Shown: one piece after another, positions 1-45,025 of the stretch
Layout: each line of letters begins with the position of its first letter
How positions within the stretch are numbered: position 1 is the stretch's first letter
Origin: a virus
Strand: one strand, 5' to 3'
IMG/VR virus record: IMGVR_UViG_3300036850_000251
Coordinates: 1 to 45,025 of that record
DNA length: 45,025 nt
Notes under the pieces: generated by a model
The model's database searches: none
What the model saw: only the letters and a program-made list of their open reading frames with translations
What the model was told of the DNA's origin: nothing
Made by a program: the position numbers and the translations under genes

Positions 1-127
1 CTCCGGCGTGCTCCCGCCCTCCTCGTGCCGGCACTTTTGGAGCGTGCCTTCGGCCACATGTTGCTGATTTGACTTGCGGTTACGGCCGCCGGAATTCCGA
101 GTGCCCGGCATCTCGAGGTCCCCCTAT
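1..127. repeat. Terminal direct repeat, left copy
   Basis: These 127 bases are identical to the last 127 bases of the window (44899-45025). The length equals a common maximum assembler k-mer, so the repeat most likely marks closure of a circular or concatemeric molecule and not a biological terminal repeat. The minus-strand start of the small terminase gene lies in it (ATG complement at 109-111 here and 45007-45009 in the other copy), so gene order continues from 243 leftward through 1 into 45025. Confidence 0.95.
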
Positions 128-242
128 TAGGCGATTTCATTTGCTGCACGCGCGCGCGAGAACCACGCCCGCGGTCCGCAGGCGCCGCAGGTTGCAGAGT
201 TTTGACCCCGCCCCCTCCCGGCGCCGACAACGCTGTGATGAA
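112..242. other. Intergenic gap upstream of terS, candidate cos region
   Basis: This is the only sizeable non-coding gap between the HNH/small-protein genes and terS. It contains a C-rich block (complement GGGAGGGGGCGGGG, about 208-221) and the terS ribosome site (GGGGGA seven bases before ATG, complement). In HNH-assisted cos phages the packaging site usually lies next to terS, so this is the best place for cos. That is inference from position; no cohesive end can be read from the sequence. Confidence 0.35.
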
Positions 243-503
243 TTACGCGAGCGCGCCGACGACACCGAGCCGCGCGCGTCGCGCTCGCGCGGTGTCACGA
301 TCGATCGCGTCGGCCAGCCGTCGAACCAACGAGCTCGTTGGTGTGAGCTCGCCGGCGACGCCCCATTCCATCTCGGTGGTGATGGCGAACGCGCGCGCCT
401 CGTTCACCAGTTCGATTTCCACGAGCTCGTCGCGCAGGTGCGCCGCCTCGAGCTGTGTGAGGCGCTGCACCATCAGCTGCAGCTCGCGTTCGTATGCGCT
501 CAT
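243..503 (-). CDS. Small hypothetical protein, 86 aa
   Basis: Unrecognised small acidic protein, predicted mainly alpha-helical, with a leucine/glutamate-rich first half (LMVQRLTQLEAAHLRDEL) that could form a short coiled coil. The ATG is preceded by AAGGA five bases upstream, which supports the start. It lies between a 62-aa protein and terS in the packaging-gene neighbourhood and is probably co-transcribed with the HNH nuclease and terminase. Function is unknown. Confidence 0.65.
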   Translation of the reverse strand: MSAYERELQLMVQRLTQLEAAHLRDELVEIELVNEARAFAITTEMEWGVAGELTPTSSLVRRLADAIDRDTARARRARLGVVGALA

Positions 504-513
504 CTCGTTCCTT

Positions 514-702
514 CTAATCGCCAGTTGTCTTGGCGAGCCGTTTCAACATGTAGATGCGCGGGCGCACGATGCGTGTGTAGCGCTCGCGCCGGTAGTCACG
601 GTCCCACGCTTCTCGATCCAATCGAGCGATGTATCGCCGCACCAGGGCATGCTGAATCTCCTCGCGCTGGGCCGGCGTCAGCTCCTCGAACGTCGGCGGC
701 AT
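514..702 (-). CDS. Small basic hypothetical protein, 62 aa
   Basis: Small helical protein rich in Arg and Glu, starting MPPTFEELTPAQREEI and ending in a basic segment (RPRIYMLKRLAKTT). The start at 702 is chosen because its ATG overlaps the TGA of the HNH gene (TGATG) and has GAGG six bases upstream. A longer start at 735 would also be open. It sits between HNH and the 86-aa gene, so it may belong to the packaging cluster. No family recognised. Confidence 0.65.
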   Translation of the reverse strand: MPPTFEELTPAQREEIQHALVRRYIARLDREAWDRDYRRERYTRIVRPRIYMLKRLAKTTGD

Positions 703-1043
703 CACTGGCCTCGTTGGGTCTTGCGCGAATGGCATGAGTGACAGCGGCCGTGCAGGTTCTCGCGCGACCAGAACAATTCGGGATCGCCACGATGCGGAAT
801 TTCGTGGTCGACGTCCGTGCTGGCGGTGATGCGATCCTCTTTCAGGCAATCGAAACAGAGCGGCTCTTCGTCCAGTACCTGGCGTCGTAGGCGCAGCCAC
901 TTGGCGAGGCGGTACCAGCGACGCACCTCGAGGTTCGGGCGCTGCTGTTCGCGCTGCCGCGCGTGCTCAGGGCAACGGCCGTCGGTCGTCAGCCGGCCGC
1001 AGCGGGGCGAACCCGAGCAGGGACGCAGTGGGGCGACAGCCAT
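702..1043 (-). CDS. HNH endonuclease
   Basis: Phage HNH nuclease of 113 aa, the usual size for the terminase-associated type. Visible features: an N-terminal cysteine cluster (PCSGSPRCGRLTTDGRCPEH), a central basic region, a second cysteine pair (LCFDCL), then the HNH core VDHEIPHRGDP...ENLHGRCHSCHSRKT with the DH, N and H residues and a zinc-binding CxxC. The ATG at 1043 has AGGAAGG seven bases upstream and shares a base with the preceding stop (TGATG). In HK97-type phages such an HNH protein works with the large terminase in cutting at cos. The position three genes before terS fits that role. Confidence 0.9.
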   Translation of the reverse strand: MAVAPLRPCSGSPRCGRLTTDGRCPEHARQREQQRPNLEVRRWYRLAKWLRLRRQVLDEEPLCFDCLKEDRITASTDVDHEIPHRGDPELFWSRENLHGRCHSCHSRKTQRGQ

Positions 1044-1279
1044 CAGCAGGCCTTCCTGCGGCGAAGCGAGACGCCCCACTCGACACGTTTCGACAATTCG
1101 TGCGTGCCTGCCTCGAGGTAGCGCTGGCCACCACCGTTGCGGTTCACGCACACGGCAACGTGTCGTCGGCCGTCGACCTTCTGCACGTCATTGGTTATTT
1201 CGACACCGAGGCGATCGAACACGCAGTACATACGTGCTGCTCGTCGACGGTCGCGGCGCCGGCGCGCGTCGAGGACCAT
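1043..1279 (-). CDS. Hypothetical protein, 78 aa
   Basis: Unrecognised protein with an Arg-rich N-terminus (LDARRRRDRRRAAR) and a body reading MYCVFDRLGVEITNDVQKV, which looks like normal coding sequence. The ATG at 1279 overlaps the stop of the upstream fibre-adaptor gene and its own stop overlaps the HNH start (both TGATG), which argues for a real gene in a tightly coupled operon. An internal ATG at codon 17 is an alternative start. Function unknown. Confidence 0.6.
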   Translation of the reverse strand: MVLDARRRRDRRRAARMYCVFDRLGVEITNDVQKVDGRRHVAVCVNRNGGGQRYLEAGTHELSKRVEWGVSLRRRKAC

Positions 1280-1608
1280 CAGCGGTTCTGCACCAGGATG
1301 CGGAACGACCGCTCTTTCGTCTGCGCCGGCGTCTCGTTCGTGACGATGGTGTTGGCGATTTCATAGAGCCCGCCGACGGTGCCGGCAATCACGCGCAGCT
1401 GCGTGGTGCGAGCCAGGGGCGCAATGCCGGCGGCGGACTCGCTGTCCTTAGTGAGGGCCGTATCGCCACTCGGCCGAATCGCCCGGATCGCGAACGTGCT
1501 CGTGGCGATCTGGACACCGGTGGCCAAGTGCGCGTCCCAGTTGAATGTGAACAGCGTTTTATCGGACGGGTCTTTGACGACGAGGCCGCCGTCTTCAATC
1601 GTGAGCAT
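1279..1608 (-). CDS. Tail fibre-tail adaptor-like protein
   Basis: Virion protein of 109 aa. It has the layout common in phage fibre-tail adaptor proteins: a segment DPSDKTLFTFNWDAHLATG, then an IATSTFAIR strand motif, and an end of the type TKERSFRILVQ that resembles the close of an Ig/FN3-like beta sandwich. The start at 1608 has GGAG eight bases before ATG. It follows the adhesin gene and precedes the packaging genes. It overlaps the preceding gene by 220 bases in another frame. The family call is from memory of similar sequences, so moderately sure. Confidence 0.6.
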   Translation of the reverse strand: MLTIEDGGLVVKDPSDKTLFTFNWDAHLATGVQIATSTFAIRAIRPSGDTALTKDSESAAGIAPLARTTQLRVIAGTVGGLYEIANTIVTNETPAQTKERSFRILVQNR

Positions 1609-1778
1609 GTTCTCGTCTCCAGGATTTGCTCGGCGCCGATCGCCGCGACGTCGGTCAGGATCTCCACACCCCATGGGTAGCCCGTGCGCTCGCGCGTGTA
1701 GCGGACGATGGCCAGCACGATCTGTCCGCCGTGATAGAACGACACCCAGTCGCCGACTTCGATCTCCTCAGCTTTCAT
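1389..1778 (-). CDS. Small SH3/OB-like protein with long out-of-frame tail
   Basis: The first ~57 residues look real and compact (MKAEEIEVGDWVSFYHGGQ, then VLAIVRYTRERTGYPWGVEI), like a small beta-barrel phage protein. From about residue 58 on, the reading frame runs through the next gene and becomes Ser/Arg/Pro-rich, typical of a shadow frame. The start ATG follows directly on the TAG of the adhesin gene. Either the natural stop has been lost by a point mutation or indel, or the two genes truly overlap by 220 bases. Function unknown. Confidence 0.5.
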   Translation of the reverse strand: MKAEEIEVGDWVSFYHGGQIVLAIVRYTRERTGYPWGVEILTDVAAIGAEQILETRTCSRLKTAASSSKTRPIKRCSHSTGTRTWPPVSRSPRARSRSGRFGRVAIRPSLRTASPPPALRPWLAPRSCA

Positions 1779-3548
1779 CTAGGGCACCCGCAGTTCAGGG
1801 TCCGGACGCACGGTGATGGTCGTCGCGTCCGGACGCACGACGACCTCGGACGCGTCCGGGCGAATGTCAATCACGACGAACGCGGTCGCTAACAGGAACG
1901 CGATGGTCGGAACGGGAAGGCTCCACGATGAGGCGACCAGACGGGCCGCGTAATGCGCCGCCACCTGCTCCGCCGTGAGGGCCGTTGGATAGAACGCGAT
2001 CTCGTCGAGCACGCCGGCGGCGCGGCCGCCGTCCGCGAAAAATGCGAGCGAGTGGGCGATCCGCCAATTCGCACTCGACGTCGACCACGCGGCGGTGTCG
2101 CTGTCGGCGGCTTCGAGCACGCCGTTGACGTACAGCCGGCGGCCGGACGCGTCTCGCACCGCGACGACGTGGTACCACGTGCCGAAGGCGTACTGCGTCG
2201 TGCCGACCAGTGCCGTCGCGTCGGCCCGGCCGGTCGCCGCAGACCAGAAGACGAATTTGCCTCCGGCGCCGTCGATCTCTTCCTGCGCCGCGGCGAGCAT
2301 CATGGCGGGGTCGTGTGACACCAGGACGCTCAGGCGCCCGTCGTTCGGCTTGAACCACGCTTCGTAACTCGCCTCGACGCCGTAGGGAATCGGTGCGATG
2401 CCATTCACGATCGTGCCGCCCAGGAACTCCGCCGCGGTGTCCGTGCCGGCAATCGCGCCAGGCTGCTCGAAGTTCACCTCGTCCACCGGCACGGTGCCGT
2501 CATGGGCGCCGATCGCGTCGCTGACTGTGGTGGTGCCGATCGGGTCGTTGAGCCGCCAGTACGCCGCTGCGCCATCGGCGATCACGCGCTGGTCATACCG
2601 CGGCACGCCGACGCAGAGCGCGCCGACCGAGATGACCTGCGACACATTCAACGTGCTCGCCGGCAGGGCCCAGGCCGCGACCGCTGCCCCCGTGGCGACG
2701 GTCAGGTGCGCGGTGATCGCCGGGACGACCCATAACGTCGCGATGGCGGCGGCGGCGACCGACGTCGTGCCGGACACCGTCACCGTCGGGACGACCCATG
2801 TGCCCGTCGCCGAGGCGGCCGCGATCGCAACGCCACCCGGTAGCACACTGGCGCCGGGCGCCACCCAGGCGACGGTCGCAGGACTCGCCGGAATCGCGCC
2901 CGAGCTGATGAGCGTGGCCGACGGCACCCCCCAGCTCGCGGCCGCTGGCGACGCTGAGGTGGTCACGGTCGCATTGACACTCGGCGACGGCAGGGTCCAG
3001 GCCGCCACGGCCGCGCCTGCGGCCACACTCACCGGCGAGATCACGTCGGGTGCGGGGACCGTCCAACTGGCGGTGGCGGCGGCCGCCGAGATGCCGGAGC
3101 TGGCTTGTGCCGCGGGCAGAGCCCATGCCGCCGCGGCCGCGTTCGTGCCGATGGTGACGGGCGATTGCACCGTCGCCGCCGGTGCCGACCAGGTGCCGAC
3201 CGCCGCGTTTGCGCTGATCGAGATGGGACCGGGAACGACCGTCGTGGCCGGCGCCGTCCACGTCGGCACCGCCGCGCTCGCCGCGACCGTGACTGGAGAA
3301 ACGATCGTCGGCGCCGGCGCGGTCCAGCTCGCCGCCGCCGCTGTGGCGCTGATCGCCACGGTCGCGACGACGGTCGCCGCCGCGCACACCCAGGACGCCA
3401 CAGCGGCGGACGCACCAACCGTCTGCGGACTCGAGCCGCTGCTGTTTGTGAGGTAGTCGGGATCGAACGACCCGGCGCTGTCGACCTCGGGGTCGAACAG
3501 ACCTCGCTTGTGCAGCTCCGCGTCGAACAGGCCAGAGCGCGCCGCCAT
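1779..3548 (-). CDS. Repeat-rich tail adhesin with LamG-type lectin domain
   Basis: 589-aa virion protein, probably host-binding. Order of parts: a short N-terminal segment with GLFD and FDPDYLT; about 12 tandem units of roughly 22 aa, each with a small-residue stretch ending in Trp followed by an (A/V/L)P turn (residues ~44-310); a concanavalin-A/LamG-like domain (ADGAAAYWRLNDPIG, ASYEAWFKP, TWYHVVAVRD, RRLYVNGV, LDEIAFYPTALTAEQV); one more W-repeat; and a C-terminal triple RPDA/RPDP repeat. Laminin-G-like domains in phage tails typically bind glycans. It is one of three adhesin-like proteins in a row. Confidence 0.75.
   Translation of the reverse strand: MAARSGLFDAELHKRGLFDPEVDSAGSFDPDYLTNSSGSSPQTVGASAAVASWVCAAATVVATVAISATAAAASWTAPAPTIVSPVTVAASAAVPTWTAPATTVVPGPISISANAAVGTWSAPAATVQSPVTIGTNAAAAAWALPAAQASSGISAAAATASWTVPAPDVISPVSVAAGAAVAAWTLPSPSVNATVTTSASPAAASWGVPSATLISSGAIPASPATVAWVAPGASVLPGGVAIAAASATGTWVVPTVTVSGTTSVAAAAIATLWVVPAITAHLTVATGAAVAAWALPASTLNVSQVISVGALCVGVPRYDQRVIADGAAAYWRLNDPIGTTTVSDAIGAHDGTVPVDEVNFEQPGAIAGTDTAAEFLGGTIVNGIAPIPYGVEASYEAWFKPNDGRLSVLVSHDPAMMLAAAQEEIDGAGGKFVFWSAATGRADATALVGTTQYAFGTWYHVVAVRDASGRRLYVNGVLEAADSDTAAWSTSSANWRIAHSLAFFADGGRAAGVLDEIAFYPTALTAEQVAAHYAARLVASSWSLPVPTIAFLLATAFVVIDIRPDASEVVVRPDATTITVRPDPELRVP
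2624..3419 (-). repeat. About 12 tandem ~66-bp units coding a Trp-Pro repeat
   Basis: Protein-level tandem repeat inside the LamG adhesin. Units follow the pattern V/I-x-A-x-A-A-x-x-x-W-x-x-P-x-x-x-V, about 22 residues each. Examples are VAASAAVPTWTAPATTV and ISANAAVGTWSAPAATV. The units are diverged at DNA level, so the array is old and not a recent slippage product. It probably forms a beta-rich stalk. Boundaries are approximate. Confidence 0.75.
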
Positions 3549-3554
3549 CGAGCC

Positions 3555-4880
3555 TTAGAAGCTGATGACTACGGCGTAACCCGCGCCGCCCACGCCGCCC
3601 GCGCCGCCGAGGCCGGGATTCTGTCCGACGCCGCCACCGCCGCCACCACCGCCACCGCGGCCACCGTTGCCACCGGCGCGTCCCGCGGTCGAGGCCGTCA
3701 CTGTCGTTCCGCCGCCGCCGCCGCCGCTGCCACCCTTCGTGGAGTCGCCATCGGCGCCGTTCGCGCCGACCGTGGGCGCCGCGCCATCGGTGCCGACCGC
3801 GCCGCCGCCACCAGCGGCGTACGCGTTGGCCGCGCCGCCCGCGCCGCCCGCGATCACCGCCGGGGTTGAACTGTGCGAGCCACCAGCCCCGCCGCCGCCA
3901 CCGCCGAACAGCGAGCCGCCGCCGAGCGAGCCGGCGACGGGCGTGGCGGCGATGCCGGCGCCGGCGCCGCCGCCGAACTCTGCGTTGCCTGTGGTCGACA
4001 CCGCAACCGTGCCGGTCACGCCCTGTCCACCGACGCCGTCCGTCGCCGCCGTGGGCTTGCCACCTGTGCCGCCCGACGTCGTGCCGACTGCGCCCGCGCC
4101 GCCTGTGCCACCGCCGCCGCCGCCGCCGGTGACGACGGCCGAGATCGCGCCGCCGCGGCCGCCGCCGCCCCCGTAGGCCGTCGCCTTCGTGCCGAACGAG
4201 GTGTTGCCGCCGTTGCCGCCGTCGCCGCCCGCCGCGCCGGCCGCGCCCGGCGCACCCGCGGTGCCGCCAGCGCCGATCGTCACCGTTTCGGTCGCGCCGA
4301 GGTCGGACGAGATGTACGTCTCGCGCATGAATGCGCCGCCGCCACCACCGCCACCGCCCTTCGCCACGACCGCGGTCGCCAGCGACGCGCCGGCGCCGCC
4401 GCCGCCGCCCGCGCCCCACAGCTTGACGTGCGTGACTTTGGGAACGAACGTCGTCGGCTTCGTCCAGGTGCCGCTCGCGGTGAAGACCTGCACGTCGACC
4501 GTGAGCGCGCTGGCGCTGTAGACGCCACCGTTCGCGTTGTAGTGGAAGAACACGCCCTCGCGCATCACCAGCTCTTCGCCGGCGAGCAGCGTGCACTTGT
4601 GCAGCTGATAGGCGGTGCCGTTCTGGTTGTAGCGCAACGTGACGTCGTTGCCGTTGCTCGCGTGCGCGTTGCGAATCGACAGAAACTTCACGTTCCGCAC
4701 GGTCGACGCCGCCGGCGAGCCGACCACGTCGGTCGTCGTCGCGGACGTGATCGACGTGTTCTGCTTGCCGGGCGTGAACGCGTCGGCGAGGTCATCGACG
4801 TAGGACGCGTGCACGTGCAGGTCGGCGCTCGAGGTGGAGATCAGATCGAGCTTGTCGGTGGTTGCGGCGAGATTAAGCAC
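3555..4880 (-). CDS. Glycine-rich tail fibre tip/adhesin
   Basis: 441-aa protein. Its N-terminal ~150 residues are a beta-rich virion domain (DKLDLISTSSADLHVHASY; LRYNQNGTAYQLHKC). This is followed by FTASGTWTKPTTF and KLWGAGGGGGAG, then ~270 residues dominated by Gly/Ala runs, closing in GYAVVISF. The layout matches the 'glycine-rich domain' adhesins whose runs can pack as poly-glycine II sandwiches, as in phage S16 gp38. The gene begins at GTG (880-878 of the 4.8-kb block). It lies between two LamG-like virion genes. Role as receptor-binding protein is inferred. Confidence 0.75.
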   Translation of the reverse strand: MLNLAATTDKLDLISTSSADLHVHASYVDDLADAFTPGKQNTSITSATTTDVVGSPAASTVRNVKFLSIRNAHASNGNDVTLRYNQNGTAYQLHKCTLLAGEELVMREGVFFHYNANGGVYSASALTVDVQVFTASGTWTKPTTFVPKVTHVKLWGAGGGGGAGASLATAVVAKGGGGGGGGAFMRETYISSDLGATETVTIGAGGTAGAPGAAGAAGGDGGNGGNTSFGTKATAYGGGGGRGGAISAVVTGGGGGGGTGGAGAVGTTSGGTGGKPTAATDGVGGQGVTGTVAVSTTGNAEFGGGAGAGIAATPVAGSLGGGSLFGGGGGGAGGSHSSTPAVIAGGAGGAANAYAAGGGGAVGTDGAAPTVGANGADGDSTKGGSGGGGGGTTVTASTAGRAGGNGGRGGGGGGGGGVGQNPGLGGAGGVGGAGYAVVISF

Positions 4881-4883
4881 AGG

Positions 4884-5738
4884 TCAGAACCTCTGTTGAA
4901 GAGCCATGTCGCCGAAGGCGCCCGGCGTCGCTTGCGTCGTCCAGTAGTCGCCGAGCGTCACGAGGTGGTTCCACCACGACGGCGGCGGGTTCCACGACAC
5001 GCCGGGCGGATCGAGCTCGCCATCGACGAAGTCCGCGCCCTGCACGGTGAAGTTGCCGGCGACGCCGTAGTTGTAGCCGGCGCTCGCCTTGTTGATCATC
5101 GGCGCGACGGCCCACACGTCCCGTGTCCGCACGGGCATGTAGCTCCACATCTCGGCGGCGATCTCCGCCGGCGTGAGCGCGACGTTGCTCCACACCTTCA
5201 GCCCCGCCATGCTGCCGACGAAGCAGCCGCCGCCGTCGGTTTCAGAGGACCGGCTGTTAAACAGCTGCAGCCAGCAGTCGCTGTCGGGAAAGAGCGGCGG
5301 AATCAATTCGGTGTCGGTCGACCGCACGACCTCGACGCCGTCGAGATAGCCGATGGCGCGCACGTGCTGCCCCCCGCTGTCGGGCGTCAGCTCGCAGACC
5401 AGGGTGAAGTGGTGCCACTCGTTGTCGAGGATCGCCTGCACGCCGTCGACGTCGCTGTCCACGTCGCCGACGTTGAGGACGCGCACCGAGCCGGGCACGT
5501 GCGTGCCGAGGCCGATGATCTGATCGTCGCTTTCGCCGGCGCCGATGGTCGAGTCGCGCACGCAGATGATGTCTTGGTAGGCGTCCGTCGTGCCGCCGGT
5601 GTGGTAGGCCCACACCATCGCCGTAAACACCTTCGAGTTCAGCGTGACCCCGCTCGACTGATCGAGCTTCAGCTTCGGCGCGGGATTGGCGACGCTCCCC
5701 GTCGCCGTCGGCTGCTTGAGGCTCACCGGGTCAGCCAA
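4884..5738 (-). CDS. LamG/concanavalin A-like tail protein
   Basis: 284-aa virion protein with a jelly-roll lectin signature: FTAMVWAYHTGGTTDAYQD, NEWHHFTLVCEL, VRAIGYLDGVEV, GSMAGLKVWSNVALTPAEI. The family typically has the strand pair 'WHH(F/V)' then 'YLDG' and ends with '(K/D)VWxxALT', all visible here. It overlaps the 3' end of the upstream virion gene by eight bases and is followed three bases later by the glycine-rich fibre gene. Probably part of the adhesion apparatus. Confidence 0.75.
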   Translation of the reverse strand: MADPVSLKQPTATGSVANPAPKLKLDQSSGVTLNSKVFTAMVWAYHTGGTTDAYQDIICVRDSTIGAGESDDQIIGLGTHVPGSVRVLNVGDVDSDVDGVQAILDNEWHHFTLVCELTPDSGGQHVRAIGYLDGVEVVRSTDTELIPPLFPDSDCWLQLFNSRSSETDGGGCFVGSMAGLKVWSNVALTPAEIAAEMWSYMPVRTRDVWAVAPMINKASAGYNYGVAGNFTVQGADFVDGELDPPGVSWNPPPSWWNHLVTLGDYWTTQATPGAFGDMALQQRF

Positions 5739-6177
5739 CCGCTTCGTTGCTGGTGTAGAGCACCATCGTGTTGCTGCCCGAGGCCAGCGTGACGCCCGCT
5801 TGGTTCTTGATCGCGAACTTGATGTTGCACGGCGGGAGCGCGAACGGCGTGAGGGTGACGACCTTCTTCGCCGCGGCGCCCGTCTTCAGCTGCAGCACCG
5901 CGACCAGGAGGTGCGACGCGGGATTCGTCGACGACGGCCCGTCGTCGTAGTCCGTGCCGCCGTCCACCGACGGCACGAGGTAGACGTAGATGCAGGCGCC
6001 AGCCGTCGGGTTCAGCGAGCCGAGCGACAGCTCAATCCAGCCCCACCGATCGAGGTTCGAGGAGTTGTCATACGCGGACCCGAGCGTGGAGAACCCGGCG
6101 TTGGCCACCGAGTCCATCTGCGTTGAGAGCACGGTGCCGCGACTGGTCGGCGCCGCGCCCCACTTAATCGTTGCCAT
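5731..6177 (-). CDS. Virion-associated hypothetical protein, 148 aa
   Basis: Beta-rich protein of the adhesin cluster, starting MATIKWGAAPTSRGTVLS and carrying WGWIELSLGSLNPTAGACI, IYVYLVPSVDGGTDYDDG and LPPCNIKFAIKNQAGVTLA. Similar proteins occur beside phage tail-fibre genes. A function beyond a structural role cannot be assigned. The ATG is preceded by a long perfect hairpin in the 5' leader (6197-6218). It overlaps the next gene by eight bases. Confidence 0.65.
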   Translation of the reverse strand: MATIKWGAAPTSRGTVLSTQMDSVANAGFSTLGSAYDNSSNLDRWGWIELSLGSLNPTAGACIYVYLVPSVDGGTDYDDGPSSTNPASHLLVAVLQLKTGAAAKKVVTLTPFALPPCNIKFAIKNQAGVTLASGSNTMVLYTSNEAVG

Positions 6178-6196
6178 CGGTCCTCACGAAGAAGGC

Positions 6197-6218
6197 GACG
6201 CCGGCGAGCGCCGGCGTC
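6197..6218 (-). promoter_or_regulatory. Perfect 10-bp stem hairpin between virion genes
   Basis: GACGCCGGCG-AG-CGCCGGCGTC is a perfect inverted repeat in the 65-base gap between the genes ending at 6243 and starting at 6177. No U-tract follows on the minus strand, so it is not a standard intrinsic terminator. It could mark mRNA processing, stabilise the 3' end of the upstream message or attenuate transcription. Confidence 0.5.
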
Positions 6219-6242
6219 TATGTGCGCGCGCGGGCGCGTCGG

Positions 6243-6650
6243 TTACTGCTGCAGGTAGAAGATGCCGTCGGCGTTAAAGGCGATGGTGATGTCCCCGCCG
6301 TTCGTCGCGGTGTCTGTGATGTCAAGGATCGCGATCGGCGTGCTGCCCGCGTCGTTCGTCACGAACTTGAAGATGGCGACCCACCCAACCGTGCTGCCGC
6401 CGGCCACCGCCGTCCACGTCGGATCGGCCGCGTCGAACACGATCCGGTCGTTCGTCGTGTCCTTTGTCTTGGTCTTGCTGCCGAGGGTCTGGTCAGTGCC
6501 GATGGCCGTGTAGCCGGTCATCGTCGTGTCGTCTTTGGTTGGGGTGACCGAGGACGCGACGAGCCGCGCCTTGATGGTGTCCGAGGCCCACGTGATGGTG
6601 CCGCCGGACAGCAGGCCGTTCGCGCCTTCGTTCGTGACGAAATATGCCAT
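6243..6650 (-). CDS. Virion structural protein, 135 aa
   Basis: Small beta-rich phage structural protein: MAYFVTNEGANGLLSGGTI, IKARLVASSVTPTKDD, VAIFKFVTNDAGSTPIAIL, ending in IAFNADGIFYLQQ. This type of ~130-aa protein is widespread in siphovirus late clusters near fibres. The ATG has AGGAG ten bases upstream. It is the first gene of the adhesin cassette, following two HTH proteins across an 88-base gap (6651-6738) in which no clear terminator is seen. Exact role unknown. Confidence 0.65.
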   Translation of the reverse strand: MAYFVTNEGANGLLSGGTITWASDTIKARLVASSVTPTKDDTTMTGYTAIGTDQTLGSKTKTKDTTNDRIVFDAADPTWTAVAGGSTVGWVAIFKFVTNDAGSTPIAILDITDTATNGGDITIAFNADGIFYLQQ

Positions 6651-6738
6651 TACTCCGCTCCTGATTCCTGGTCTACCGCCGGCGGCCGCGTGCGCGGTCC
6701 GGTCAAATGTGTCGCGAGTGTGTCTCTCCGCGTTTCCG

Positions 6739-7002
6739 TCACGACAGCTCGGGGCCGGTCGGAATCCGCGGCAACCGCTTCCAGCCGATGGCCTGGAGGA
6801 ATTCGACGAACTTGTCGCCGTGAATGCGATACGTGACGCGTTTATTGAGCTCGAGGCGTTCGGCCTCGAGCTTCACCAGGGTGTTGCCGACATGGACGCC
6901 CTCGGTGACCGCTTGATGGACCCATTGCCGGGTCAACCCCAGGTAGTCGGCACAGGCGCGCGTTGTCAGTGGAGAGGTCAGCAGGGGACACACGTCGGCC
7001 AT
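6739..7002 (-). CDS. Excisionase/MerR-fold DNA-binding protein, copy B
   Basis: 87-aa protein with a winged helix-turn-helix of the excisionase/HTH_17 type: PLTTRACADYLGLTRQWVHQ is the HTH, followed by GNTLVKLEAERLELN and HGDKFVEFLQAIGWKRLP. It is a clear paralogue of the next gene upstream (7105-7509): both share PLTTR-CADY, LVKLEAE, RIH and EFLQAIGW/AFLQAIGW. Probably regulates transcription of the late region or the divergent Ku promoter; which one is not visible. Confidence 0.75.
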   Translation of the reverse strand: MADVCPLLTSPLTTRACADYLGLTRQWVHQAVTEGVHVGNTLVKLEAERLELNKRVTYRIHGDKFVEFLQAIGWKRLPRIPTGPELS

Positions 7003-7103
7003 AAACGCACGAGTCCTGGTTGTGAAGAAGGCGCAGCCGGGGAAGCGGCGCGAGCCGTCACCTAGCGTGGGGCATCACCGCCCGCCGATCAATGGCGGGG
7101 ATC

Positions 7104-7134
7104 CTCAGTTGCTCCGGTTGCTCCGGTTGACGTC
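7104..7134. repeat. 9-bp repeat tract (GTTGCTCCG), short copy
   Basis: CTCAGTTGCTCC, a further GGTTGCTCC unit, then GGTTGACGTCG. The same opening 12-mer, the same 9-bp unit in more copies and the same closing GACGTCG occur at 42521-42586. Here the tract ends the HTH paralogue gene (encoding NRSNRSN and the stop). There it is read in another frame. The shared identity is therefore at DNA level. Confidence 0.7.
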
Positions 7135-7509
7135 GTGGGCGCGCGCTGTGGAGGGCTCCGCGCGGTCGCGCGGCCACGTGGGGATGCGCTGCCAGCCGAT
7201 CGCCTGGAGGAACGCGATGAACCGATCCAGGTGAATGCGGTGCAGCCGGCGGCCGTTGACGGTGATCGTTTCGGCCTCGAGCTTCACGAGCCGACCGCGT
7301 GTCAGCACGCCCTCATCGATGGCGCGACGGACCCACACCGGGGTCATGTTCATGTAGTCGGCGCACTCGCGTGTGGTCAGGGGCGGATCGGTCGCGCGCG
7401 CACCGCCCGCGATCGGTTGCTGCCGTCCGGGATCGCGCCGATCGCCGGTCGCCGGTACCGCCTTGCGCCGGTCGCCTGCAGCGACGTCGTCGCACAACCC
7501 GCATGCCAT
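7105..7509 (-). CDS. Excisionase/MerR-fold DNA-binding protein, copy A
   Basis: About 134 aa. It has an unrecognised N-terminal extension starting MACGLCDDVAAGDRR, then a DNA-binding domain paralogous to the downstream 87-aa protein: PLTTRECADYMNMTPVWVRR (HTH), GRLVKLEAETITVN and RIHLDRFIAFLQAIGW. The C-terminus is the NRSNRSN repeat. A TTG at 7527 would extend it; 7509 (ATG) is preferred but no strong ribosome site is seen. It is divergent from Ku, with only 56 bases between starts, so it may control Ku as well as its own operon. Confidence 0.7.
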   Translation of the reverse strand: MACGLCDDVAAGDRRKAVPATGDRRDPGRQQPIAGGARATDPPLTTRECADYMNMTPVWVRRAIDEGVLTRGRLVKLEAETITVNGRRLHRIHLDRFIAFLQAIGWQRIPTWPRDRAEPSTARAHDVNRSNRSN

Positions 7510-7522
7510 CTCAGGTCTACTC

Positions 7523-7551
7523 TTCAAGGTTTGGGCCGTTCTGTCGATACT
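7523..7551 (+). promoter_or_regulatory. Weak candidate promoter for the Ku island
   Basis: TTCAAG and GATACT separated by 17 bases sit in the 56-base divergent gap between the HTH gene and Ku. Matches to the -35/-10 consensus are only partial (3/6 and 4/6), so this is a position-based suggestion. A ribosome site AGGGGG precedes the Ku start. Confidence 0.25.
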
Positions 7552-7565
7552 TGGGGTAGGGGGCA

Positions 7566-8417
7566 GTGTTGAATAACGGTCCAGGTCAGGCGCGCGCGAC
7601 GTGGAAAGGGTTCCTGAAAATCAGCCTGGTGACGATCCCGATCAGAGTCTTCCCGGCCACCGAATCGAGCAAGGCCCTCTCGTTCAACCAGCTCCACGGC
7701 GAGTGCCAGACGCGTATCCAGCAACGGAAGTGGTGTCCCCACTGCGAGCGCCAGGTGCCCAACTCGGAGGTCACCAAGGGCTACCAGTTCGAGAAGGACC
7801 GCTATGTCCTGTTATCGGACGATGACATCGCCGGCGTGCGGCCGCCGTCGACGCGTGTGATCGACCTGGTGCAGTTCGCCGATGCCCGGGAACTCGACCC
7901 GATGCACGTCGATCGTACGTATTACCTCGCGCCCGATGGTGCCACCGGCGTGCAGGCCTTCGCCGTGATGCGGGAAGGCCTGGTTGGCAAGGTCGGCATC
8001 GGGAAGCTCGCCCTCTACGGCCGCGAATATCTCGTCGCCGTCCGGCCGCGTGGCCGCGCGCTCGTGCTGCACACCCTGCACGACGCCGCGGAGATGCGGC
8101 GGATCGACGCCGTCGACGAGCTGAACGCGGTGCCCGTCGACGTCGACGCGGCGCAGGTGAAGCTCGCGCGCCAGGTGATTACGGCGTTCGACGCGCCCCT
8201 CGACCTCGCCAATTATCGCGACGAATACCGCGCGCAGCTGCAACGCATCATCGACGCGAAGGTCGCCGGCGACGAGATCGTCGGACCCGTCGCGGAGCCG
8301 GCGCCGGCGCCGGTGAACCTTCTGGATGCGTTGAAACGGAGTCTGCAGGCGGTCAGCGCCGCGAAGAAGAAGCCGGCGCGTGTCGCGGCCGCGGGGCCCA
8401 CGCGGAAACGCGCGTAA
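7566..8417 (+). CDS. ku: Ku protein (NHEJ DNA-end-binding protein)
   Basis: 283-aa homodimeric bacterial-type Ku, normal length for the family. Diagnostic segments: the opening TWKGFLKISLVTIPIRVFPA, HGECQTRIQQRKWCPHCERQ (H...C region), VTKGYQFEKDRYVLLSDDDI, VDRTYYLAPDGATG, AFAVMREGLVGKVGIGKL and LVAVRPRGRALVLHTLHDAAEMR. The end is a short Lys/Arg/Ala tail (AAKKKPARVAAAGPTRKRA), typical of bacterial Ku. Ku rings load on double-strand ends and recruit LigD-type ligase. Start GTG/TTG at 7566-7571 after AGGGGG. It stands on the plus strand with the methyltransferase 99 bases downstream. Among phages, Ku is known in mycobacteriophages Omega and Corndog, where it serves genome end-joining. No ligase gene is seen here. 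Confidence 0.93.
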   Translation: MLNNGPGQARATWKGFLKISLVTIPIRVFPATESSKALSFNQLHGECQTRIQQRKWCPHCERQVPNSEVTKGYQFEKDRYVLLSDDDIAGVRPPSTRVIDLVQFADARELDPMHVDRTYYLAPDGATGVQAFAVMREGLVGKVGIGKLALYGREYLVAVRPRGRALVLHTLHDAAEMRRIDAVDELNAVPVDVDAAQVKLARQVITAFDAPLDLANYRDEYRAQLQRIIDAKVAGDEIVGPVAEPAPAPVNLLDALKRSLQAVSAAKKKPARVAAAGPTRKRA

Positions 8418-8516
8418 CGGCGCAGTTCTGCACTCGCCCTTCCCGCTATCGAGACTGGCGTCGCCCGCCGATACGTTGGGGGATCTCCCGCCTTCCCCAG
8501 CGGAAAGTCTCCAGTC

Positions 8517-10250
8517 GTGGCCTCTCGCGGTAATGGCAATCGCCTGTTCTACGGCGACAACTTAGACGTTCTCCGGCAACACGTCCCGGACGAGAGTGTC
8601 GACCTCGTCTATCTCGACCCGCCGTTCAACTCGAACGCGAATTACAACATCCTGTTTGCCGAAAAAAACGGCAAACAGGCCGCGGCACAAATCCACGCCT
8701 TCGAGGACACCTGGCGGTGGGACGAAGGCGCCGCGCGCTCTTTCCAGGACGTGGTGGAGCGCGGTGGCCGCGTCTCAGAAGTGATGCAGGCATTTCGCGC
8801 GTTCCTGGGCCACAGTGACATGCTCGCGTACCTGGCGATGATGGCTCCGCGGATCGTCGAGCTCCGCCGCGTGCTGAAGCCAACGGGCAGTCTGTTCCTG
8901 CATTGCGACCCGACGGCGAGCCATTATCTCAAGCTGCTGCTCGATGCGGTCTTCAACCCCGTCAACCTGCGCAGCGAAATCATTTGGCGTCGAACACTCG
9001 CGAAAGGTCTCGCGTTCACCGGCTTCCCGAAGGATCACGATACGATCTTCTACTACGGGGCCAGTGGGAACGTGACGTTTAACCGTCCATACATCCCCTA
9101 CGACCCGGACAATCTCGAGGAGAAAACCGCGAAAAAGTACAGCCACCGCGATCGAGAGGGTCGGCTGTATCGTCTCGACAATCTGCTGAATCCCAACCCG
9201 AACCGTCCAAACCTGACCTACGAATTTCTTGGAGTGAAGCGCGTCTGGCGGTGGACGAAGGAACGGATGCAAGAGGCCTACGAGAACGGTCTGGTGATTC
9301 AAACAAAGCCCGGCGCCGTTCCGCAACTGAAGCGGTACTTAGACGAGCAAGAAGGCCGCCCAGTCGATTCGGTCTGGACGGACATTCCGCCGTTGAACTC
9401 TCAAGCGAAGGAACGTCTCGGTTATCCGACGCAAAAGCCCGAAGCCTTGATGGATCGCATCATCGAGGCGAGCACGAATGAGGGCGACACGGTGCTGGAC
9501 CCTTTCTGCGGCTGCGGAACCACGATTGCGAGCGCGCAGCGACTCAGCCGCAAGTGGATCGGCATCGACATCACACATCTTGCAATCGGCCTCATCCGTC
9601 ATCGCTTGAGCGACACGTACGGTGAGAAGATCGCGGAGGCCTATCGCGTCATCGGCGAGCCGGTCTCCATCGAAGATGCGGCAGTCCTGGCCGCGTCAGA
9701 GCCCTATCAGTTTCAGGCGTGGTCACTGGGGCTCGTCGGGGCGAGACTCGCGACGGATGTGAAGAAAGGGGCCGACAAAGGCATCGACGGACGCATCTAC
9801 TTTCACGACGGTGACGACAGTGCCACGAAGCAAGTCATCCTTTCGGTGAAGGCCGGCAAGCTGCACGCACCATACGTTCGGGATCTGCGCGGCGTGGTCG
9901 AGCGAGAAAAAGCGGCCATCGGCGTCCTGCTGACGCTGGAGGAACCGACGCGCGCGATGCGGACCGAAGCCGCAGCCGCAGGGTTCTATGCGTCACTCTG
10001 GGGGCAACATCCCAGACTCCAAATCGTGACGGTGGGCGAACTCCTGAACGGCAACAGAATCGACATGCCGCCGATCCGACAGACCGATCTCACCCATCGG
10101 CGGGCGCCGAAGGCGATCACGCCGAAGCCCGAAGCTGGGCGTCTCGACTTTGATCGGGTCGCCAACTCCACCGCGCCGTTGCCGCGGCGCCTGAAGATGG
10201 CGAAGGTTGCATCGCCGCGGAAGGCTACGCCGAAGCGCAAGCGGGCCTGA
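8517..10250 (+). CDS. N4/N6 DNA methyltransferase fused to Mrr-like nuclease domain
   Basis: 577-aa two-domain protein. The methyltransferase half has the beta-class order: motif IV DPPF at residues 34-37 (VDLVYLDPPFNSNANYN) and motif I at 328-334 (DPFCGCGTT), followed by RKWIGIDITHLAI. The C-terminal third carries an Mrr-like restriction-endonuclease core: GADKGIDGRIYF (D424) and QVILSVKAGK (K445), then RDLRGVVEREKAAIGVLLTL. The tail is basic (TPKRKRA), like the tail of Ku. GTG start, weak ribosome site. This architecture is known in bacteria as a methyltransferase with an added nuclease domain; here it is the probable operon partner of Ku. Possible jobs are protecting phage DNA, restricting rivals, or end processing. 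Confidence 0.88.
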   Translation: MASRGNGNRLFYGDNLDVLRQHVPDESVDLVYLDPPFNSNANYNILFAEKNGKQAAAQIHAFEDTWRWDEGAARSFQDVVERGGRVSEVMQAFRAFLGHSDMLAYLAMMAPRIVELRRVLKPTGSLFLHCDPTASHYLKLLLDAVFNPVNLRSEIIWRRTLAKGLAFTGFPKDHDTIFYYGASGNVTFNRPYIPYDPDNLEEKTAKKYSHRDREGRLYRLDNLLNPNPNRPNLTYEFLGVKRVWRWTKERMQEAYENGLVIQTKPGAVPQLKRYLDEQEGRPVDSVWTDIPPLNSQAKERLGYPTQKPEALMDRIIEASTNEGDTVLDPFCGCGTTIASAQRLSRKWIGIDITHLAIGLIRHRLSDTYGEKIAEAYRVIGEPVSIEDAAVLAASEPYQFQAWSLGLVGARLATDVKKGADKGIDGRIYFHDGDDSATKQVILSVKAGKLHAPYVRDLRGVVEREKAAIGVLLTLEEPTRAMRTEAAAAGFYASLWGQHPRLQIVTVGELLNGNRIDMPPIRQTDLTHRRAPKAITPKPEAGRLDFDRVANSTAPLPRRLKMAKVASPRKATPKRKRA

Positions 10251-10251
10251 C

Positions 10252-10359
10252 ATGGGGATCATTAACTGGATCTGTCTTCTCGCCGCGTACGTCATTGGAG
10301 TTGTGGAGGTTACGGGTCTCGACGGCCGCCGACTATCCGATGTACTTGGTCCTCGCTGA
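10252..10359 (+). CDS. Tiny membrane peptide, 35 aa
   Basis: ATG two bases after the methyltransferase stop opens a short frame, MGIINWICLLAAYVIGVVEV..., with one hydrophobic helix. It is tightly linked to the upstream gene but has no clear ribosome site of its own. It may be the N-terminal piece of one membrane protein with the frame that follows at 10340, separated by a frameshift. Confidence 0.35.
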   Translation: MGIINWICLLAAYVIGVVEVTGLDGRRLSDVLGPR

Positions 10360-10552
10360 AGCCGTAGGATTCGTAGGGCCGTGGGCGCTGATATTCGGCC
10401 TGCTCATCAAGCGACGGCGCCAACGACCCGCGCCTCTCTACCACGTGTGGACGTTGCTCCTCACGATCCTGTGCGCCGGGGGCGGCGAGTACGCCAGAGC
10501 GCATCGGCCAGCGAGCGGCGAGGCACGGATCAGCGTCGACCGCCAGCGCTAA
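10340..10552 (+). CDS. Small membrane protein, 70 aa
   Basis: Frame reading MYLVLAEAVGFVGPWALIFG, then LLIKRRRQRPAP, then a second hydrophobic stretch HVWTLLLTILCAGGG: a possible two-helix membrane protein with a basic loop. It overlaps the 35-aa peptide by 20 bases in another frame and overlaps the convergent gene ending at 10530 by 23 bases. No ribosome site is seen. Possibly the last gene of the Ku island. Confidence 0.4.
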   Translation: MYLVLAEAVGFVGPWALIFGLLIKRRRQRPAPLYHVWTLLLTILCAGGGEYARAHRPASGEARISVDRQR

Positions 10553-10811
10553 GCCGCGCGCGCAGCTCCTCGAGCTCGCGCTTCGGGTCGTAGCGGTCCC
10601 GCGGATCCGCGAATTCGGCGACGACGCCAGGCCGCAGCACGCCGGGCTCGCGGTGCCGCGGCTGCCACGCGGGTCGCACGACTGCGGTGCCGCACCAGCA
10701 GCGCAGACGACCGCGACAGTGCGTCACCCACTCGCGGCACGCCGGACACCAGCGTGCATGGCGGGTCGGCGGGTCGCTGTCCGGCGTCAGTTCGAGCGTG
10801 TCAACCTTCAC
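10530..10811 (-). CDS. Zinc-ribbon protein, 93 aa
   Basis: Small protein with two Cys pairs (WCPACREWVTHCRGRLRCWC), a putative zinc ribbon, and a C-terminal helical acidic/basic segment (DPKRELEELRARL). The GTG start at 10811 overlaps the stop of the preceding gene (GTGA), which supports coupling. It is the last gene of the leftward early operon, ending 22 bases inside the convergent membrane-protein frame. Function unknown. Confidence 0.65.
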   Translation of the reverse strand: MKVDTLELTPDSDPPTRHARWCPACREWVTHCRGRLRCWCGTAVVRPAWQPRHREPGVLRPGVVAEFADPRDRYDPKRELEELRARLSAGGRR

Positions 10812-11251
10812 GCCTGGTCTTCCGTTTCCAGCTCGCCGGCCGCGCAGCGTCGACAGAGCTCCAGATGGCCCAGCGTCGCGGCGCCGGCCGTCGTGTAGCC
10901 GCGCGCGGCCAGCTCGTGGCCATCGATCGCCGGTAACCCGCACGCGCAGCCTGGCGCGTGACAGACGTCGCCGGCGCGAAACACCATCGTTTCGTACGTG
11001 CGCCCGAACCCGATTTCCTCGTAGCCGACCTTGCGCATGAAGTCGGCCAGCCGGTCATCGCCGCGGCCCTCGAGGATGATGCCGCGCACGTCGCAGAGGA
11101 TTTCCCGCACGGGTTCGTCGGGCACGTACTCGCCCACGGTCGACACCAGGAAGTCACCGATCTGCGTGCACAGGTGAAACTGACAGTTGCGCGCCACGAT
11201 GAGGTGGCCGGCGTGGCCGAACCAGCGCCATTCCGATTCGGGGATCGCCAT
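10808..11251 (-). CDS. Conserved phage protein, 147 aa
   Basis: Recognisable conserved phage early protein of unknown function, with the family pattern WRWFGHAGHLIVARNCQFHL, VSTVGEYVPDEPVREI, ILEGRGDDRLADFMRKVGYE, FGRTYETMVFR and a cysteine cluster (CHAPGCACG, LCRRC) that may bind metal. Start at 11251 shares one base with the stop of the upstream gene (TGATG). It lies in a chain of overlapping small genes at the distal end of the early operon. Confidence 0.75.
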   Translation of the reverse strand: MAIPESEWRWFGHAGHLIVARNCQFHLCTQIGDFLVSTVGEYVPDEPVREILCDVRGIILEGRGDDRLADFMRKVGYEEIGFGRTYETMVFRAGDVCHAPGCACGLPAIDGHELAARGYTTAGAATLGHLELCRRCAAGELETEDQA

Positions 11252-11460
11252 CAGCGCTGGTGCTTCAGATCCGTGTGCCGAATGCGCTGCACGGGATAGT
11301 GCGGCTCGGCGGTGCCGTAGCCGCGCGACCACTCGTACCGCGTCGCGGACGCTTTGCGCATCGGCTCGTGGCCGCGCGGGCCGCTCTTGATCTCCGCGGT
11401 GTCGCGCCACCAGAAGACGTCGCCGATCGCGAGCTCGCCGAAGGTGACGTTGCGGGTCAT
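11251..11460 (-). CDS. Hypothetical protein, 69 aa
   Basis: Small protein MTRNVTFGELAIGDVFWWRD, with a GxxxxGDVFWW start resembling small beta-barrel proteins of phage early regions. The remainder is basic and polar. ATG overlaps the upstream stop (ATGA) and its stop abuts the 147-aa gene, so it is part of the coupled chain. No function assigned. Confidence 0.65.
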   Translation of the reverse strand: MTRNVTFGELAIGDVFWWRDTAEIKSGPRGHEPMRKASATRYEWSRGYGTAEPHYPVQRIRHTDLKHQR

Positions 11461-11672
11461 CGCCGGATCCGCCCGCGCTTGCGCGGCAGCAGTTCGTGCG
11501 TCCGTCGGCCGAATTCGTACGCTTGCTTCGGCGAGTCGACGAGCACCACGACCTGGTTCTCTGGACCATTCACTTCGAACGGCAGCTGCAGGTCGCGGGC
11601 GGCCTGGATCACCGCGCCTGACCACCGCGCGTCGTCGAGGGCGAACGCGAGCCGCGCGGGATAGGTCGTCAC
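11457..11672 (-). CDS. Hypothetical protein, 71 aa
   Basis: Small alpha/beta protein with a strand-helix pattern (LPFEVNGPENQVVVLVDSPK) and a strongly basic C-terminus (RTHELLPRKRGRIRR) that could contact nucleic acid. ATG overlaps the stop of the double-HTH regulator (ATGA). Not recognised. Confidence 0.6.
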   Translation of the reverse strand: MTTYPARLAFALDDARWSGAVIQAARDLQLPFEVNGPENQVVVLVDSPKQAYEFGRRTHELLPRKRGRIRR

Positions 11673-12202
11673 AGCGCCTCCAGGTCCTTGCGCCGAATGC
11701 GCCAGCCGCGGTCGCGGATCGCCGGCAGCGCCTCGTCCTTGATCAGCCGCCGCAGGTAGGCCTGCGACAGCCCCGACACGGCTGCGGCCTCCGGCAAGGT
11801 CAGAAACAACTTCTCAGAGTTCTCAGAAGTCGGTGGCGTCGTCGCGGCCCGCAACAGGCCGTGGAGAAACTCGCGGACGAGCTCGTCGGCGGACGTCGCC
11901 GGCGCGAGCAACATTTCCTGCCCCGGAGCATGATTTCCTGCTCGAGTCCGCGTACCGTTGCCCGCGACGTCGCGGACGGCCGGTAAAACGAACGGCGCGG
12001 GTGCTGGGTGGCGCTCAGACGCGATGCGCGCGACGTCGTCAGGGTTGTAGACGGCCAGCGCGGGGCCGCCCGTGGGGCGGCGCCAGGCGGCCTGCTCCAA
12101 TCTCCGATCCTTGGCGAGCTGTTCGACCATCTTCGTGCTGACCCCGATCGCGGCGGCCGCTTGTTGTTTCGTGAGCCAGGTGGAGAAGTCGATGTCGGCC
12201 AT
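11669..12202 (-). CDS. Double excisionase-type HTH DNA-binding protein
   Basis: 177 aa with two separate MerR/excisionase-like helices: N-terminal WLTKQQAAAAIGVSTKMVEQ (residues ~9-29) and C-terminal LTLPEAAAVSGLSQAYLRRL followed by the wing GWRIRRKDLEAL. The linker is Pro/Ala/Thr-rich. Three copies of the 9-bp dyad TTCTGAGAA lie just upstream of the start, and two more lie inside the gene, so autoregulation is likely. The two-headed layout suggests binding of paired sites. Target unknown. Confidence 0.75.
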   Translation of the reverse strand: MADIDFSTWLTKQQAAAAIGVSTKMVEQLAKDRRLEQAAWRRPTGGPALAVYNPDDVARIASERHPAPAPFVLPAVRDVAGNGTRTRAGNHAPGQEMLLAPATSADELVREFLHGLLRAATTPPTSENSEKLFLTLPEAAAVSGLSQAYLRRLIKDEALPAIRDRGWRIRRKDLEAL

Positions 12203-12205
12203 GGC

Positions 12206-12252
12206 CTTCTGAGAACTCTCCTACTTCTGAGAACGGCGGCGCACTTCTGAGA
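12206..12252. promoter_or_regulatory. Three TTCTGAGAA dyads upstream of the double-HTH gene
   Basis: Sites at 12207-12215, 12225-12233 and 12245-12252 (last base degenerate) are each TTCT-G-AGAA, a perfect 4+1+4 dyad, spaced 18 and 20 bases. Two related sites lie inside the gene at 11811-11819 (degenerate) and 11820-11828. Spacing of about two helical turns fits cooperative binding, most simply by the adjacent regulator. Confidence 0.55.
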
Positions 12253-12289
12253 CGTTCCCCGTGGAACGGCGTGCAGCGTTACCGGTTGC

Positions 12290-12520
12290 TCATCGGGAAA
12301 CACCCTCGACGATTTTCAGAGTGAGCCCGTGGTCAAGGACGACGATGCGCCGACCCGGCCAGACGTGGCTGAGACTGTCCTCAATGAACCGCTTCGCGGC
12401 GTCGCTGAGGATCTGCGTGCTCTCGACGACGATGACGTCGTCCGGTTTGACCTCAGCGTGCGTGAGGCGCGTCGTGGCCGGCAACGCCGAGAGCAGTTTC
12501 AGTGCTTCACGTCGATCCAT
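12290..12520 (-). CDS. Hypothetical protein, 76 aa
   Basis: Small protein MDRREALKLLSALPATTRLT, then VKPDDVIVVESTQILSDAAK and RRIVVLDHGLTLKIVEG. The alternation of strand and helix suggests a compact alpha/beta fold. The 'RREALKLLSAL' opening resembles a twin-arginine motif, but the following region is not hydrophobic enough to call export. It overlaps the upstream membrane gene by 22 bases. Confidence 0.55.
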   Translation of the reverse strand: MDRREALKLLSALPATTRLTHAEVKPDDVIVVESTQILSDAAKRFIEDSLSHVWPGRRIVVLDHGLTLKIVEGVSR

Positions 12521-12771
12521 GGGTCGCCCTTCCCTTCCTTGCGGCTGACCGACTTCGCGTAGTCCGCGGCCGCAATCTTCCGGAGCGTGTCGCGATGCTG
12601 TTCGTCGACGGGGAACGCGAGGGGCGGTTGCCGACGGTCGCGTCGGCGCTCCAACCATGCACGCACGGCCAGGCGGGTCGCTTCGCCGAGGACCGTCACA
12701 ATCGCGAGGCCGCCGAAGAGCCATCGGAGCAGCGACATCAGCAGCGTGAATCCATCTGGATCATGCGGCAT
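12499..12771 (-). CDS. Small membrane-anchored protein, 90 aa
   Basis: N-terminal transmembrane helix (LLMSLLRWLFGGLAIVTVLG) then a basic amphipathic region (RAWLERRRDRRQ) and a soluble C-terminus (EQHRDTLRKIAAADYAKSVS). It sits directly after the HerA-like ATPase, so it could anchor a complex at the membrane, but nothing in the sequence shows this. Confidence 0.55.
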   Translation of the reverse strand: MPHDPDGFTLLMSLLRWLFGGLAIVTVLGEATRLAVRAWLERRRDRRQPPLAFPVDEQHRDTLRKIAAADYAKSVSRKEGKGDPWIDVKH

Positions 12772-12784
12772 GGCGATCCAACTT

Positions 12785-14506
12785 TCATGCGGCCTCGACG
12801 ACGCGGACCTTCATGTCGGGCACCGCGCGGTACCGGTCGACGCCTTCCTTCGTCAGGAAGCCGGCGACGACGAGCTCCTGGAGCGCGACCGACAGGCTCT
12901 TGTTGTTGATGCGCGTGCCGGTGCGCTCGAGCTCCTTCAGGATCTCGCGGAAGCGGCGCGACTCGGCGAGCCAGTCCGCCTTGATCAGACGCGCGACGCG
13001 GCCGGTCGTCGACGCGCCGTCGGCTTCGATGATGCGGCGCTCGATCGCGACCTCGAGCTCGGGCTGCTCGACGAGCAGCCGCAGCAGCGCCGGCGCCTCC
13101 GCGATCAAGCGCGCCTTAATCGCCTGGTAGAGCGCTTCGTCGACCTGGCCGTTCGTTCCGCTCGAGCGAGCTTCGCCTTGAGCGCTTTCATCTCGAGCTC
13201 GTGCAGCGCGTTCGCTAACCGAATGTTGCGTTCGATCTTCGCGAGCTTTCGATTCACGTGACGCGTGAACTGAAGCAGGCGATCGCGTTCCTTCGGGGTC
13301 ATGCTGCCCTTTCTCGAGCGCCTCGAGGCGGCGCCGTAGATTCTGGTTCTCCTCGCGCAGCTGCGCGTTCTCGCGCGTCAGCCGCGCGGCTTCCTCCTTC
13401 GTCACCTGCGCCTCCTTCTGCCCGGTCATCGACCGCGCGATCTCGCCGACGCTGGTCATCGGCCGTGCGACAGCCCGCTCCACCGCGTGTTTGATCGTTG
13501 CGGCGGTGGCGATCGTGGTCGCGTTCCGGACGTCCAACTGCCCCGTCGCCACATGGTGCGCGATCGCGGTCGGCATCCACGCCGGCTGCGCGTACGTGCG
13601 CACCGCGTGCTTGCCCCAGCACGCGAAAAACTGCCCGAGCTCGAGCGTCGCGATGTCCGCCTTCGACGGTTTCGCGATGCCGGCCGGGATGTTCTCGAGC
13701 GTGCGCTTGATTTCGTTCGCCTCGCGCTGCACGCCGAGAATCCACACCGGCACGCTCCGCAGGATCTCCTTCTCGATGCCGCCGAGGTCCTGGCTGTCGA
13801 GCCACAGGTAGTTCTTCAGCCCGGCGCCCTGGCGGATGAACGCGGCCGCGGCGAGCTTCACCGGGGTGCCGCGGCCCTGCGGAATGAACTTCCAGGCCTC
13901 CGGCACGACGACGACCGTCGCGGTGCCGTGCTCGAGCACCCAGTCGAGCGACGACTTGATGACCAGGTGTTGCAGATTGACCGGCAGCCCCGTCAGGTCC
14001 ATCGCGTTGACGCCGGCGGCGAGCTCGACGCCGGGCGCCCACCGCACGGTCGCGATCGCGGGCACGACCTCCTCGAGATACGCGTCGAGGGTCAGGTACA
14101 CGTCGCCGGCGAGGCCTTTGGCGGTCTCCATCGCCTTACGGACGTTCTTGTGAACGTCGGCGAGGGTGCGCGCGCCTTTACTTGCGCGGATGATCCAGGC
14201 GCGCTCGAATTTCAGCTTCTCGCCGCGGCTGGCCTCGAGAACGCTCGCGACAAACTGCCAGTCGGCCTGTTCGCGGAAGTACGGATCGATGCGCCGCGCG
14301 CTGCGGAAGCTGCCCTCGCCGCGCTTGGTGATGAACGTGATCGCGCGGACGGCGGCGCGGCTGATCAGCCCCTCGAGCGCGGTCGTCTTCCCCGCTTCCT
14401 GCGTCTGGCCGCAGACGGCCATATGGCGCAGTGGGATCTCGACGACAGCGCCGGAGGGCACCGCGAAGCCGAGCGTCACGGTCGCCGGCGACGGCCGCAG
14501 CGTCAT
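12785..14506 (-). CDS. HerA/FtsK-like ATPase
   Basis: 573-aa P-loop ATPase of the HerA/DUF87 type. P-loop: MAVCGQTQEAGKTTALEGL (one residue longer than the classic Walker A, as in this subfamily), followed by ITFITKRGEGSF. Walker B region: TATVVVVPEAWKFIPQ, where the usual Asp before Glu is Pro. A sensor-like motif follows in NYLWLDSQDLGG. A heptad-like coil (ENAQLREENQNLRRRLEALE) and polar linker lead to a C-terminal winged-helix-like domain (RTGTRINNKSLSVALQELVV). ATG at 14506 overlaps the upstream zinc-ribbon stop (ATGA). Position downstream of the replication initiator suggests a motor acting on DNA in replication or recombination. Confidence 0.8.
   Translation of the reverse strand: MTLRPSPATVTLGFAVPSGAVVEIPLRHMAVCGQTQEAGKTTALEGLISRAAVRAITFITKRGEGSFRSARRIDPYFREQADWQFVASVLEASRGEKLKFERAWIIRASKGARTLADVHKNVRKAMETAKGLAGDVYLTLDAYLEEVVPAIATVRWAPGVELAAGVNAMDLTGLPVNLQHLVIKSSLDWVLEHGTATVVVVPEAWKFIPQGRGTPVKLAAAAFIRQGAGLKNYLWLDSQDLGGIEKEILRSVPVWILGVQREANEIKRTLENIPAGIAKPSKADIATLELGQFFACWGKHAVRTYAQPAWMPTAIAHHVATGQLDVRNATTIATAATIKHAVERAVARPMTSVGEIARSMTGQKEAQVTKEEAARLTRENAQLREENQNLRRRLEALEKGQHDPEGTRSPASVHASRESKAREDRTQHSVSERAARARDESAQGEARSSGTNGQVDEALYQAIKARLIAEAPALLRLLVEQPELEVAIERRIIEADGASTTGRVARLIKADWLAESRRFREILKELERTGTRINNKSLSVALQELVVAGFLTKEGVDRYRAVPDMKVRVVEAA
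13105..13302 (-). CDS. Possible nested gene in the ATPase linker, 65 aa
   Basis: In another frame of the linker region lies a Lys/Leu/Glu-rich open frame, MTPKERDRLLQFTRHVNRKL...ALKAKLARAERTARS, preceded by AAAGG six bases before ATG. The main ATPase frame here is a low-complexity Ser/Arg/Glu linker, while the nested frame looks like a normal basic helical protein. It may be a true overprinted gene, or mark two compensating frameshifts in the ATPase. Uncertain. Confidence 0.35.
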   Translation of the reverse strand: MTPKERDRLLQFTRHVNRKLAKIERNIRLANALHELEMKALKAKLARAERTARSTKRSTRRLRRA

Positions 14507-14715
14507 GCGGGCGGGAGCTCCCACCGGTGGCTGCACCAGCCGCAGAAGAGGCGATGCGGGTGCTCGCGGGTCGGCGCAAGGATCGCGCCCGTCCGCTGGC
14601 ACTCCGGGCAGATCGCCGACGTGACGCGGTTGCGCAGGGCGCGATCGGCCGGGAGCTTCATCATCGACCGCTTGCCGCCCGGGCGGAGGCCGAGTTTCTC
14701 GTTGATGTGCGTCAT
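14503..14715 (-). CDS. Zinc-ribbon protein, 70 aa
   Basis: Contains a four-Cys zinc ribbon: ICPECQRTG and LFCGWCSHRW, separated by about 18 residues. The N-terminal half is basic (LRPGGKRSMMKLPADRALR). ATG overlaps the upstream stop and its own stop overlaps the ATPase start (ATGA both sides), indicating a translationally coupled set with the ATPase. It may be an accessory factor of the ATPase. Confidence 0.7.
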   Translation of the reverse strand: MTHINEKLGLRPGGKRSMMKLPADRALRNRVTSAICPECQRTGAILAPTREHPHRLFCGWCSHRWELPPA

Positions 14716-14885
14716 CGCGCCTCCTTGGCGGCCGCGTGCACCTTCTGCACCTCAGTGAGTTGCTGTTCGCGGACGCGAATCGCGCGGTGATAGCGCGCGA
14801 TGCGATCGCGCGACGTCGTGCGCTGCAACTGCTCGGCGTAGTAGGCGATCTCGCGCTTCAACTGGTCCGGCGTTTTCGTGTTCAT
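14712..14885 (-). CDS. Small helical protein, 57 aa
   Basis: Short gene reading MNTKTPDQLKREIAYYAEQL...VREQQLTEVQKVHAAAKEAR, almost entirely charged helix and probably a coiled coil. AGAGGAA lies six bases before the ATG, and the stop overlaps the zinc-ribbon start (ATGA). It follows the replication initiator by 15 bases. Not recognised. Confidence 0.65.
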   Translation of the reverse strand: MNTKTPDQLKREIAYYAEQLQRTTSRDRIARYHRAIRVREQQLTEVQKVHAAAKEAR

Positions 14886-14900
14886 CCGGATTTCCTCTGA

Positions 14901-15854
14901 CTAGCCGACGCGTCGCGCGAGGGCGATCGCACGCACGCAATCTAGATACGCGGTCTTGCCGCTGCACCTTGGCTCGTGGGGGCACCCGCCGTGGACGCGC
15001 GCGCGAATCTGTTTCGCATCGTCGAGCTCGCGAGCTGTCAGCGGCCGTTCCTCCATCGGACCCAACGTCAACTGCTCCGGGACGACCACCGCGCGATCGA
15101 GAAACTGCGCTTTGTGGCGGAGCACTCGGAGACTGCGATCGGAACGCGCGATCCACGACTGGTGACTTGCAGGGTCGGCGTCGGCCTCGACGGACCAGAG
15201 GACGATCGCCATCGCCTGCAGCCGGTCGATCGTGCGCCCGTCGTCCAGGAGTTGCTGCACGACCGCGGCGGCGCCGGCGTCGGCCGTGGGGAGCGCGCCG
15301 CCGTTGTGCAGCGGATACGTCACGCGCCACCACGCGAGAAACTGCGCGATTTGCGCGCCACTGTGGCGCGCCAGTACAGGATCAGCAGCAGGGATCTGTA
15401 CTTCTGCTTCTGATCTGTACGTGTGCGCCACTTCGTCGAAATCAGGCCCATTTTCTTGTGCGCCACCTACCTCTTGCGCGCCACTTTGAACGCCACTGTG
15501 GCGCGCAACCTCGTTTTTGTGCGCCACAGTGGCGCGCAGCGACTCCGGATCTTCGGTCGCGAGACGCTTGAGGCAAATGCGATAGGTTGCGGTGCCTCGA
15601 TGCCGTCGAGTCGTCACCTCGAGCCAGCCACGATCGACTAACCGACGCAGCGCGCGATCGACCGACCGTCTCGGGACGCCGCTCTTGCCCGCGAGTGCCG
15701 CGATCGACGACGGCCGGACATTCGTGCCGTCGGGGCGCCAGGCGAACCACCGCGCGAGCGCCTTCAGAACGGCCTTATCCGTTGCCGAGGAGAACCCCGT
15801 CGTCCACTCCACGCGCTGCGCCAGTGATGGAGTACCGCCGCCGGCGCCGCTCAT
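14901..15854 (-). CDS. Replication initiator-like protein (winged helix)
   Basis: 317 aa. The N-terminal ~90 residues form a replication-initiator/lambda O-style winged helix: DKAVLKALARWFAWRPDG, SSIAALAGKSGVPRRSVDRA, RRLVDRGWLEVTTRRH. The middle is a low-complexity segment with echoing motifs (VARHSGVQSGAQEVGGAQ; LARHSGAQIAQ) encoded by a palindrome array. The C-terminus holds a helical domain and a Cys pair (CPHEPRCSG). In lambdoid phages the origin lies inside the O gene as iterons. Start ATG at 15854, with weak ribosome site. Downstream are the small helical protein, zinc ribbon and ATPase. Confidence 0.7.
   Translation of the reverse strand: MSGAGGGTPSLAQRVEWTTGFSSATDKAVLKALARWFAWRPDGTNVRPSSIAALAGKSGVPRRSVDRALRRLVDRGWLEVTTRRHRGTATYRICLKRLATEDPESLRATVAHKNEVARHSGVQSGAQEVGGAQENGPDFDEVAHTYRSEAEVQIPAADPVLARHSGAQIAQFLAWWRVTYPLHNGGALPTADAGAAAVVQQLLDDGRTIDRLQAMAIVLWSVEADADPASHQSWIARSDRSLRVLRHKAQFLDRAVVVPEQLTLGPMEERPLTARELDDAKQIRARVHGGCPHEPRCSGKTAYLDCVRAIALARRVG
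15353..15535. repeat. Iteron-like palindrome array, candidate replication origin
   Basis: Repeats of GCGCCAC occur at 15355, 15425, 15460, 15478 and 15521 (a degenerate ACGCCAC at 15490), with inverse copies GTGGCGC at 15363, 15498 and 15529. Three pair into long dyads, the best being GCGCGCCAC-T-GTGGCGCGC at 15353-15371. Placement inside the initiator gene, with the protein segment there being low complexity, matches origins of lambda type. Origin role is inferred. Confidence 0.6.
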
Positions 15855-15855
15855 C

Positions 15856-16297
15856 GCTCGCGACGCCGACGGCTCGCCGAACGATTGGTGTTACCCTGCG
15901 AACAGCGAGGCGTTGGCGGCACGCCCGCGTGATGGGGACGTCGGAGCTCATGTACAATATGAGCCCGTTCTCTGCGTGACGTTTCCATGTCAGCCCTCCG
16001 GCACAACGGGACCCGTTGACCGCACAGCCGCTGCGCCTCAGAAACGAGCAGGCTTCGGTCGTAAGTTCCCGACTGGTTAGGTGTCGAAGCTGTTCTTCGC
16101 CCACACAGCCGCAGCGTCGGGTTGGCTGGCCCGACGCCGGTGCCGCCTGAGAAACCGGTCGTCAGCGCGCTGGGAACATCCGCGGACGCGTCGATCGATC
16201 GGCTGCTGTTGCTGAGCCCTCCTCACAGAAAGGCCGCTCGCCCCCCGCACGCCGTCGCTGTTGCCCCGAGCGACGTCGCACGCGCGCGACCGGCGGG
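15856..16297. promoter_or_regulatory. Non-coding control region upstream of the replication gene
   Basis: 442 bases with no convincing gene. It holds three inverted repeats: GCTCAT-N7-ATGAGC at 15946-15964 (centre TGTACAAT), CAACGGG-A-CCCGTTG at 16004-16018, and GCGTCGG-N10-CCGACGC at 16114-16137. The first two look like operators; the third could be a hairpin ending the upstream early message, though no U-tract follows. A promoter for the replication operon is expected here, but no good -35/-10 pair was found. Confidence 0.45.
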
Positions 16298-16480
16298 TTA
16301 TGGCTCGTCGACGATGTCCTCTGCGTCGTCGACGTCGCGCTCGTCGTCCCCGTCATCGTCCAGGTCGACGACGTTGTCGTCTTCGTCGTCCTCCTCGGGC
16401 GTGTCGTCGACGTCGTCTTCGATCCGCAGCCGCGGCCGGCGTTCGTGCCGCTTGCCGCCCGACTGCCGATCGCGGATCAC
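16298..16480 (-). CDS. Highly acidic small protein, 60 aa
   Basis: Starts at a GTG overlapping the previous stop (GTGA). The first 20 residues are basic (IRDRQSGGKRHERRPRL). The last 40 are almost half Asp/Glu (EDDVDDTPEEDDEDDNVVDL...). Such strong negative charge is seen in DNA-mimic inhibitors and in histone/SSB-like tail mimics, but the low complexity gives no family. It is the last gene before the control region. Confidence 0.5.
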   Translation of the reverse strand: MIRDRQSGGKRHERRPRLRIEDDVDDTPEEDDEDDNVVDLDDDGDDERDVDDAEDIVDEP

Positions 16481-16662
16481 GTCTTGCGCCTCCACCAGGT
16501 CCTCCCCTTCTTCGCGCCGAGGCCTCGATAGAGATCGAGGGTGGTCGCCTGATCGACGTGCTGCCGGCGGCGCCGCCAGCGCACCGCGGCGATGAGCCAG
16601 GCGATCAGCGCCAGGACCCACGCGCCGACTGACACCCAGAACGCCGCCGCATCGCCGGCCAT
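16477..16662 (-). CDS. Small membrane protein, 61 aa
   Basis: One transmembrane helix (FWVSVGAWVLALIAWLIAAV) followed at once by a basic stretch (RWRRRRQH), giving an N-out/C-in orientation by the positive-inside rule. The C-terminus is polar and basic (GAKKGRTWWRRKT). It abuts the 130-aa gene and overlaps the acidic gene. Function unknown. Confidence 0.6.
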   Translation of the reverse strand: MAGDAAAFWVSVGAWVLALIAWLIAAVRWRRRRQHVDQATTLDLYRGLGAKKGRTWWRRKT

Positions 16663-17054
16663 CAGTCGCGCGGATCCGGCGCCGGCTCCGCCGGCGGCAT
16701 CGCTTTGCGAGCGGCCATCGGCCAGCGGAGGATCGAGTGTCCACAGAGCTCCTCGGTCAGCAGCGACACCAACAACAACACGGCGCGCACCAGGTCGGGC
16801 GAATGCGCGCTCTCCTCACTGCCGCCGAGCAGCTCGAGGATGTCGTTCAGCTCGCGCCGGAGGCGTCCGCGATCCACCTCCTGGCGGGGCCGCACCATCA
16901 GCTCGTAGATGTCGGCGACGCCGAAGATCCAGGTGAGGTGATCGAGCGCGAGCGGCTTGCCGGCGTCGAGCTCGCGCAGCACGCCGACCAGCGCATTGGC
17001 GTTGACGCGGCCGCGCGCGTGCAGGGATTCGATCAGGCTTTCGGCTTCGCTCAT
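16662..17054 (-). CDS. Hypothetical helical protein, 130 aa
   Basis: Mostly alpha-helical early protein: SEAESLIESLHARGRVNANA, LVGVLRELDAGKPLALDHLT, DIYELMVRPRQEVDRGRL, LNDILELLGGSEES and a hydrophobic helix AVLLLVSLLTEELCG. No motif recognised. It overlaps the upstream gene's stop by four bases (ATGA) and abuts the membrane-protein gene. Confidence 0.65.
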   Translation of the reverse strand: MSEAESLIESLHARGRVNANALVGVLRELDAGKPLALDHLTWIFGVADIYELMVRPRQEVDRGRLRRELNDILELLGGSEESAHSPDLVRAVLLLVSLLTEELCGHSILRWPMAARKAMPPAEPAPDPRD

Positions 17055-17299
17055 AGGGACTCCAAGGCGCGGTTCAGGCCGAACCGGATCACGCGGAGTT
17101 CTTGCTCACTGAAGGTGAGCGAGTGCTTCGTCTGGAGCGTGTTTTCATCGCGGACGACCTCGACGATGTTCAGCAGCCGCGGGCCGAGCAGCTTACTGAT
17201 CCGATCGGCTTGCGATTTGACGGCGTCGTGGACGATCGACGCGTTCTCGGCGGTGCCGAATTCCGGGTCGTACGAGTCGGAGACGGGCCCCGGCGTCAA
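17051..17299 (-). CDS. Hypothetical protein, 82 aa
   Basis: Helical protein with ASIVHDAVKSQADRISKLLG and RLLNIVEVVRDENTLQ. The end, SEQELRVIRFGLNRALES, resembles helices that bind a partner protein. Its start is a TTG overlapping the stop of the 31-aa gene (TTGA), a rarer coupling. No family recognised. Confidence 0.55.
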   Translation of the reverse strand: MTPGPVSDSYDPEFGTAENASIVHDAVKSQADRISKLLGPRLLNIVEVVRDENTLQTKHSLTFSEQELRVIRFGLNRALESL

Positions 17300-17391
17300 C
17301 GCTTCCTCCGCTCCGCGAGCATGGCGTCGGCGGCCTTGTACGCGAGATAGGCCAGGGTGCCCGCTTGGTCGTCGAGGGTTTTGTCAGGCAT
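17296..17391 (-). CDS. Tiny protein, 31 aa
   Basis: Frame MPDKTLDDQAGTLAYLAYKA...MLAERRKR, ending in a basic tail, lies between two early genes and overlaps the next start by four bases. Too short to classify. It is kept because of the coupling and normal codon use. Confidence 0.45.
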   Translation of the reverse strand: MPDKTLDDQAGTLAYLAYKAADAMLAERRKR

Positions 17392-17410
17392 CAGGCGTTC
17401 ACTGCTTGCC

Positions 17411-17761
17411 TTAAGGGCCTGGCGTGAGCGGCCGCTTGAGGTTCTGGGCGACGAGCTCGTCGTGCAGCACGCGCGCCGCAGGTGACTCGCGCAGCAGCGC
17501 CTCGGCCTGCGCCATGCCCTTCTCGGTCAGCCGGAACGACGGTGTGCCCCCTTCAAGCCGTACCTCCGCGTCACCGGCGAGCACCATGTCGAGCAACTGT
17601 TGATCGATCCGCACGTGTTCAGCCCAGCGGATCAACGCGTGCGCTTCGGCGTCCGGCGGTCGTTCGCCGCCGTGCTGGTCGATCAACTGCTGGAGCAGTA
17701 GATCGACTTCCGCGTCGCTGAGGTTGCCGGCGAGCTCGTGGTCGTTGCTGGTCTCAGCCAT
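17411..17761 (-). CDS. Hypothetical protein, winged-helix-like, 116 aa
   Basis: Helical N-terminus (LSDAEVDLLLQQLIDQHGG), then LIRWAEHVRIDQQLLDMVLA and a wing-like segment GDAEVRLEGGTPSFRLTEKG followed by MAQAEALLRES, which resembles the end of a winged helix ('RLTEKG' pattern). It could bind DNA, perhaps the 17-bp dyad at its 5' end. Not a firm assignment. Confidence 0.6.
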   Translation of the reverse strand: MAETSNDHELAGNLSDAEVDLLLQQLIDQHGGERPPDAEAHALIRWAEHVRIDQQLLDMVLAGDAEVRLEGGTPSFRLTEKGMAQAEALLRESPAARVLHDELVAQNLKRPLTPGP

Positions 17762-17766
17762 GAAAT

Positions 17767-17783
17767 TGCATTTTCAAAATGCA
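17767..17783. promoter_or_regulatory. 17-bp perfect AT-rich dyad in front of a gene start
   Basis: TGCATTTT-C-AAAATGCA is a perfect palindrome five bases upstream of the ATG of the 116-aa gene. It stands out as AT-rich in a GC-rich genome. It covers the place where a ribosome site would be, so a protein bound to DNA or a hairpin in the RNA could block expression. Confidence 0.55.
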
Positions 17784-17857
17784 GTTAGCGACCCCTTGTC
17801 GGCGCAGTAGACGCAGATGAGGAATCGTCGCGGTTTCGAGCGGACCGCAGGCGACAT
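17774..17857 (-). CDS. Possible tiny Cys-pair peptide, 27 aa
   Basis: ATG overlapping the stop of the 118-aa gene (TGATG), with AAGGTGAG upstream, opens MSPAVRSKPRRFLICVYCAD... ending within the palindrome. The CVYC pair resembles a zinc knuckle. Coupling supports it, but length and the regulatory dyad at its end make it uncertain. Confidence 0.4.
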   Translation of the reverse strand: MSPAVRSKPRRFLICVYCADKGSLTAF

Positions 17858-18213
17858 CAGCTCACCTTGCTCAGCGCCTCGCGGATGGCTTCGACGGCAA
17901 TCGTGTCGAGCTGCTGCCAGATCCGATCTTCGTCGCCCCAGTCGAGCACGGCGGGGATCACGGCTTTGGCGAAGTGCCGCGTCGACGGCTGCATCGCGTG
18001 GACGGCGTGGTGCATCGCCTCGAGCGCGCGTGCGCGGCCGTTGCCGTCGGAATTACCGTACAGCGCCACCAGGTGGATGAAAGCCTGGAGCGCGCGCGCG
18101 TCCTGGCCGGTCAGCGCGGCGAGCGCGTATTTCTCCTTGACGCCGGTGTCTCGCGAGAGCCGTTCAGCGAGCCACTTCAGAGCGGTCTGACAAAGCGGTT
18201 TCTCGGTGGCCAT
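17857..18213 (-). CDS. Hypothetical helical protein, 118 aa
   Basis: Helical early protein: CQTALKWLAERLSRDTGVKE, ALTGQDARALQAFIHLVALY, ARALEAMHHAVHAMQPSTRH, EDRIWQQLDTIAVEAIREAL. GAAGGA lies six bases before the ATG. The ribosome site is part of a 20-base tandem duplication (18215-18250). Unrecognised. Confidence 0.65.
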   Translation of the reverse strand: MATEKPLCQTALKWLAERLSRDTGVKEKYALAALTGQDARALQAFIHLVALYGNSDGNGRARALEAMHHAVHAMQPSTRHFAKAVIPAVLDWGDEDRIWQQLDTIAVEAIREALSKVS

Positions 18214-18214
18214 G

Positions 18215-18250
18215 AGTTTCCTTCAGACTCGAAAAGTTTCCGTCAGACTC
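18215..18250. repeat. Tandem duplication of a 20-base leader unit
   Basis: AGTTTCCTTCAGACTC at 18215-18230 is repeated with one change as AGTTTCCGTCAGACTC at 18235-18250, period 20. On the minus strand the proximal copy carries the ribosome site of the 118-aa gene. The array may be a paired regulator site or a chance duplication. Confidence 0.6.
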
Positions 18251-18363
18251 TGAGAGTGACGTGCTGGCTCGCCGCGGTTCGCCGCACGTCTGACCGATTG
18301 CCTCTCCGCAGCGCGAGACGTCATCGGTGGCTGCGGCGCCGCGTTGCTTAGCGGTCCTCCGTC

Positions 18364-18633
18364 TCAGTTGCCCAGCGGCAGCGCGGCCTGCGCGAACAAC
18401 TCGGCGATCGACGTCGCCTTCAACTCAAACCCCTCGGTCTTCGCACGCGCGCGCGCCGCCTCGAGCACCTCTTCGCCGTACGCCTCGATGCGCTGCCCGA
18501 GCGAGCCGTCGCGACCCGCGCCGTGATAGCGGCCGCCGCACATGCAGTCGCAGTGCGGGGTGGTCGCGTTGTGGCACTTCGCGTCGCACCGGCCCTTGGT
18601 GCCCTCGCTGTTCCCCCAGGACATGACCGTCAT
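18364..18633 (-). CDS. Cysteine-rich metal-binding phage protein, 89 aa
   Basis: Contains the conserved Cys/His block GRCDAKCHNATTPHCDCMCG followed by GRYHGAG, a pattern met in many small proteins of actinobacterial and proteobacterial phages and likely a zinc site. The rest is a helix (RIEAYGEEVLEAARARAKT) and a hydrophobic end. Two ATGs (18633 and 18624) are possible starts and neither has a good ribosome site. Function unknown. Confidence 0.75.
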   Translation of the reverse strand: MTVMSWGNSEGTKGRCDAKCHNATTPHCDCMCGGRYHGAGRDGSLGQRIEAYGEEVLEAARARAKTEGFELKATSIAELFAQAALPLGN

Positions 18634-18650
18634 GGTTCACGAAACGGCCC

Positions 18651-19073
18651 TTATCGGACCCCGACGACTTTCTCGCCAACCCGCCGACGTTTCGCTTCCG
18701 GATCCGGAAGTGCCCTTTCGCCGGCGACGTGCCCGCCGCCGACGATCCGCAGGCGCGCCTTGAAGAGCGGGAGTTGGCGCGGTTCGCCGTCGGCGCGCGC
18801 CATCTGCCGCCGCACCGCGGCCAGCCGGGCGGATCGCGTCCGGACGCGGTCGTCCGCGCGGCGATCGCCGAGGGTGCGCACGACGCCCTTCCGAAACAAG
18901 AGCTGGCCGGACAGGGTGCGCTCGCACGCCAACTGCTTGGTGTGGGCCAGCCATCGGACACCACGATCGGTCACCTCCAACATGCGCGCCGCGTCGATCG
19001 TCGTCAAAAGCACGTGATCGTCGGCTGCGTCGGGCTTCTGCCCGAGTGCTACACTCTGAAACGACATAGGCAC
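18651..19073 (-). CDS. Helix-turn-helix DNA-binding protein, 140 aa
   Basis: N-terminal MerR/excisionase-type HTH: LLTTIDAARMLEVTDRGVRW, then LAHTKQLACERTLSGQLLFR as the wing, KGVVRTLGDRR; the C-terminus is basic and polar. AGGAGG precedes both a GTG (19073) and an ATG (19067), so the exact start is unsettled by two codons. A strong hairpin lies in its 5' leader (19107-19136). Early regulator by position. Confidence 0.7.
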   Translation of the reverse strand: MPMSFQSVALGQKPDAADDHVLLTTIDAARMLEVTDRGVRWLAHTKQLACERTLSGQLLFRKGVVRTLGDRRADDRVRTRSARLAAVRRQMARADGEPRQLPLFKARLRIVGGGHVAGERALPDPEAKRRRVGEKVVGVR

Positions 19074-19106
19074 CGGTCCTCCTCAAGGCCAGGTCCGTTG
19101 TCACCC

Positions 19107-19136
19107 GGAGGCCGCGAGCTGCCGCCCGCGGCCTCC
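19107..19136. promoter_or_regulatory. Perfect 10-bp hairpin in the early leftward leader
   Basis: GGAGGCCGCG-N10-CGCGGCCTCC lies in the 119-base gap between two early DNA-binding protein genes. The loop (AGCTGCCGCC) is also GC-rich. No U-tract follows in either direction, so a simple intrinsic terminator is unlikely. An antitermination, processing or protein-binding element is possible. Confidence 0.5.
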
Positions 19137-19192
19137 ACCTCACGTGCTGCCCGTCAGTTGCGGCGCATCACCTGCCTTTCGGGTTTGCCCCC

Positions 19193-19504
19193 TCACCACA
19201 CGCGCTCGTCGGCGGACACCAGGGCATCGACCGCCGCGTCGACGTCTCGCGCCACCACGCGCGACGGCTCCGGTCGCGGCGCGATCGGCTGGCGCCTGCG
19301 CTCGATCCACTCATCGAGGTCGCGCTCGTACAGCCCTTCGAGGCGGCCGTTGTCGCGCCGCTGAAACACGATCTCGTGCGCCTTGATCAGGCGATACAAC
19401 TTCGCGACCCCGATGCCGAGGCGCACCGCGGCCTTCGACGCCGGCAGCAACCGGCCGCGCGGCGGGACAATGGGCGCCTTCAAGTTAGGCTGCGGCTGCG
19501 ACAT
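19193..19504 (-). CDS. Excisionase-like DNA-binding protein, 103 aa
   Basis: HTH_17/excisionase fold: LLPASKAAVRLGIGVAKLYR (HTH), LIKAHEIVFQRRDNGRLEGL (wing) and YERDLDEWIERRR, then a Pro/Arg-rich tail. It has good candidacy for the directionality factor of the integrase, or another early regulator. Start ATG at 19504 has GGAG nine bases upstream. A GTG two codons earlier overlaps the previous stop. Confidence 0.7.
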   Translation of the reverse strand: MSQPQPNLKAPIVPPRGRLLPASKAAVRLGIGVAKLYRLIKAHEIVFQRRDNGRLEGLYERDLDEWIERRRQPIAPRPEPSRVVARDVDAAVDALVSADERVW

Positions 19505-19506
19505 CT

Positions 19507-19953
19507 TCACCTTCTCCCGGTGTGGCCATCCGCGGCCACAGACGCGTGCGGCGCGCGCAATTCGGCATGGGCCATCCGATCGGCGCGCGCCGGCAAGTGC
19601 TGCAGTGCGAACAGGCCGACGAGGCCATTGACGAGTTGCTCGAGCGCCTGCTGCTGACCACAGGCTGGCGCGAGGACGATCAGGCCAAAGTGCTGCGCGT
19701 AGAGACGCGCGAAGATGACTTCGATCTCCGCCGGCAGCGCGCGCACATGCACGACGGAAATCCGTTTTTCCCCACTGAGAATCTTCGAAAGGTAGACCGA
19801 ATCGATGGCCAGGCCGGAGGCGGCGCTCATCGCGGCGGCCACCGCTTCGTGCTTCCATCCGCTGGTGTCGATCGCCAGGCGTACGAGCGAGCGCACGAGG
19901 ACAAGGCTTTTGTCCTGCTCTTCTTCGCGAAGGACACGCTGGTTGGCCTTCAC
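19507..19953 (-). CDS. Phage early regulator, CII/Cro-like, 148 aa
   Basis: Helical DNA-binding protein: LVRLAIDTSGWKHEAVAAAM, SAASGLAIDSVYLSKILSGE, KRISVVHVRALPAEIEVIFA, RLYAQHFGLIVLAP. The 'VYLSKxLSGEK' recognition-helix region is typical of small phage regulators adjacent to repressor regions. It starts at GTG. Position one gene after the Cro-like protein matches a CII-type activator, which is an inference. Confidence 0.65.
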   Translation of the reverse strand: MKANQRVLREEEQDKSLVLVRSLVRLAIDTSGWKHEAVAAAMSAASGLAIDSVYLSKILSGEKRISVVHVRALPAEIEVIFARLYAQHFGLIVLAPACGQQQALEQLVNGLVGLFALQHLPARADRMAHAELRAPHASVAADGHTGRR

Positions 19954-19988
19954 GCGTCACAGTCCGCCAGTCACGATGGACGAGCCGT

Positions 19989-20198
19989 TCATGACGCCAT
20001 CGCTTCGGGAAACACATCGGCTTCGGCGACGCCCAGCGCGCGCGCCAGCGCAGCGCGTTCGTTGTCGGTCGGGGTGATGTAGCCGTTTTCGATGCGCCAG
20101 TACCGGTACTCCTTGATGCGCGACTTTGTGGAGAGCGCCAGTTGTGACAGCTTCTTTTCGGCGCGCAGCACTCGGAGGCGGTTCTTCTGACCTTTCAT
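19989..20198 (-). CDS. Cro-like XRE-family regulator, 69 aa
   Basis: Single XRE helix-turn-helix: LRVLRAEKKLSQLALSTKSR, IKEYRYWRIENGYITPTDNE, RAALARALGVAEADVFPEA. It is divergent from the 122-aa repressor-type gene, with start codons about 100 bases apart and its own ATG inside an operator-like inverted repeat. No ribosome site is visible, so it may be leaderless. First gene of the leftward early operon. Confidence 0.8.
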   Translation of the reverse strand: MKGQKNRLRVLRAEKKLSQLALSTKSRIKEYRYWRIENGYITPTDNERAALARALGVAEADVFPEAMAS

Positions 20199-20225
20199 GT
20201 TGCGAAATGTATCAGTACATGAAAG
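20192..20225. promoter_or_regulatory. Operator-like nested inverted repeats at the genetic switch
   Basis: CTTTCATGT (20192-20200) and ACATGAAAG (20217-20225) form a perfect 9-bp inverted repeat 16 bases apart. Nested inside is ATGTA-TCAG-TACAT (20207-20220). The left arm covers the start codon of the Cro-like gene. This lies in the AT-richer divergent gap 20199-20300 and is the likely operator for the two XRE regulators. Confidence 0.65.
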
Positions 20226-20300
20226 CTGTCACAATAAGAAATATTCATTGCCTGCAAAGCTTTGCCCGAACTAGGCTTATGTGGCCTACTGTCCAGCGTC

Positions 20301-20669
20301 GTGACGGTGGGCGAGAACTTCAAACGGATCCGCAACGCCAAAGGCATCAAGCAGGAGCAGATCTATAAGCAGCTCGGCTTTCAGCGCGTGTCGAACGTGT
20401 CGCTGCTGGAGAACAGCCCGCGGCTGCCGCGGGCGCCGACGATTAAGAAGATGGCCATGGTGCTCGGATGCGAACCTTGGGAACTGCTCGAGGGCGTGCA
20501 GACGCCGTACGACGAACTGAGGCTGCGCACGGGGAAGCCGACACCATTCGACGCGCGTGCGCCGAGGAATAAGCAGCGACGAGCAGGCGTCGGCGATTCA
20601 GCGGCTGACCGCGTCAGGCAACCAACGTCGGGTCGCGCCGCACCGTCGTCGGCAAAAAAGGGGACGTGA
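20301..20669 (+). CDS. XRE-family repressor (CI-like)
   Basis: 122-aa protein with one XRE HTH: VGENFKRIRNAKGIKQEQIY, KQLGFQRVSNVSLLENSPRL, TIKKMAMVLGCEPWELLEGV. The C-terminus is short and Arg/Ala-rich, with no LexA-like peptidase domain, so prophage induction would not be by self-cleavage. GTG at 20301 (or 20307) is preferred because the XRE fold starts there. No ribosome site is seen. First gene of the rightward lysogeny module and the natural candidate for the lysogenic repressor. Confidence 0.75.
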   Translation: MTVGENFKRIRNAKGIKQEQIYKQLGFQRVSNVSLLENSPRLPRAPTIKKMAMVLGCEPWELLEGVQTPYDELRLRTGKPTPFDARAPRNKQRRAGVGDSAADRVRQPTSGRAAPSSAKKGT

Positions 20670-20820
20670 TCGGCCTGGCAGACTTAATTCTGCTCAGCAC
20701 GTACGTCCCCTACTGGGCGCCGTGCACGTGTTGCCGGCGCCGCGTTCGTTGCTATCCCTGGCGCTGTTGGCTCGATCAATGACTCCCGTCGTCGTAGCGG
20801 TTCGTCGAGAGGCAATCGAC

Positions 20821-21351
20821 ATGAAGAAATGCCCCTACTGCGCCGAGGACATCCAGGACGCGGCGATCGTATGTAAGCACTGCGGACGCGATTTAGGGTC
20901 GCAGACTCCGACCGTCGTCGCGGGCTCGACGCCGCTGCCTGTTACGGCAGCGACCACACGGCAGAGACGAAGTCTTGTCGGGAAGGTCATTGCGGGCGTG
21001 ATCGCCCTGCTCTTAATGGGTTGGTGCGCGCGTCAGATCGACCCGACCTCCGCACCATCCAGAACCGTGAAGCTGGACGCCGAAGTGAAGTTCAACGGGC
21101 TGCAGTTCACGATTCGGAATCCAAGCAAAGTCGACTGGGCAAACGGGAAGGCAGAGATCAACGGCGTCTTCAATGGTTACGAATATAAATTTGGCTCGCT
21201 GGCCGCCGGGCAGACCATCCAGGTTGGGGCGCTCCAATTCGCGAAGCGCAATGGCGAGCGTTTCAATCCCATTCAGATGAAGCCACAGGAGTTCTACGTT
21301 TACGCCGACATTCCGGGCGGCAGCGGCGTCTGGCAGGGCGGTTGGAAATGA
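20821..21351 (+). CDS. Zinc-ribbon transmembrane protein
   Basis: 176 aa. It opens with a zinc ribbon MKKCPYCAEDIQDAAIVCKH followed by CGRDLG (two CxxC pairs), then a Ser/Thr-rich linker, a transmembrane helix (VIAGVIALLLMGWCARQI) and a ~110-residue outer domain (KLDAEVKFNGLQFTIRNPSK; FNGYEYKFGSLAAGQTIQVG; QEFYVYADIPGG) of FxLD/Ig-like beta type. It lies in the lysogeny module, so it is probably expressed from the prophage. Such membrane morons may alter the host surface or block superinfection; this is not shown by sequence. Confidence 0.7.
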   Translation: MKKCPYCAEDIQDAAIVCKHCGRDLGSQTPTVVAGSTPLPVTAATTRQRRSLVGKVIAGVIALLLMGWCARQIDPTSAPSRTVKLDAEVKFNGLQFTIRNPSKVDWANGKAEINGVFNGYEYKFGSLAAGQTIQVGALQFAKRNGERFNPIQMKPQEFYVYADIPGGSGVWQGGWK

Positions 21352-21440
21352 GCGACAACGAGCTCCCCTTCTACGCCCCGAAGCGTCCGCCGGCGCCGCT
21401 GAAGAATCTCGATCGCGAACTCCGAAAGCTCGATCGGTGA
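21348..21440 (+). CDS. Tiny protein, 30 aa
   Basis: ATG overlapping the stop of the zinc-ribbon gene (ATGA) opens MSDNELPFYAPKRPPAPLKN and then LDRELRKLDR. Polar and proline-rich, no family. The coupling to a cell-surface protein suggests it is translated. Confidence 0.5.
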   Translation: MSDNELPFYAPKRPPAPLKNLDRELRKLDR

Positions 21441-21478
21441 CCGTCGTGACGCGCAATCGCCGGAGGTACAATTGAACC

Positions 21479-21895
21479 GTGGCCGCCAACCCTCTCGCGG
21501 CGCTCGAACGGCTCGTCGCCTCGAACCGACGCTTCGAGCATGCCGTCCGTCCCACTCTCGAAGCGCTCGGCACGGCGATGCACAGGATTCAGATTCCGCC
21601 GCACAATCGCGTGCTCGCCAGACAGTTGACGGAGGCCAGAGACGCGTTATTGAAAGCCAAGGAGGAATTCCTTGTGTCGCTCGACCAACAGACGACGTTG
21701 GTCCATGCGCTCGAGGACCTCTTACCGAGAGTGGTTGCGGCCGACCGTCGCAACGCCGAACTCGAAAAGCGGGTCGCCGAGCTAGAGAGCGATCTCGCGG
21801 CTTGGCAACGTCAGTACGAGCCAGAGAGCGATCTGTCCCGCCCATCGTTCTTCTCGAATATCCGCGCAGCGTTTTCAGCCCTGTTCGGGCGGTAG
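21479..21895 (+). CDS. Coiled-coil protein, 138 aa
   Basis: Helical throughout, with heptad-rich stretches (LTEARDALLKAKEEFLVSLD; RRNAELEKRVAELESDLAAW) and a C-terminal amphipathic end (PSFFSNIRAAFSALFGR). GTG start, 12 bases after GGAGG, with longer spacing than usual. It lies between the zinc-ribbon moron and the integrase. Function unknown. Confidence 0.65.
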   Translation: MAANPLAALERLVASNRRFEHAVRPTLEALGTAMHRIQIPPHNRVLARQLTEARDALLKAKEEFLVSLDQQTTLVHALEDLLPRVVAADRRNAELEKRVAELESDLAAWQRQYEPESDLSRPSFFSNIRAAFSALFGR

Positions 21896-21898
21896 GCC

Positions 21899-22069
21899 AT
21901 GCGCCCGGACGTTAAGGTAGTGCGCCTGCAATGGCGCATGCGGGTCGCGTTGTCGCTGATCTTCGTCGGCGCGTGCTTCTACATCATCCTTTCGGGAGGG
22001 TATCCGGAAGGCGTGCGTACCTGGGCCGCGGGTCTCATCGGAGTCGTCGGCGGGTACTGGCTCCGATGA
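21899..22069 (+). CDS. Small two-helix membrane protein, 56 aa
   Basis: Two hydrophobic stretches (RVALSLIFVGACFYIILSGG and WAAGLIGVVGGYWL) joined by a short polar loop. Its stop overlaps the integrase ATG (ATGA), so it is translated with the integrase. It could be a superinfection-exclusion or holin-like peptide; nothing decides this. Confidence 0.6.
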   Translation: MRPDVKVVRLQWRMRVALSLIFVGACFYIILSGGYPEGVRTWAAGLIGVVGGYWLR

Positions 22070-23337
22070 CCGTCTATCTCCCGAAGAACGCGAAGTCGTG
22101 GTACTACGACTATCGCTGGCGCGGTCAGCGGTTCTGGGGCCCGACGCACCAACTCACCAAGGCCGACGCGCAGCTCGTCGAGGCGCAGAAGAAACTGCGA
22201 CAGCGCCAGGAGGCCGGAGGCATCGCGCCCTCCGACGTCGACGCGACTCCACGTTTTCAGAAATGGGCGAACGTCTACCTGAAGTACCAACAGAAATTCG
22301 TCGATCGGCCCGACCTGGTGAAGCGCGCCGTCGACGTCGTGCTCGAGTTCTGGGGCGAACGTCCCCGGGCGCCGCGGTTTCGACCAAAGGGCACGAACGC
22401 GCACCCGCAGCCAGCGCCGTATCACGATCTGCGGCTCGGCCACCCGATCGCCGACGCGAGCTGGATCGAACGCTTCGAGCGCTGGATTGAGGCGCGCGGC
22501 GTCAGCGGCTCGACCCGCAACACGTACCTCAGCACACTGAGCGGGTTCTATCGGGTCGCGCGCGACCCGCAGTACCGCCAGGTGGCGCAGGTGCCGAACA
22601 ATCCGTTTCTCGAGATTCGGCGCAGCCGCCGCGTCGGACGCGTCGTCGCGCTCTCCGTCGACCAGGTGAAGGCCTGGATGGCGGCGGCGCCGCGCCACGT
22701 GCGGATCGCGATGGCGATCGCGGCGCTCGCCCCGAAGCTGCGCCTCCAGACGATCCTCGAGCTCGAGTGGCAGCGGCATTTCAATCGCGACCTGACGCGC
22801 ATCACCGTCTACGACCACAAAACCGGCGGCGCCGGCGTGCCGCAGGTGACACCGATCGACCCCCAGCTGCGCGGCATCCTGGAGGCGGTGCGGGGCACGG
22901 TAAAGACGGGCTTCGTCGTGACATACCGGGGCCGGCCGGTCACGTCGATCAAAAACGCGACGAAGCGCGCGGCGAAAGACGCCGAGTTGCCGTGGGGCGT
23001 CCACCACGGCGTCACGTTCCACTCGATTCGCCATTCGGTCGGCACGCTGCTGGCCGAGCTGGGCATCGGCGAGCGTCTGCGCATGGAAGTGATGGGACAC
23101 AAAGAGATTCGCACGACGCAGCAGTACACGCATCTCGCCGCCGCGTCGCAGGTCTATCCGCACGAGCAACTGTCGGCCGCGCTGGCGCTGAAAGACATCA
23201 TCACCGCGCCGGCGCCGCCGCGCCGGCGGCGCGCTGGACGGACTTTCGGGACGGCCGATCAGGATGCGACGGAACCGGCCCGAAAACGCGCGAACCGATC
23301 CGCGCGTCGATCGTCGCCGCGGGCCTCGCGATCGTAG
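22066..23337 (+). CDS. int: Tyrosine recombinase (phage integrase)
   Basis: 423 aa, usual size. It has an N-terminal arm-binding-like segment (YLPKNAKSWYYDYRWRGQRF), a core SAM-like domain (SGSTRNTYLSTLSGFYRVAR) and a catalytic domain with all residues of the family visible: R226 (KLRLQTILELEW), K252 (YDHKTGG), H319-x-x-R322 (FHSIRHSVGTLLAELG), H345 (EVMGHKEIRTTQQ) and the nucleophile Y354. The basic tail is long (PRRRRAGRTFG...). The tRNA-like att site begins 29 bases after its stop, the standard int-attP order. Confidence 0.95.
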   Translation: MTVYLPKNAKSWYYDYRWRGQRFWGPTHQLTKADAQLVEAQKKLRQRQEAGGIAPSDVDATPRFQKWANVYLKYQQKFVDRPDLVKRAVDVVLEFWGERPRAPRFRPKGTNAHPQPAPYHDLRLGHPIADASWIERFERWIEARGVSGSTRNTYLSTLSGFYRVARDPQYRQVAQVPNNPFLEIRRSRRVGRVVALSVDQVKAWMAAAPRHVRIAMAIAALAPKLRLQTILELEWQRHFNRDLTRITVYDHKTGGAGVPQVTPIDPQLRGILEAVRGTVKTGFVVTYRGRPVTSIKNATKRAAKDAELPWGVHHGVTFHSIRHSVGTLLAELGIGERLRMEVMGHKEIRTTQQYTHLAAASQVYPHEQLSAALALKDIITAPAPPRRRRAGRTFGTADQDATEPARKRANRSARRSSPRASRS

Positions 23338-23365
23338 ATTCGCTGAATGAAATCGGCCGAGTCGG

Positions 23366-23427
23366 GCCGGTGAGGCACAGGATTCGTAATCAGCAGGTCA
23401 CCAGTTCAAGTCTGGTCGCCGGCTCCA
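23366..23427 (+). other. attP: attP core: 3' part of tRNA-Thr(CGT)
   Basis: From about 23381 the sequence reads as the 3' half of a tRNA: anticodon loop TTCGTAA (CGT = Thr), variable region, T arm ACCAG-TTCAAGT-CTGGT, acceptor strand CGCCGGC, discriminator T and an encoded CCA ending at 23427. The anticodon stem is not complete on the 5' side, so crossing-over probably occurs at the anticodon loop. GCCGGTG at 23366-23372 can pair with the acceptor strand, but the D arm is absent, so this is not a working tRNA gene. Integration would restore the host gene. Confidence 0.75.
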
Positions 23428-23524
23428 ATGCTGTCAGATAGTTACGACGTTGTTTCGGAACTCCAATCAGCTGGACTTTCGGGAATGTCTTCGGCAGCGT
23501 GACGTTCGACGCCCGATGAACCGC

Positions 23525-23553
23525 TTGACGCCCCACTAAATTAAATATATATT
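23525..23553 (+). promoter_or_regulatory. Promoter of the toxin-antitoxin operon
   Basis: TTGACG (23525-23530) and TATATT (23548-23553), each five of six to consensus, are separated by 17 bases, in the only strongly AT-rich stretch of the region. It lies about 90 bases before the antitoxin start. The alternating ATATAT stretch overlapping the -10 is a natural place for an AbrB-type autoregulator to bind. Confidence 0.7.
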
Positions 23554-23643
23554 TCTCATATATCCCTGGTGGAACAGGCCGCTGGGGACATGGTCCGGAC
23601 GTCACCGACCGCCAGGCGCGTCCGGAGGGAGGAGGGGCCACCC

Positions 23644-23874
23644 ATGGCCGTTGTGAAGAAGCTCACGAGGCTCGGCGACTCGCGAGCCGTCGTTCTGCCG
23701 AAACCGTTTCTCGATCAACTCGCGCTCGGTGAATTCGGCGAAGTCGAACTGACGTTGGAGAAGGATCGCATCATCGTCGCACCCCACCGGTACGCCACTG
23801 AGACCGAGGCACGAGGGGCAGCGAAGCGGATGATTGCTAAACACGGAAAGGCGCTGGCGAGGCTGGCGAAGTAG
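23644..23874 (+). CDS. AbrB/MazE-type antitoxin
   Basis: 76 aa with the SpoVT/AbrB swapped-hairpin domain at the N-terminus: KKLTRLGDSRAVVLPKPFLD, then FGEVELTLEKDRIIVAPHRY. The C-terminal helix is basic (AAKRMIAKHGKALARLAK) and would wrap the toxin. A very strong ribosome site (GGAGGGAGGAGGGG) precedes ATG 23644. It lies 17 bases upstream of the Doc-type toxin, so it should neutralise it and repress the operon promoter. Confidence 0.85.
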   Translation: MAVVKKLTRLGDSRAVVLPKPFLDQLALGEFGEVELTLEKDRIIVAPHRYATETEARGAAKRMIAKHGKALARLAK

Positions 23875-23891
23875 CGAGGTTAGCGTTCGCG

Positions 23892-24317
23892 ATGGCCACT
23901 ATTTACCTGACCGTCGATGAAGTCGTCGCGTTTCATGCGGAGGTCCTCGCCCTCTACGGAGGAGCCGAGGGTCTCCGCTCTTACCATCTGCTAGCGTCCG
24001 CAGTCATGCAGGTTCAGCAGAGCGCATTCGGTGAGGATGCCTACCCGACGATCCCCGAAAAGGCGGCGGCGTACGGCTTCTGCATCGCCCAGAACCAGCC
24101 GTTCATCGATGGCAACAAACGAACCGCAATGCTGACGATGGTCTCGTTCCTCGATCTCAATGGATATCAACTGATCGAGGATGACGACGCTATCGCTCAG
24201 ATGTTCGAGGACGTCGGCGCAGGGATCATCGACCAGGGTGAATTCTTCGGGTGGGTCGTGAATCACGCTAGGCCGGCTCCGACCAGCAACGTCGTGCCAC
24301 TCAAGTCGAACGAGTAA
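23892..24317 (+). CDS. doc: Fic/Doc-family toxin with altered catalytic site
   Basis: 141 aa, the size of Doc (death-on-curing). Normal Doc/Fic proteins have H-x-F-x-(D/E)-(G/A)-N-(K/G)-R. Here the loop is NQPFIDGNKRTAM, keeping F71, D73, N75, K76 and R77 but with Gln69 (codon CAG at 24096-24098) in place of the catalytic His. Flanking family features are present: EGLRSYHLLASAV and FLDLNGYQLIEDDD. The antitoxin gene precedes it. It may be an inactive toxin, use other chemistry, or be a regulatory remnant. Confidence 0.85.
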   Translation: MATIYLTVDEVVAFHAEVLALYGGAEGLRSYHLLASAVMQVQQSAFGEDAYPTIPEKAAAYGFCIAQNQPFIDGNKRTAMLTMVSFLDLNGYQLIEDDDAIAQMFEDVGAGIIDQGEFFGWVVNHARPAPTSNVVPLKSNE

Positions 24318-24335
24318 GCGCGAGAGAGCTCGAAC

Positions 24336-24355
24336 GCTGGGCGTTTATGCCCAGC
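24336..24355 (+). promoter_or_regulatory. Hairpin between toxin and 69-aa gene
   Basis: GCTGGGC-GTTTAT-GCCCAGC is a perfect 7-bp stem with a six-base loop, 19 bases after the Doc stop. A U-tract does not follow; the ribosome site of the next gene does. It may be a leaky attenuator or an mRNA 3'-end structure. Confidence 0.5.
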
Positions 24356-24373
24356 TGAGAGGAGCGTTGTCAG

Positions 24374-24583
24374 ATGCCTGCATCAGCGGTCGACGTCAGA
24401 AACAACGTTGGTGTCGCGAAGGAGATCGTCGTCGCGTGGCTATCGTCGGCGACCCTAACGGCAGGAACGTTCGGGCACGACGCCAATAAAATGGGAAACT
24501 ATATCGGGACGGTTTATAAGCTTGTTCACAAGGCCGTCGTCGAAAGCACCGAAGAGCAGCTCCCGCGCGGCAAGTCCACCTAG
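24374..24583 (+). CDS. Hypothetical protein, 69 aa
   Basis: Compact helical protein (VDVRNNVGVAKEIVVAWLSS; DANKMGNYIGTVYKLVHKAV) of unknown family. GAGAGGAG lies nine bases before the ATG. It is the last gene of the rightward module and overlaps by four bases the convergent end of the late operon at 24580. Could be a third partner of the toxin module by position only. Confidence 0.6.
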   Translation: MPASAVDVRNNVGVAKEIVVAWLSSATLTAGTFGHDANKMGNYIGTVYKLVHKAVVESTEEQLPRGKST

Positions 24584-24834
24584 CGGCCTCGACTCGCTAG
24601 CCACTTCTCGCTGATGTGTCCGGCCGTGTCCTTCGACGCGCCGCCGTGCCACGCGCCGACGATCGCGAGCGCGGCTCCGATCAGCCGAGTGCCGAACGCA
24701 CCGAGGATCCGCGGCTGCGCGAGCTCGCGCAGCGACTGCAGGTCTGCCAGCTGATCGAAAAACGAATACAGCAAGACCAGCACGCCGGCGAGCATCGCGC
24801 GGTTCCAGGCGGACGTGGACGTGCGCTTCATCAT
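24580..24834 (-). CDS. Two-helix membrane protein, holin candidate
   Basis: 84 aa with two hydrophobic helices (MLAGVLVLLYSFFDQLADLQ and GTRLIGAALAIVGAWHGG) and a basic N-terminus (KRTSTSAWNR). A size and layout that fit a class II holin. ATG overlaps the upstream stop (ATGA). It is the last gene of the late operon, downstream of the lysin and lipoprotein genes. Confidence 0.55.
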   Translation of the reverse strand: MMKRTSTSAWNRAMLAGVLVLLYSFFDQLADLQSLRELAQPRILGAFGTRLIGAALAIVGAWHGGASKDTAGHISEKWLASRGR

Positions 24835-25199
24835 CGACCGGCCTCGATGTAGTCCAGCCGTTCGATCGGATGGACTTCCCACCAGCCGTGGCCGTGGTCA
24901 TCGTCGAACCGGCGGATACCACACACGGTGATGGATTTCCCGTGACGCTCGGCCTCGCGTAGGCGGGCGCGCGCGGCCGGCGTGTTCAGCGGGCTGTCCT
25001 TCGTAATCTCAGCGACGATGAAATGATCGTGGGGATCAGACAGGCGAACGTGCAGGTCGCCGTCTGCTTCGGTGCGCACCAGCGTCACGCGGCCGGTCAC
25101 GCGCACGTGCGTGCGCCGAACGGTCTTCATCTCGTCGATCGTCGCGTGGTGATACGGCCGCGACACGCCGAGCGCAAGCAGAAGCAACCAGGCGCCCAC
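24831..25199 (-). CDS. Exported OB-fold-like protein, 122 aa
   Basis: Short hydrophobic start (GAWLLLLALGVSR) acting as a probable signal peptide. This is followed by a beta-rich domain: THVRVTGRVTLVRTEADGDL, HVRLSDPHDHFIVAEITKDS, SITVCGIRRFDDDHGHGWWE. Similar small exported OB-type domains are common in soil bacteria. GTG start. In the lysis neighbourhood but with no enzymatic motif. Confidence 0.6.
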   Translation of the reverse strand: MGAWLLLLALGVSRPYHHATIDEMKTVRRTHVRVTGRVTLVRTEADGDLHVRLSDPHDHFIVAEITKDSPLNTPAARARLREAERHGKSITVCGIRRFDDDHGHGWWEVHPIERLDYIEAGR

Positions 25200-25200
25200 C

Positions 25201-25287
25201 CTACGTTCCCCACACGATGTTCTTCTTCTTCACGTACGCCCACGCCGACTCCGCCTGCTCGATGAGCTCTTCGAAAAACTCGAACAT
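25201..25287 (-). CDS. Tiny protein, 28 aa
   Basis: A very strong ribosome site (GGGAGAGGAGGA) stands before ATG 25287. The frame is MFEFFEELIEQAESAWAYVK then KKNIVWGT, an acidic amphipathic helix with a basic end. It ends one base before the next gene. The strong signal argues it is made in quantity. Role unknown. Confidence 0.6.
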   Translation of the reverse strand: MFEFFEELIEQAESAWAYVKKKNIVWGT

Positions 25288-25306
25288 GGCTGTCCTCCTC
25301 TCCCGG

Positions 25307-25984
25307 TTATTTGATGACGCGGCCGCCGAGCAGCCCGGCGATCGCTGGCAGCACCCACTGGACCACTTTCTTCACGAGGTTCGACGCGTCCGCACGCAAA
25401 GCCTTCTGCTCGGCCTCGATCGCGGCGAGCCGCGTGTCGATGCTGATCAGCTGTACCGAGAGCGCGCCGAGACGGTCCACGACGAGGTCCATGCGAGTCG
25501 AAAGCGGCGTTAGGTCGACTGACGGTAACGGCGCGGGTGGGGGTGGGGGTAGGGTCGCCGGTGCGGACGATACGGACGGTATGGACGGGTCGACGACATC
25601 CCGCGCGAATGGCGCGCGCCAGCTTCCCGCCGCGCTGCAGCCCAGCAACTGCCACGCCGGCCGATTCTCAGTCTCGCTGTTGATCAAGGCGTCATAAGCA
25701 CAGCCGTCGCGGCTCACCAACACGTCGACCGCATAACGCTCGCCGTTGACGGTGCAGCCGTTCTGCGCCGGGTTCTTGCCGCCAAAGAGGCCGACGCCGG
25801 CGTCGCGCATTTCCCACGCGGCGCGACTGATGATCTCGAACGCGCCGCAGGGACCGGCGATCGAGACGCCGCGCTGCGCCAGGTCGGCTCGGACGGAGGC
25901 GATGACCTCGACCGGCGACTGAGCGGCCGCCGGCACGGTCAGCGCGAGAAGGACAGCAATGATGAGCGCGCCGCGACGAATCAT
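25307..25984 (-). CDS. Exported protein with C-terminal membrane helix, 225 aa
   Basis: Signal peptide (MIRRGALIIAVLLALTVPAAA), a Cys-containing periplasmic domain (GPCGAFEIISRAAWEMRD; AYDALINSETENRPAWQLLG), a proline linker (PPPPPAPLPSVDL), a coiled coil (RLAAIEAEQKALRADASNLV) and a C-terminal hydrophobic helix (VVQWVLPAIAGLLGG). AAGGA lies six bases before ATG. Two membrane ends with a coil suggest a structural role in the cell envelope, perhaps in lysis, but no family is recognised. Confidence 0.6.
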   Translation of the reverse strand: MIRRGALIIAVLLALTVPAAAQSPVEVIASVRADLAQRGVSIAGPCGAFEIISRAAWEMRDAGVGLFGGKNPAQNGCTVNGERYAVDVLVSRDGCAYDALINSETENRPAWQLLGCSAAGSWRAPFARDVVDPSIPSVSSAPATLPPPPPAPLPSVDLTPLSTRMDLVVDRLGALSVQLISIDTRLAAIEAEQKALRADASNLVKKVVQWVLPAIAGLLGGRVIK

Positions 25985-26322
25985 GATGGTTCCTTGGGAC
26001 AAAAAGCGCGCCGTCCAATCGACGGGCGACCGTAGTTGTTACGTCTCACACGTCGACGGTGGTCGGGTCGCGCGCGCAGCTGCGCGCGGAGCTCGTCAAG
26101 CGTCTGCCCGCGCGCGGCCGCCTTCACGCACGCGAGGAGGTCGGGTTCGTCGATCACGTCGCCGAGTTCGTCGAACCAGGTCCACTGACAAGTGGCGATG
26201 TAGAGGTTCAACGTCACCTCGTCGATCGGTGTCGGGGCCGGCGCTGGGGCCGTCGCCGGCGGCCGCGCGGACGCACAGGCGCCTGCCATCAGAGCAATCA
26301 GCACGGCCGCCCCCATCCTCAC
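25981..26322 (-). CDS. Lipoprotein, possible outer spanin
   Basis: 113 aa. GTG start overlapping the lysin stop (GTGA). Signal peptide with a lipobox, ending LMAGAC, then SARPPATAPAPAPTP, a Pro-rich stretch typical of Rz1-type outer spanins, and a soluble part (TLNLYIATCQWTWFDELGDV) with a helical basic C-terminus. It follows the lysin directly, as spanins do. The soluble part is longer than in Rz1, so the spanin call is tentative. Confidence 0.6.
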   Translation of the reverse strand: MRMGAAVLIALMAGACASARPPATAPAPAPTPIDEVTLNLYIATCQWTWFDELGDVIDEPDLLACVKAAARGQTLDELRAQLRARPDHRRRVRRNNYGRPSIGRRAFCPKEPS

Positions 26323-26699
26323 GACGGATAGACCGTGCCCTTCCGGCGCTGGAAGTGAAAGTGCTCCTTCGGGTGCCCGGGATGCTCGAGCTGCCCGTAG
26401 AACCGCGCGGTTGCCAGGCCGATGCCGGTGACGGTCGGTGCGTCCGTTTCGCCATCGCTCAGCTCGAGCAGGACCTGGCGCAACACCGCGTCCTTTTGCG
26501 CCGGCGTGAACGACCACGAGCGGACGTCGTATGCCTCGCCCTTGGAGTGCGGGTCGTCCGGCGGATGCTGTTCGCACGCGCAGGTGATCAGCAGCGGCAG
26601 CTGCAGCCGGCGGGCGGTCCGCTCGAGCGCGCCGAGCAAGCGCACGCCGGCCGGTGCCACGCGCGCGAAATACACGCCGGGCTTGACCTGGACGATCAT
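26319..26699 (-). CDS. Endolysin, M15-family peptidase
   Basis: 126 aa peptidoglycan endopeptidase of the M15/VanY-like group. Zinc-binding residues are visible in the family spacing: H51 and D58 in PHSKGEAYDVRS, and H113-x-H115 in KEHFHFQRR. No signal peptide, so release needs a holin. ATG at 26699 overlaps the upstream stop (ATGA). It sits in the distal late operon with lipoprotein and membrane genes. Confidence 0.85.
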   Translation of the reverse strand: MIVQVKPGVYFARVAPAGVRLLGALERTARRLQLPLLITCACEQHPPDDPHSKGEAYDVRSWSFTPAQKDAVLRQVLLELSDGETDAPTVTGIGLATARFYGQLEHPGHPKEHFHFQRRKGTVYPS

Positions 26700-26869
26700 C
26701 GGCCGCTCACCGGCCAGTGATGGCGGCAGCAACCGCAGACGGCGACGTTGTCGTCGCGGACCTCGATAACGGTTGCGCCGCGGCGATTCAGGGCCTCACA
26801 CTTCGGGCATGCCAGGTCCACCTCGAGGCGGCGCCGCAGGGCGTCGTTGAAGTTCGACGCCGGCGTCAT
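26696..26869 (-). CDS. Small zinc-ribbon protein, 57 aa
   Basis: Both start and stop overlap neighbours (ATGA at 26866-26869 and again at 26696-26699). Residues: MTPASNFNDALRRRLEV, then LACPKCEALNRRGATVI and NVAVCGCCRHHWP, giving a four-Cys ribbon. Missed by simple length filters. It lies between the membrane coiled-coil protein and the lysin. Confidence 0.65.
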   Translation of the reverse strand: MTPASNFNDALRRRLEVDLACPKCEALNRRGATVIEVRDDNVAVCGCCRHHWPVSGR

Positions 26870-27084
26870 CGCGTCCCTCGCTGCAGCAGCACGTCGACCT
26901 TGCCATCGAGCCGCTCGAGATACTTCTCCATGCGTTCCATCCGGCGGTCCGACTCGGACGTTTTCGTCTCGACGACCGACAGCCGTTTCTCGACGTCGTT
27001 TCGGTCATCGGCGTACGTGCGGCTGCCCGACGTCGCCCACTGCAGGAGCGTGAGCGTCAGCGCCGCAATCGCCAGCCAGTTCAC
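26866..27084 (-). CDS. Membrane-anchored coiled-coil protein, 72 aa
   Basis: N-terminal transmembrane helix (WLAIAALTLTLLQWATSG) and a long charged coiled coil (EKRLSVVETKTSESDRRMER; MEKYLERLDGKVDVLLQ). Start at GTG 27084 is preferred (GAGG six bases upstream); a GTG at 27108 gives eight more residues. Resembles small phage proteins near lysis genes, perhaps an accessory holin or inner spanin-like protein. Confidence 0.65.
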   Translation of the reverse strand: MNWLAIAALTLTLLQWATSGSRTYADDRNDVEKRLSVVETKTSESDRRMERMEKYLERLDGKVDVLLQRGTR

Positions 27085-27112
27085 CTTGGTCCTCGTTCCT
27101 GGAGTCACGGCC

Positions 27113-27931
27113 CTACTGCACCTCGAACGTGATTTGGCCGTTTGTCGACGTGGTATCGGTTGCCGCTGACCAATTGCCCGTGGCAGTCAGATCTTTGTAA
27201 AGCGGGATTGTCGTGCCTCCGGCGGCTGTCTGCACCAGCCCCGCGGCTGCCGCGCCTCCGCTATCGACGACCCGAATTAAGGCCAGTGCCACCTTATTGA
27301 TCGTGAAGCCGCCCCACGCGCCATTCCCGATCAACAGGTTCGTACTCGGTGTCCCGCCAACGCTCGTCGTCGCCAAGAGAAAATTCACGGTGAGCAGGCG
27401 TCCGCGGAGGTAGTACCCGAGGTTGTTGACGTCGCCGCTCGCCACCGTCCACGTCATCGCGCCGTTGCCGGTGAAATTGCCGGCGGAAAACGCGGGATAG
27501 ATCCACGCGCCCTGTTCGTGGGCGGTGAGCCGCCACCGCGCGGCCGTCGCGTCGTACTCAAACTCCGCGCTGCCCGCCGCGGCGGCGAGCGACGTGTTTC
27601 CGGAGGTCGCGAAGTTGATGAGCCTGTTCGCGGCCGAGGCGCTTCCGTTCTGGTGCGCGAGGTCGACCTGGCCGGCGCCGATCGCGTAGATCGTCAACCG
27701 CTGGCCGTCGACGCCGGCGGCGATGCCCTGGATGGTCAGCAACGACGCGTTGTTGGCGAAAATCACCAGGTCGCCGAAGCCGGTCGGGATCGCCAGAGCG
27801 GTCTGCGTTCCGGTCGTCGTGATCGTCGACGTCGACGGGTCCAGCCCGTTGAGCGTGTCCGCTAGGTCGGTGTTCCAGATGCTCGCAGTGATGAGCTCGC
27901 CCGTCGTGCGATGCGCGATGGCCAGGCTCAT
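27113..27931 (-). CDS. Tail fibre-like protein, 272 aa
   Basis: Beta-rich virion protein with Thr/Ala/Gly repeats: starts LAIAHRTTGELITASIWNTD, later DGQRLTIYAIGAGQVDLAHQ and EYDATAARWRLTAHEQG, a pattern met at the start of tail-fibre tip proteins ('..Y.A....W.L.'). Follows the zinc-binding 140-aa gene (ATGA) and precedes the lysis genes. Confidence 0.65.
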   Translation of the reverse strand: MSLAIAHRTTGELITASIWNTDLADTLNGLDPSTSTITTTGTQTALAIPTGFGDLVIFANNASLLTIQGIAAGVDGQRLTIYAIGAGQVDLAHQNGSASAANRLINFATSGNTSLAAAAGSAEFEYDATAARWRLTAHEQGAWIYPAFSAGNFTGNGAMTWTVASGDVNNLGYYLRGRLLTVNFLLATTSVGGTPSTNLLIGNGAWGGFTINKVALALIRVVDSGGAAAAGLVQTAAGGTTIPLYKDLTATGNWSAATDTTSTNGQITFEVQ

Positions 27932-28350
27932 GACCGCGCCTCACGCCCGGTCAGTCGGGCCGTCTCCGCCTCGAGTCGCACCAGGTCCTCGCTCGGCAGC
28001 CAGTTCCGCTGCGAGGGATGCGCGCGCTCGAGCAGCGTCGCCGCGATCGCCGCGGCCGCCTCCGGCACCTGCAGGTCTTCGTAGATGGCGCCGCATTCGA
28101 AGCAGCACGCCAGCCGCCACACCGGGTGCACGGACGGGCAATTCGCGCAGAGGCAGCGCACGACCCACTTGCCGCCGGCGATGAACACCGGCGGCGCGAT
28201 CGGGGCGACCGCCGGGTCAGACCAGGCGAGCGCCGGTCGCGCGATCCTGCCCTGCTTGATGAACTTGCGCTGCAGCGCCCGGTATTCCTCCGGCGTCCGT
28301 GCGCCGTGCACGTGCAGCGGCGTCATGATTTCGTTTGGCCACAAACCCAT
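27928..28350 (-). CDS. Zinc-binding hypothetical protein, 140 aa
   Basis: Start ATG at 28350 (MGLWPNEIMTPLHVHGARTP). Middle: a Cys cluster VVRCLCANCPSVHPVWRLAC followed by CFECGAIYEDLQVP, with at least four Cys suitable for zinc. C-terminal helices (LVRLEAETARLTGREAR). Lies between the tail-hub-like protein and a fibre. The role is not known; perhaps a chaperone or a small virion protein. Confidence 0.6.
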   Translation of the reverse strand: MGLWPNEIMTPLHVHGARTPEEYRALQRKFIKQGRIARPALAWSDPAVAPIAPPVFIAGGKWVVRCLCANCPSVHPVWRLACCFECGAIYEDLQVPEAAAAIAATLLERAHPSQRNWLPSEDLVRLEAETARLTGREARS

Positions 28351-28352
28351 GG

Positions 28353-29942
28353 TTAGAACCCCAGCACCGTCGTGTTCCCGAGTTCGGACGCGCCAGCGAC
28401 ACCCAGCAGCCAGAAGCGCTGCGAGCTCGCCGGCTCGAGTCCCCAGGTGCACCACAGGAGTCCGCCGGGCTGCAGCTCGAGCCGGACGCGGTTAATCGTG
28501 AATTCGGCGTCAACGCCGGAAACGGTTTCGCTGAGCGCGATCCGATCGCCTGGCTCGCGCAGGATGGCCGCCGCCATCAGCGCATCGCTCTTATTGGCGA
28601 GAAACCGGACCGACGGCACGTGCGCGAACGGCGACGACAAGATTTGCGACAGGTACGACCCGACGTCGCCGGCGACGTTCGTGTTGTTCTGGAACGGCAT
28701 GTCCAGCGTCAGGACGCGCTGGCCGTAAGTCCCCTCCACCGCCACTTCGATGAGCGCGTCGTAGCGGTAGATGCCCTTGCCCCGCAGCTGCAGCTTCGTG
28801 ACGTAGCCGGCGACCGTGCCGTTGTTGACGATCGTCCAACGCACGCCGACACCGGTGTAACTCGCGGTGACGGTGAAGTTCGCGGTCAGATCGACGCCGG
28901 ATCCGTCCGACGCCGTGTTCATCGTGTAGTCGGTCGTCGCGACCGGCGTGACCTGCGCGGTCCCGCCGATTTGATCGTTGTTCGCCGGATCCCGGTACGG
29001 GCCGAAGAGCGTGTCGAGGGTCGCGCCCGGCTGCACCAGCGTCGTCGTCGTCTGCAGGCTGTAGAGCACGGTGGTCGCCGCGGCGTCGACCCTCGTCGGG
29101 CGCACGAACACCTGGACGGTGCTGTAAATCTCGTCCCGCTTTCCAGGGACGACGATGCCGGCCCGATCGAAGAGCGCATCGGTCAACGTGATTTCTACGG
29201 TCGGGTTCGCCGCGCGGTGATGGCGACTTTCGAACGTGAACGTGCCGCCCTGCGTCGTATCGCCCTTGACGTAGCAGTACCCAAACTCGCTCAGACAGAT
29301 CTGATTGAGCACCTCGCGGACTTTCGGCCGTGTCCCCGTCGCGCCGCCATCGAGGGCGATCTCGTACGTTTCGAGGCCGGTCTCGATGGCGCGCGCCGTC
29401 GGCTGGTCGTCGAGGCTGAGGCCGTCGAGGATCGCCGTCACGAGCTCGTCGCTCCGCTTGTTCAACTGCGCCGCGAGATCGGGCAGGTCCAGACGGGCGT
29501 AGTCATCCATGAGATCGAGCGCCACACAGTGCGCGACGCGGTCGTCGTACACGCCAGGCGTGGGCAGGATATCGGCCAGCCGGCCGAGAAACTTGTACGA
29601 GACGTTCGCCCCCGAGGTAAGCCTGTAGCGGACGCGCTTGTTGAAGTCGAAGCCGCCGCGCTTGCTGGCGTGCAGGGGTGAGTAGTAGCCCCGCGTCGAC
29701 GCGGAGTTGTACTCCGAGTTGTCCAACGCAAACGAGAGCTTGCCCGTCGAGGCGACGCGGTCGGTCGGGTCGGATCCCTGGATGCCGTATTCGCAGACAA
29801 TCGGTTCCGTCGTGCGGACGTCGGCCGACACGTCGACCCACTCGGCGCCACCGCTCGCAAACGCGTCGGTGTTGAACGCCGCCGCCAGAAAGGGTTCGGC
29901 GCTGCCGATGCCGAGTGCGACCTGGAATGCGACCTGGGTCAT
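28353..29942 (-). CDS. Tail tip/hub-like protein, 529 aa
   Basis: Large beta-rich tail protein following the tape-measure group: VSADVRTTEPIVCEYGIQGS, GRLADILPTPGVYDDRVAHC, LDLMDDYARLDLPDL, SALVLxx-free middle domain with LQTTTTLVQPGATLDTLFGP, and a final domain GDRIALSETVSGVDAEFTIN. This order (Ig-like, hub, beta-insertion) resembles tail-associated hub proteins of siphoviruses. Precise homology is not recognised. Confidence 0.6.
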   Translation of the reverse strand: MTQVAFQVALGIGSAEPFLAAAFNTDAFASGGAEWVDVSADVRTTEPIVCEYGIQGSDPTDRVASTGKLSFALDNSEYNSASTRGYYSPLHASKRGGFDFNKRVRYRLTSGANVSYKFLGRLADILPTPGVYDDRVAHCVALDLMDDYARLDLPDLAAQLNKRSDELVTAILDGLSLDDQPTARAIETGLETYEIALDGGATGTRPKVREVLNQICLSEFGYCYVKGDTTQGGTFTFESRHHRAANPTVEITLTDALFDRAGIVVPGKRDEIYSTVQVFVRPTRVDAAATTVLYSLQTTTTLVQPGATLDTLFGPYRDPANNDQIGGTAQVTPVATTDYTMNTASDGSGVDLTANFTVTASYTGVGVRWTIVNNGTVAGYVTKLQLRGKGIYRYDALIEVAVEGTYGQRVLTLDMPFQNNTNVAGDVGSYLSQILSSPFAHVPSVRFLANKSDALMAAAILREPGDRIALSETVSGVDAEFTINRVRLELQPGGLLWCTWGLEPASSQRFWLLGVAGASELGNTTVLGF

Positions 29943-29948
29943 CGGCAG

Positions 29949-30305
29949 TTAGTCCTGCTCCGCCGCGGCGCCGAGCCAGTCGACGACGTCGACGACGTCC
30001 CGCGCCGCCATCGGCGACCAGGGCGTGTTCTCGACATACCGCCGGAGCAGCTCCCAGTCGGGCTGGTCCAACGTCAGGACGGCGTCGACCTGCGGGGAGC
30101 GTTTCGGCAGCCCGTTCACCATCAGCGCGCCCTCCGTATCAGGTGTGCTGATGGCGTCGAGCGCGTCGAGCAGCCTGGCCTCGCGACGAATGACGTCGAT
30201 GCCGCGCGCAGCCTGCGGCGCGCCCAGCACGACCGCGGCGTAGCACAGCTCGAGCCGCTTCTGGTTCTTGGTGGCGTCCGCTTTGAAACTCACGACCCGC
30301 TTCAT
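29949..30305 (-). CDS. Hypothetical tail-region protein, 118 aa
   Basis: Helical protein starting MKRVVSFKADATKNQKRLEL: CYAAVVLGAPQAARGIDVIR, then REARLLDALDAISTP and QPDWELLRRYVENTPWSP. ATG at 30305 is chosen over an upstream, Arg-rich extension that looks non-coding. Found between tail-tip genes. Function unknown. Confidence 0.6.
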   Translation of the reverse strand: MKRVVSFKADATKNQKRLELCYAAVVLGAPQAARGIDVIRREARLLDALDAISTPDTEGALMVNGLPKRSPQVDAVLTLDQPDWELLRRYVENTPWSPMAARDVVDVVDWLGAAAEQD

Positions 30306-30347
30306 CGCTCGTCGTCTCCTGCGTTCTCTCTCCGCGCGTCCCACGGG

Positions 30348-30677
30348 TTACGCGCCGGCGTAGGCATTCCAGAGCGACGCGACGGTCGCAAACAGCGCGG
30401 CGTCATTGACGCTGGTCGTCGCCTTCCCCGTCTGTGGGTCGACCGTTACCGTGTCCTGGAGGTTGATGTTGCTGACGATGCCGATCGCCATGACCGCCGC
30501 GTACGACGCCGGCGAGCTCAGGACGTCGCCCGCGAAGGCCGAACGGCGGGCATGGCCGGCGGTGCCGGGGTCTTCATTGCGGACGGCGAGCGCCTGGGTG
30601 ACGAGCTCGTACTGCACGCGATCGAGAAAATCGACGTCATGCGCCAGTTTCATTTGGTTGACAGACGGTTCAGGCAT
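30348..30677 (-). CDS. Hypothetical protein, 109 aa
   Basis: Starts PEPSVNQMKLAHDVDFLDRV, continues QYELVTQALAVRNEDPGTAG and ASYAAVMAIGIVSNINLQDT. AGAGGA precedes the ATG. Helical N-terminal half, then Ala/Val-rich. It lies between the fibre-like protein and the hub. Could be a small tail protein. Confidence 0.6.
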   Translation of the reverse strand: MPEPSVNQMKLAHDVDFLDRVQYELVTQALAVRNEDPGTAGHARRSAFAGDVLSSPASYAAVMAIGIVSNINLQDTVTVDPQTGKATTSVNDAALFATVASLWNAYAGA

Positions 30678-30684
30678 CGGTCCT

Positions 30685-31650
30685 CTACTTCCACACAGGG
30701 ACGTAGCAGGCCGCCCCCGTCGAATCGGTCATCTTGAGCCAGGTGTTCTGCGCGGCGGTCGCCGGGCCGGATCCGCCGATCGTGCCGAGGGTCGGCGCGG
30801 CGCCGCCGCCGAGCGCGATCAAGGCGGTCATCGTTTGGAACAGCAGCGCCGCGTGCGAGGCATAGGCCGAGTTGTCGGCCAGCTTGGTCTCGAGCACCGC
30901 GGCGTTCCGCGTCAGCGCCGGGAAGCTCGAGGACGTGCCGCCAAAGTTCAACCGGGTGAACCCCGTGTCAGCGTTGTTCCCGAGCACGATGACCCCATCC
31001 AATGGCGAATAGGTGCGCGCGCGCCCCGTCCAATTCAGATAGCCCGCGGCCGCCGCGGAAACGCTGCCGCTAGACGTAATGCTGTTGGCTCCGGTTGTGG
31101 TCAAGGCCCCGCCGACGTTCACCGCCGCGGTGTTCATCACCGCGCCCACGTCGATCTGATCCGACGCGTTGACCTTGAACATATTCACGTCGGCGCTGTT
31201 GGCGGCATTGCGACCGGCGAAATACACGTTGTTCGGGAACCGCACCGCGCCGGAGTTCAGGATCCGCAGCGCTTCGGTCGCACCGTTGTTGCCGACCGCG
31301 AACACGATGTCCGCGCCGGTGGCCCCGACGCCGGTCGTCGGCTTGAGCGTCAACGTCTGTGTCGTGCCGGTGCCCCCGATGAGGGTGGGCGCCGTCAGCG
31401 AGGTCACCGTCGGAGTCGCGCTGTACGCGGGCAAGCTGCCGACGCCGGCGGACACCAGGACCTGGCCGACGGCGACCGACTGCAGCCAACTGCCGCCGTA
31501 CGTGACGTCGCTGGTGTCCCGCAGGAGGATTGAGCCGTTGTTGCCGCCCGAATAGACGTGATAGTCGTTCCAGTTCGACGGCTGGACCTTGGTCGCGTCC
31601 GCGTCATCGGCGACCGCGCTGACTTTGACGTGCTTGAGCAGCCCGCTCAT
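30685..31650 (-). CDS. Tail fibre-like protein, 321 aa
   Basis: Beta-helix-like virion protein with Thr/Gly/Ser repeats. It contains the segment LNFGGTSSSFPALTRNAAVL then ETKLADNSAYA, frequently seen in side-tail fibre proteins, plus FPNNVYFAGRNAANSADVNM. Ends YVPVWK. ATG overlaps the tape-measure stop (ATGA). Second fibre system, separate from the adhesin cassette upstream of terS. Confidence 0.7.
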   Translation of the reverse strand: MSGLLKHVKVSAVADDADATKVQPSNWNDYHVYSGGNNGSILLRDTSDVTYGGSWLQSVAVGQVLVSAGVGSLPAYSATPTVTSLTAPTLIGGTGTTQTLTLKPTTGVGATGADIVFAVGNNGATEALRILNSGAVRFPNNVYFAGRNAANSADVNMFKVNASDQIDVGAVMNTAAVNVGGALTTTGANSITSSGSVSAAAAGYLNWTGRARTYSPLDGVIVLGNNADTGFTRLNFGGTSSSFPALTRNAAVLETKLADNSAYASHAALLFQTMTALIALGGGAAPTLGTIGGSGPATAAQNTWLKMTDSTGAACYVPVWK

Positions 31651-34079
31651 CGCCGTGCCACTTTCTGCAGTTCGTCGCGGTTCGCACGCGCCTGGTCCGT
31701 CGCGAACTCGGTCCGCATGTAGCGCTCGAGCCGTTCCTGCGATTCGCGTAGCGCGCGGAACTCTGCCATGTCGATCGGCGACCCACCGCCGGGCCGGCCG
31801 TCCGCCATGCGGAAGAGCCGTGTTTGCTGCTGACGCGTGAGCACCATTTCGCCGGGCGTGAGCATGGCCGGGACGGTGTCGGTCCCGCGAGGCGCGAACG
31901 GCAGGACGGTGCCACCGGTTTCGAAGTGCTGAATGCCGACCGGCGTCACCAGGCCGCCGCGTGCAGCGTAGTCACTGCGTCGGTTCCCGAGATCCAACGC
32001 CTCGACGTCGTAGCCGATGTGGATCGTCTTCTGCGTGGGAAGCGCCGCGATGGCGCCGCCCACCCCGCGGCTGATGGCCTCGGCCAACTTGTCGATCGTC
32101 TTGATCAGCGTCGAGAACTTTTCGTCGAGCGTTTCGGTAAACGTCAGCTTGCTCAGGTCGCTCATCTTCTCGCCGCTCGCATCGGTGAGCAGGCCGAGGT
32201 CGACCATGCCCTGCAGGACCGGCCGCATGTTTTCGGGGATCGCGGTCTTCGTCTCGAGCGATTTATTGACGTACGCCTGGAGCGACGGCGCCATCTTCTC
32301 GAGGATGGCGTTGTGGTTGACACCGGCCGCGGTGAGCACCTGATAGTCCTGTAGCAGCGTCCCTGCCTGTTCGTTGAGCTTTTGCGCCGCGAATTTCGGC
32401 CCGAGCTGCTCGATGGAGAAGCCGTATTTGTTGACGGTGTCGTCGAGTACCTTCATCGCGTCGTCCTGGAATTTGAAGGCCGCGTTCAGATCGTCGATGG
32501 CCTTCTTGTAGGCCTCCGGCGTCCGTGCGTTGAGCATCGCGTTGAGCGTGACGCCGGCGCCCGCCGCCTTGGCGTTCAACGTCGCCAGGCCGCCGTTCAA
32601 CTGGACGAAGGCTTCGCGGACCGGATTGACCTGCTTCTCGGGGTTGGAGAACAGCTTCGTGACGATGCCGATGGCCGCGGTGGCCCCCGCAACGACGGCG
32701 CCCCACACGTTGCCGCTCGCGAGGTTTTCCATGATGGCCTTGCCCGCTTTCGCCGCCATCGAACCGATCTCGCCGACTTTCCCGGGGATATTGCTGAGGA
32801 TGTCGCCGACGTCGCTGAGCGCCTTGTGCGCCTTCACGCCGAACGACTCGCGGGCCTGGTCGCCGGCGCCTTTGAATTTATCCTTCAGTGTTTGGACCTT
32901 CAGGACAGGCCCGGTGAAATCAAATCGGGCGAAGTCGTCCAGTTCGTCGGCGGTGTGACCGGCAGCGCGACCGACGTCGTTCAAGCCATCGACCATCCCG
33001 GCGAACCCAAAGTTCGCGACGTGGGCGTTCTGCTCGACCCTCGCGATGTCGTCGGCCAACGTTCCGAGTTTTGCTTCGTCGAACGAACGACCGATTTTGT
33101 GCAGCGAGTCAGGGACTAGGGCGAGCCCGCGCTCGAGCGCGTACACTTTCTCGCTCGTTCGCGCGAGTTCTTCCGCCGCTTTTCTCGCTTTGTTCGTTGC
33201 CTCGATCTGGGCGTCCTGCTTCGCATTGAACTTGTCCAGCGCCGCGATCTCCGGCGCGAGCATGGTCGGCAGTGGCGACGGAATCGAGACTTTGGGCCCC
33301 GCAAGTGTTTTCAACAGATCGTTGACGGTGACGACCTTCTCGGCCAGCGTGCCGTACTTGCCGGCGGCCACGTCGATCGCCCCGGGCGAGGTGGCGTTAT
33401 GCACCGCCTGCACCGCTGCGACCGTGTCGCCGAGGACCTCGCCGATGGTGTTCTTCGTGCGCCGCCAGAGATTCGCGATGGCGTCGCCGACGTCGTCGAG
33501 CGCTTTTACGGCTTCCGCGCTCATGCCGGGCGCGGTGTTCTTGATGTCGTCGAACCCACGTTTAATCGTTGGCAGCAGCTCGGCCCCGCTCTTTCCGAAG
33601 ATGGCGACGGCCAACGCGACCTGTTCCGCGGGATCCTTCACCTCGCGAATCGCGTCGGCGATCGCCATGAACTGGGCGTCGGGTTCGAGTCGTTTGAGGT
33701 CGTCGAGGCCGAGGTGCAGTTTGCCGAGGGCGCCGACGGCCGACTTGTCGCCGTCGGTGAGCCGCTTCTGCATCATGTTGATGCCAGCGGTCAATTGCTC
33801 GAGTGTATTGCCCGCATCGTCGCCGGCCGCTTGGAGCCGCCCGAGTCCTTCGATGGAGACTCCGGTCTTGTCGTGGAGTTTCGTTAGGGCGTCCGCATCA
33901 TCGAGGAGCGCCTTGCCGAAGTTCACGACCGCGCCGACACTGAACCCGATCCCGAGCGCGGCGCCGACCTTGCCGGCCATCGACACGATGCCGCCGAGCT
34001 GCTTGTCGATCTTCTCGACATCCTGTACCAGCTTGACGGTGTTCGCGGCGACGTCGACGATGAGGCTGGCGATCGTCAC
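31647..34079 (-). CDS. Tape measure protein
   Basis: 810-aa, the longest gene, directly after the tail-assembly chaperones. It shows the usual layout: N-terminal helices (VQDVEKIDKQLGGIVSMAG), long helical coiled-coil segments, hydrophobic segments in the centre (GAVVAGATAAIGIVTKLF) and a charged C-terminus. GTG start overlaps the upstream stop (GTGA). With about 1.5 Angstrom of tail per residue the tail would be near 120 nm, a rough family rule. Confidence 0.85.
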   Translation of the reverse strand: MTIASLIVDVAANTVKLVQDVEKIDKQLGGIVSMAGKVGAALGIGFSVGAVVNFGKALLDDADALTKLHDKTGVSIEGLGRLQAAGDDAGNTLEQLTAGINMMQKRLTDGDKSAVGALGKLHLGLDDLKRLEPDAQFMAIADAIREVKDPAEQVALAVAIFGKSGAELLPTIKRGFDDIKNTAPGMSAEAVKALDDVGDAIANLWRRTKNTIGEVLGDTVAAVQAVHNATSPGAIDVAAGKYGTLAEKVVTVNDLLKTLAGPKVSIPSPLPTMLAPEIAALDKFNAKQDAQIEATNKARKAAEELARTSEKVYALERGLALVPDSLHKIGRSFDEAKLGTLADDIARVEQNAHVANFGFAGMVDGLNDVGRAAGHTADELDDFARFDFTGPVLKVQTLKDKFKGAGDQARESFGVKAHKALSDVGDILSNIPGKVGEIGSMAAKAGKAIMENLASGNVWGAVVAGATAAIGIVTKLFSNPEKQVNPVREAFVQLNGGLATLNAKAAGAGVTLNAMLNARTPEAYKKAIDDLNAAFKFQDDAMKVLDDTVNKYGFSIEQLGPKFAAQKLNEQAGTLLQDYQVLTAAGVNHNAILEKMAPSLQAYVNKSLETKTAIPENMRPVLQGMVDLGLLTDASGEKMSDLSKLTFTETLDEKFSTLIKTIDKLAEAISRGVGGAIAALPTQKTIHIGYDVEALDLGNRRSDYAARGGLVTPVGIQHFETGGTVLPFAPRGTDTVPAMLTPGEMVLTRQQQTRLFRMADGRPGGGSPIDMAEFRALRESQERLERYMRTEFATDQARANRDELQKVARR

Positions 34080-34618
34080 AGGTTTCTCATCCCGATCGCC
34101 GCCAAGTCCTTCTCGACCTCTTTCCCGGCCGTGCGGCAGCGGTCAAGGTACGGGTCCTTCTGGCTTTCCGTCGCCGGCACCATGAACGGTTCGGCCTGAA
34201 ACTTTTTGGTTCCGAGCTCGATGAGGTGGGCGTACCGGGTCGGACGAATGAGCTTCGCGCCCTCGCTGGTCAAGGCGCTGCCGCCCTTCCCAGGGATCAC
34301 GATGCCCTTGACCTTGACGTTCTTCCGGACGCCCGGGCGCGCGTTCGCCGAGCTCGTGCCGCTGGTGACCCCAGCCTTGCCGCGGCCGTTCTTCTTGTTG
34401 ATGGACCAGGCCACGTGGTTGTAGAGCGCACGGGTGCGAATCGAGGGGGACGACTCAAGGTAGGCCTTCGCGTGACGAGCGATTTCGCGCACCGTCAGCT
34501 CGGTCGCCCAGAGCATGCGATCGCGGACCGCTTCCGGCAGTGCCTGGAAGGCGGCCTTCGCCTCGCGAAGTCCCTGGACGTGCCCCTGAATTGCCGCCGC
34601 GTTATTCGGCCGCGCCAT
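34076..34618 (-). CDS. HK97 gp10-like tail protein
   Basis: About 180 aa. Motifs of the HK97-gp10 family of tail-completion/neck proteins: REIARHAKAYLESSPS, RTRALYNHVAW, RYAHLIELGTKKFQAEPFMV and PATESQ at the end. It normally lies before the tail tube; here it comes after the chaperone genes, an unusual order. ATG 34618 has GAGGG seven bases upstream; a GTG one codon earlier is possible. Confidence 0.75.
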   Translation of the reverse strand: MARPNNAAAIQGHVQGLREAKAAFQALPEAVRDRMLWATELTVREIARHAKAYLESSPSIRTRALYNHVAWSINKKNGRGKAGVTSGTSSANARPGVRKNVKVKGIVIPGKGGSALTSEGAKLIRPTRYAHLIELGTKKFQAEPFMVPATESQKDPYLDRCRTAGKEVEKDLAAIGMRNL

Positions 34619-35212
34619 CACCGTCCCTCAGTTCGTCGTCCTCGTCCTCGAGCCCGGACACGTAGACGTGGCCATCGCCCGACTCGAGGATGTCGCGTTG
34701 CCGTTGCGCTTCCTCGGCGTGCACGTTGAAGAGCGCCATCCACGCCGTCAGTTCCTGCGACGACATGCGCGCGACGAGCTCGTCACGCGTCATGCCGCCG
34801 ATTTTCAGCGTCAGCTCGAGGAGGAATCGCTCCCAGCCGCCGGCGCCGAGGACTTTCCCAGCTCGTCGAGATCTCCGTCGCTCACGCCGGACAGGCGCTG
34901 AGCCGCTTCGAAGATGCGATTGAGCACGTCGACCCGCAGTTGGCCGAGCGCGGCGACTTCGCTGTCCTCGAACAGCCGGGCGCCGGCGTCGTCGACCAGG
35001 CATCGCACGGCCAGCTTCGCCCGCACGTTCTCGGTGTTGACGTCGCGGCGCTTCCCGCGGCCGACGACGAGGGACTTCTCCCAGTTGTCGCGATCGGTGC
35101 CGGACATGCCCTGCACCCACACGTAGCCGTTCAGTTCCGGCACCTCGACGCGCTCGCGCGGCAGGCCGGCGGCCGCCGCGGCGAGCAGCGCCGCTTTCGA
35201 CAGACAGTTCAT
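34602..35212 (-). CDS. Tail assembly chaperone, frameshifted long form (GT-like)
   Basis: Produced by a -1 frameshift at 34853-34859 from the short gene, giving a ~203-aa protein. The extension in the second frame reads VLGAGGWERFLLELTLKIGG then MTRDELVARMSSQELTAW, the hallmark of the T part of lambda-like GT chaperones ('MSSxELxxWxA'), and ends in an acidic tail (LEDEDDELRDGDG). Long and short forms together coat the tape measure. The frame has no start of its own with a ribosome site. Confidence 0.8.
34811..35212 (-). CDS. Tail assembly chaperone, short form (G-like)
   Basis: 133-aa product ending shortly after the slippery site. Sequence: NCLSKAALLAAAAAGLPRER, VEVPELNGYVWVQGMSGTDR, VRCLVDDAGARLFEDSEVAA, LNRIFEAAQRLSGVSDGDLD. 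The 'LP.E.VEVPE.g..v.V.gl' opening is typical of siphovirus chaperones. ATG 35212 is preferred over upstream Arg-rich codons. It sits between tail tube and tape measure, as expected. Confidence 0.85.
   Translation of the reverse strand: MNCLSKAALLAAAAAGLPRERVEVPELNGYVWVQGMSGTDRDNWEKSLVVGRGKRRDVNTENVRAKLAVRCLVDDAGARLFEDSEVAALGQLRVDVLNRIFEAAQRLSGVSDGDLDELGKSSAPAAGSDSSSS
34853..34859 (-). promoter_or_regulatory. Programmed -1 ribosomal frameshift site GGGAAAG
   Basis: On the minus strand the codons read CTG-GGA-AAG, so the heptamer G-GGA-AAG fits X-XXY-YYZ. A one-base backward slip re-pairs as GGG-AAA and enters the T-like frame. It is the same heptamer as used by phage lambda G/GT. A GC-rich stretch that could fold follows. 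Confidence 0.85.
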
Positions 35213-35231
35213 GACGTTGACGTCCCTTCGG

Positions 35232-35648
35232 TTACGAGGTCGCGATGGTCTGCAGGCCGGCCGGCGCAAACACGACCTGCGTCATGTGCGCGGCGCCCTT
35301 CGACCCGCTGAACACCGGCTTGTTGCGCACGAACACGGGCAGCGTGAACGCGGGGTTCGTCGCGGCGTTCGCGCCCGCGTCCGCCTTGACGATGATGTTG
35401 AACGTCGAGCGGGCGACGACCAGCGGGTGGATGGTCGCGTAGACCTTCGACGCCGCGTAGTCCTGGAAGAAGTTCACCGTGACATCGCCGATGTTGAGGA
35501 CGCCGGGCATCTCATACTTCTGCGCCTCGCCCATCGCGTCCGCGCGCTGTCCCTCGATGCCTTCGGTGTAGCTCACCGATTCCACGTGATCGCTCAGGTC
35601 GACACCGTTCACGGTGACCGACGCGTTGTAGAGAATGTGCTTCGCCAC
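35232..35648 (-). CDS. Major tail (tube) protein
   Basis: 138 aa, GTG start with AAGGAG six bases upstream (strong). Reading: AKHILYNASVTVNGVDLSDH, VESVSYTEGIEGQRADAMGE, VLNIGDVTVNFFQDYAASKV, TIHPLVVARSTFNIIVKAD. This matches the fold pattern of siphovirus tail tube proteins ('...VNGVDLSDHVxSVS...'), and the position before the chaperone fits. Confidence 0.8.
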   Translation of the reverse strand: MAKHILYNASVTVNGVDLSDHVESVSYTEGIEGQRADAMGEAQKYEMPGVLNIGDVTVNFFQDYAASKVYATIHPLVVARSTFNIIVKADAGANAATNPAFTLPVFVRNKPVFSGSKGAAHMTQVVFAPAGLQTIATS

Positions 35649-35651
35649 GAA

Positions 35652-36014
35652 TTACTCCTTCGATTGCCGCTTTTTGCGGCGGGTAGAGGGTTCGGCCACG
35701 TCCGATGCCGGAGAGGCCGGCGCCTTCTTCGGAATCCGCACGGTCTGACGCACCGTCACCACGTCGCCCGGGCCCGGCGCCGCGGGCACCAGGATGTCGA
35801 ACGCGTCGTCCGGGTTGGCGCCGTCGGCGTCGCCAGGCGCCAACGGCGCGGCTGCCGGCGCCGCGACGCTCTGCGCCGGCGAGCGCGGATCGTCATCGCC
35901 CGGTGCCAGGGGACTGATGGCCGGACCGCCGGCAGATACCGCGGCCGATCTCGGATCCTCGTCCCCTGGCCCGAGAGCGGGCGGCACGATGGGTTGCAGT
36001 TCCTCGTCCGCCAT
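35652..36014 (-). CDS. Repetitive acidic-Pro protein, 120 aa
   Basis: Low-complexity protein with repeats of APGD(D/E)DPRS: PPALGPGDEDPRSAAVSAGG, then PLAPGDDDPRSPAQSVAAPA and PLAPGDADGANPDDAFDIL. Ends in a basic tail (STRRKKRQSKE). It lies directly upstream of the tail tube. It may decorate the tail or be a flexible linker. No family assigned. Confidence 0.6.
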   Translation of the reverse strand: MADEELQPIVPPALGPGDEDPRSAAVSAGGPAISPLAPGDDDPRSPAQSVAAPAAAPLAPGDADGANPDDAFDILVPAAPGPGDVVTVRQTVRIPKKAPASPASDVAEPSTRRKKRQSKE

Positions 36015-36017
36015 AAC

Positions 36018-36281
36018 TCAGTCCACCTTCAACGCCAGCTCGCGATAGCCACACGCGCACTGCCAGCCTTGTCCGACGGTGCCCAGCGCCAGGCGCTTCT
36101 CGAGCGGGTGCGGGCAACCCATGTCGTCCTCGTCCTCGTCCGACGGGCGGCTCGACACGATCCACTCAACGCCGGCGGCGATCCGCTCGAGCGCAGCGGC
36201 CACCCGCTCCTGCGCGGCGACCCCGCGATTGATCTCGTCCCAGATGGGCCCGAGCACCTGGCTCAATTCCGTTGCCGTCAT
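36018..36281 (-). CDS. Small Cys-containing protein, 87 aa
   Basis: Helical first half (MTATELSQVLGPIWDEINRG, VAAQERVAAALERIAAGVEW) then a Cys set MGCPHPLEKRLALG...QCACGYREL able to bind metal. ATG 36281 shares a base with the stop of the tail-terminator gene (TGATG). Probably a small chaperone or regulator of tail assembly; unknown. Confidence 0.65.
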   Translation of the reverse strand: MTATELSQVLGPIWDEINRGVAAQERVAAALERIAAGVEWIVSSRPSDEDEDDMGCPHPLEKRLALGTVGQGWQCACGYRELALKVD

Positions 36282-36724
36282 CACCGTTCCTCGATCTGCG
36301 CGGCCCACCGCTGCACGCCGTGGTACAGCGAGACCTTCGGGTTGTCGTCGTCCGGGTCGATCACGACGTCCTCGAATTCGCAGGTCAGCGAGGCCTCGAC
36401 CATCGCGAATCCGGTCACCGGTAACGTCTTCCGTTCGAGCAGCGCTGCCACCCGCGACTGGATGGCGTGTGCTTCGCTCCCGCCTTTGTGGTCGCTCCAC
36501 ACATCGAGCTGCACCGTCACCTGGCCGCCGGCGAGCTGCATCGCGCCGCCGTCGTTCGTCCGACTCCGGTGGCCGAGCACGAGGTATGGATACGCGGTCC
36601 TGGCCGCCTCCGAGACGTGCCCGAATACGCCCGTGACCAGCGCCATCAGCGTCGTGTCCGCCACGAGCGCGGCGCGCAGCGCGTCGACGAAGGCCTGCGT
36701 CGGCGACCCGGTGACCGTGAACAC
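36281..36724 (-). CDS. Tail terminator/completion protein (DUF3168-like)
   Basis: 147 aa. Family pattern: FVDALRAALVADTTLMALVT, GVFGHVSEAARTAYPYLVLG, QVTVQLDVWSDHKGGSEAHA, IQSRVAALLERKTL, LTCEFEDVVIDPDDD. These are the conserved parts of the gp17-like tail-completion family (Tyr-Pro-Tyr motif, 'vWS' motif). GTG start. Neighbour of head-closure gene. Confidence 0.85.
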   Translation of the reverse strand: MFTVTGSPTQAFVDALRAALVADTTLMALVTGVFGHVSEAARTAYPYLVLGHRSRTNDGGAMQLAGGQVTVQLDVWSDHKGGSEAHAIQSRVAALLERKTLPVTGFAMVEASLTCEFEDVVIDPDDDNPKVSLYHGVQRWAAQIEER

Positions 36725-37072
36725 TTACGCCGCCTCCCGGCACAACACCGTCAGGTCCTCGTGCCGCTCGTCGACGTCGATCGGCGCGCCGACGACGTGC
36801 AACGTGCGGTCGATCGTGTCGTGGTAAATCAACCGCGCGCGGCCGCCGTCGAGCTCCGTCCGATACGTGCGCCAGTAGCGCAACGTCACCTCGTGCGAAA
36901 TGCGCTTGTCGATCTGCTGCGCGCGCTCGAGGTCCCGCCCGGCGAGCGGTCGCACTCGCGCCGGCACGCGCGCCATCACCGTCGTCAACGATTCGGTCAG
37001 CCCGTCGTGGCCATCCGAGACCTCGGCGGTGTTCTGGAGCGACACCCGGTGCCGGTATTCCCCTGCCTGCAT
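36725..37072 (-). CDS. Head closure protein
   Basis: 115 aa when started at ATG 37072 (GGAG seven bases upstream). Pattern MQAGEYRHRVSLQNTAEVSD, MARVPARVRPLAGRDLERAQ, SHEVTLRYWRTY, LIYHDTIDRTLHVVGAPIDV, DERHEDLTVLCREA matches the SPP1 gp16/HK97 gp7 stopper family. An upstream start at 37159 would extend over coding of the prior gene. The gap 37073-37136 holds nothing recognisable. Confidence 0.85.
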   Translation of the reverse strand: MQAGEYRHRVSLQNTAEVSDGHDGLTESLTTVMARVPARVRPLAGRDLERAQQIDKRISHEVTLRYWRTYRTELDGGRARLIYHDTIDRTLHVVGAPIDVDERHEDLTVLCREAA

Positions 37073-37136
37073 CACCTGTCTCCACAGCCGATCGAACGCG
37101 CCCGGCGGCGCCGCGAGCAACTGATAGAGCTCCACA

Positions 37137-37640
37137 TCAATCCGTGCCGACGATGACAATGTCGTAGCTGACCGACGTACCGCCGGCGCTGTTCGTCGCC
37201 GTCAGGATGTCGCCGGTGCCCGCCGTCACCGTCTTGCCCGCCGCGCTGAAGAACACGAACCACTCGCCGGGCCCGAGGGCGATGCCGTCGCCGTTGGCCA
37301 TGAAGAGCGGGACGCCGTTCGAGGATCCGCGCGTGACCTGAACGTCGTTGGTGTTGCCCGCGGCCGCGCGGACGAAGATGAACTTCACCTTCGTAAACGT
37401 CAGCGTTACGCCGAAGGCATTCGTCAGCGCGCCGGCCAGGTCGAGGTTCTCGGTGGCGCTGGCACTGAGCGTGCGCGTATCGGACCAGTGCTGACTGGCC
37501 TGGCCGCTCGCGGTGCCGTTCGACAGGGTGGCGAGGATCTGCTGCACGATCGAATCCTGCGCACTCGACAGATCGAGCGAGCTCAAAAGCAGCGAGTCGA
37601 TCTTCAGACTGACGTTGACGTGGTCGATCGTCCCGGACAT
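37137..37640 (-). CDS. Virion protein, 167 aa
   Basis: Beta-rich protein between connector genes: IDHVNVSLKIDSLLLSSLDL, SSAQDSIVQQILATLSNGTA, LTFTKVKFIFVRAAAGNTND, GEWFVFFSAAGKTVTAGTGD, SVSYDIVIVGTD. Resembles head-decoration or neck-whisker-like proteins with a jelly-roll fold. AGAGGAGA lies before the ATG. Function inferred only as structural. Confidence 0.65.
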   Translation of the reverse strand: MSGTIDHVNVSLKIDSLLLSSLDLSSAQDSIVQQILATLSNGTASGQASQHWSDTRTLSASATENLDLAGALTNAFGVTLTFTKVKFIFVRAAAGNTNDVQVTRGSSNGVPLFMANGDGIALGPGEWFVFFSAAGKTVTAGTGDILTATNSAGGTSVSYDIVIVGTD

Positions 37641-37653
37641 CTCGTTTTCTCCT

Positions 37654-38244
37654 CTAGCTGGCGCACACCGGTGGCCGCCACGACACGCGATACTTCGACC
37701 AGCACGACGTCGCCGCGTCCCAGGTGTCGCGCCAGGCCGGGCCGGTCTCTCGCCGGTAGCGTCCCTGCACCAGCAGCGCGATGCCGTGATTGATCAGCGA
37801 CGGAATGTTGTCGACGTCGGTCCAGCCGACGATGTAGTTCACGATGACGGCGCCGGCGCGGCCGGCCTCGAGCGCGGGCCACACCTGCAGCGGCGCGCGG
37901 ACGACGCGTCCGGGCTCGCTGACGGTGTCGGTCCGGTAGTAGCTCGTGGCCAACGTCTGCAGCACGCCGCTGGCGTCGTAGTACTGGACCGAGCTCACCG
38001 ACTGCAGCGGCGCCGCGCGCGGCAGCCAGATCTCGTCAGACCAGTCGTCCTGCGTCAGCTTCCACGTCTGCGTGAACAGCCCCCGCGACGTGTATTCCTC
38101 CGCGTCCTGCCTCGAGGCGGCGATGTACTCGGTCAGCAGCGCGTCCTCGTCGCCGACGGCGTAGATCCGGCATTGCGCCTTCACCTGGTCGACGGTGAGC
38201 GGCTCTTCCGCCGGCGCGGCAACGAGCGTCCAATCGGCTCTCAT
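37654..38244 (-). CDS. Head-tail connector (adaptor) protein
   Basis: 196 aa with the pattern of the gp6/gp8-like connector family: EEPLTVDQVKAQCRIYAVGD, EDALLTEYIAASRQDAEEYT, RGLFTQTWKLTQDDW, WLPRAAPLQSVSSVQYYDAS, NYIVGWTDVDNIPSLINHGI. The 'L(T)..EVK.hLri' start and 'P..lv.aI..l' end are diagnostic. ATG overlaps the upstream stop (ATGA). Confidence 0.88.
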   Translation of the reverse strand: MRADWTLVAAPAEEPLTVDQVKAQCRIYAVGDEDALLTEYIAASRQDAEEYTSRGLFTQTWKLTQDDWSDEIWLPRAAPLQSVSSVQYYDASGVLQTLATSYYRTDTVSEPGRVVRAPLQVWPALEAGRAGAVIVNYIVGWTDVDNIPSLINHGIALLVQGRYRRETGPAWRDTWDAATSCWSKYRVSWRPPVCAS

Positions 38245-38429
38245 CGCGTACGCCTTCGGGTCGTCTCGAGTGGGGCGTCCGGTTTGATTTCAGGCGCAGC
38301 TTCGCTGTCGCGGCACGCCGCCCCGGTGGCGATCAGGGCCTGCGCGACCGGATCGGCGAGGTCGTATCGTTCGCCGGCGCGAAGCGGTCGCTCGCGCCCT
38401 GCGTCTTGCAGGACGCGAGCGACCAACAT
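38241..38429 (-). CDS. Small hypothetical protein, 62 aa
   Basis: Start MLVARVLQDAGRERPLRAGE, followed by RYDLADPVAQALIATGAACR, a pattern met in small neck-region proteins; basic, with a Pro-rich end. Coding upstream of 38429 looks random, though a GTG four codons up is possible. Its stop overlaps the connector start (ATGA). Confidence 0.6.
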   Translation of the reverse strand: MLVARVLQDAGRERPLRAGERYDLADPVAQALIATGAACRDSEAAPEIKPDAPLETTRRRTR

Positions 38430-38446
38430 CCGCACTACCACGTCGA

Positions 38447-38896
38447 TTACGCCGAAACCTGAGTGGCGAGCGCCGTGCCGGGCGACCGCTTCTCGAGCAC
38501 GCAGTTCGCGCCGATGCCCCACGCGCCGGCGTTCGCCGCGGGCGTGATGGTCAGGCGCGTGTAGCGCTTGCTGCCGACGTAGCCCAGCTTGCGCACGTTG
38601 TCGTCGCTGGCGAAGGTGAACGCGGCCGCCGTTTCCGGCGCCGTGCCCAAGGTCTGCGACACCATGTCGGCGTCGGCCACAGCCGCGGCGTCCGACAGGT
38701 TCGACGCATCGCCTTCCTCGAGGAGGACGGTGAAGGTCGCATCGGCGTCGGCGATCGTGCCGGTCGTGATGACGTAGGTCGCGCTGTCGTATCCCTGGTG
38801 GTCGATGATCTGGCCGACCTGCGCGGTGTTGTCGGCCGCGCCGGTCACCGGGCTGATCACCCGCTTGACTTGTGTTTTGCTGACGGCGTCTCGCAT
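38447..38896 (-). CDS. Head decoration-like protein, 149 aa
   Basis: Found next to the capsid gene. Sequence: KTQVKRVISPVTGAADNTAQ, VGQIIDHQGYDSATYVITTG, TIADADATFTVLLEEGDASN, YVGSKRYTRLTITPAANAG. The family follows major capsid proteins in many siphoviruses and is regarded as capsid-associated. Strong ribosome site (GTAGGAGAG). Confidence 0.7.
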   Translation of the reverse strand: MRDAVSKTQVKRVISPVTGAADNTAQVGQIIDHQGYDSATYVITTGTIADADATFTVLLEEGDASNLSDAAAVADADMVSQTLGTAPETAAAFTFASDDNVRKLGYVGSKRYTRLTITPAANAGAWGIGANCVLEKRSPGTALATQVSA

Positions 38897-38935
38897 CTCG
38901 ATCTCTCCTACAAAAACGTGAACGGGCGACGCGCA

Positions 38936-38961
38936 GGCCTAGCCTCGGGAGAGGCCAGGCC
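38936..38961 (-). promoter_or_regulatory. Hairpin between capsid and decoration genes
   Basis: Minus-strand RNA would fold GGCCUGGCCUC-UCCC-GAGGCUAGGCC, an 11-bp stem with one G-U pair that exists only on this strand. A T-run comes 17 bases later, so it is not a standard terminator. It may protect or process the abundant capsid message. Confidence 0.5.
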
Positions 38962-38979
38962 GCGCCACCGCTGTGCTGT

Positions 38980-40329
38980 TTACGACGTGCCGAACTTCAG
39001 GAACTTCATCGCGTCGAAGTTGAGGGCATCGCCCCCGACCCGCGCGCGCGTGTAGAAGTTCACGTACGGCTTGTTGGTGTACGGATCGACGAGCACGGTG
39101 ATGCCGAGCCGGTCGACGATCTGGTAGGTCTCCTCCATGTCGCCGAACCCGATCGCGAGCGCGTCGGTCGTCGTGTAGGTCGCCATGTCCTGGAGCCGGC
39201 GCACCGGGTAGCCCATGACCGTGTCCGGCTGGCCCGCCTGGAAGGACGGGATGTAGATGAACTTGCCGGCCGACGACGCATCGGTGGTCTTGCGCAGGCC
39301 GCCGAGCGTCGTCCGGTTCATGTAGAACGCGGCCTTCGCGGCGTGCACGTCCTTCATCGCGTGGATGAGGTCGAGCAGCTTCTGAATGCCGTTCGGATCG
39401 GTGCCGAACGAGCCGTTGCTGCCGGTCGCGACGTGCTCGAACACACCCCACGAGCGCGACGCGTCCGCGGTCGCGGCGGTGGTGTACGACGCGAAGCCGC
39501 GCGGCTTGCCCACACCGTTGCCGGTCACGAACGTGCCGTTCGCGGTGCGGCCGATCTTGTCGCCGACCTTGTTCGCGAGCCAGGAGGCCGGGTTGATGTT
39601 CGCGTCCTCCAGGAACTTCTGGCTGGCCGCCGGCTGCGCGTAGATCTCGTGCACGGGGATCCGCCAGGGCTGCGGGACGTTCGGCGTGTTGGTGGTCGTC
39701 CGGGAGCCGAGCTCCGCGACCCAGCCCACCGTCGCTTCGTCGGTGTCGACCGTGCCCTCGAGGGCGTCGGTCGAAATGCCCTGCACTGATGCGTACTGGC
39801 GCATCGGCGAGGTTTCGAACGCACGCTGGACCATGCGGCCCGTCGTGTCCGGCGTCACCAGGTAGCCGCCCTGGGGATCGGTGCCGACCGACAGCGCCTT
39901 GCGCTCTTCGGCGCTCAGCTCGTCCTTCCCGCGGCGCAGGTAGGTGTCGAAGGCGGCGCGGTACGCCTTGTAGCCATCGACGTCGACGTCGGCCGGCGCC
40001 GGACGGCCGAAGGCCGCCGCGAGACCGCGCGCCGCGATGTTGAAGGCCTTGACTTCGGCGACCATGGCGTCGCGAGACTTCGCGTCGCTGTCGCTCACGC
40101 CGAACCGGTTCATCTTGGCCTGCATGGCGATGAACGCTTCGTTTAGCTGGGCGTTGTCCTCGATCACCTGGTTCAGCTTCTCGAGCTTCTGCTCGATCAG
40201 GGGATCGACGGCCTTGCCCTGCTCGAGGGCCTTGATGCGTTTCGCGTTCTCGGCCTTGAATTCCTCGAACGCGCGATTGCTGGCCTCCAGGGCCGCTTTG
40301 ACTTCGGTGAGTGTGACTTCGGGTGTCAT
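38980..40329 (-). CDS. Major capsid protein (HK97 fold)
   Basis: 449 aa. N-terminal delta-domain-like coiled coil (residues 1-120: VKAALEASNRAFEEFKAENA, LEKLNQVIEDNAQLNEAFIA) that acts as scaffold and is removed by the protease. Then the capsid: SVGTDPQGGYLVTPDTTGRM, ATVGWVAELGSRTTTNTPNV, HEIYAQPAASQKFLEDANIN, FVTGNGVGKPRGF, AAFYMNRTTLGGLRKTTDAS. All are typical HK97-type markers. Start ATG overlaps the protease stop (ATGA). Confidence 0.93.
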   Translation of the reverse strand: MTPEVTLTEVKAALEASNRAFEEFKAENAKRIKALEQGKAVDPLIEQKLEKLNQVIEDNAQLNEAFIAMQAKMNRFGVSDSDAKSRDAMVAEVKAFNIAARGLAAAFGRPAPADVDVDGYKAYRAAFDTYLRRGKDELSAEERKALSVGTDPQGGYLVTPDTTGRMVQRAFETSPMRQYASVQGISTDALEGTVDTDEATVGWVAELGSRTTTNTPNVPQPWRIPVHEIYAQPAASQKFLEDANINPASWLANKVGDKIGRTANGTFVTGNGVGKPRGFASYTTAATADASRSWGVFEHVATGSNGSFGTDPNGIQKLLDLIHAMKDVHAAKAAFYMNRTTLGGLRKTTDASSAGKFIYIPSFQAGQPDTVMGYPVRRLQDMATYTTTDALAIGFGDMEETYQIVDRLGITVLVDPYTNKPYVNFYTRARVGGDALNFDAMKFLKFGTS

Positions 40330-41051
40330 GACGTCTTCTGTTCTCCTGTGAAGATCGCTGCGCGCTGGTTCACGAGCGCCAGCAGTTCCCCGCAGGCTTC
40401 TTCAGATGGCATGGCCTCCCGCCGCACCTGCCGATAGCCCTTGGCGATGATGGTTTTGGCTTGCGCCTCGGTGAATCCGGCCTCCCGCCGCAACCACCGT
40501 TCGAGTTCTCGTTCCGTCGGAAGTTGTTCGCCGTCATCGGCCTTGACGCCGCTGACGCGCGCCGGCTCATTGGCCGGAAAGGTGACGAGAGACACCTCGA
40601 ACAACGCAATCTCGGTCAGCGAGCGCACGCCGGTGTCCTCGTCCATCTTGGATTTCTTGGTCCGGAATCCGATGGACAACCCGTCGAGCTCGCCCTCTTT
40701 CAACGCCGCGTAGGTCGCCTTCGCGCGATCCGTGTCGATGTCGAAGAGCCGGCCCTTCATGAAGAGGCCGTAGTCGTCTTCGTACATCTCCTCCCACTTC
40801 CCGATCGGCACCAGGTCGTCGGCGTTCGACGCGAACAGGCCGCCGCCCCCGTGCTGCAGCAGCATCTTCGGCAGCTTCTTGCGCGCCTTCCATTCCTTCA
40901 GGGTCTGGCGATACGCGCCCTTGACGACCGTGTCGTTGTACGAGTCCACGGTGTTGAATACCGAGCCGTACCCCTCGAACGTGTGCGTCGTCTCGTCGGC
41001 GCTCGCCAGCGCTTTCAGTTCGAACGGGACAAAGTGACGATCGAGCTTCAT
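40326..41051 (-). CDS. Prohead protease (HK97/U35 type)
   Basis: 241 aa. Family features: FEGYGSVFNTVDSYNDTVVK (start of the catalytic domain), PKMLLQHGGGG with the catalytic His, DDLVPIGKWEEMYEDDYGLF, GELDGLSIGFRTKKSKMDED with the catalytic Ser, and TEIALFEVSLVTFPANEPAR. Matures the capsid by removing the delta domain. C-terminal ~60 residues are an added helical tail. ATG overlaps the portal stop. Confidence 0.93.
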   Translation of the reverse strand: MKLDRHFVPFELKALASADETTHTFEGYGSVFNTVDSYNDTVVKGAYRQTLKEWKARKKLPKMLLQHGGGGLFASNADDLVPIGKWEEMYEDDYGLFMKGRLFDIDTDRAKATYAALKEGELDGLSIGFRTKKSKMDEDTGVRSLTEIALFEVSLVTFPANEPARVSGVKADDGEQLPTERELERWLRREAGFTEAQAKTIIAKGYRQVRREAMPSEEACGELLALVNQRAAIFTGEQKTS

Positions 41052-42301
41052 GCGTTCTCCGCTGTCGATTGGCTCGGCGCCGGTTCGTAGCCGAGCGGGA
41101 CGTAGTTCATCGGCTGCAGGTACACGTCCCCGTCGGGAATCGGGTTCTCATCGAGCCACGCGCGGACGTCGTTCGGGCTATAGAAGCCGCCCTGAATCCC
41201 CTTGACGAACGAGTCGATCTGCTTCGCAAAGTCGCCGCGCTGCAGCGCGCGGATGTTGAACTTCACCTGGTATTTGTCGGGCCGCGAGATCAGGTCGAGC
41301 CCCATGCGCTCTTCCCAGATGCGCACGTCCGGGCCCAGTGTGATCGTGAGCAGGCCGAGGTTCATCTCGGCGATGCCGGTGCCCCACGACGTCGCTTTCT
41401 CGGCGAGCCCCATCAGATGCGGTGGCACCATCAGGGCCGCGGCGATCTGCTGGCGCAGGTCCTGGTCGGTCTGGAGAAACTGTCCGTCCTCCGGCGACAG
41501 CGACAGCTGCTCGATCTTCATGCCCTCTTCGAGCACGGCGATCCGGCGCTTGTCCTTGCCGCGGCCGTAGGTGGCTTCCCAGCCCTCCTCGATGCCCTTC
41601 TTCGCTTTGTCGCTGAGCGACTTCGGATGCGAGAGGGCGAGGCTCGGAGTCGCGTCGCGACTCCAGAGGCTGTTCTTGTGTTCCTGCAACGCGAGCGACC
41701 CGCCGATCACTTCGCGCATGTCCTGCAGGAACGAGCGGCCTTTGCGGCCGTCGGTCGTCAGCCCCTTGACGTGGAACACTTCGCGCGCCGGCAGCGGCAC
41801 GATCTGCCCGTTGCGTCTGTGGAGCCGGTAGGTCGTCGGCCCGCCGAAGTCATCGGCCTGGTCGACCACCTCGAGCTGATCGGGGTGCATCGGGACGAGC
41901 TCGGCGACCTGGTCGCGTTCGACGCCGTCCCCTGACAGGGCCGTCACGCGGTTGATCCAGGCGTACCCGTTGCCGCGCAACAGGCGGTGGGCTTCGAGCA
42001 TCCCCTTGAATTCGCTCGGGGTTTGCCAGGTATTCGGTTTTAAAAGAACACGTCGCAGGGGGTGCACCACTGCCTGGCGACTCGTGCGGCTATCGACCTT
42101 CTCGATGACCTCGACCGGCAGTGACGCCAACAGCCGGCTGCGGATCGCCACGCCGGTGTAGACCGCGGCCACATTCAGCGCGGTCGTCTCCGTGATCGTT
42201 TGCCCGGACGTGCTCGCACTGCCGCGCATCAGGTACGTCAGTAGGTCGTACGACGAGCCGATGCTGCGACGTTCGAACAGCGCGACGAACGGATTCCTCA
42301 C
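41048..42301 (-). CDS. Portal protein (HK97 type)
   Basis: 417 aa, normal size. NPFVALFERRSIGSSYDLLT, then TALNVAAVYTGVAIRSRLLA, LKPNTWQTPSEFKGMLEAHR, LLRGNGYAWI, EVFHVKGLTTDGRKGRSFLQ, LMGLAEKATSWGTGIAEMNL. These are conserved blocks of the family. GTG start overlaps the preceding small membrane gene (GTGA). It forms the dodecameric channel on which the terminase docks. Confidence 0.93.
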   Translation of the reverse strand: MRNPFVALFERRSIGSSYDLLTYLMRGSASTSGQTITETTALNVAAVYTGVAIRSRLLASLPVEVIEKVDSRTSRQAVVHPLRRVLLKPNTWQTPSEFKGMLEAHRLLRGNGYAWINRVTALSGDGVERDQVAELVPMHPDQLEVVDQADDFGGPTTYRLHRRNGQIVPLPAREVFHVKGLTTDGRKGRSFLQDMREVIGGSLALQEHKNSLWSRDATPSLALSHPKSLSDKAKKGIEEGWEATYGRGKDKRRIAVLEEGMKIEQLSLSPEDGQFLQTDQDLRQQIAAALMVPPHLMGLAEKATSWGTGIAEMNLGLLTITLGPDVRIWEERMGLDLISRPDKYQVKFNIRALQRGDFAKQIDSFVKGIQGGFYSPNDVRAWLDENPIPDGDVYLQPMNYVPLGYEPAPSQSTAENA

Positions 42302-42456
42302 GGGACACGTGACTCACGCGAGGAGGCGAGGCCTCCGGCGACGAACAACACGACTCCACCGATCAGCAGCGCATCGCCGACTCCCCAGTTCAGGCCGACG
42401 CCGGTGACCGCCGACACGTAGCCGACGAGCGACAGAACTGCGTTGATGTGTTTCAC
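42298..42456 (-). CDS. Small membrane protein before portal, 52 aa
   Basis: GTG start. Sequence: hydrophobic helix VLSLVGYVSAVTGVGLNWGV, then a second GDALLIGGVVLFVAGGLAS and a polar tail ESRVP. Its stop overlaps the portal start (GTGA), supporting translation. Position before portal is unusual for a holin; the role is unclear. Confidence 0.6.
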   Translation of the reverse strand: MKHINAVLSLVGYVSAVTGVGLNWGVGDALLIGGVVLFVAGGLASSRESRVP

Positions 42457-42499
42457 GAGGTTCGCTATTGAGTGTCGGGCCGAGCGGCGGGAAAGACCA

Positions 42500-42781
42500 T
42501 TAGGAAACTTTGGACAAACTCTCAGTTGCTCCAGTTGCTTCCATTGCTCCAGTGGTCCCGGTTGCTCCGGTGGCTCCGGTGGACGTCGGCGGCTGCAGCG
42601 CGACCGTGAGATCGATGCGAATCTCGCCGCCGATGCGGCACACGCCTGACTGCACGCCGCGGGCGATGCGCTTGTAGATGGCCGCCGGCGTCTGTTTCGC
42701 GACGTACGCGAATTCCTGGACGGTGAGGAGCTCGTCGCGGCGGGCGGTGAGGACGTACTGGCGAATCTGTGCAGGGCTCAT
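42500..42781 (-). CDS. HTH DNA-binding protein with Gly-x-Thr repeat tail, 93 aa
   Basis: Winged HTH of the excisionase type: DELLTVQEFAYVAKQTPAAI then YKRIARGVQSGVCRIGGEIR. The tail is TGATGATGTTGAMEATGATE, encoded by the 9-bp repeat tract at 42521-42586. ATG overlaps the stop of the TerL nuclease gene (ATGA). It is placed between terminase and portal. Confidence 0.7.
   Translation of the reverse strand: MSPAQIRQYVLTARRDELLTVQEFAYVAKQTPAAIYKRIARGVQSGVCRIGGEIRIDLTVALQPPTSTGATGATGTTGAMEATGATESLSKVS
42521..42586. repeat. 9-bp repeat tract (GTTGCTCCG), long copy
   Basis: About six diverged copies of the unit GTTGCTCCG/A between the 12-mer CTCAGTTGCTCC at the start and GACGTCG at the end, the same borders as the shorter tract at 7104-7134. 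Read here as Gly-Ala-Thr repeats. Confidence 0.7.
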
Positions 42782-43467
42782 ACCGTGGCCAATCCCCTTT
42801 TCTCGTAGACCGAGTCGCCCTCGCCCTGCTCGAGCGTGCTGACCTTCCGGGCGATCAGGCTCGCGATGATGCCGTCGATGCGGCCGCGGCTTTTCTTTTT
42901 CACCGGGTAGATGTTGTCTTTGCCGTCGCGGTTGACGACAACGTTGGACGCCATCCGGGCCATCAGCGGATTGCCGCCGGTGTCGACGAGGCCGTCGAGG
43001 ACGTCGGCTTCGTATTCCTTTGCCGGCGCGCTCATGTGCGCCATCGTTTGCGGGATCTCGATGACCTGGAAGCCGTCATCCTGCAGGTCCTTCTCGAGAT
43101 TGCCGGCGTTCCAAGGGTCGAAGCCGAGCTGCTGGATGTCAAGCTCGAACACGTCGCGCGCGTCTTTCACCGCCTCGCGGATGACGTCCTGATCGAGACG
43201 GTTCCCGGGGTTCGTCGTCAGCCAGCCCTCGGCCACCAGTTGGTGGTACGGGACGCGGTCGCGGCGTTCGCGCTCGAGGAGTGTGTCCTCTGGGGTGAAG
43301 CAGCGCACGATGTAGCGCCAGCGCTTGCGGTCCTCGCTCGGTGGGAAGACCAACGCGAACGCGGCGAGGTCGATCTTGCTCGACAGATCGATCCCACCCC
43401 AGCACTTCCGGCCGCGCATGGCGTTCATCTGGATGCGCAGCGCCCCGATGATCGACGACGTCGTCAT
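42778..43467 (-). CDS. terL: Terminase large subunit, nuclease part
   Basis: 229 aa when started at ATG 43467, which overlaps the stop of the ATPase gene (ATGA). RNase H-like nuclease core of the Terminase_1 family: RKCWGGIDLSSKIDLAAFAL (first Asp), VFELDIQQLGFDPWNAGNLE (second acidic region), RGRIDGIIASLIARKVS (third Asp). Separated from the ATPase by a stop in all readings. Cuts concatemeric DNA during packaging. An upstream TTG (43503) is possible. Confidence 0.85.
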   Translation of the reverse strand: MTTSSIIGALRIQMNAMRGRKCWGGIDLSSKIDLAAFALVFPPSEDRKRWRYIVRCFTPEDTLLERERRDRVPYHQLVAEGWLTTNPGNRLDQDVIREAVKDARDVFELDIQQLGFDPWNAGNLEKDLQDDGFQVIEIPQTMAHMSAPAKEYEADVLDGLVDTGGNPLMARMASNVVVNRDGKDNIYPVKKKSRGRIDGIIASLIARKVSTLEQGEGDSVYEKRGLATV

Positions 43468-44525
43468 GCGGCGACCGCCCAGTCCGACTGTCCGGCACGC
43501 CAACCCTCGATCGATAGCCAGGGCGCATCGGTGTTGACCCAGATGTTCAGGCGCTTCTGCTTGAATTCCGCGGCCGCCGCCGGCATATGGCGCGCCTTCG
43601 TCGCGAGCGCGCGCATGTCGTCGGGCTTGATCGAGACGTTCCAGTTCGGGTTGGCCTTCGCCCAGGTCGCCTCGTCGAGCCAGTCATCCTCGGCGTCGGC
43701 GTGCGCGATGAAGGCGAAAAACGTCTCGTCGTCGACGACACGCTCGAGCACCTGACAAGCGTAGTGATGCTGCGTGCCACACGGCGACCGCTCGTCGTCC
43801 CCGGCGGTGGTGATCTGGAAGTTCAGCGGCTGCCGACGCGCACCGGTCGCCGTCTCCATCACATCGATGAGCGCGCGATCCTTGAGCTTGTGGTACTCGT
43901 CGATGATGATCAGGTGCGGATTGAGCCCATCCTCCGGGTTCGCGCCGAGCGGCTTGAGAAACGACTCACTGTCGGCGCGGTACAGGCTCTTCGCGTTCGG
44001 CTTGATCTTGTCTTTCAGGCCGCTACTGAGGACGAGCTTCTTCGCGTCTCTGAACACGAACATCGCCTGGCCGAGTTTCGTCGCGAGGCAGTAACCTTCG
44101 GCGCCGGGCTCGTTGTCGAAGAACGTGGTGTAGTTCGCGACGACGGCTGCCTCGAGCGACTTGCCCTGTTTACGCGGCAGCTCGTTGTAGGCGCTGCGAA
44201 TCCGGCGCAGGCCCGTGTCGACGTGTGTCCACGCGAAGATCGACCCGAGCCGGAATTGCTGAAACGGCTGCAGCAGAATCGGCTGCCCCGCCCACTCGCC
44301 TTTGTAGTGCTTCAGTCGCGCGGAAAACCGGAACAGCCGCTCCGCTTTGGCGAGCTCGAATCGGTACGGAAAGGCCCCGGGGAGCGTCCGTTCGCGGTGA
44401 CGATCGTTCAGATGCCGCTCGCAGGCGAGCTTGTGGTACTTGCCTGCGGGCAATCGGCCCTTCACGACGTCGATCGCGTACGCGTCGACGACGTTGTCGC
44501 CGCCGCTGTCAGTGCGTCGGCTCAT
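43464..44525 (-). CDS. terL: Terminase large subunit, ATPase part
   Basis: 353 aa. Walker A RSAYNELPRKQGKSLEAAVV (xRKxGKS, typical for the family), Walker B HLIIIDEYHKLKD, coupling motif LNFQITTAGDDERSP. Ends in RLNIWVNTDAPWLSIEGWRA, where a normal TerL continues into the nuclease domain; here TGA closes the frame after DWAVAA. Start ATG overlaps the terS end by 17 bases. The two parts presumably assemble into one motor. Confidence 0.9.
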   Translation of the reverse strand: MSRRTDSGGDNVVDAYAIDVVKGRLPAGKYHKLACERHLNDRHRERTLPGAFPYRFELAKAERLFRFSARLKHYKGEWAGQPILLQPFQQFRLGSIFAWTHVDTGLRRIRSAYNELPRKQGKSLEAAVVANYTTFFDNEPGAEGYCLATKLGQAMFVFRDAKKLVLSSGLKDKIKPNAKSLYRADSESFLKPLGANPEDGLNPHLIIIDEYHKLKDRALIDVMETATGARRQPLNFQITTAGDDERSPCGTQHHYACQVLERVVDDETFFAFIAHADAEDDWLDEATWAKANPNWNVSIKPDDMRALATKARHMPAAAAEFKQKRLNIWVNTDAPWLSIEGWRAGQSDWAVAA

Positions 44526-45009
44526 GCGGCTCGTCGAATTCCTTGAACGGATCGACCGGGTCCGCCGCCGGCGGCAGCCGGACGCGCGATCGCGCCGCCG
44601 GCGTCATGCCGAACTCGACGAGATAGCCGCGAATCGCCTGGTCGTACGACCGGAGCTGCGAGAACGCGGGATGCACCTTCTCGTTGCCGAGGTGATCGAC
44701 GTAGAACGCCGACGGCAGCGCGGCGACCTGGCGCTCGAGGCGATCGGCGCGCGCGTGCAGTTGGCAGTACCGCGCCAGCACGGCGTCGTCGACGACGGAC
44801 AGCGTTTTCATCAGCTCGAGCCGCGTCACCATGCGGCGCCACTCGGCTAAGGCCTCGCCTTTCAGCTCGTTCGGGGGGATCGGATGGCCTTTCGGCGCCT
44901 CCGGCGTGCTCCCGCCCTCCTCGTGCCGGCACTTTTGGAGCGTGCCTTCGGCCACATGTTGCTGATTTGACTTGCGGTTACGGCCGCCGGAATTCCGAGT
45001 GCCCGGCAT
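44509..45009 (-). CDS. terS: Terminase small subunit (P27 family)
   Basis: 166 aa of the P27/T-phage small-terminase type: basic N-terminus (RNSGGRNRKSNQQHVAEGTL), APKGHPIPPNELKGEALAEW, RRMVTRLELMKTLSVVDDAV, LARYCQLHARADRLERQVAA, HPAFSQLRSYDQAIRGYLVE, FGMTPAARSRVRL. The last segment ('FGlTPaaRsrv') is diagnostic. Binds pac/cos DNA and recruits TerL. The first 37 codons are present again at 1-111. Confidence 0.9.
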   Translation of the reverse strand: MPGTRNSGGRNRKSNQQHVAEGTLQKCRHEEGGSTPEAPKGHPIPPNELKGEALAEWRRMVTRLELMKTLSVVDDAVLARYCQLHARADRLERQVAALPSAFYVDHLGNEKVHPAFSQLRSYDQAIRGYLVEFGMTPAARSRVRLPPAADPVDPFKEFDEPHEPTH

Positions 45010-45025
45010 CTCGAGGTCCCCCTAT
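44899..45025. repeat. Terminal direct repeat, right copy
   Basis: Identical to 1-127. Joining the two copies makes an uninterrupted terS gene with its ribosome site and upstream genes, so the molecule is circular or was read from joined ends. Confidence 0.95.

Follow-up and report, generated by a model that had tools for sequence, protein, structure and literature searches.

A palindromic repeat array within an O-like phage initiator gene, a probable replication origin

Why should the gene for a replication initiator carry a dense set of short palindromic repeats inside its own coding sequence? The question is raised by a temperate tailed phage whose complete IMG/VR virus record of 45,025 bp, referred to here as the window, was analysed. 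The window carries terminase, portal, head protease, capsid, tape measure and integrase genes, and the nearest relatives of its capsid, at 40%, are Bradyrhizobium and Azospirillum phages. It also encodes a Ku homologue (7566-8417, + strand), a DNA methyltransferase fused with a restriction-endonuclease-like (Mrr/NA-iREase1) domain (8517-10250, + strand) and a Doc-like toxin (23892-24317, + strand) with an integrase nearby. The terminase large subunit (42778-44525, - strand) is in two overlapping frames, 43464-44525 and 42778-43503, which match successive parts of phrog_9; a frameshift, a sequencing error or a split gene could account for this. Repeats of the form CGCCGCC/CGGCGGC are dense within putative tail genes at 3540-4335 and make up the strongest 7-mer clusters of the window.

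The initiator gene and its repeats

The gene at 14901-15854 (- strand) encodes a protein of 317 amino acids (P0001) which, by its profile matches and predicted fold, is an O-like initiator with a winged-helix (wHTH) DNA-binding domain. Pfam and PHROG matches and an AlphaFold2 model (m5561d3eebe15; mean pLDDT 71.6, about 91-94 over residues 51-70) place this domain at residues about 24-95 (15570-15785, - strand), and the model, together with column comparison, places its recognition helix at residues 62-74 (RRSVDRALRRLVD; 15633-15671, - strand). P0001 matches PHROG families 270 (E 1.2e-7), 391 ('replication initiation O-like', 3.4e-7), 678 (3.1e-6) and 8102, with E values from 1e-7 to 4e-6 overall; these matches are weak and cover residues about 24-130, that is, the wHTH region only. 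Its best matches among viral structures include the putative replication protein O of Escherichia phage Min27 and also a lambda GpO N-terminal-type protein. In the PDB, a fold search met only wHTH proteins of a generic kind, all at E 0.001 or above, and a sequence search gave no match. Relatives over the whole length of P0001 were not found by tblastn or pattern scans of viral contigs, genomes, phages and plasmids.

An array of nine exact GCGCCAC/GTGGCGC units in both orientations (15324-15535), the proposed origin core, immediately follows the wHTH codons. GCGCCAC begins at 15324, 15355, 15425, 15460, 15478 and 15521 on the + strand and at 15363, 15498 and 15529 on the - strand, and a tenth, shorter copy, the hexamer CGCCAC, is found at 15491. 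The first-pass annotation of this DNA had claimed at least eight such elements within 15353-15535; eight exact copies are present there, and an outlying single unit (15324-15330, + strand) outside that span makes nine. The three dyads that it had described, of CGCCACnGTGGCG type, were also recovered. The one nearest the wHTH codons, GCGCCACAGTGGCGC (15521-15535), has arms of 7, and 31 bp from it, centre to centre, lies CGCCACTGTGGCG (15491-15503) with arms of 6, while GCGCGCCACTGTGGCGCGC (15353-15371) has the longest perfect arms (9). Three single units at 15425, 15460 and 15478 (15425-15484, + strand) read GTGGCGC in the gene direction, and positions 15372-15424 form a unit-free gap. The AT profile puts the AT-richest part of the initiator gene amid the units, at 15405-15454 (50% AT); it contains a GTACAGATC-like direct repeat and is a candidate melting region. 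The translation contains the echoing segment that had been remarked on at first reading, with VAHK, VARHSGVQ, SGAQE, GGAQE, VAHT and LARHSGAQ.

The array exceeds, at the DNA level, what the protein sequence requires. Over the whole window the unit shows no excess (23 copies against 24.3 expected), so the signal is its clustering, with nine copies falling in 212 bp. Under a null model of 20,000 synonymous-codon shuffles of the initiator gene, nine units had a probability of 5.5e-4, and three dyads never arose (0/20,000), the maximum reached being two. Some 7-mer reached at least nine copies in 220 bp in 4 of 60 second-order Markov sequences; nine copies alone are no great surprise in so GC-rich a sequence, and it is the dyads rather than the raw count that carry the statistics.

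Arrays and recognition helices in other phage initiators

Searching by protein similarity turned up initiators in Pseudomonas, Arthrobacter, Bifidobacterium, Vibrio and Streptomyces phages; almost every one has a repeat array immediately behind its wHTH codons, with units that differ among them. Phage initiators with a layout like that of P0001 share about 30% wHTH identity with it or less. Measured against synonymous shuffles, 27 of the 45 non-redundant genes had an excess of repeats in the post-wHTH segment (p<0.01), compared with 0/19 control segments from these genes. Many of the relatives lie in replication modules or carry an initiator annotation, such as L243, which adjoins DnaC- and DnaB-like genes. 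The first-pass annotation had proposed the origin-in-O layout of lambdoid phages with a different unit, and the PHROG initiator families, the wHTH model and this shared layout elsewhere support that proposal.

The GTGGCGC unit itself recurs in several phages with differing protein segments. Together with a CGCCACnGTGGCG dyad it follows the wHTH in IMG/VR loci L063, L253/L358, L265/L352 and L271, whose helices contain arginine (RR[ST]..R) and whose wHTH domains are about 28-30% identical to that of P0001; L352 and L358 have four evenly spaced dyads. These loci were retrieved by the DNA pattern of the unit, so that their sharing of it is a matter of selection; their being wHTH initiators with the array at the equivalent place was not selected for. 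The scan for three units (GCGCCAC x3) returned almost exclusively unrelated coding repeats, loci with one dyad were mostly chance or coding matches, and scanning genomes for the L063 wHTH yielded just two weak matches.

Comparison of helix columns suggests that the repeat unit and a single residue of the initiator, R67 in P0001 (codon 15654-15656, - strand), vary together. Arginine in this column accompanies a GTGnC half-site, and tyrosine, asparagine, alanine or serine a GTGnA half-site. The rule was spotted on 45 genes and written down, and further loci were then fetched; the comparison covers 52 non-redundant initiators. It agrees with 47/47 genes in which the unit was countable (at least five countable sites), and the R67 column is the sole wHTH column that separates the two classes perfectly across these 47; within an Arthrobacter-type clade, one further column also separates them. 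All eight later-fetched non-redundant loci with an array agree with the rule, some of them being close relatives of earlier ones and the eight therefore not being independent tests: L379, L381 and L391 (Arg) have GTGnC, and L382 (Ser), L383, L387, L392 (Asn) and L394 (Ala) have GTGnA. No array was seen in L372 and L393. L249 is an exception, having arginine but the unit GTAGTAG, and L354, with threonine in the equivalent column, has a unit of neither class. When helix and unit were contrasted with control for the tree, three pairs had support; about two of them agreed with the rule, none contradicted it and the remainder showed no difference, so that significance is out of reach in the present set. 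We found no description of the rule in a literature search that covered few subscription journals.

The L352-L358 family shows both partners changing among close relatives. Members with the helix G[MV]PRRSL[QE]RVL have GCGCCACnGTGGCGC-type dyads, some of them imperfect, and L354-L357, with the helix GIPRRTLQTVL, have GCGCCGnnnCGGCGC at the equivalent positions. L352 and L356 are 97-100% identical on either side of an interval running from about +30 to +370 within the gene; inside it the identity falls to 60-87%, and all four dyads differ together with the recognition helix. As the divergence is confined to this interval, wHTH and array were exchanged together, as a cassette. Relatives that keep the protein with its repeats scrambled at the DNA level, which the first-pass annotation had held to count against its reading, were looked for in this comparable family, since the searched collections contained no near relative of the P0001 lineage; the repeats change here only alongside the recognition helix, an outcome that favours the origin reading.

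From these comparisons we lean towards the view that phage O-like initiator genes hold a reader and its matched sites, arginine specifying GTGnC and tyrosine, asparagine, alanine or serine specifying GTGnA, and that wHTH and array form one exchangeable specificity cassette. If this holds, sequence alone would suffice to locate the origin in many phages of this sort, and the DNA specificity of an initiator would be predictable and could be tested by altering one residue together with its site. A change of replicon type without loss of function would also be explained, since reader and sites are adjacent and would move together.

A proposed origin and its rivals

The array is probably the replication origin of the phage, placed inside its initiator gene, at which the wHTH would bind the units and melting and helicase loading would follow, and the palindromic repeats are probably the initiator's own binding sites. 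Binding by P0001, melting, helicase loading and origin activity are all steps that we infer; the joint change of helix and unit in relatives lends binding indirect support. The N-terminal wHTH of P0001 would bind the half-sites GTGGCGC and would do so as a dimer at the dyads; with about nine units filled cooperatively, the DNA would be wrapped or bent into a lambda-like nucleoprotein complex. This would assist the melting of the AT-richer DNA that lies amid the units, with helicase loading to follow. GC skew, which had been proposed as a check, makes no turn at the array and gives no origin signal, a point against this reading.

Also against it, neither a helicase loader nor a replicative helicase could be recognised in the ORFs of the window that were scanned. 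Downstream of the initiator, the next long gene (12785-14602, - strand) encodes a putative P-loop ATPase of 605 amino acids. It has the P-loop-like GQTQEAGKT together with a YabA-like coiled coil and, at the C terminus, a winged helix of MCM type, all on weak matches. No phage relative of this protein was found, and it is possibly a helicase or a helicase partner. In many relatives an AACC element directly follows the iteron array, in three or four copies at a spacing of 11-13 nt (11 in 43/77 short gaps) that are read in different codon frames. The element occurs in L244, L364-L370 and L375 (Arthrobacter), in L311, L323 and L338 (Pseudomonas-type) and in L162, L360, L373, L391 and L253, and may serve in melting or single-strand binding; its absence beside the array in the window is a further point against the reading. 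In L360 the segment after the wHTH codons is packed very densely with units of GGGTGACAGAGAGTCA type, and CCCCTGAC occurs there nine times.

Three other explanations of the array were considered. Its units could be operators by means of which P0001 represses its own operon or sets its timing, with no origin involved, as the palindromes fit a dimeric regulator and MarR, IclR and other transcription regulators are among the fold matches of P0001. We regard this as unlikely, because about nine units lie within the coding region rather than at a promoter, P0001 matches initiator families, and many relatives have the replication-module setting or initiator annotation described above, L243 among them. 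Considerably less probable is that the repeats follow incidentally from the repetitiveness of the protein segment, or from a preference for GC-rich codons, and have no function in DNA. The segment is indeed repetitive, and the random sequences in which some 7-mer reaches nine copies (4/60) agree with such an origin of the count, but not one of the 20,000 synonymous shuffles yielded three dyads, the GTGGCGC unit is found in several phages despite their differing protein segments, and unit and recognition helix change in concert. Least probable of all, by a little, is that the palindromes work in RNA, as hairpins of the initiator transcript: short and perfect as they are, their single-base centres would hardly accommodate a loop, many of the units stand alone without a partner, and the unit in other phages varies with a helix that recognises DNA.

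Comparison with known systems

The specificity determinants of O are reportedly the subject of work by Furth and Yates in 1978 on lambda, phi80 and 82 hybrids. The lambda origin lies in the middle of the O gene, and its iterons are inverted repeats, placed beside an AT-rich region and bound by the initiator (PMC7466680; PMC6022878). The P0001 array is like lambda O/ori-lambda and Stx-phage O/ori in lying within the initiator gene and in having several inverted-repeat units. It differs from lambda in its unit, GCGCCACnGTGGCGC, in the mixing of dyads with single units, and in its AT-richer stretch, which lies among the units whereas that of lambda lies beside them. P0001 also differs from lambda O in having no match to the Pfam lambda O family (Phage_rep_O) at E<=0.1, and we therefore do not class it among the lambda O homologues of that family; no P-like loader was recognised in the window. 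P0001 and the comparison proteins match the initiator families PHROG 270, 391, 678 and 1032, and the other members that were fetched have post-wHTH arrays. The best reading of the window array is an origin inside an O-like initiator gene, of a known kind and with a unit different from lambda's, in which the matched pair of protein and site possibly exposes a recognition code.
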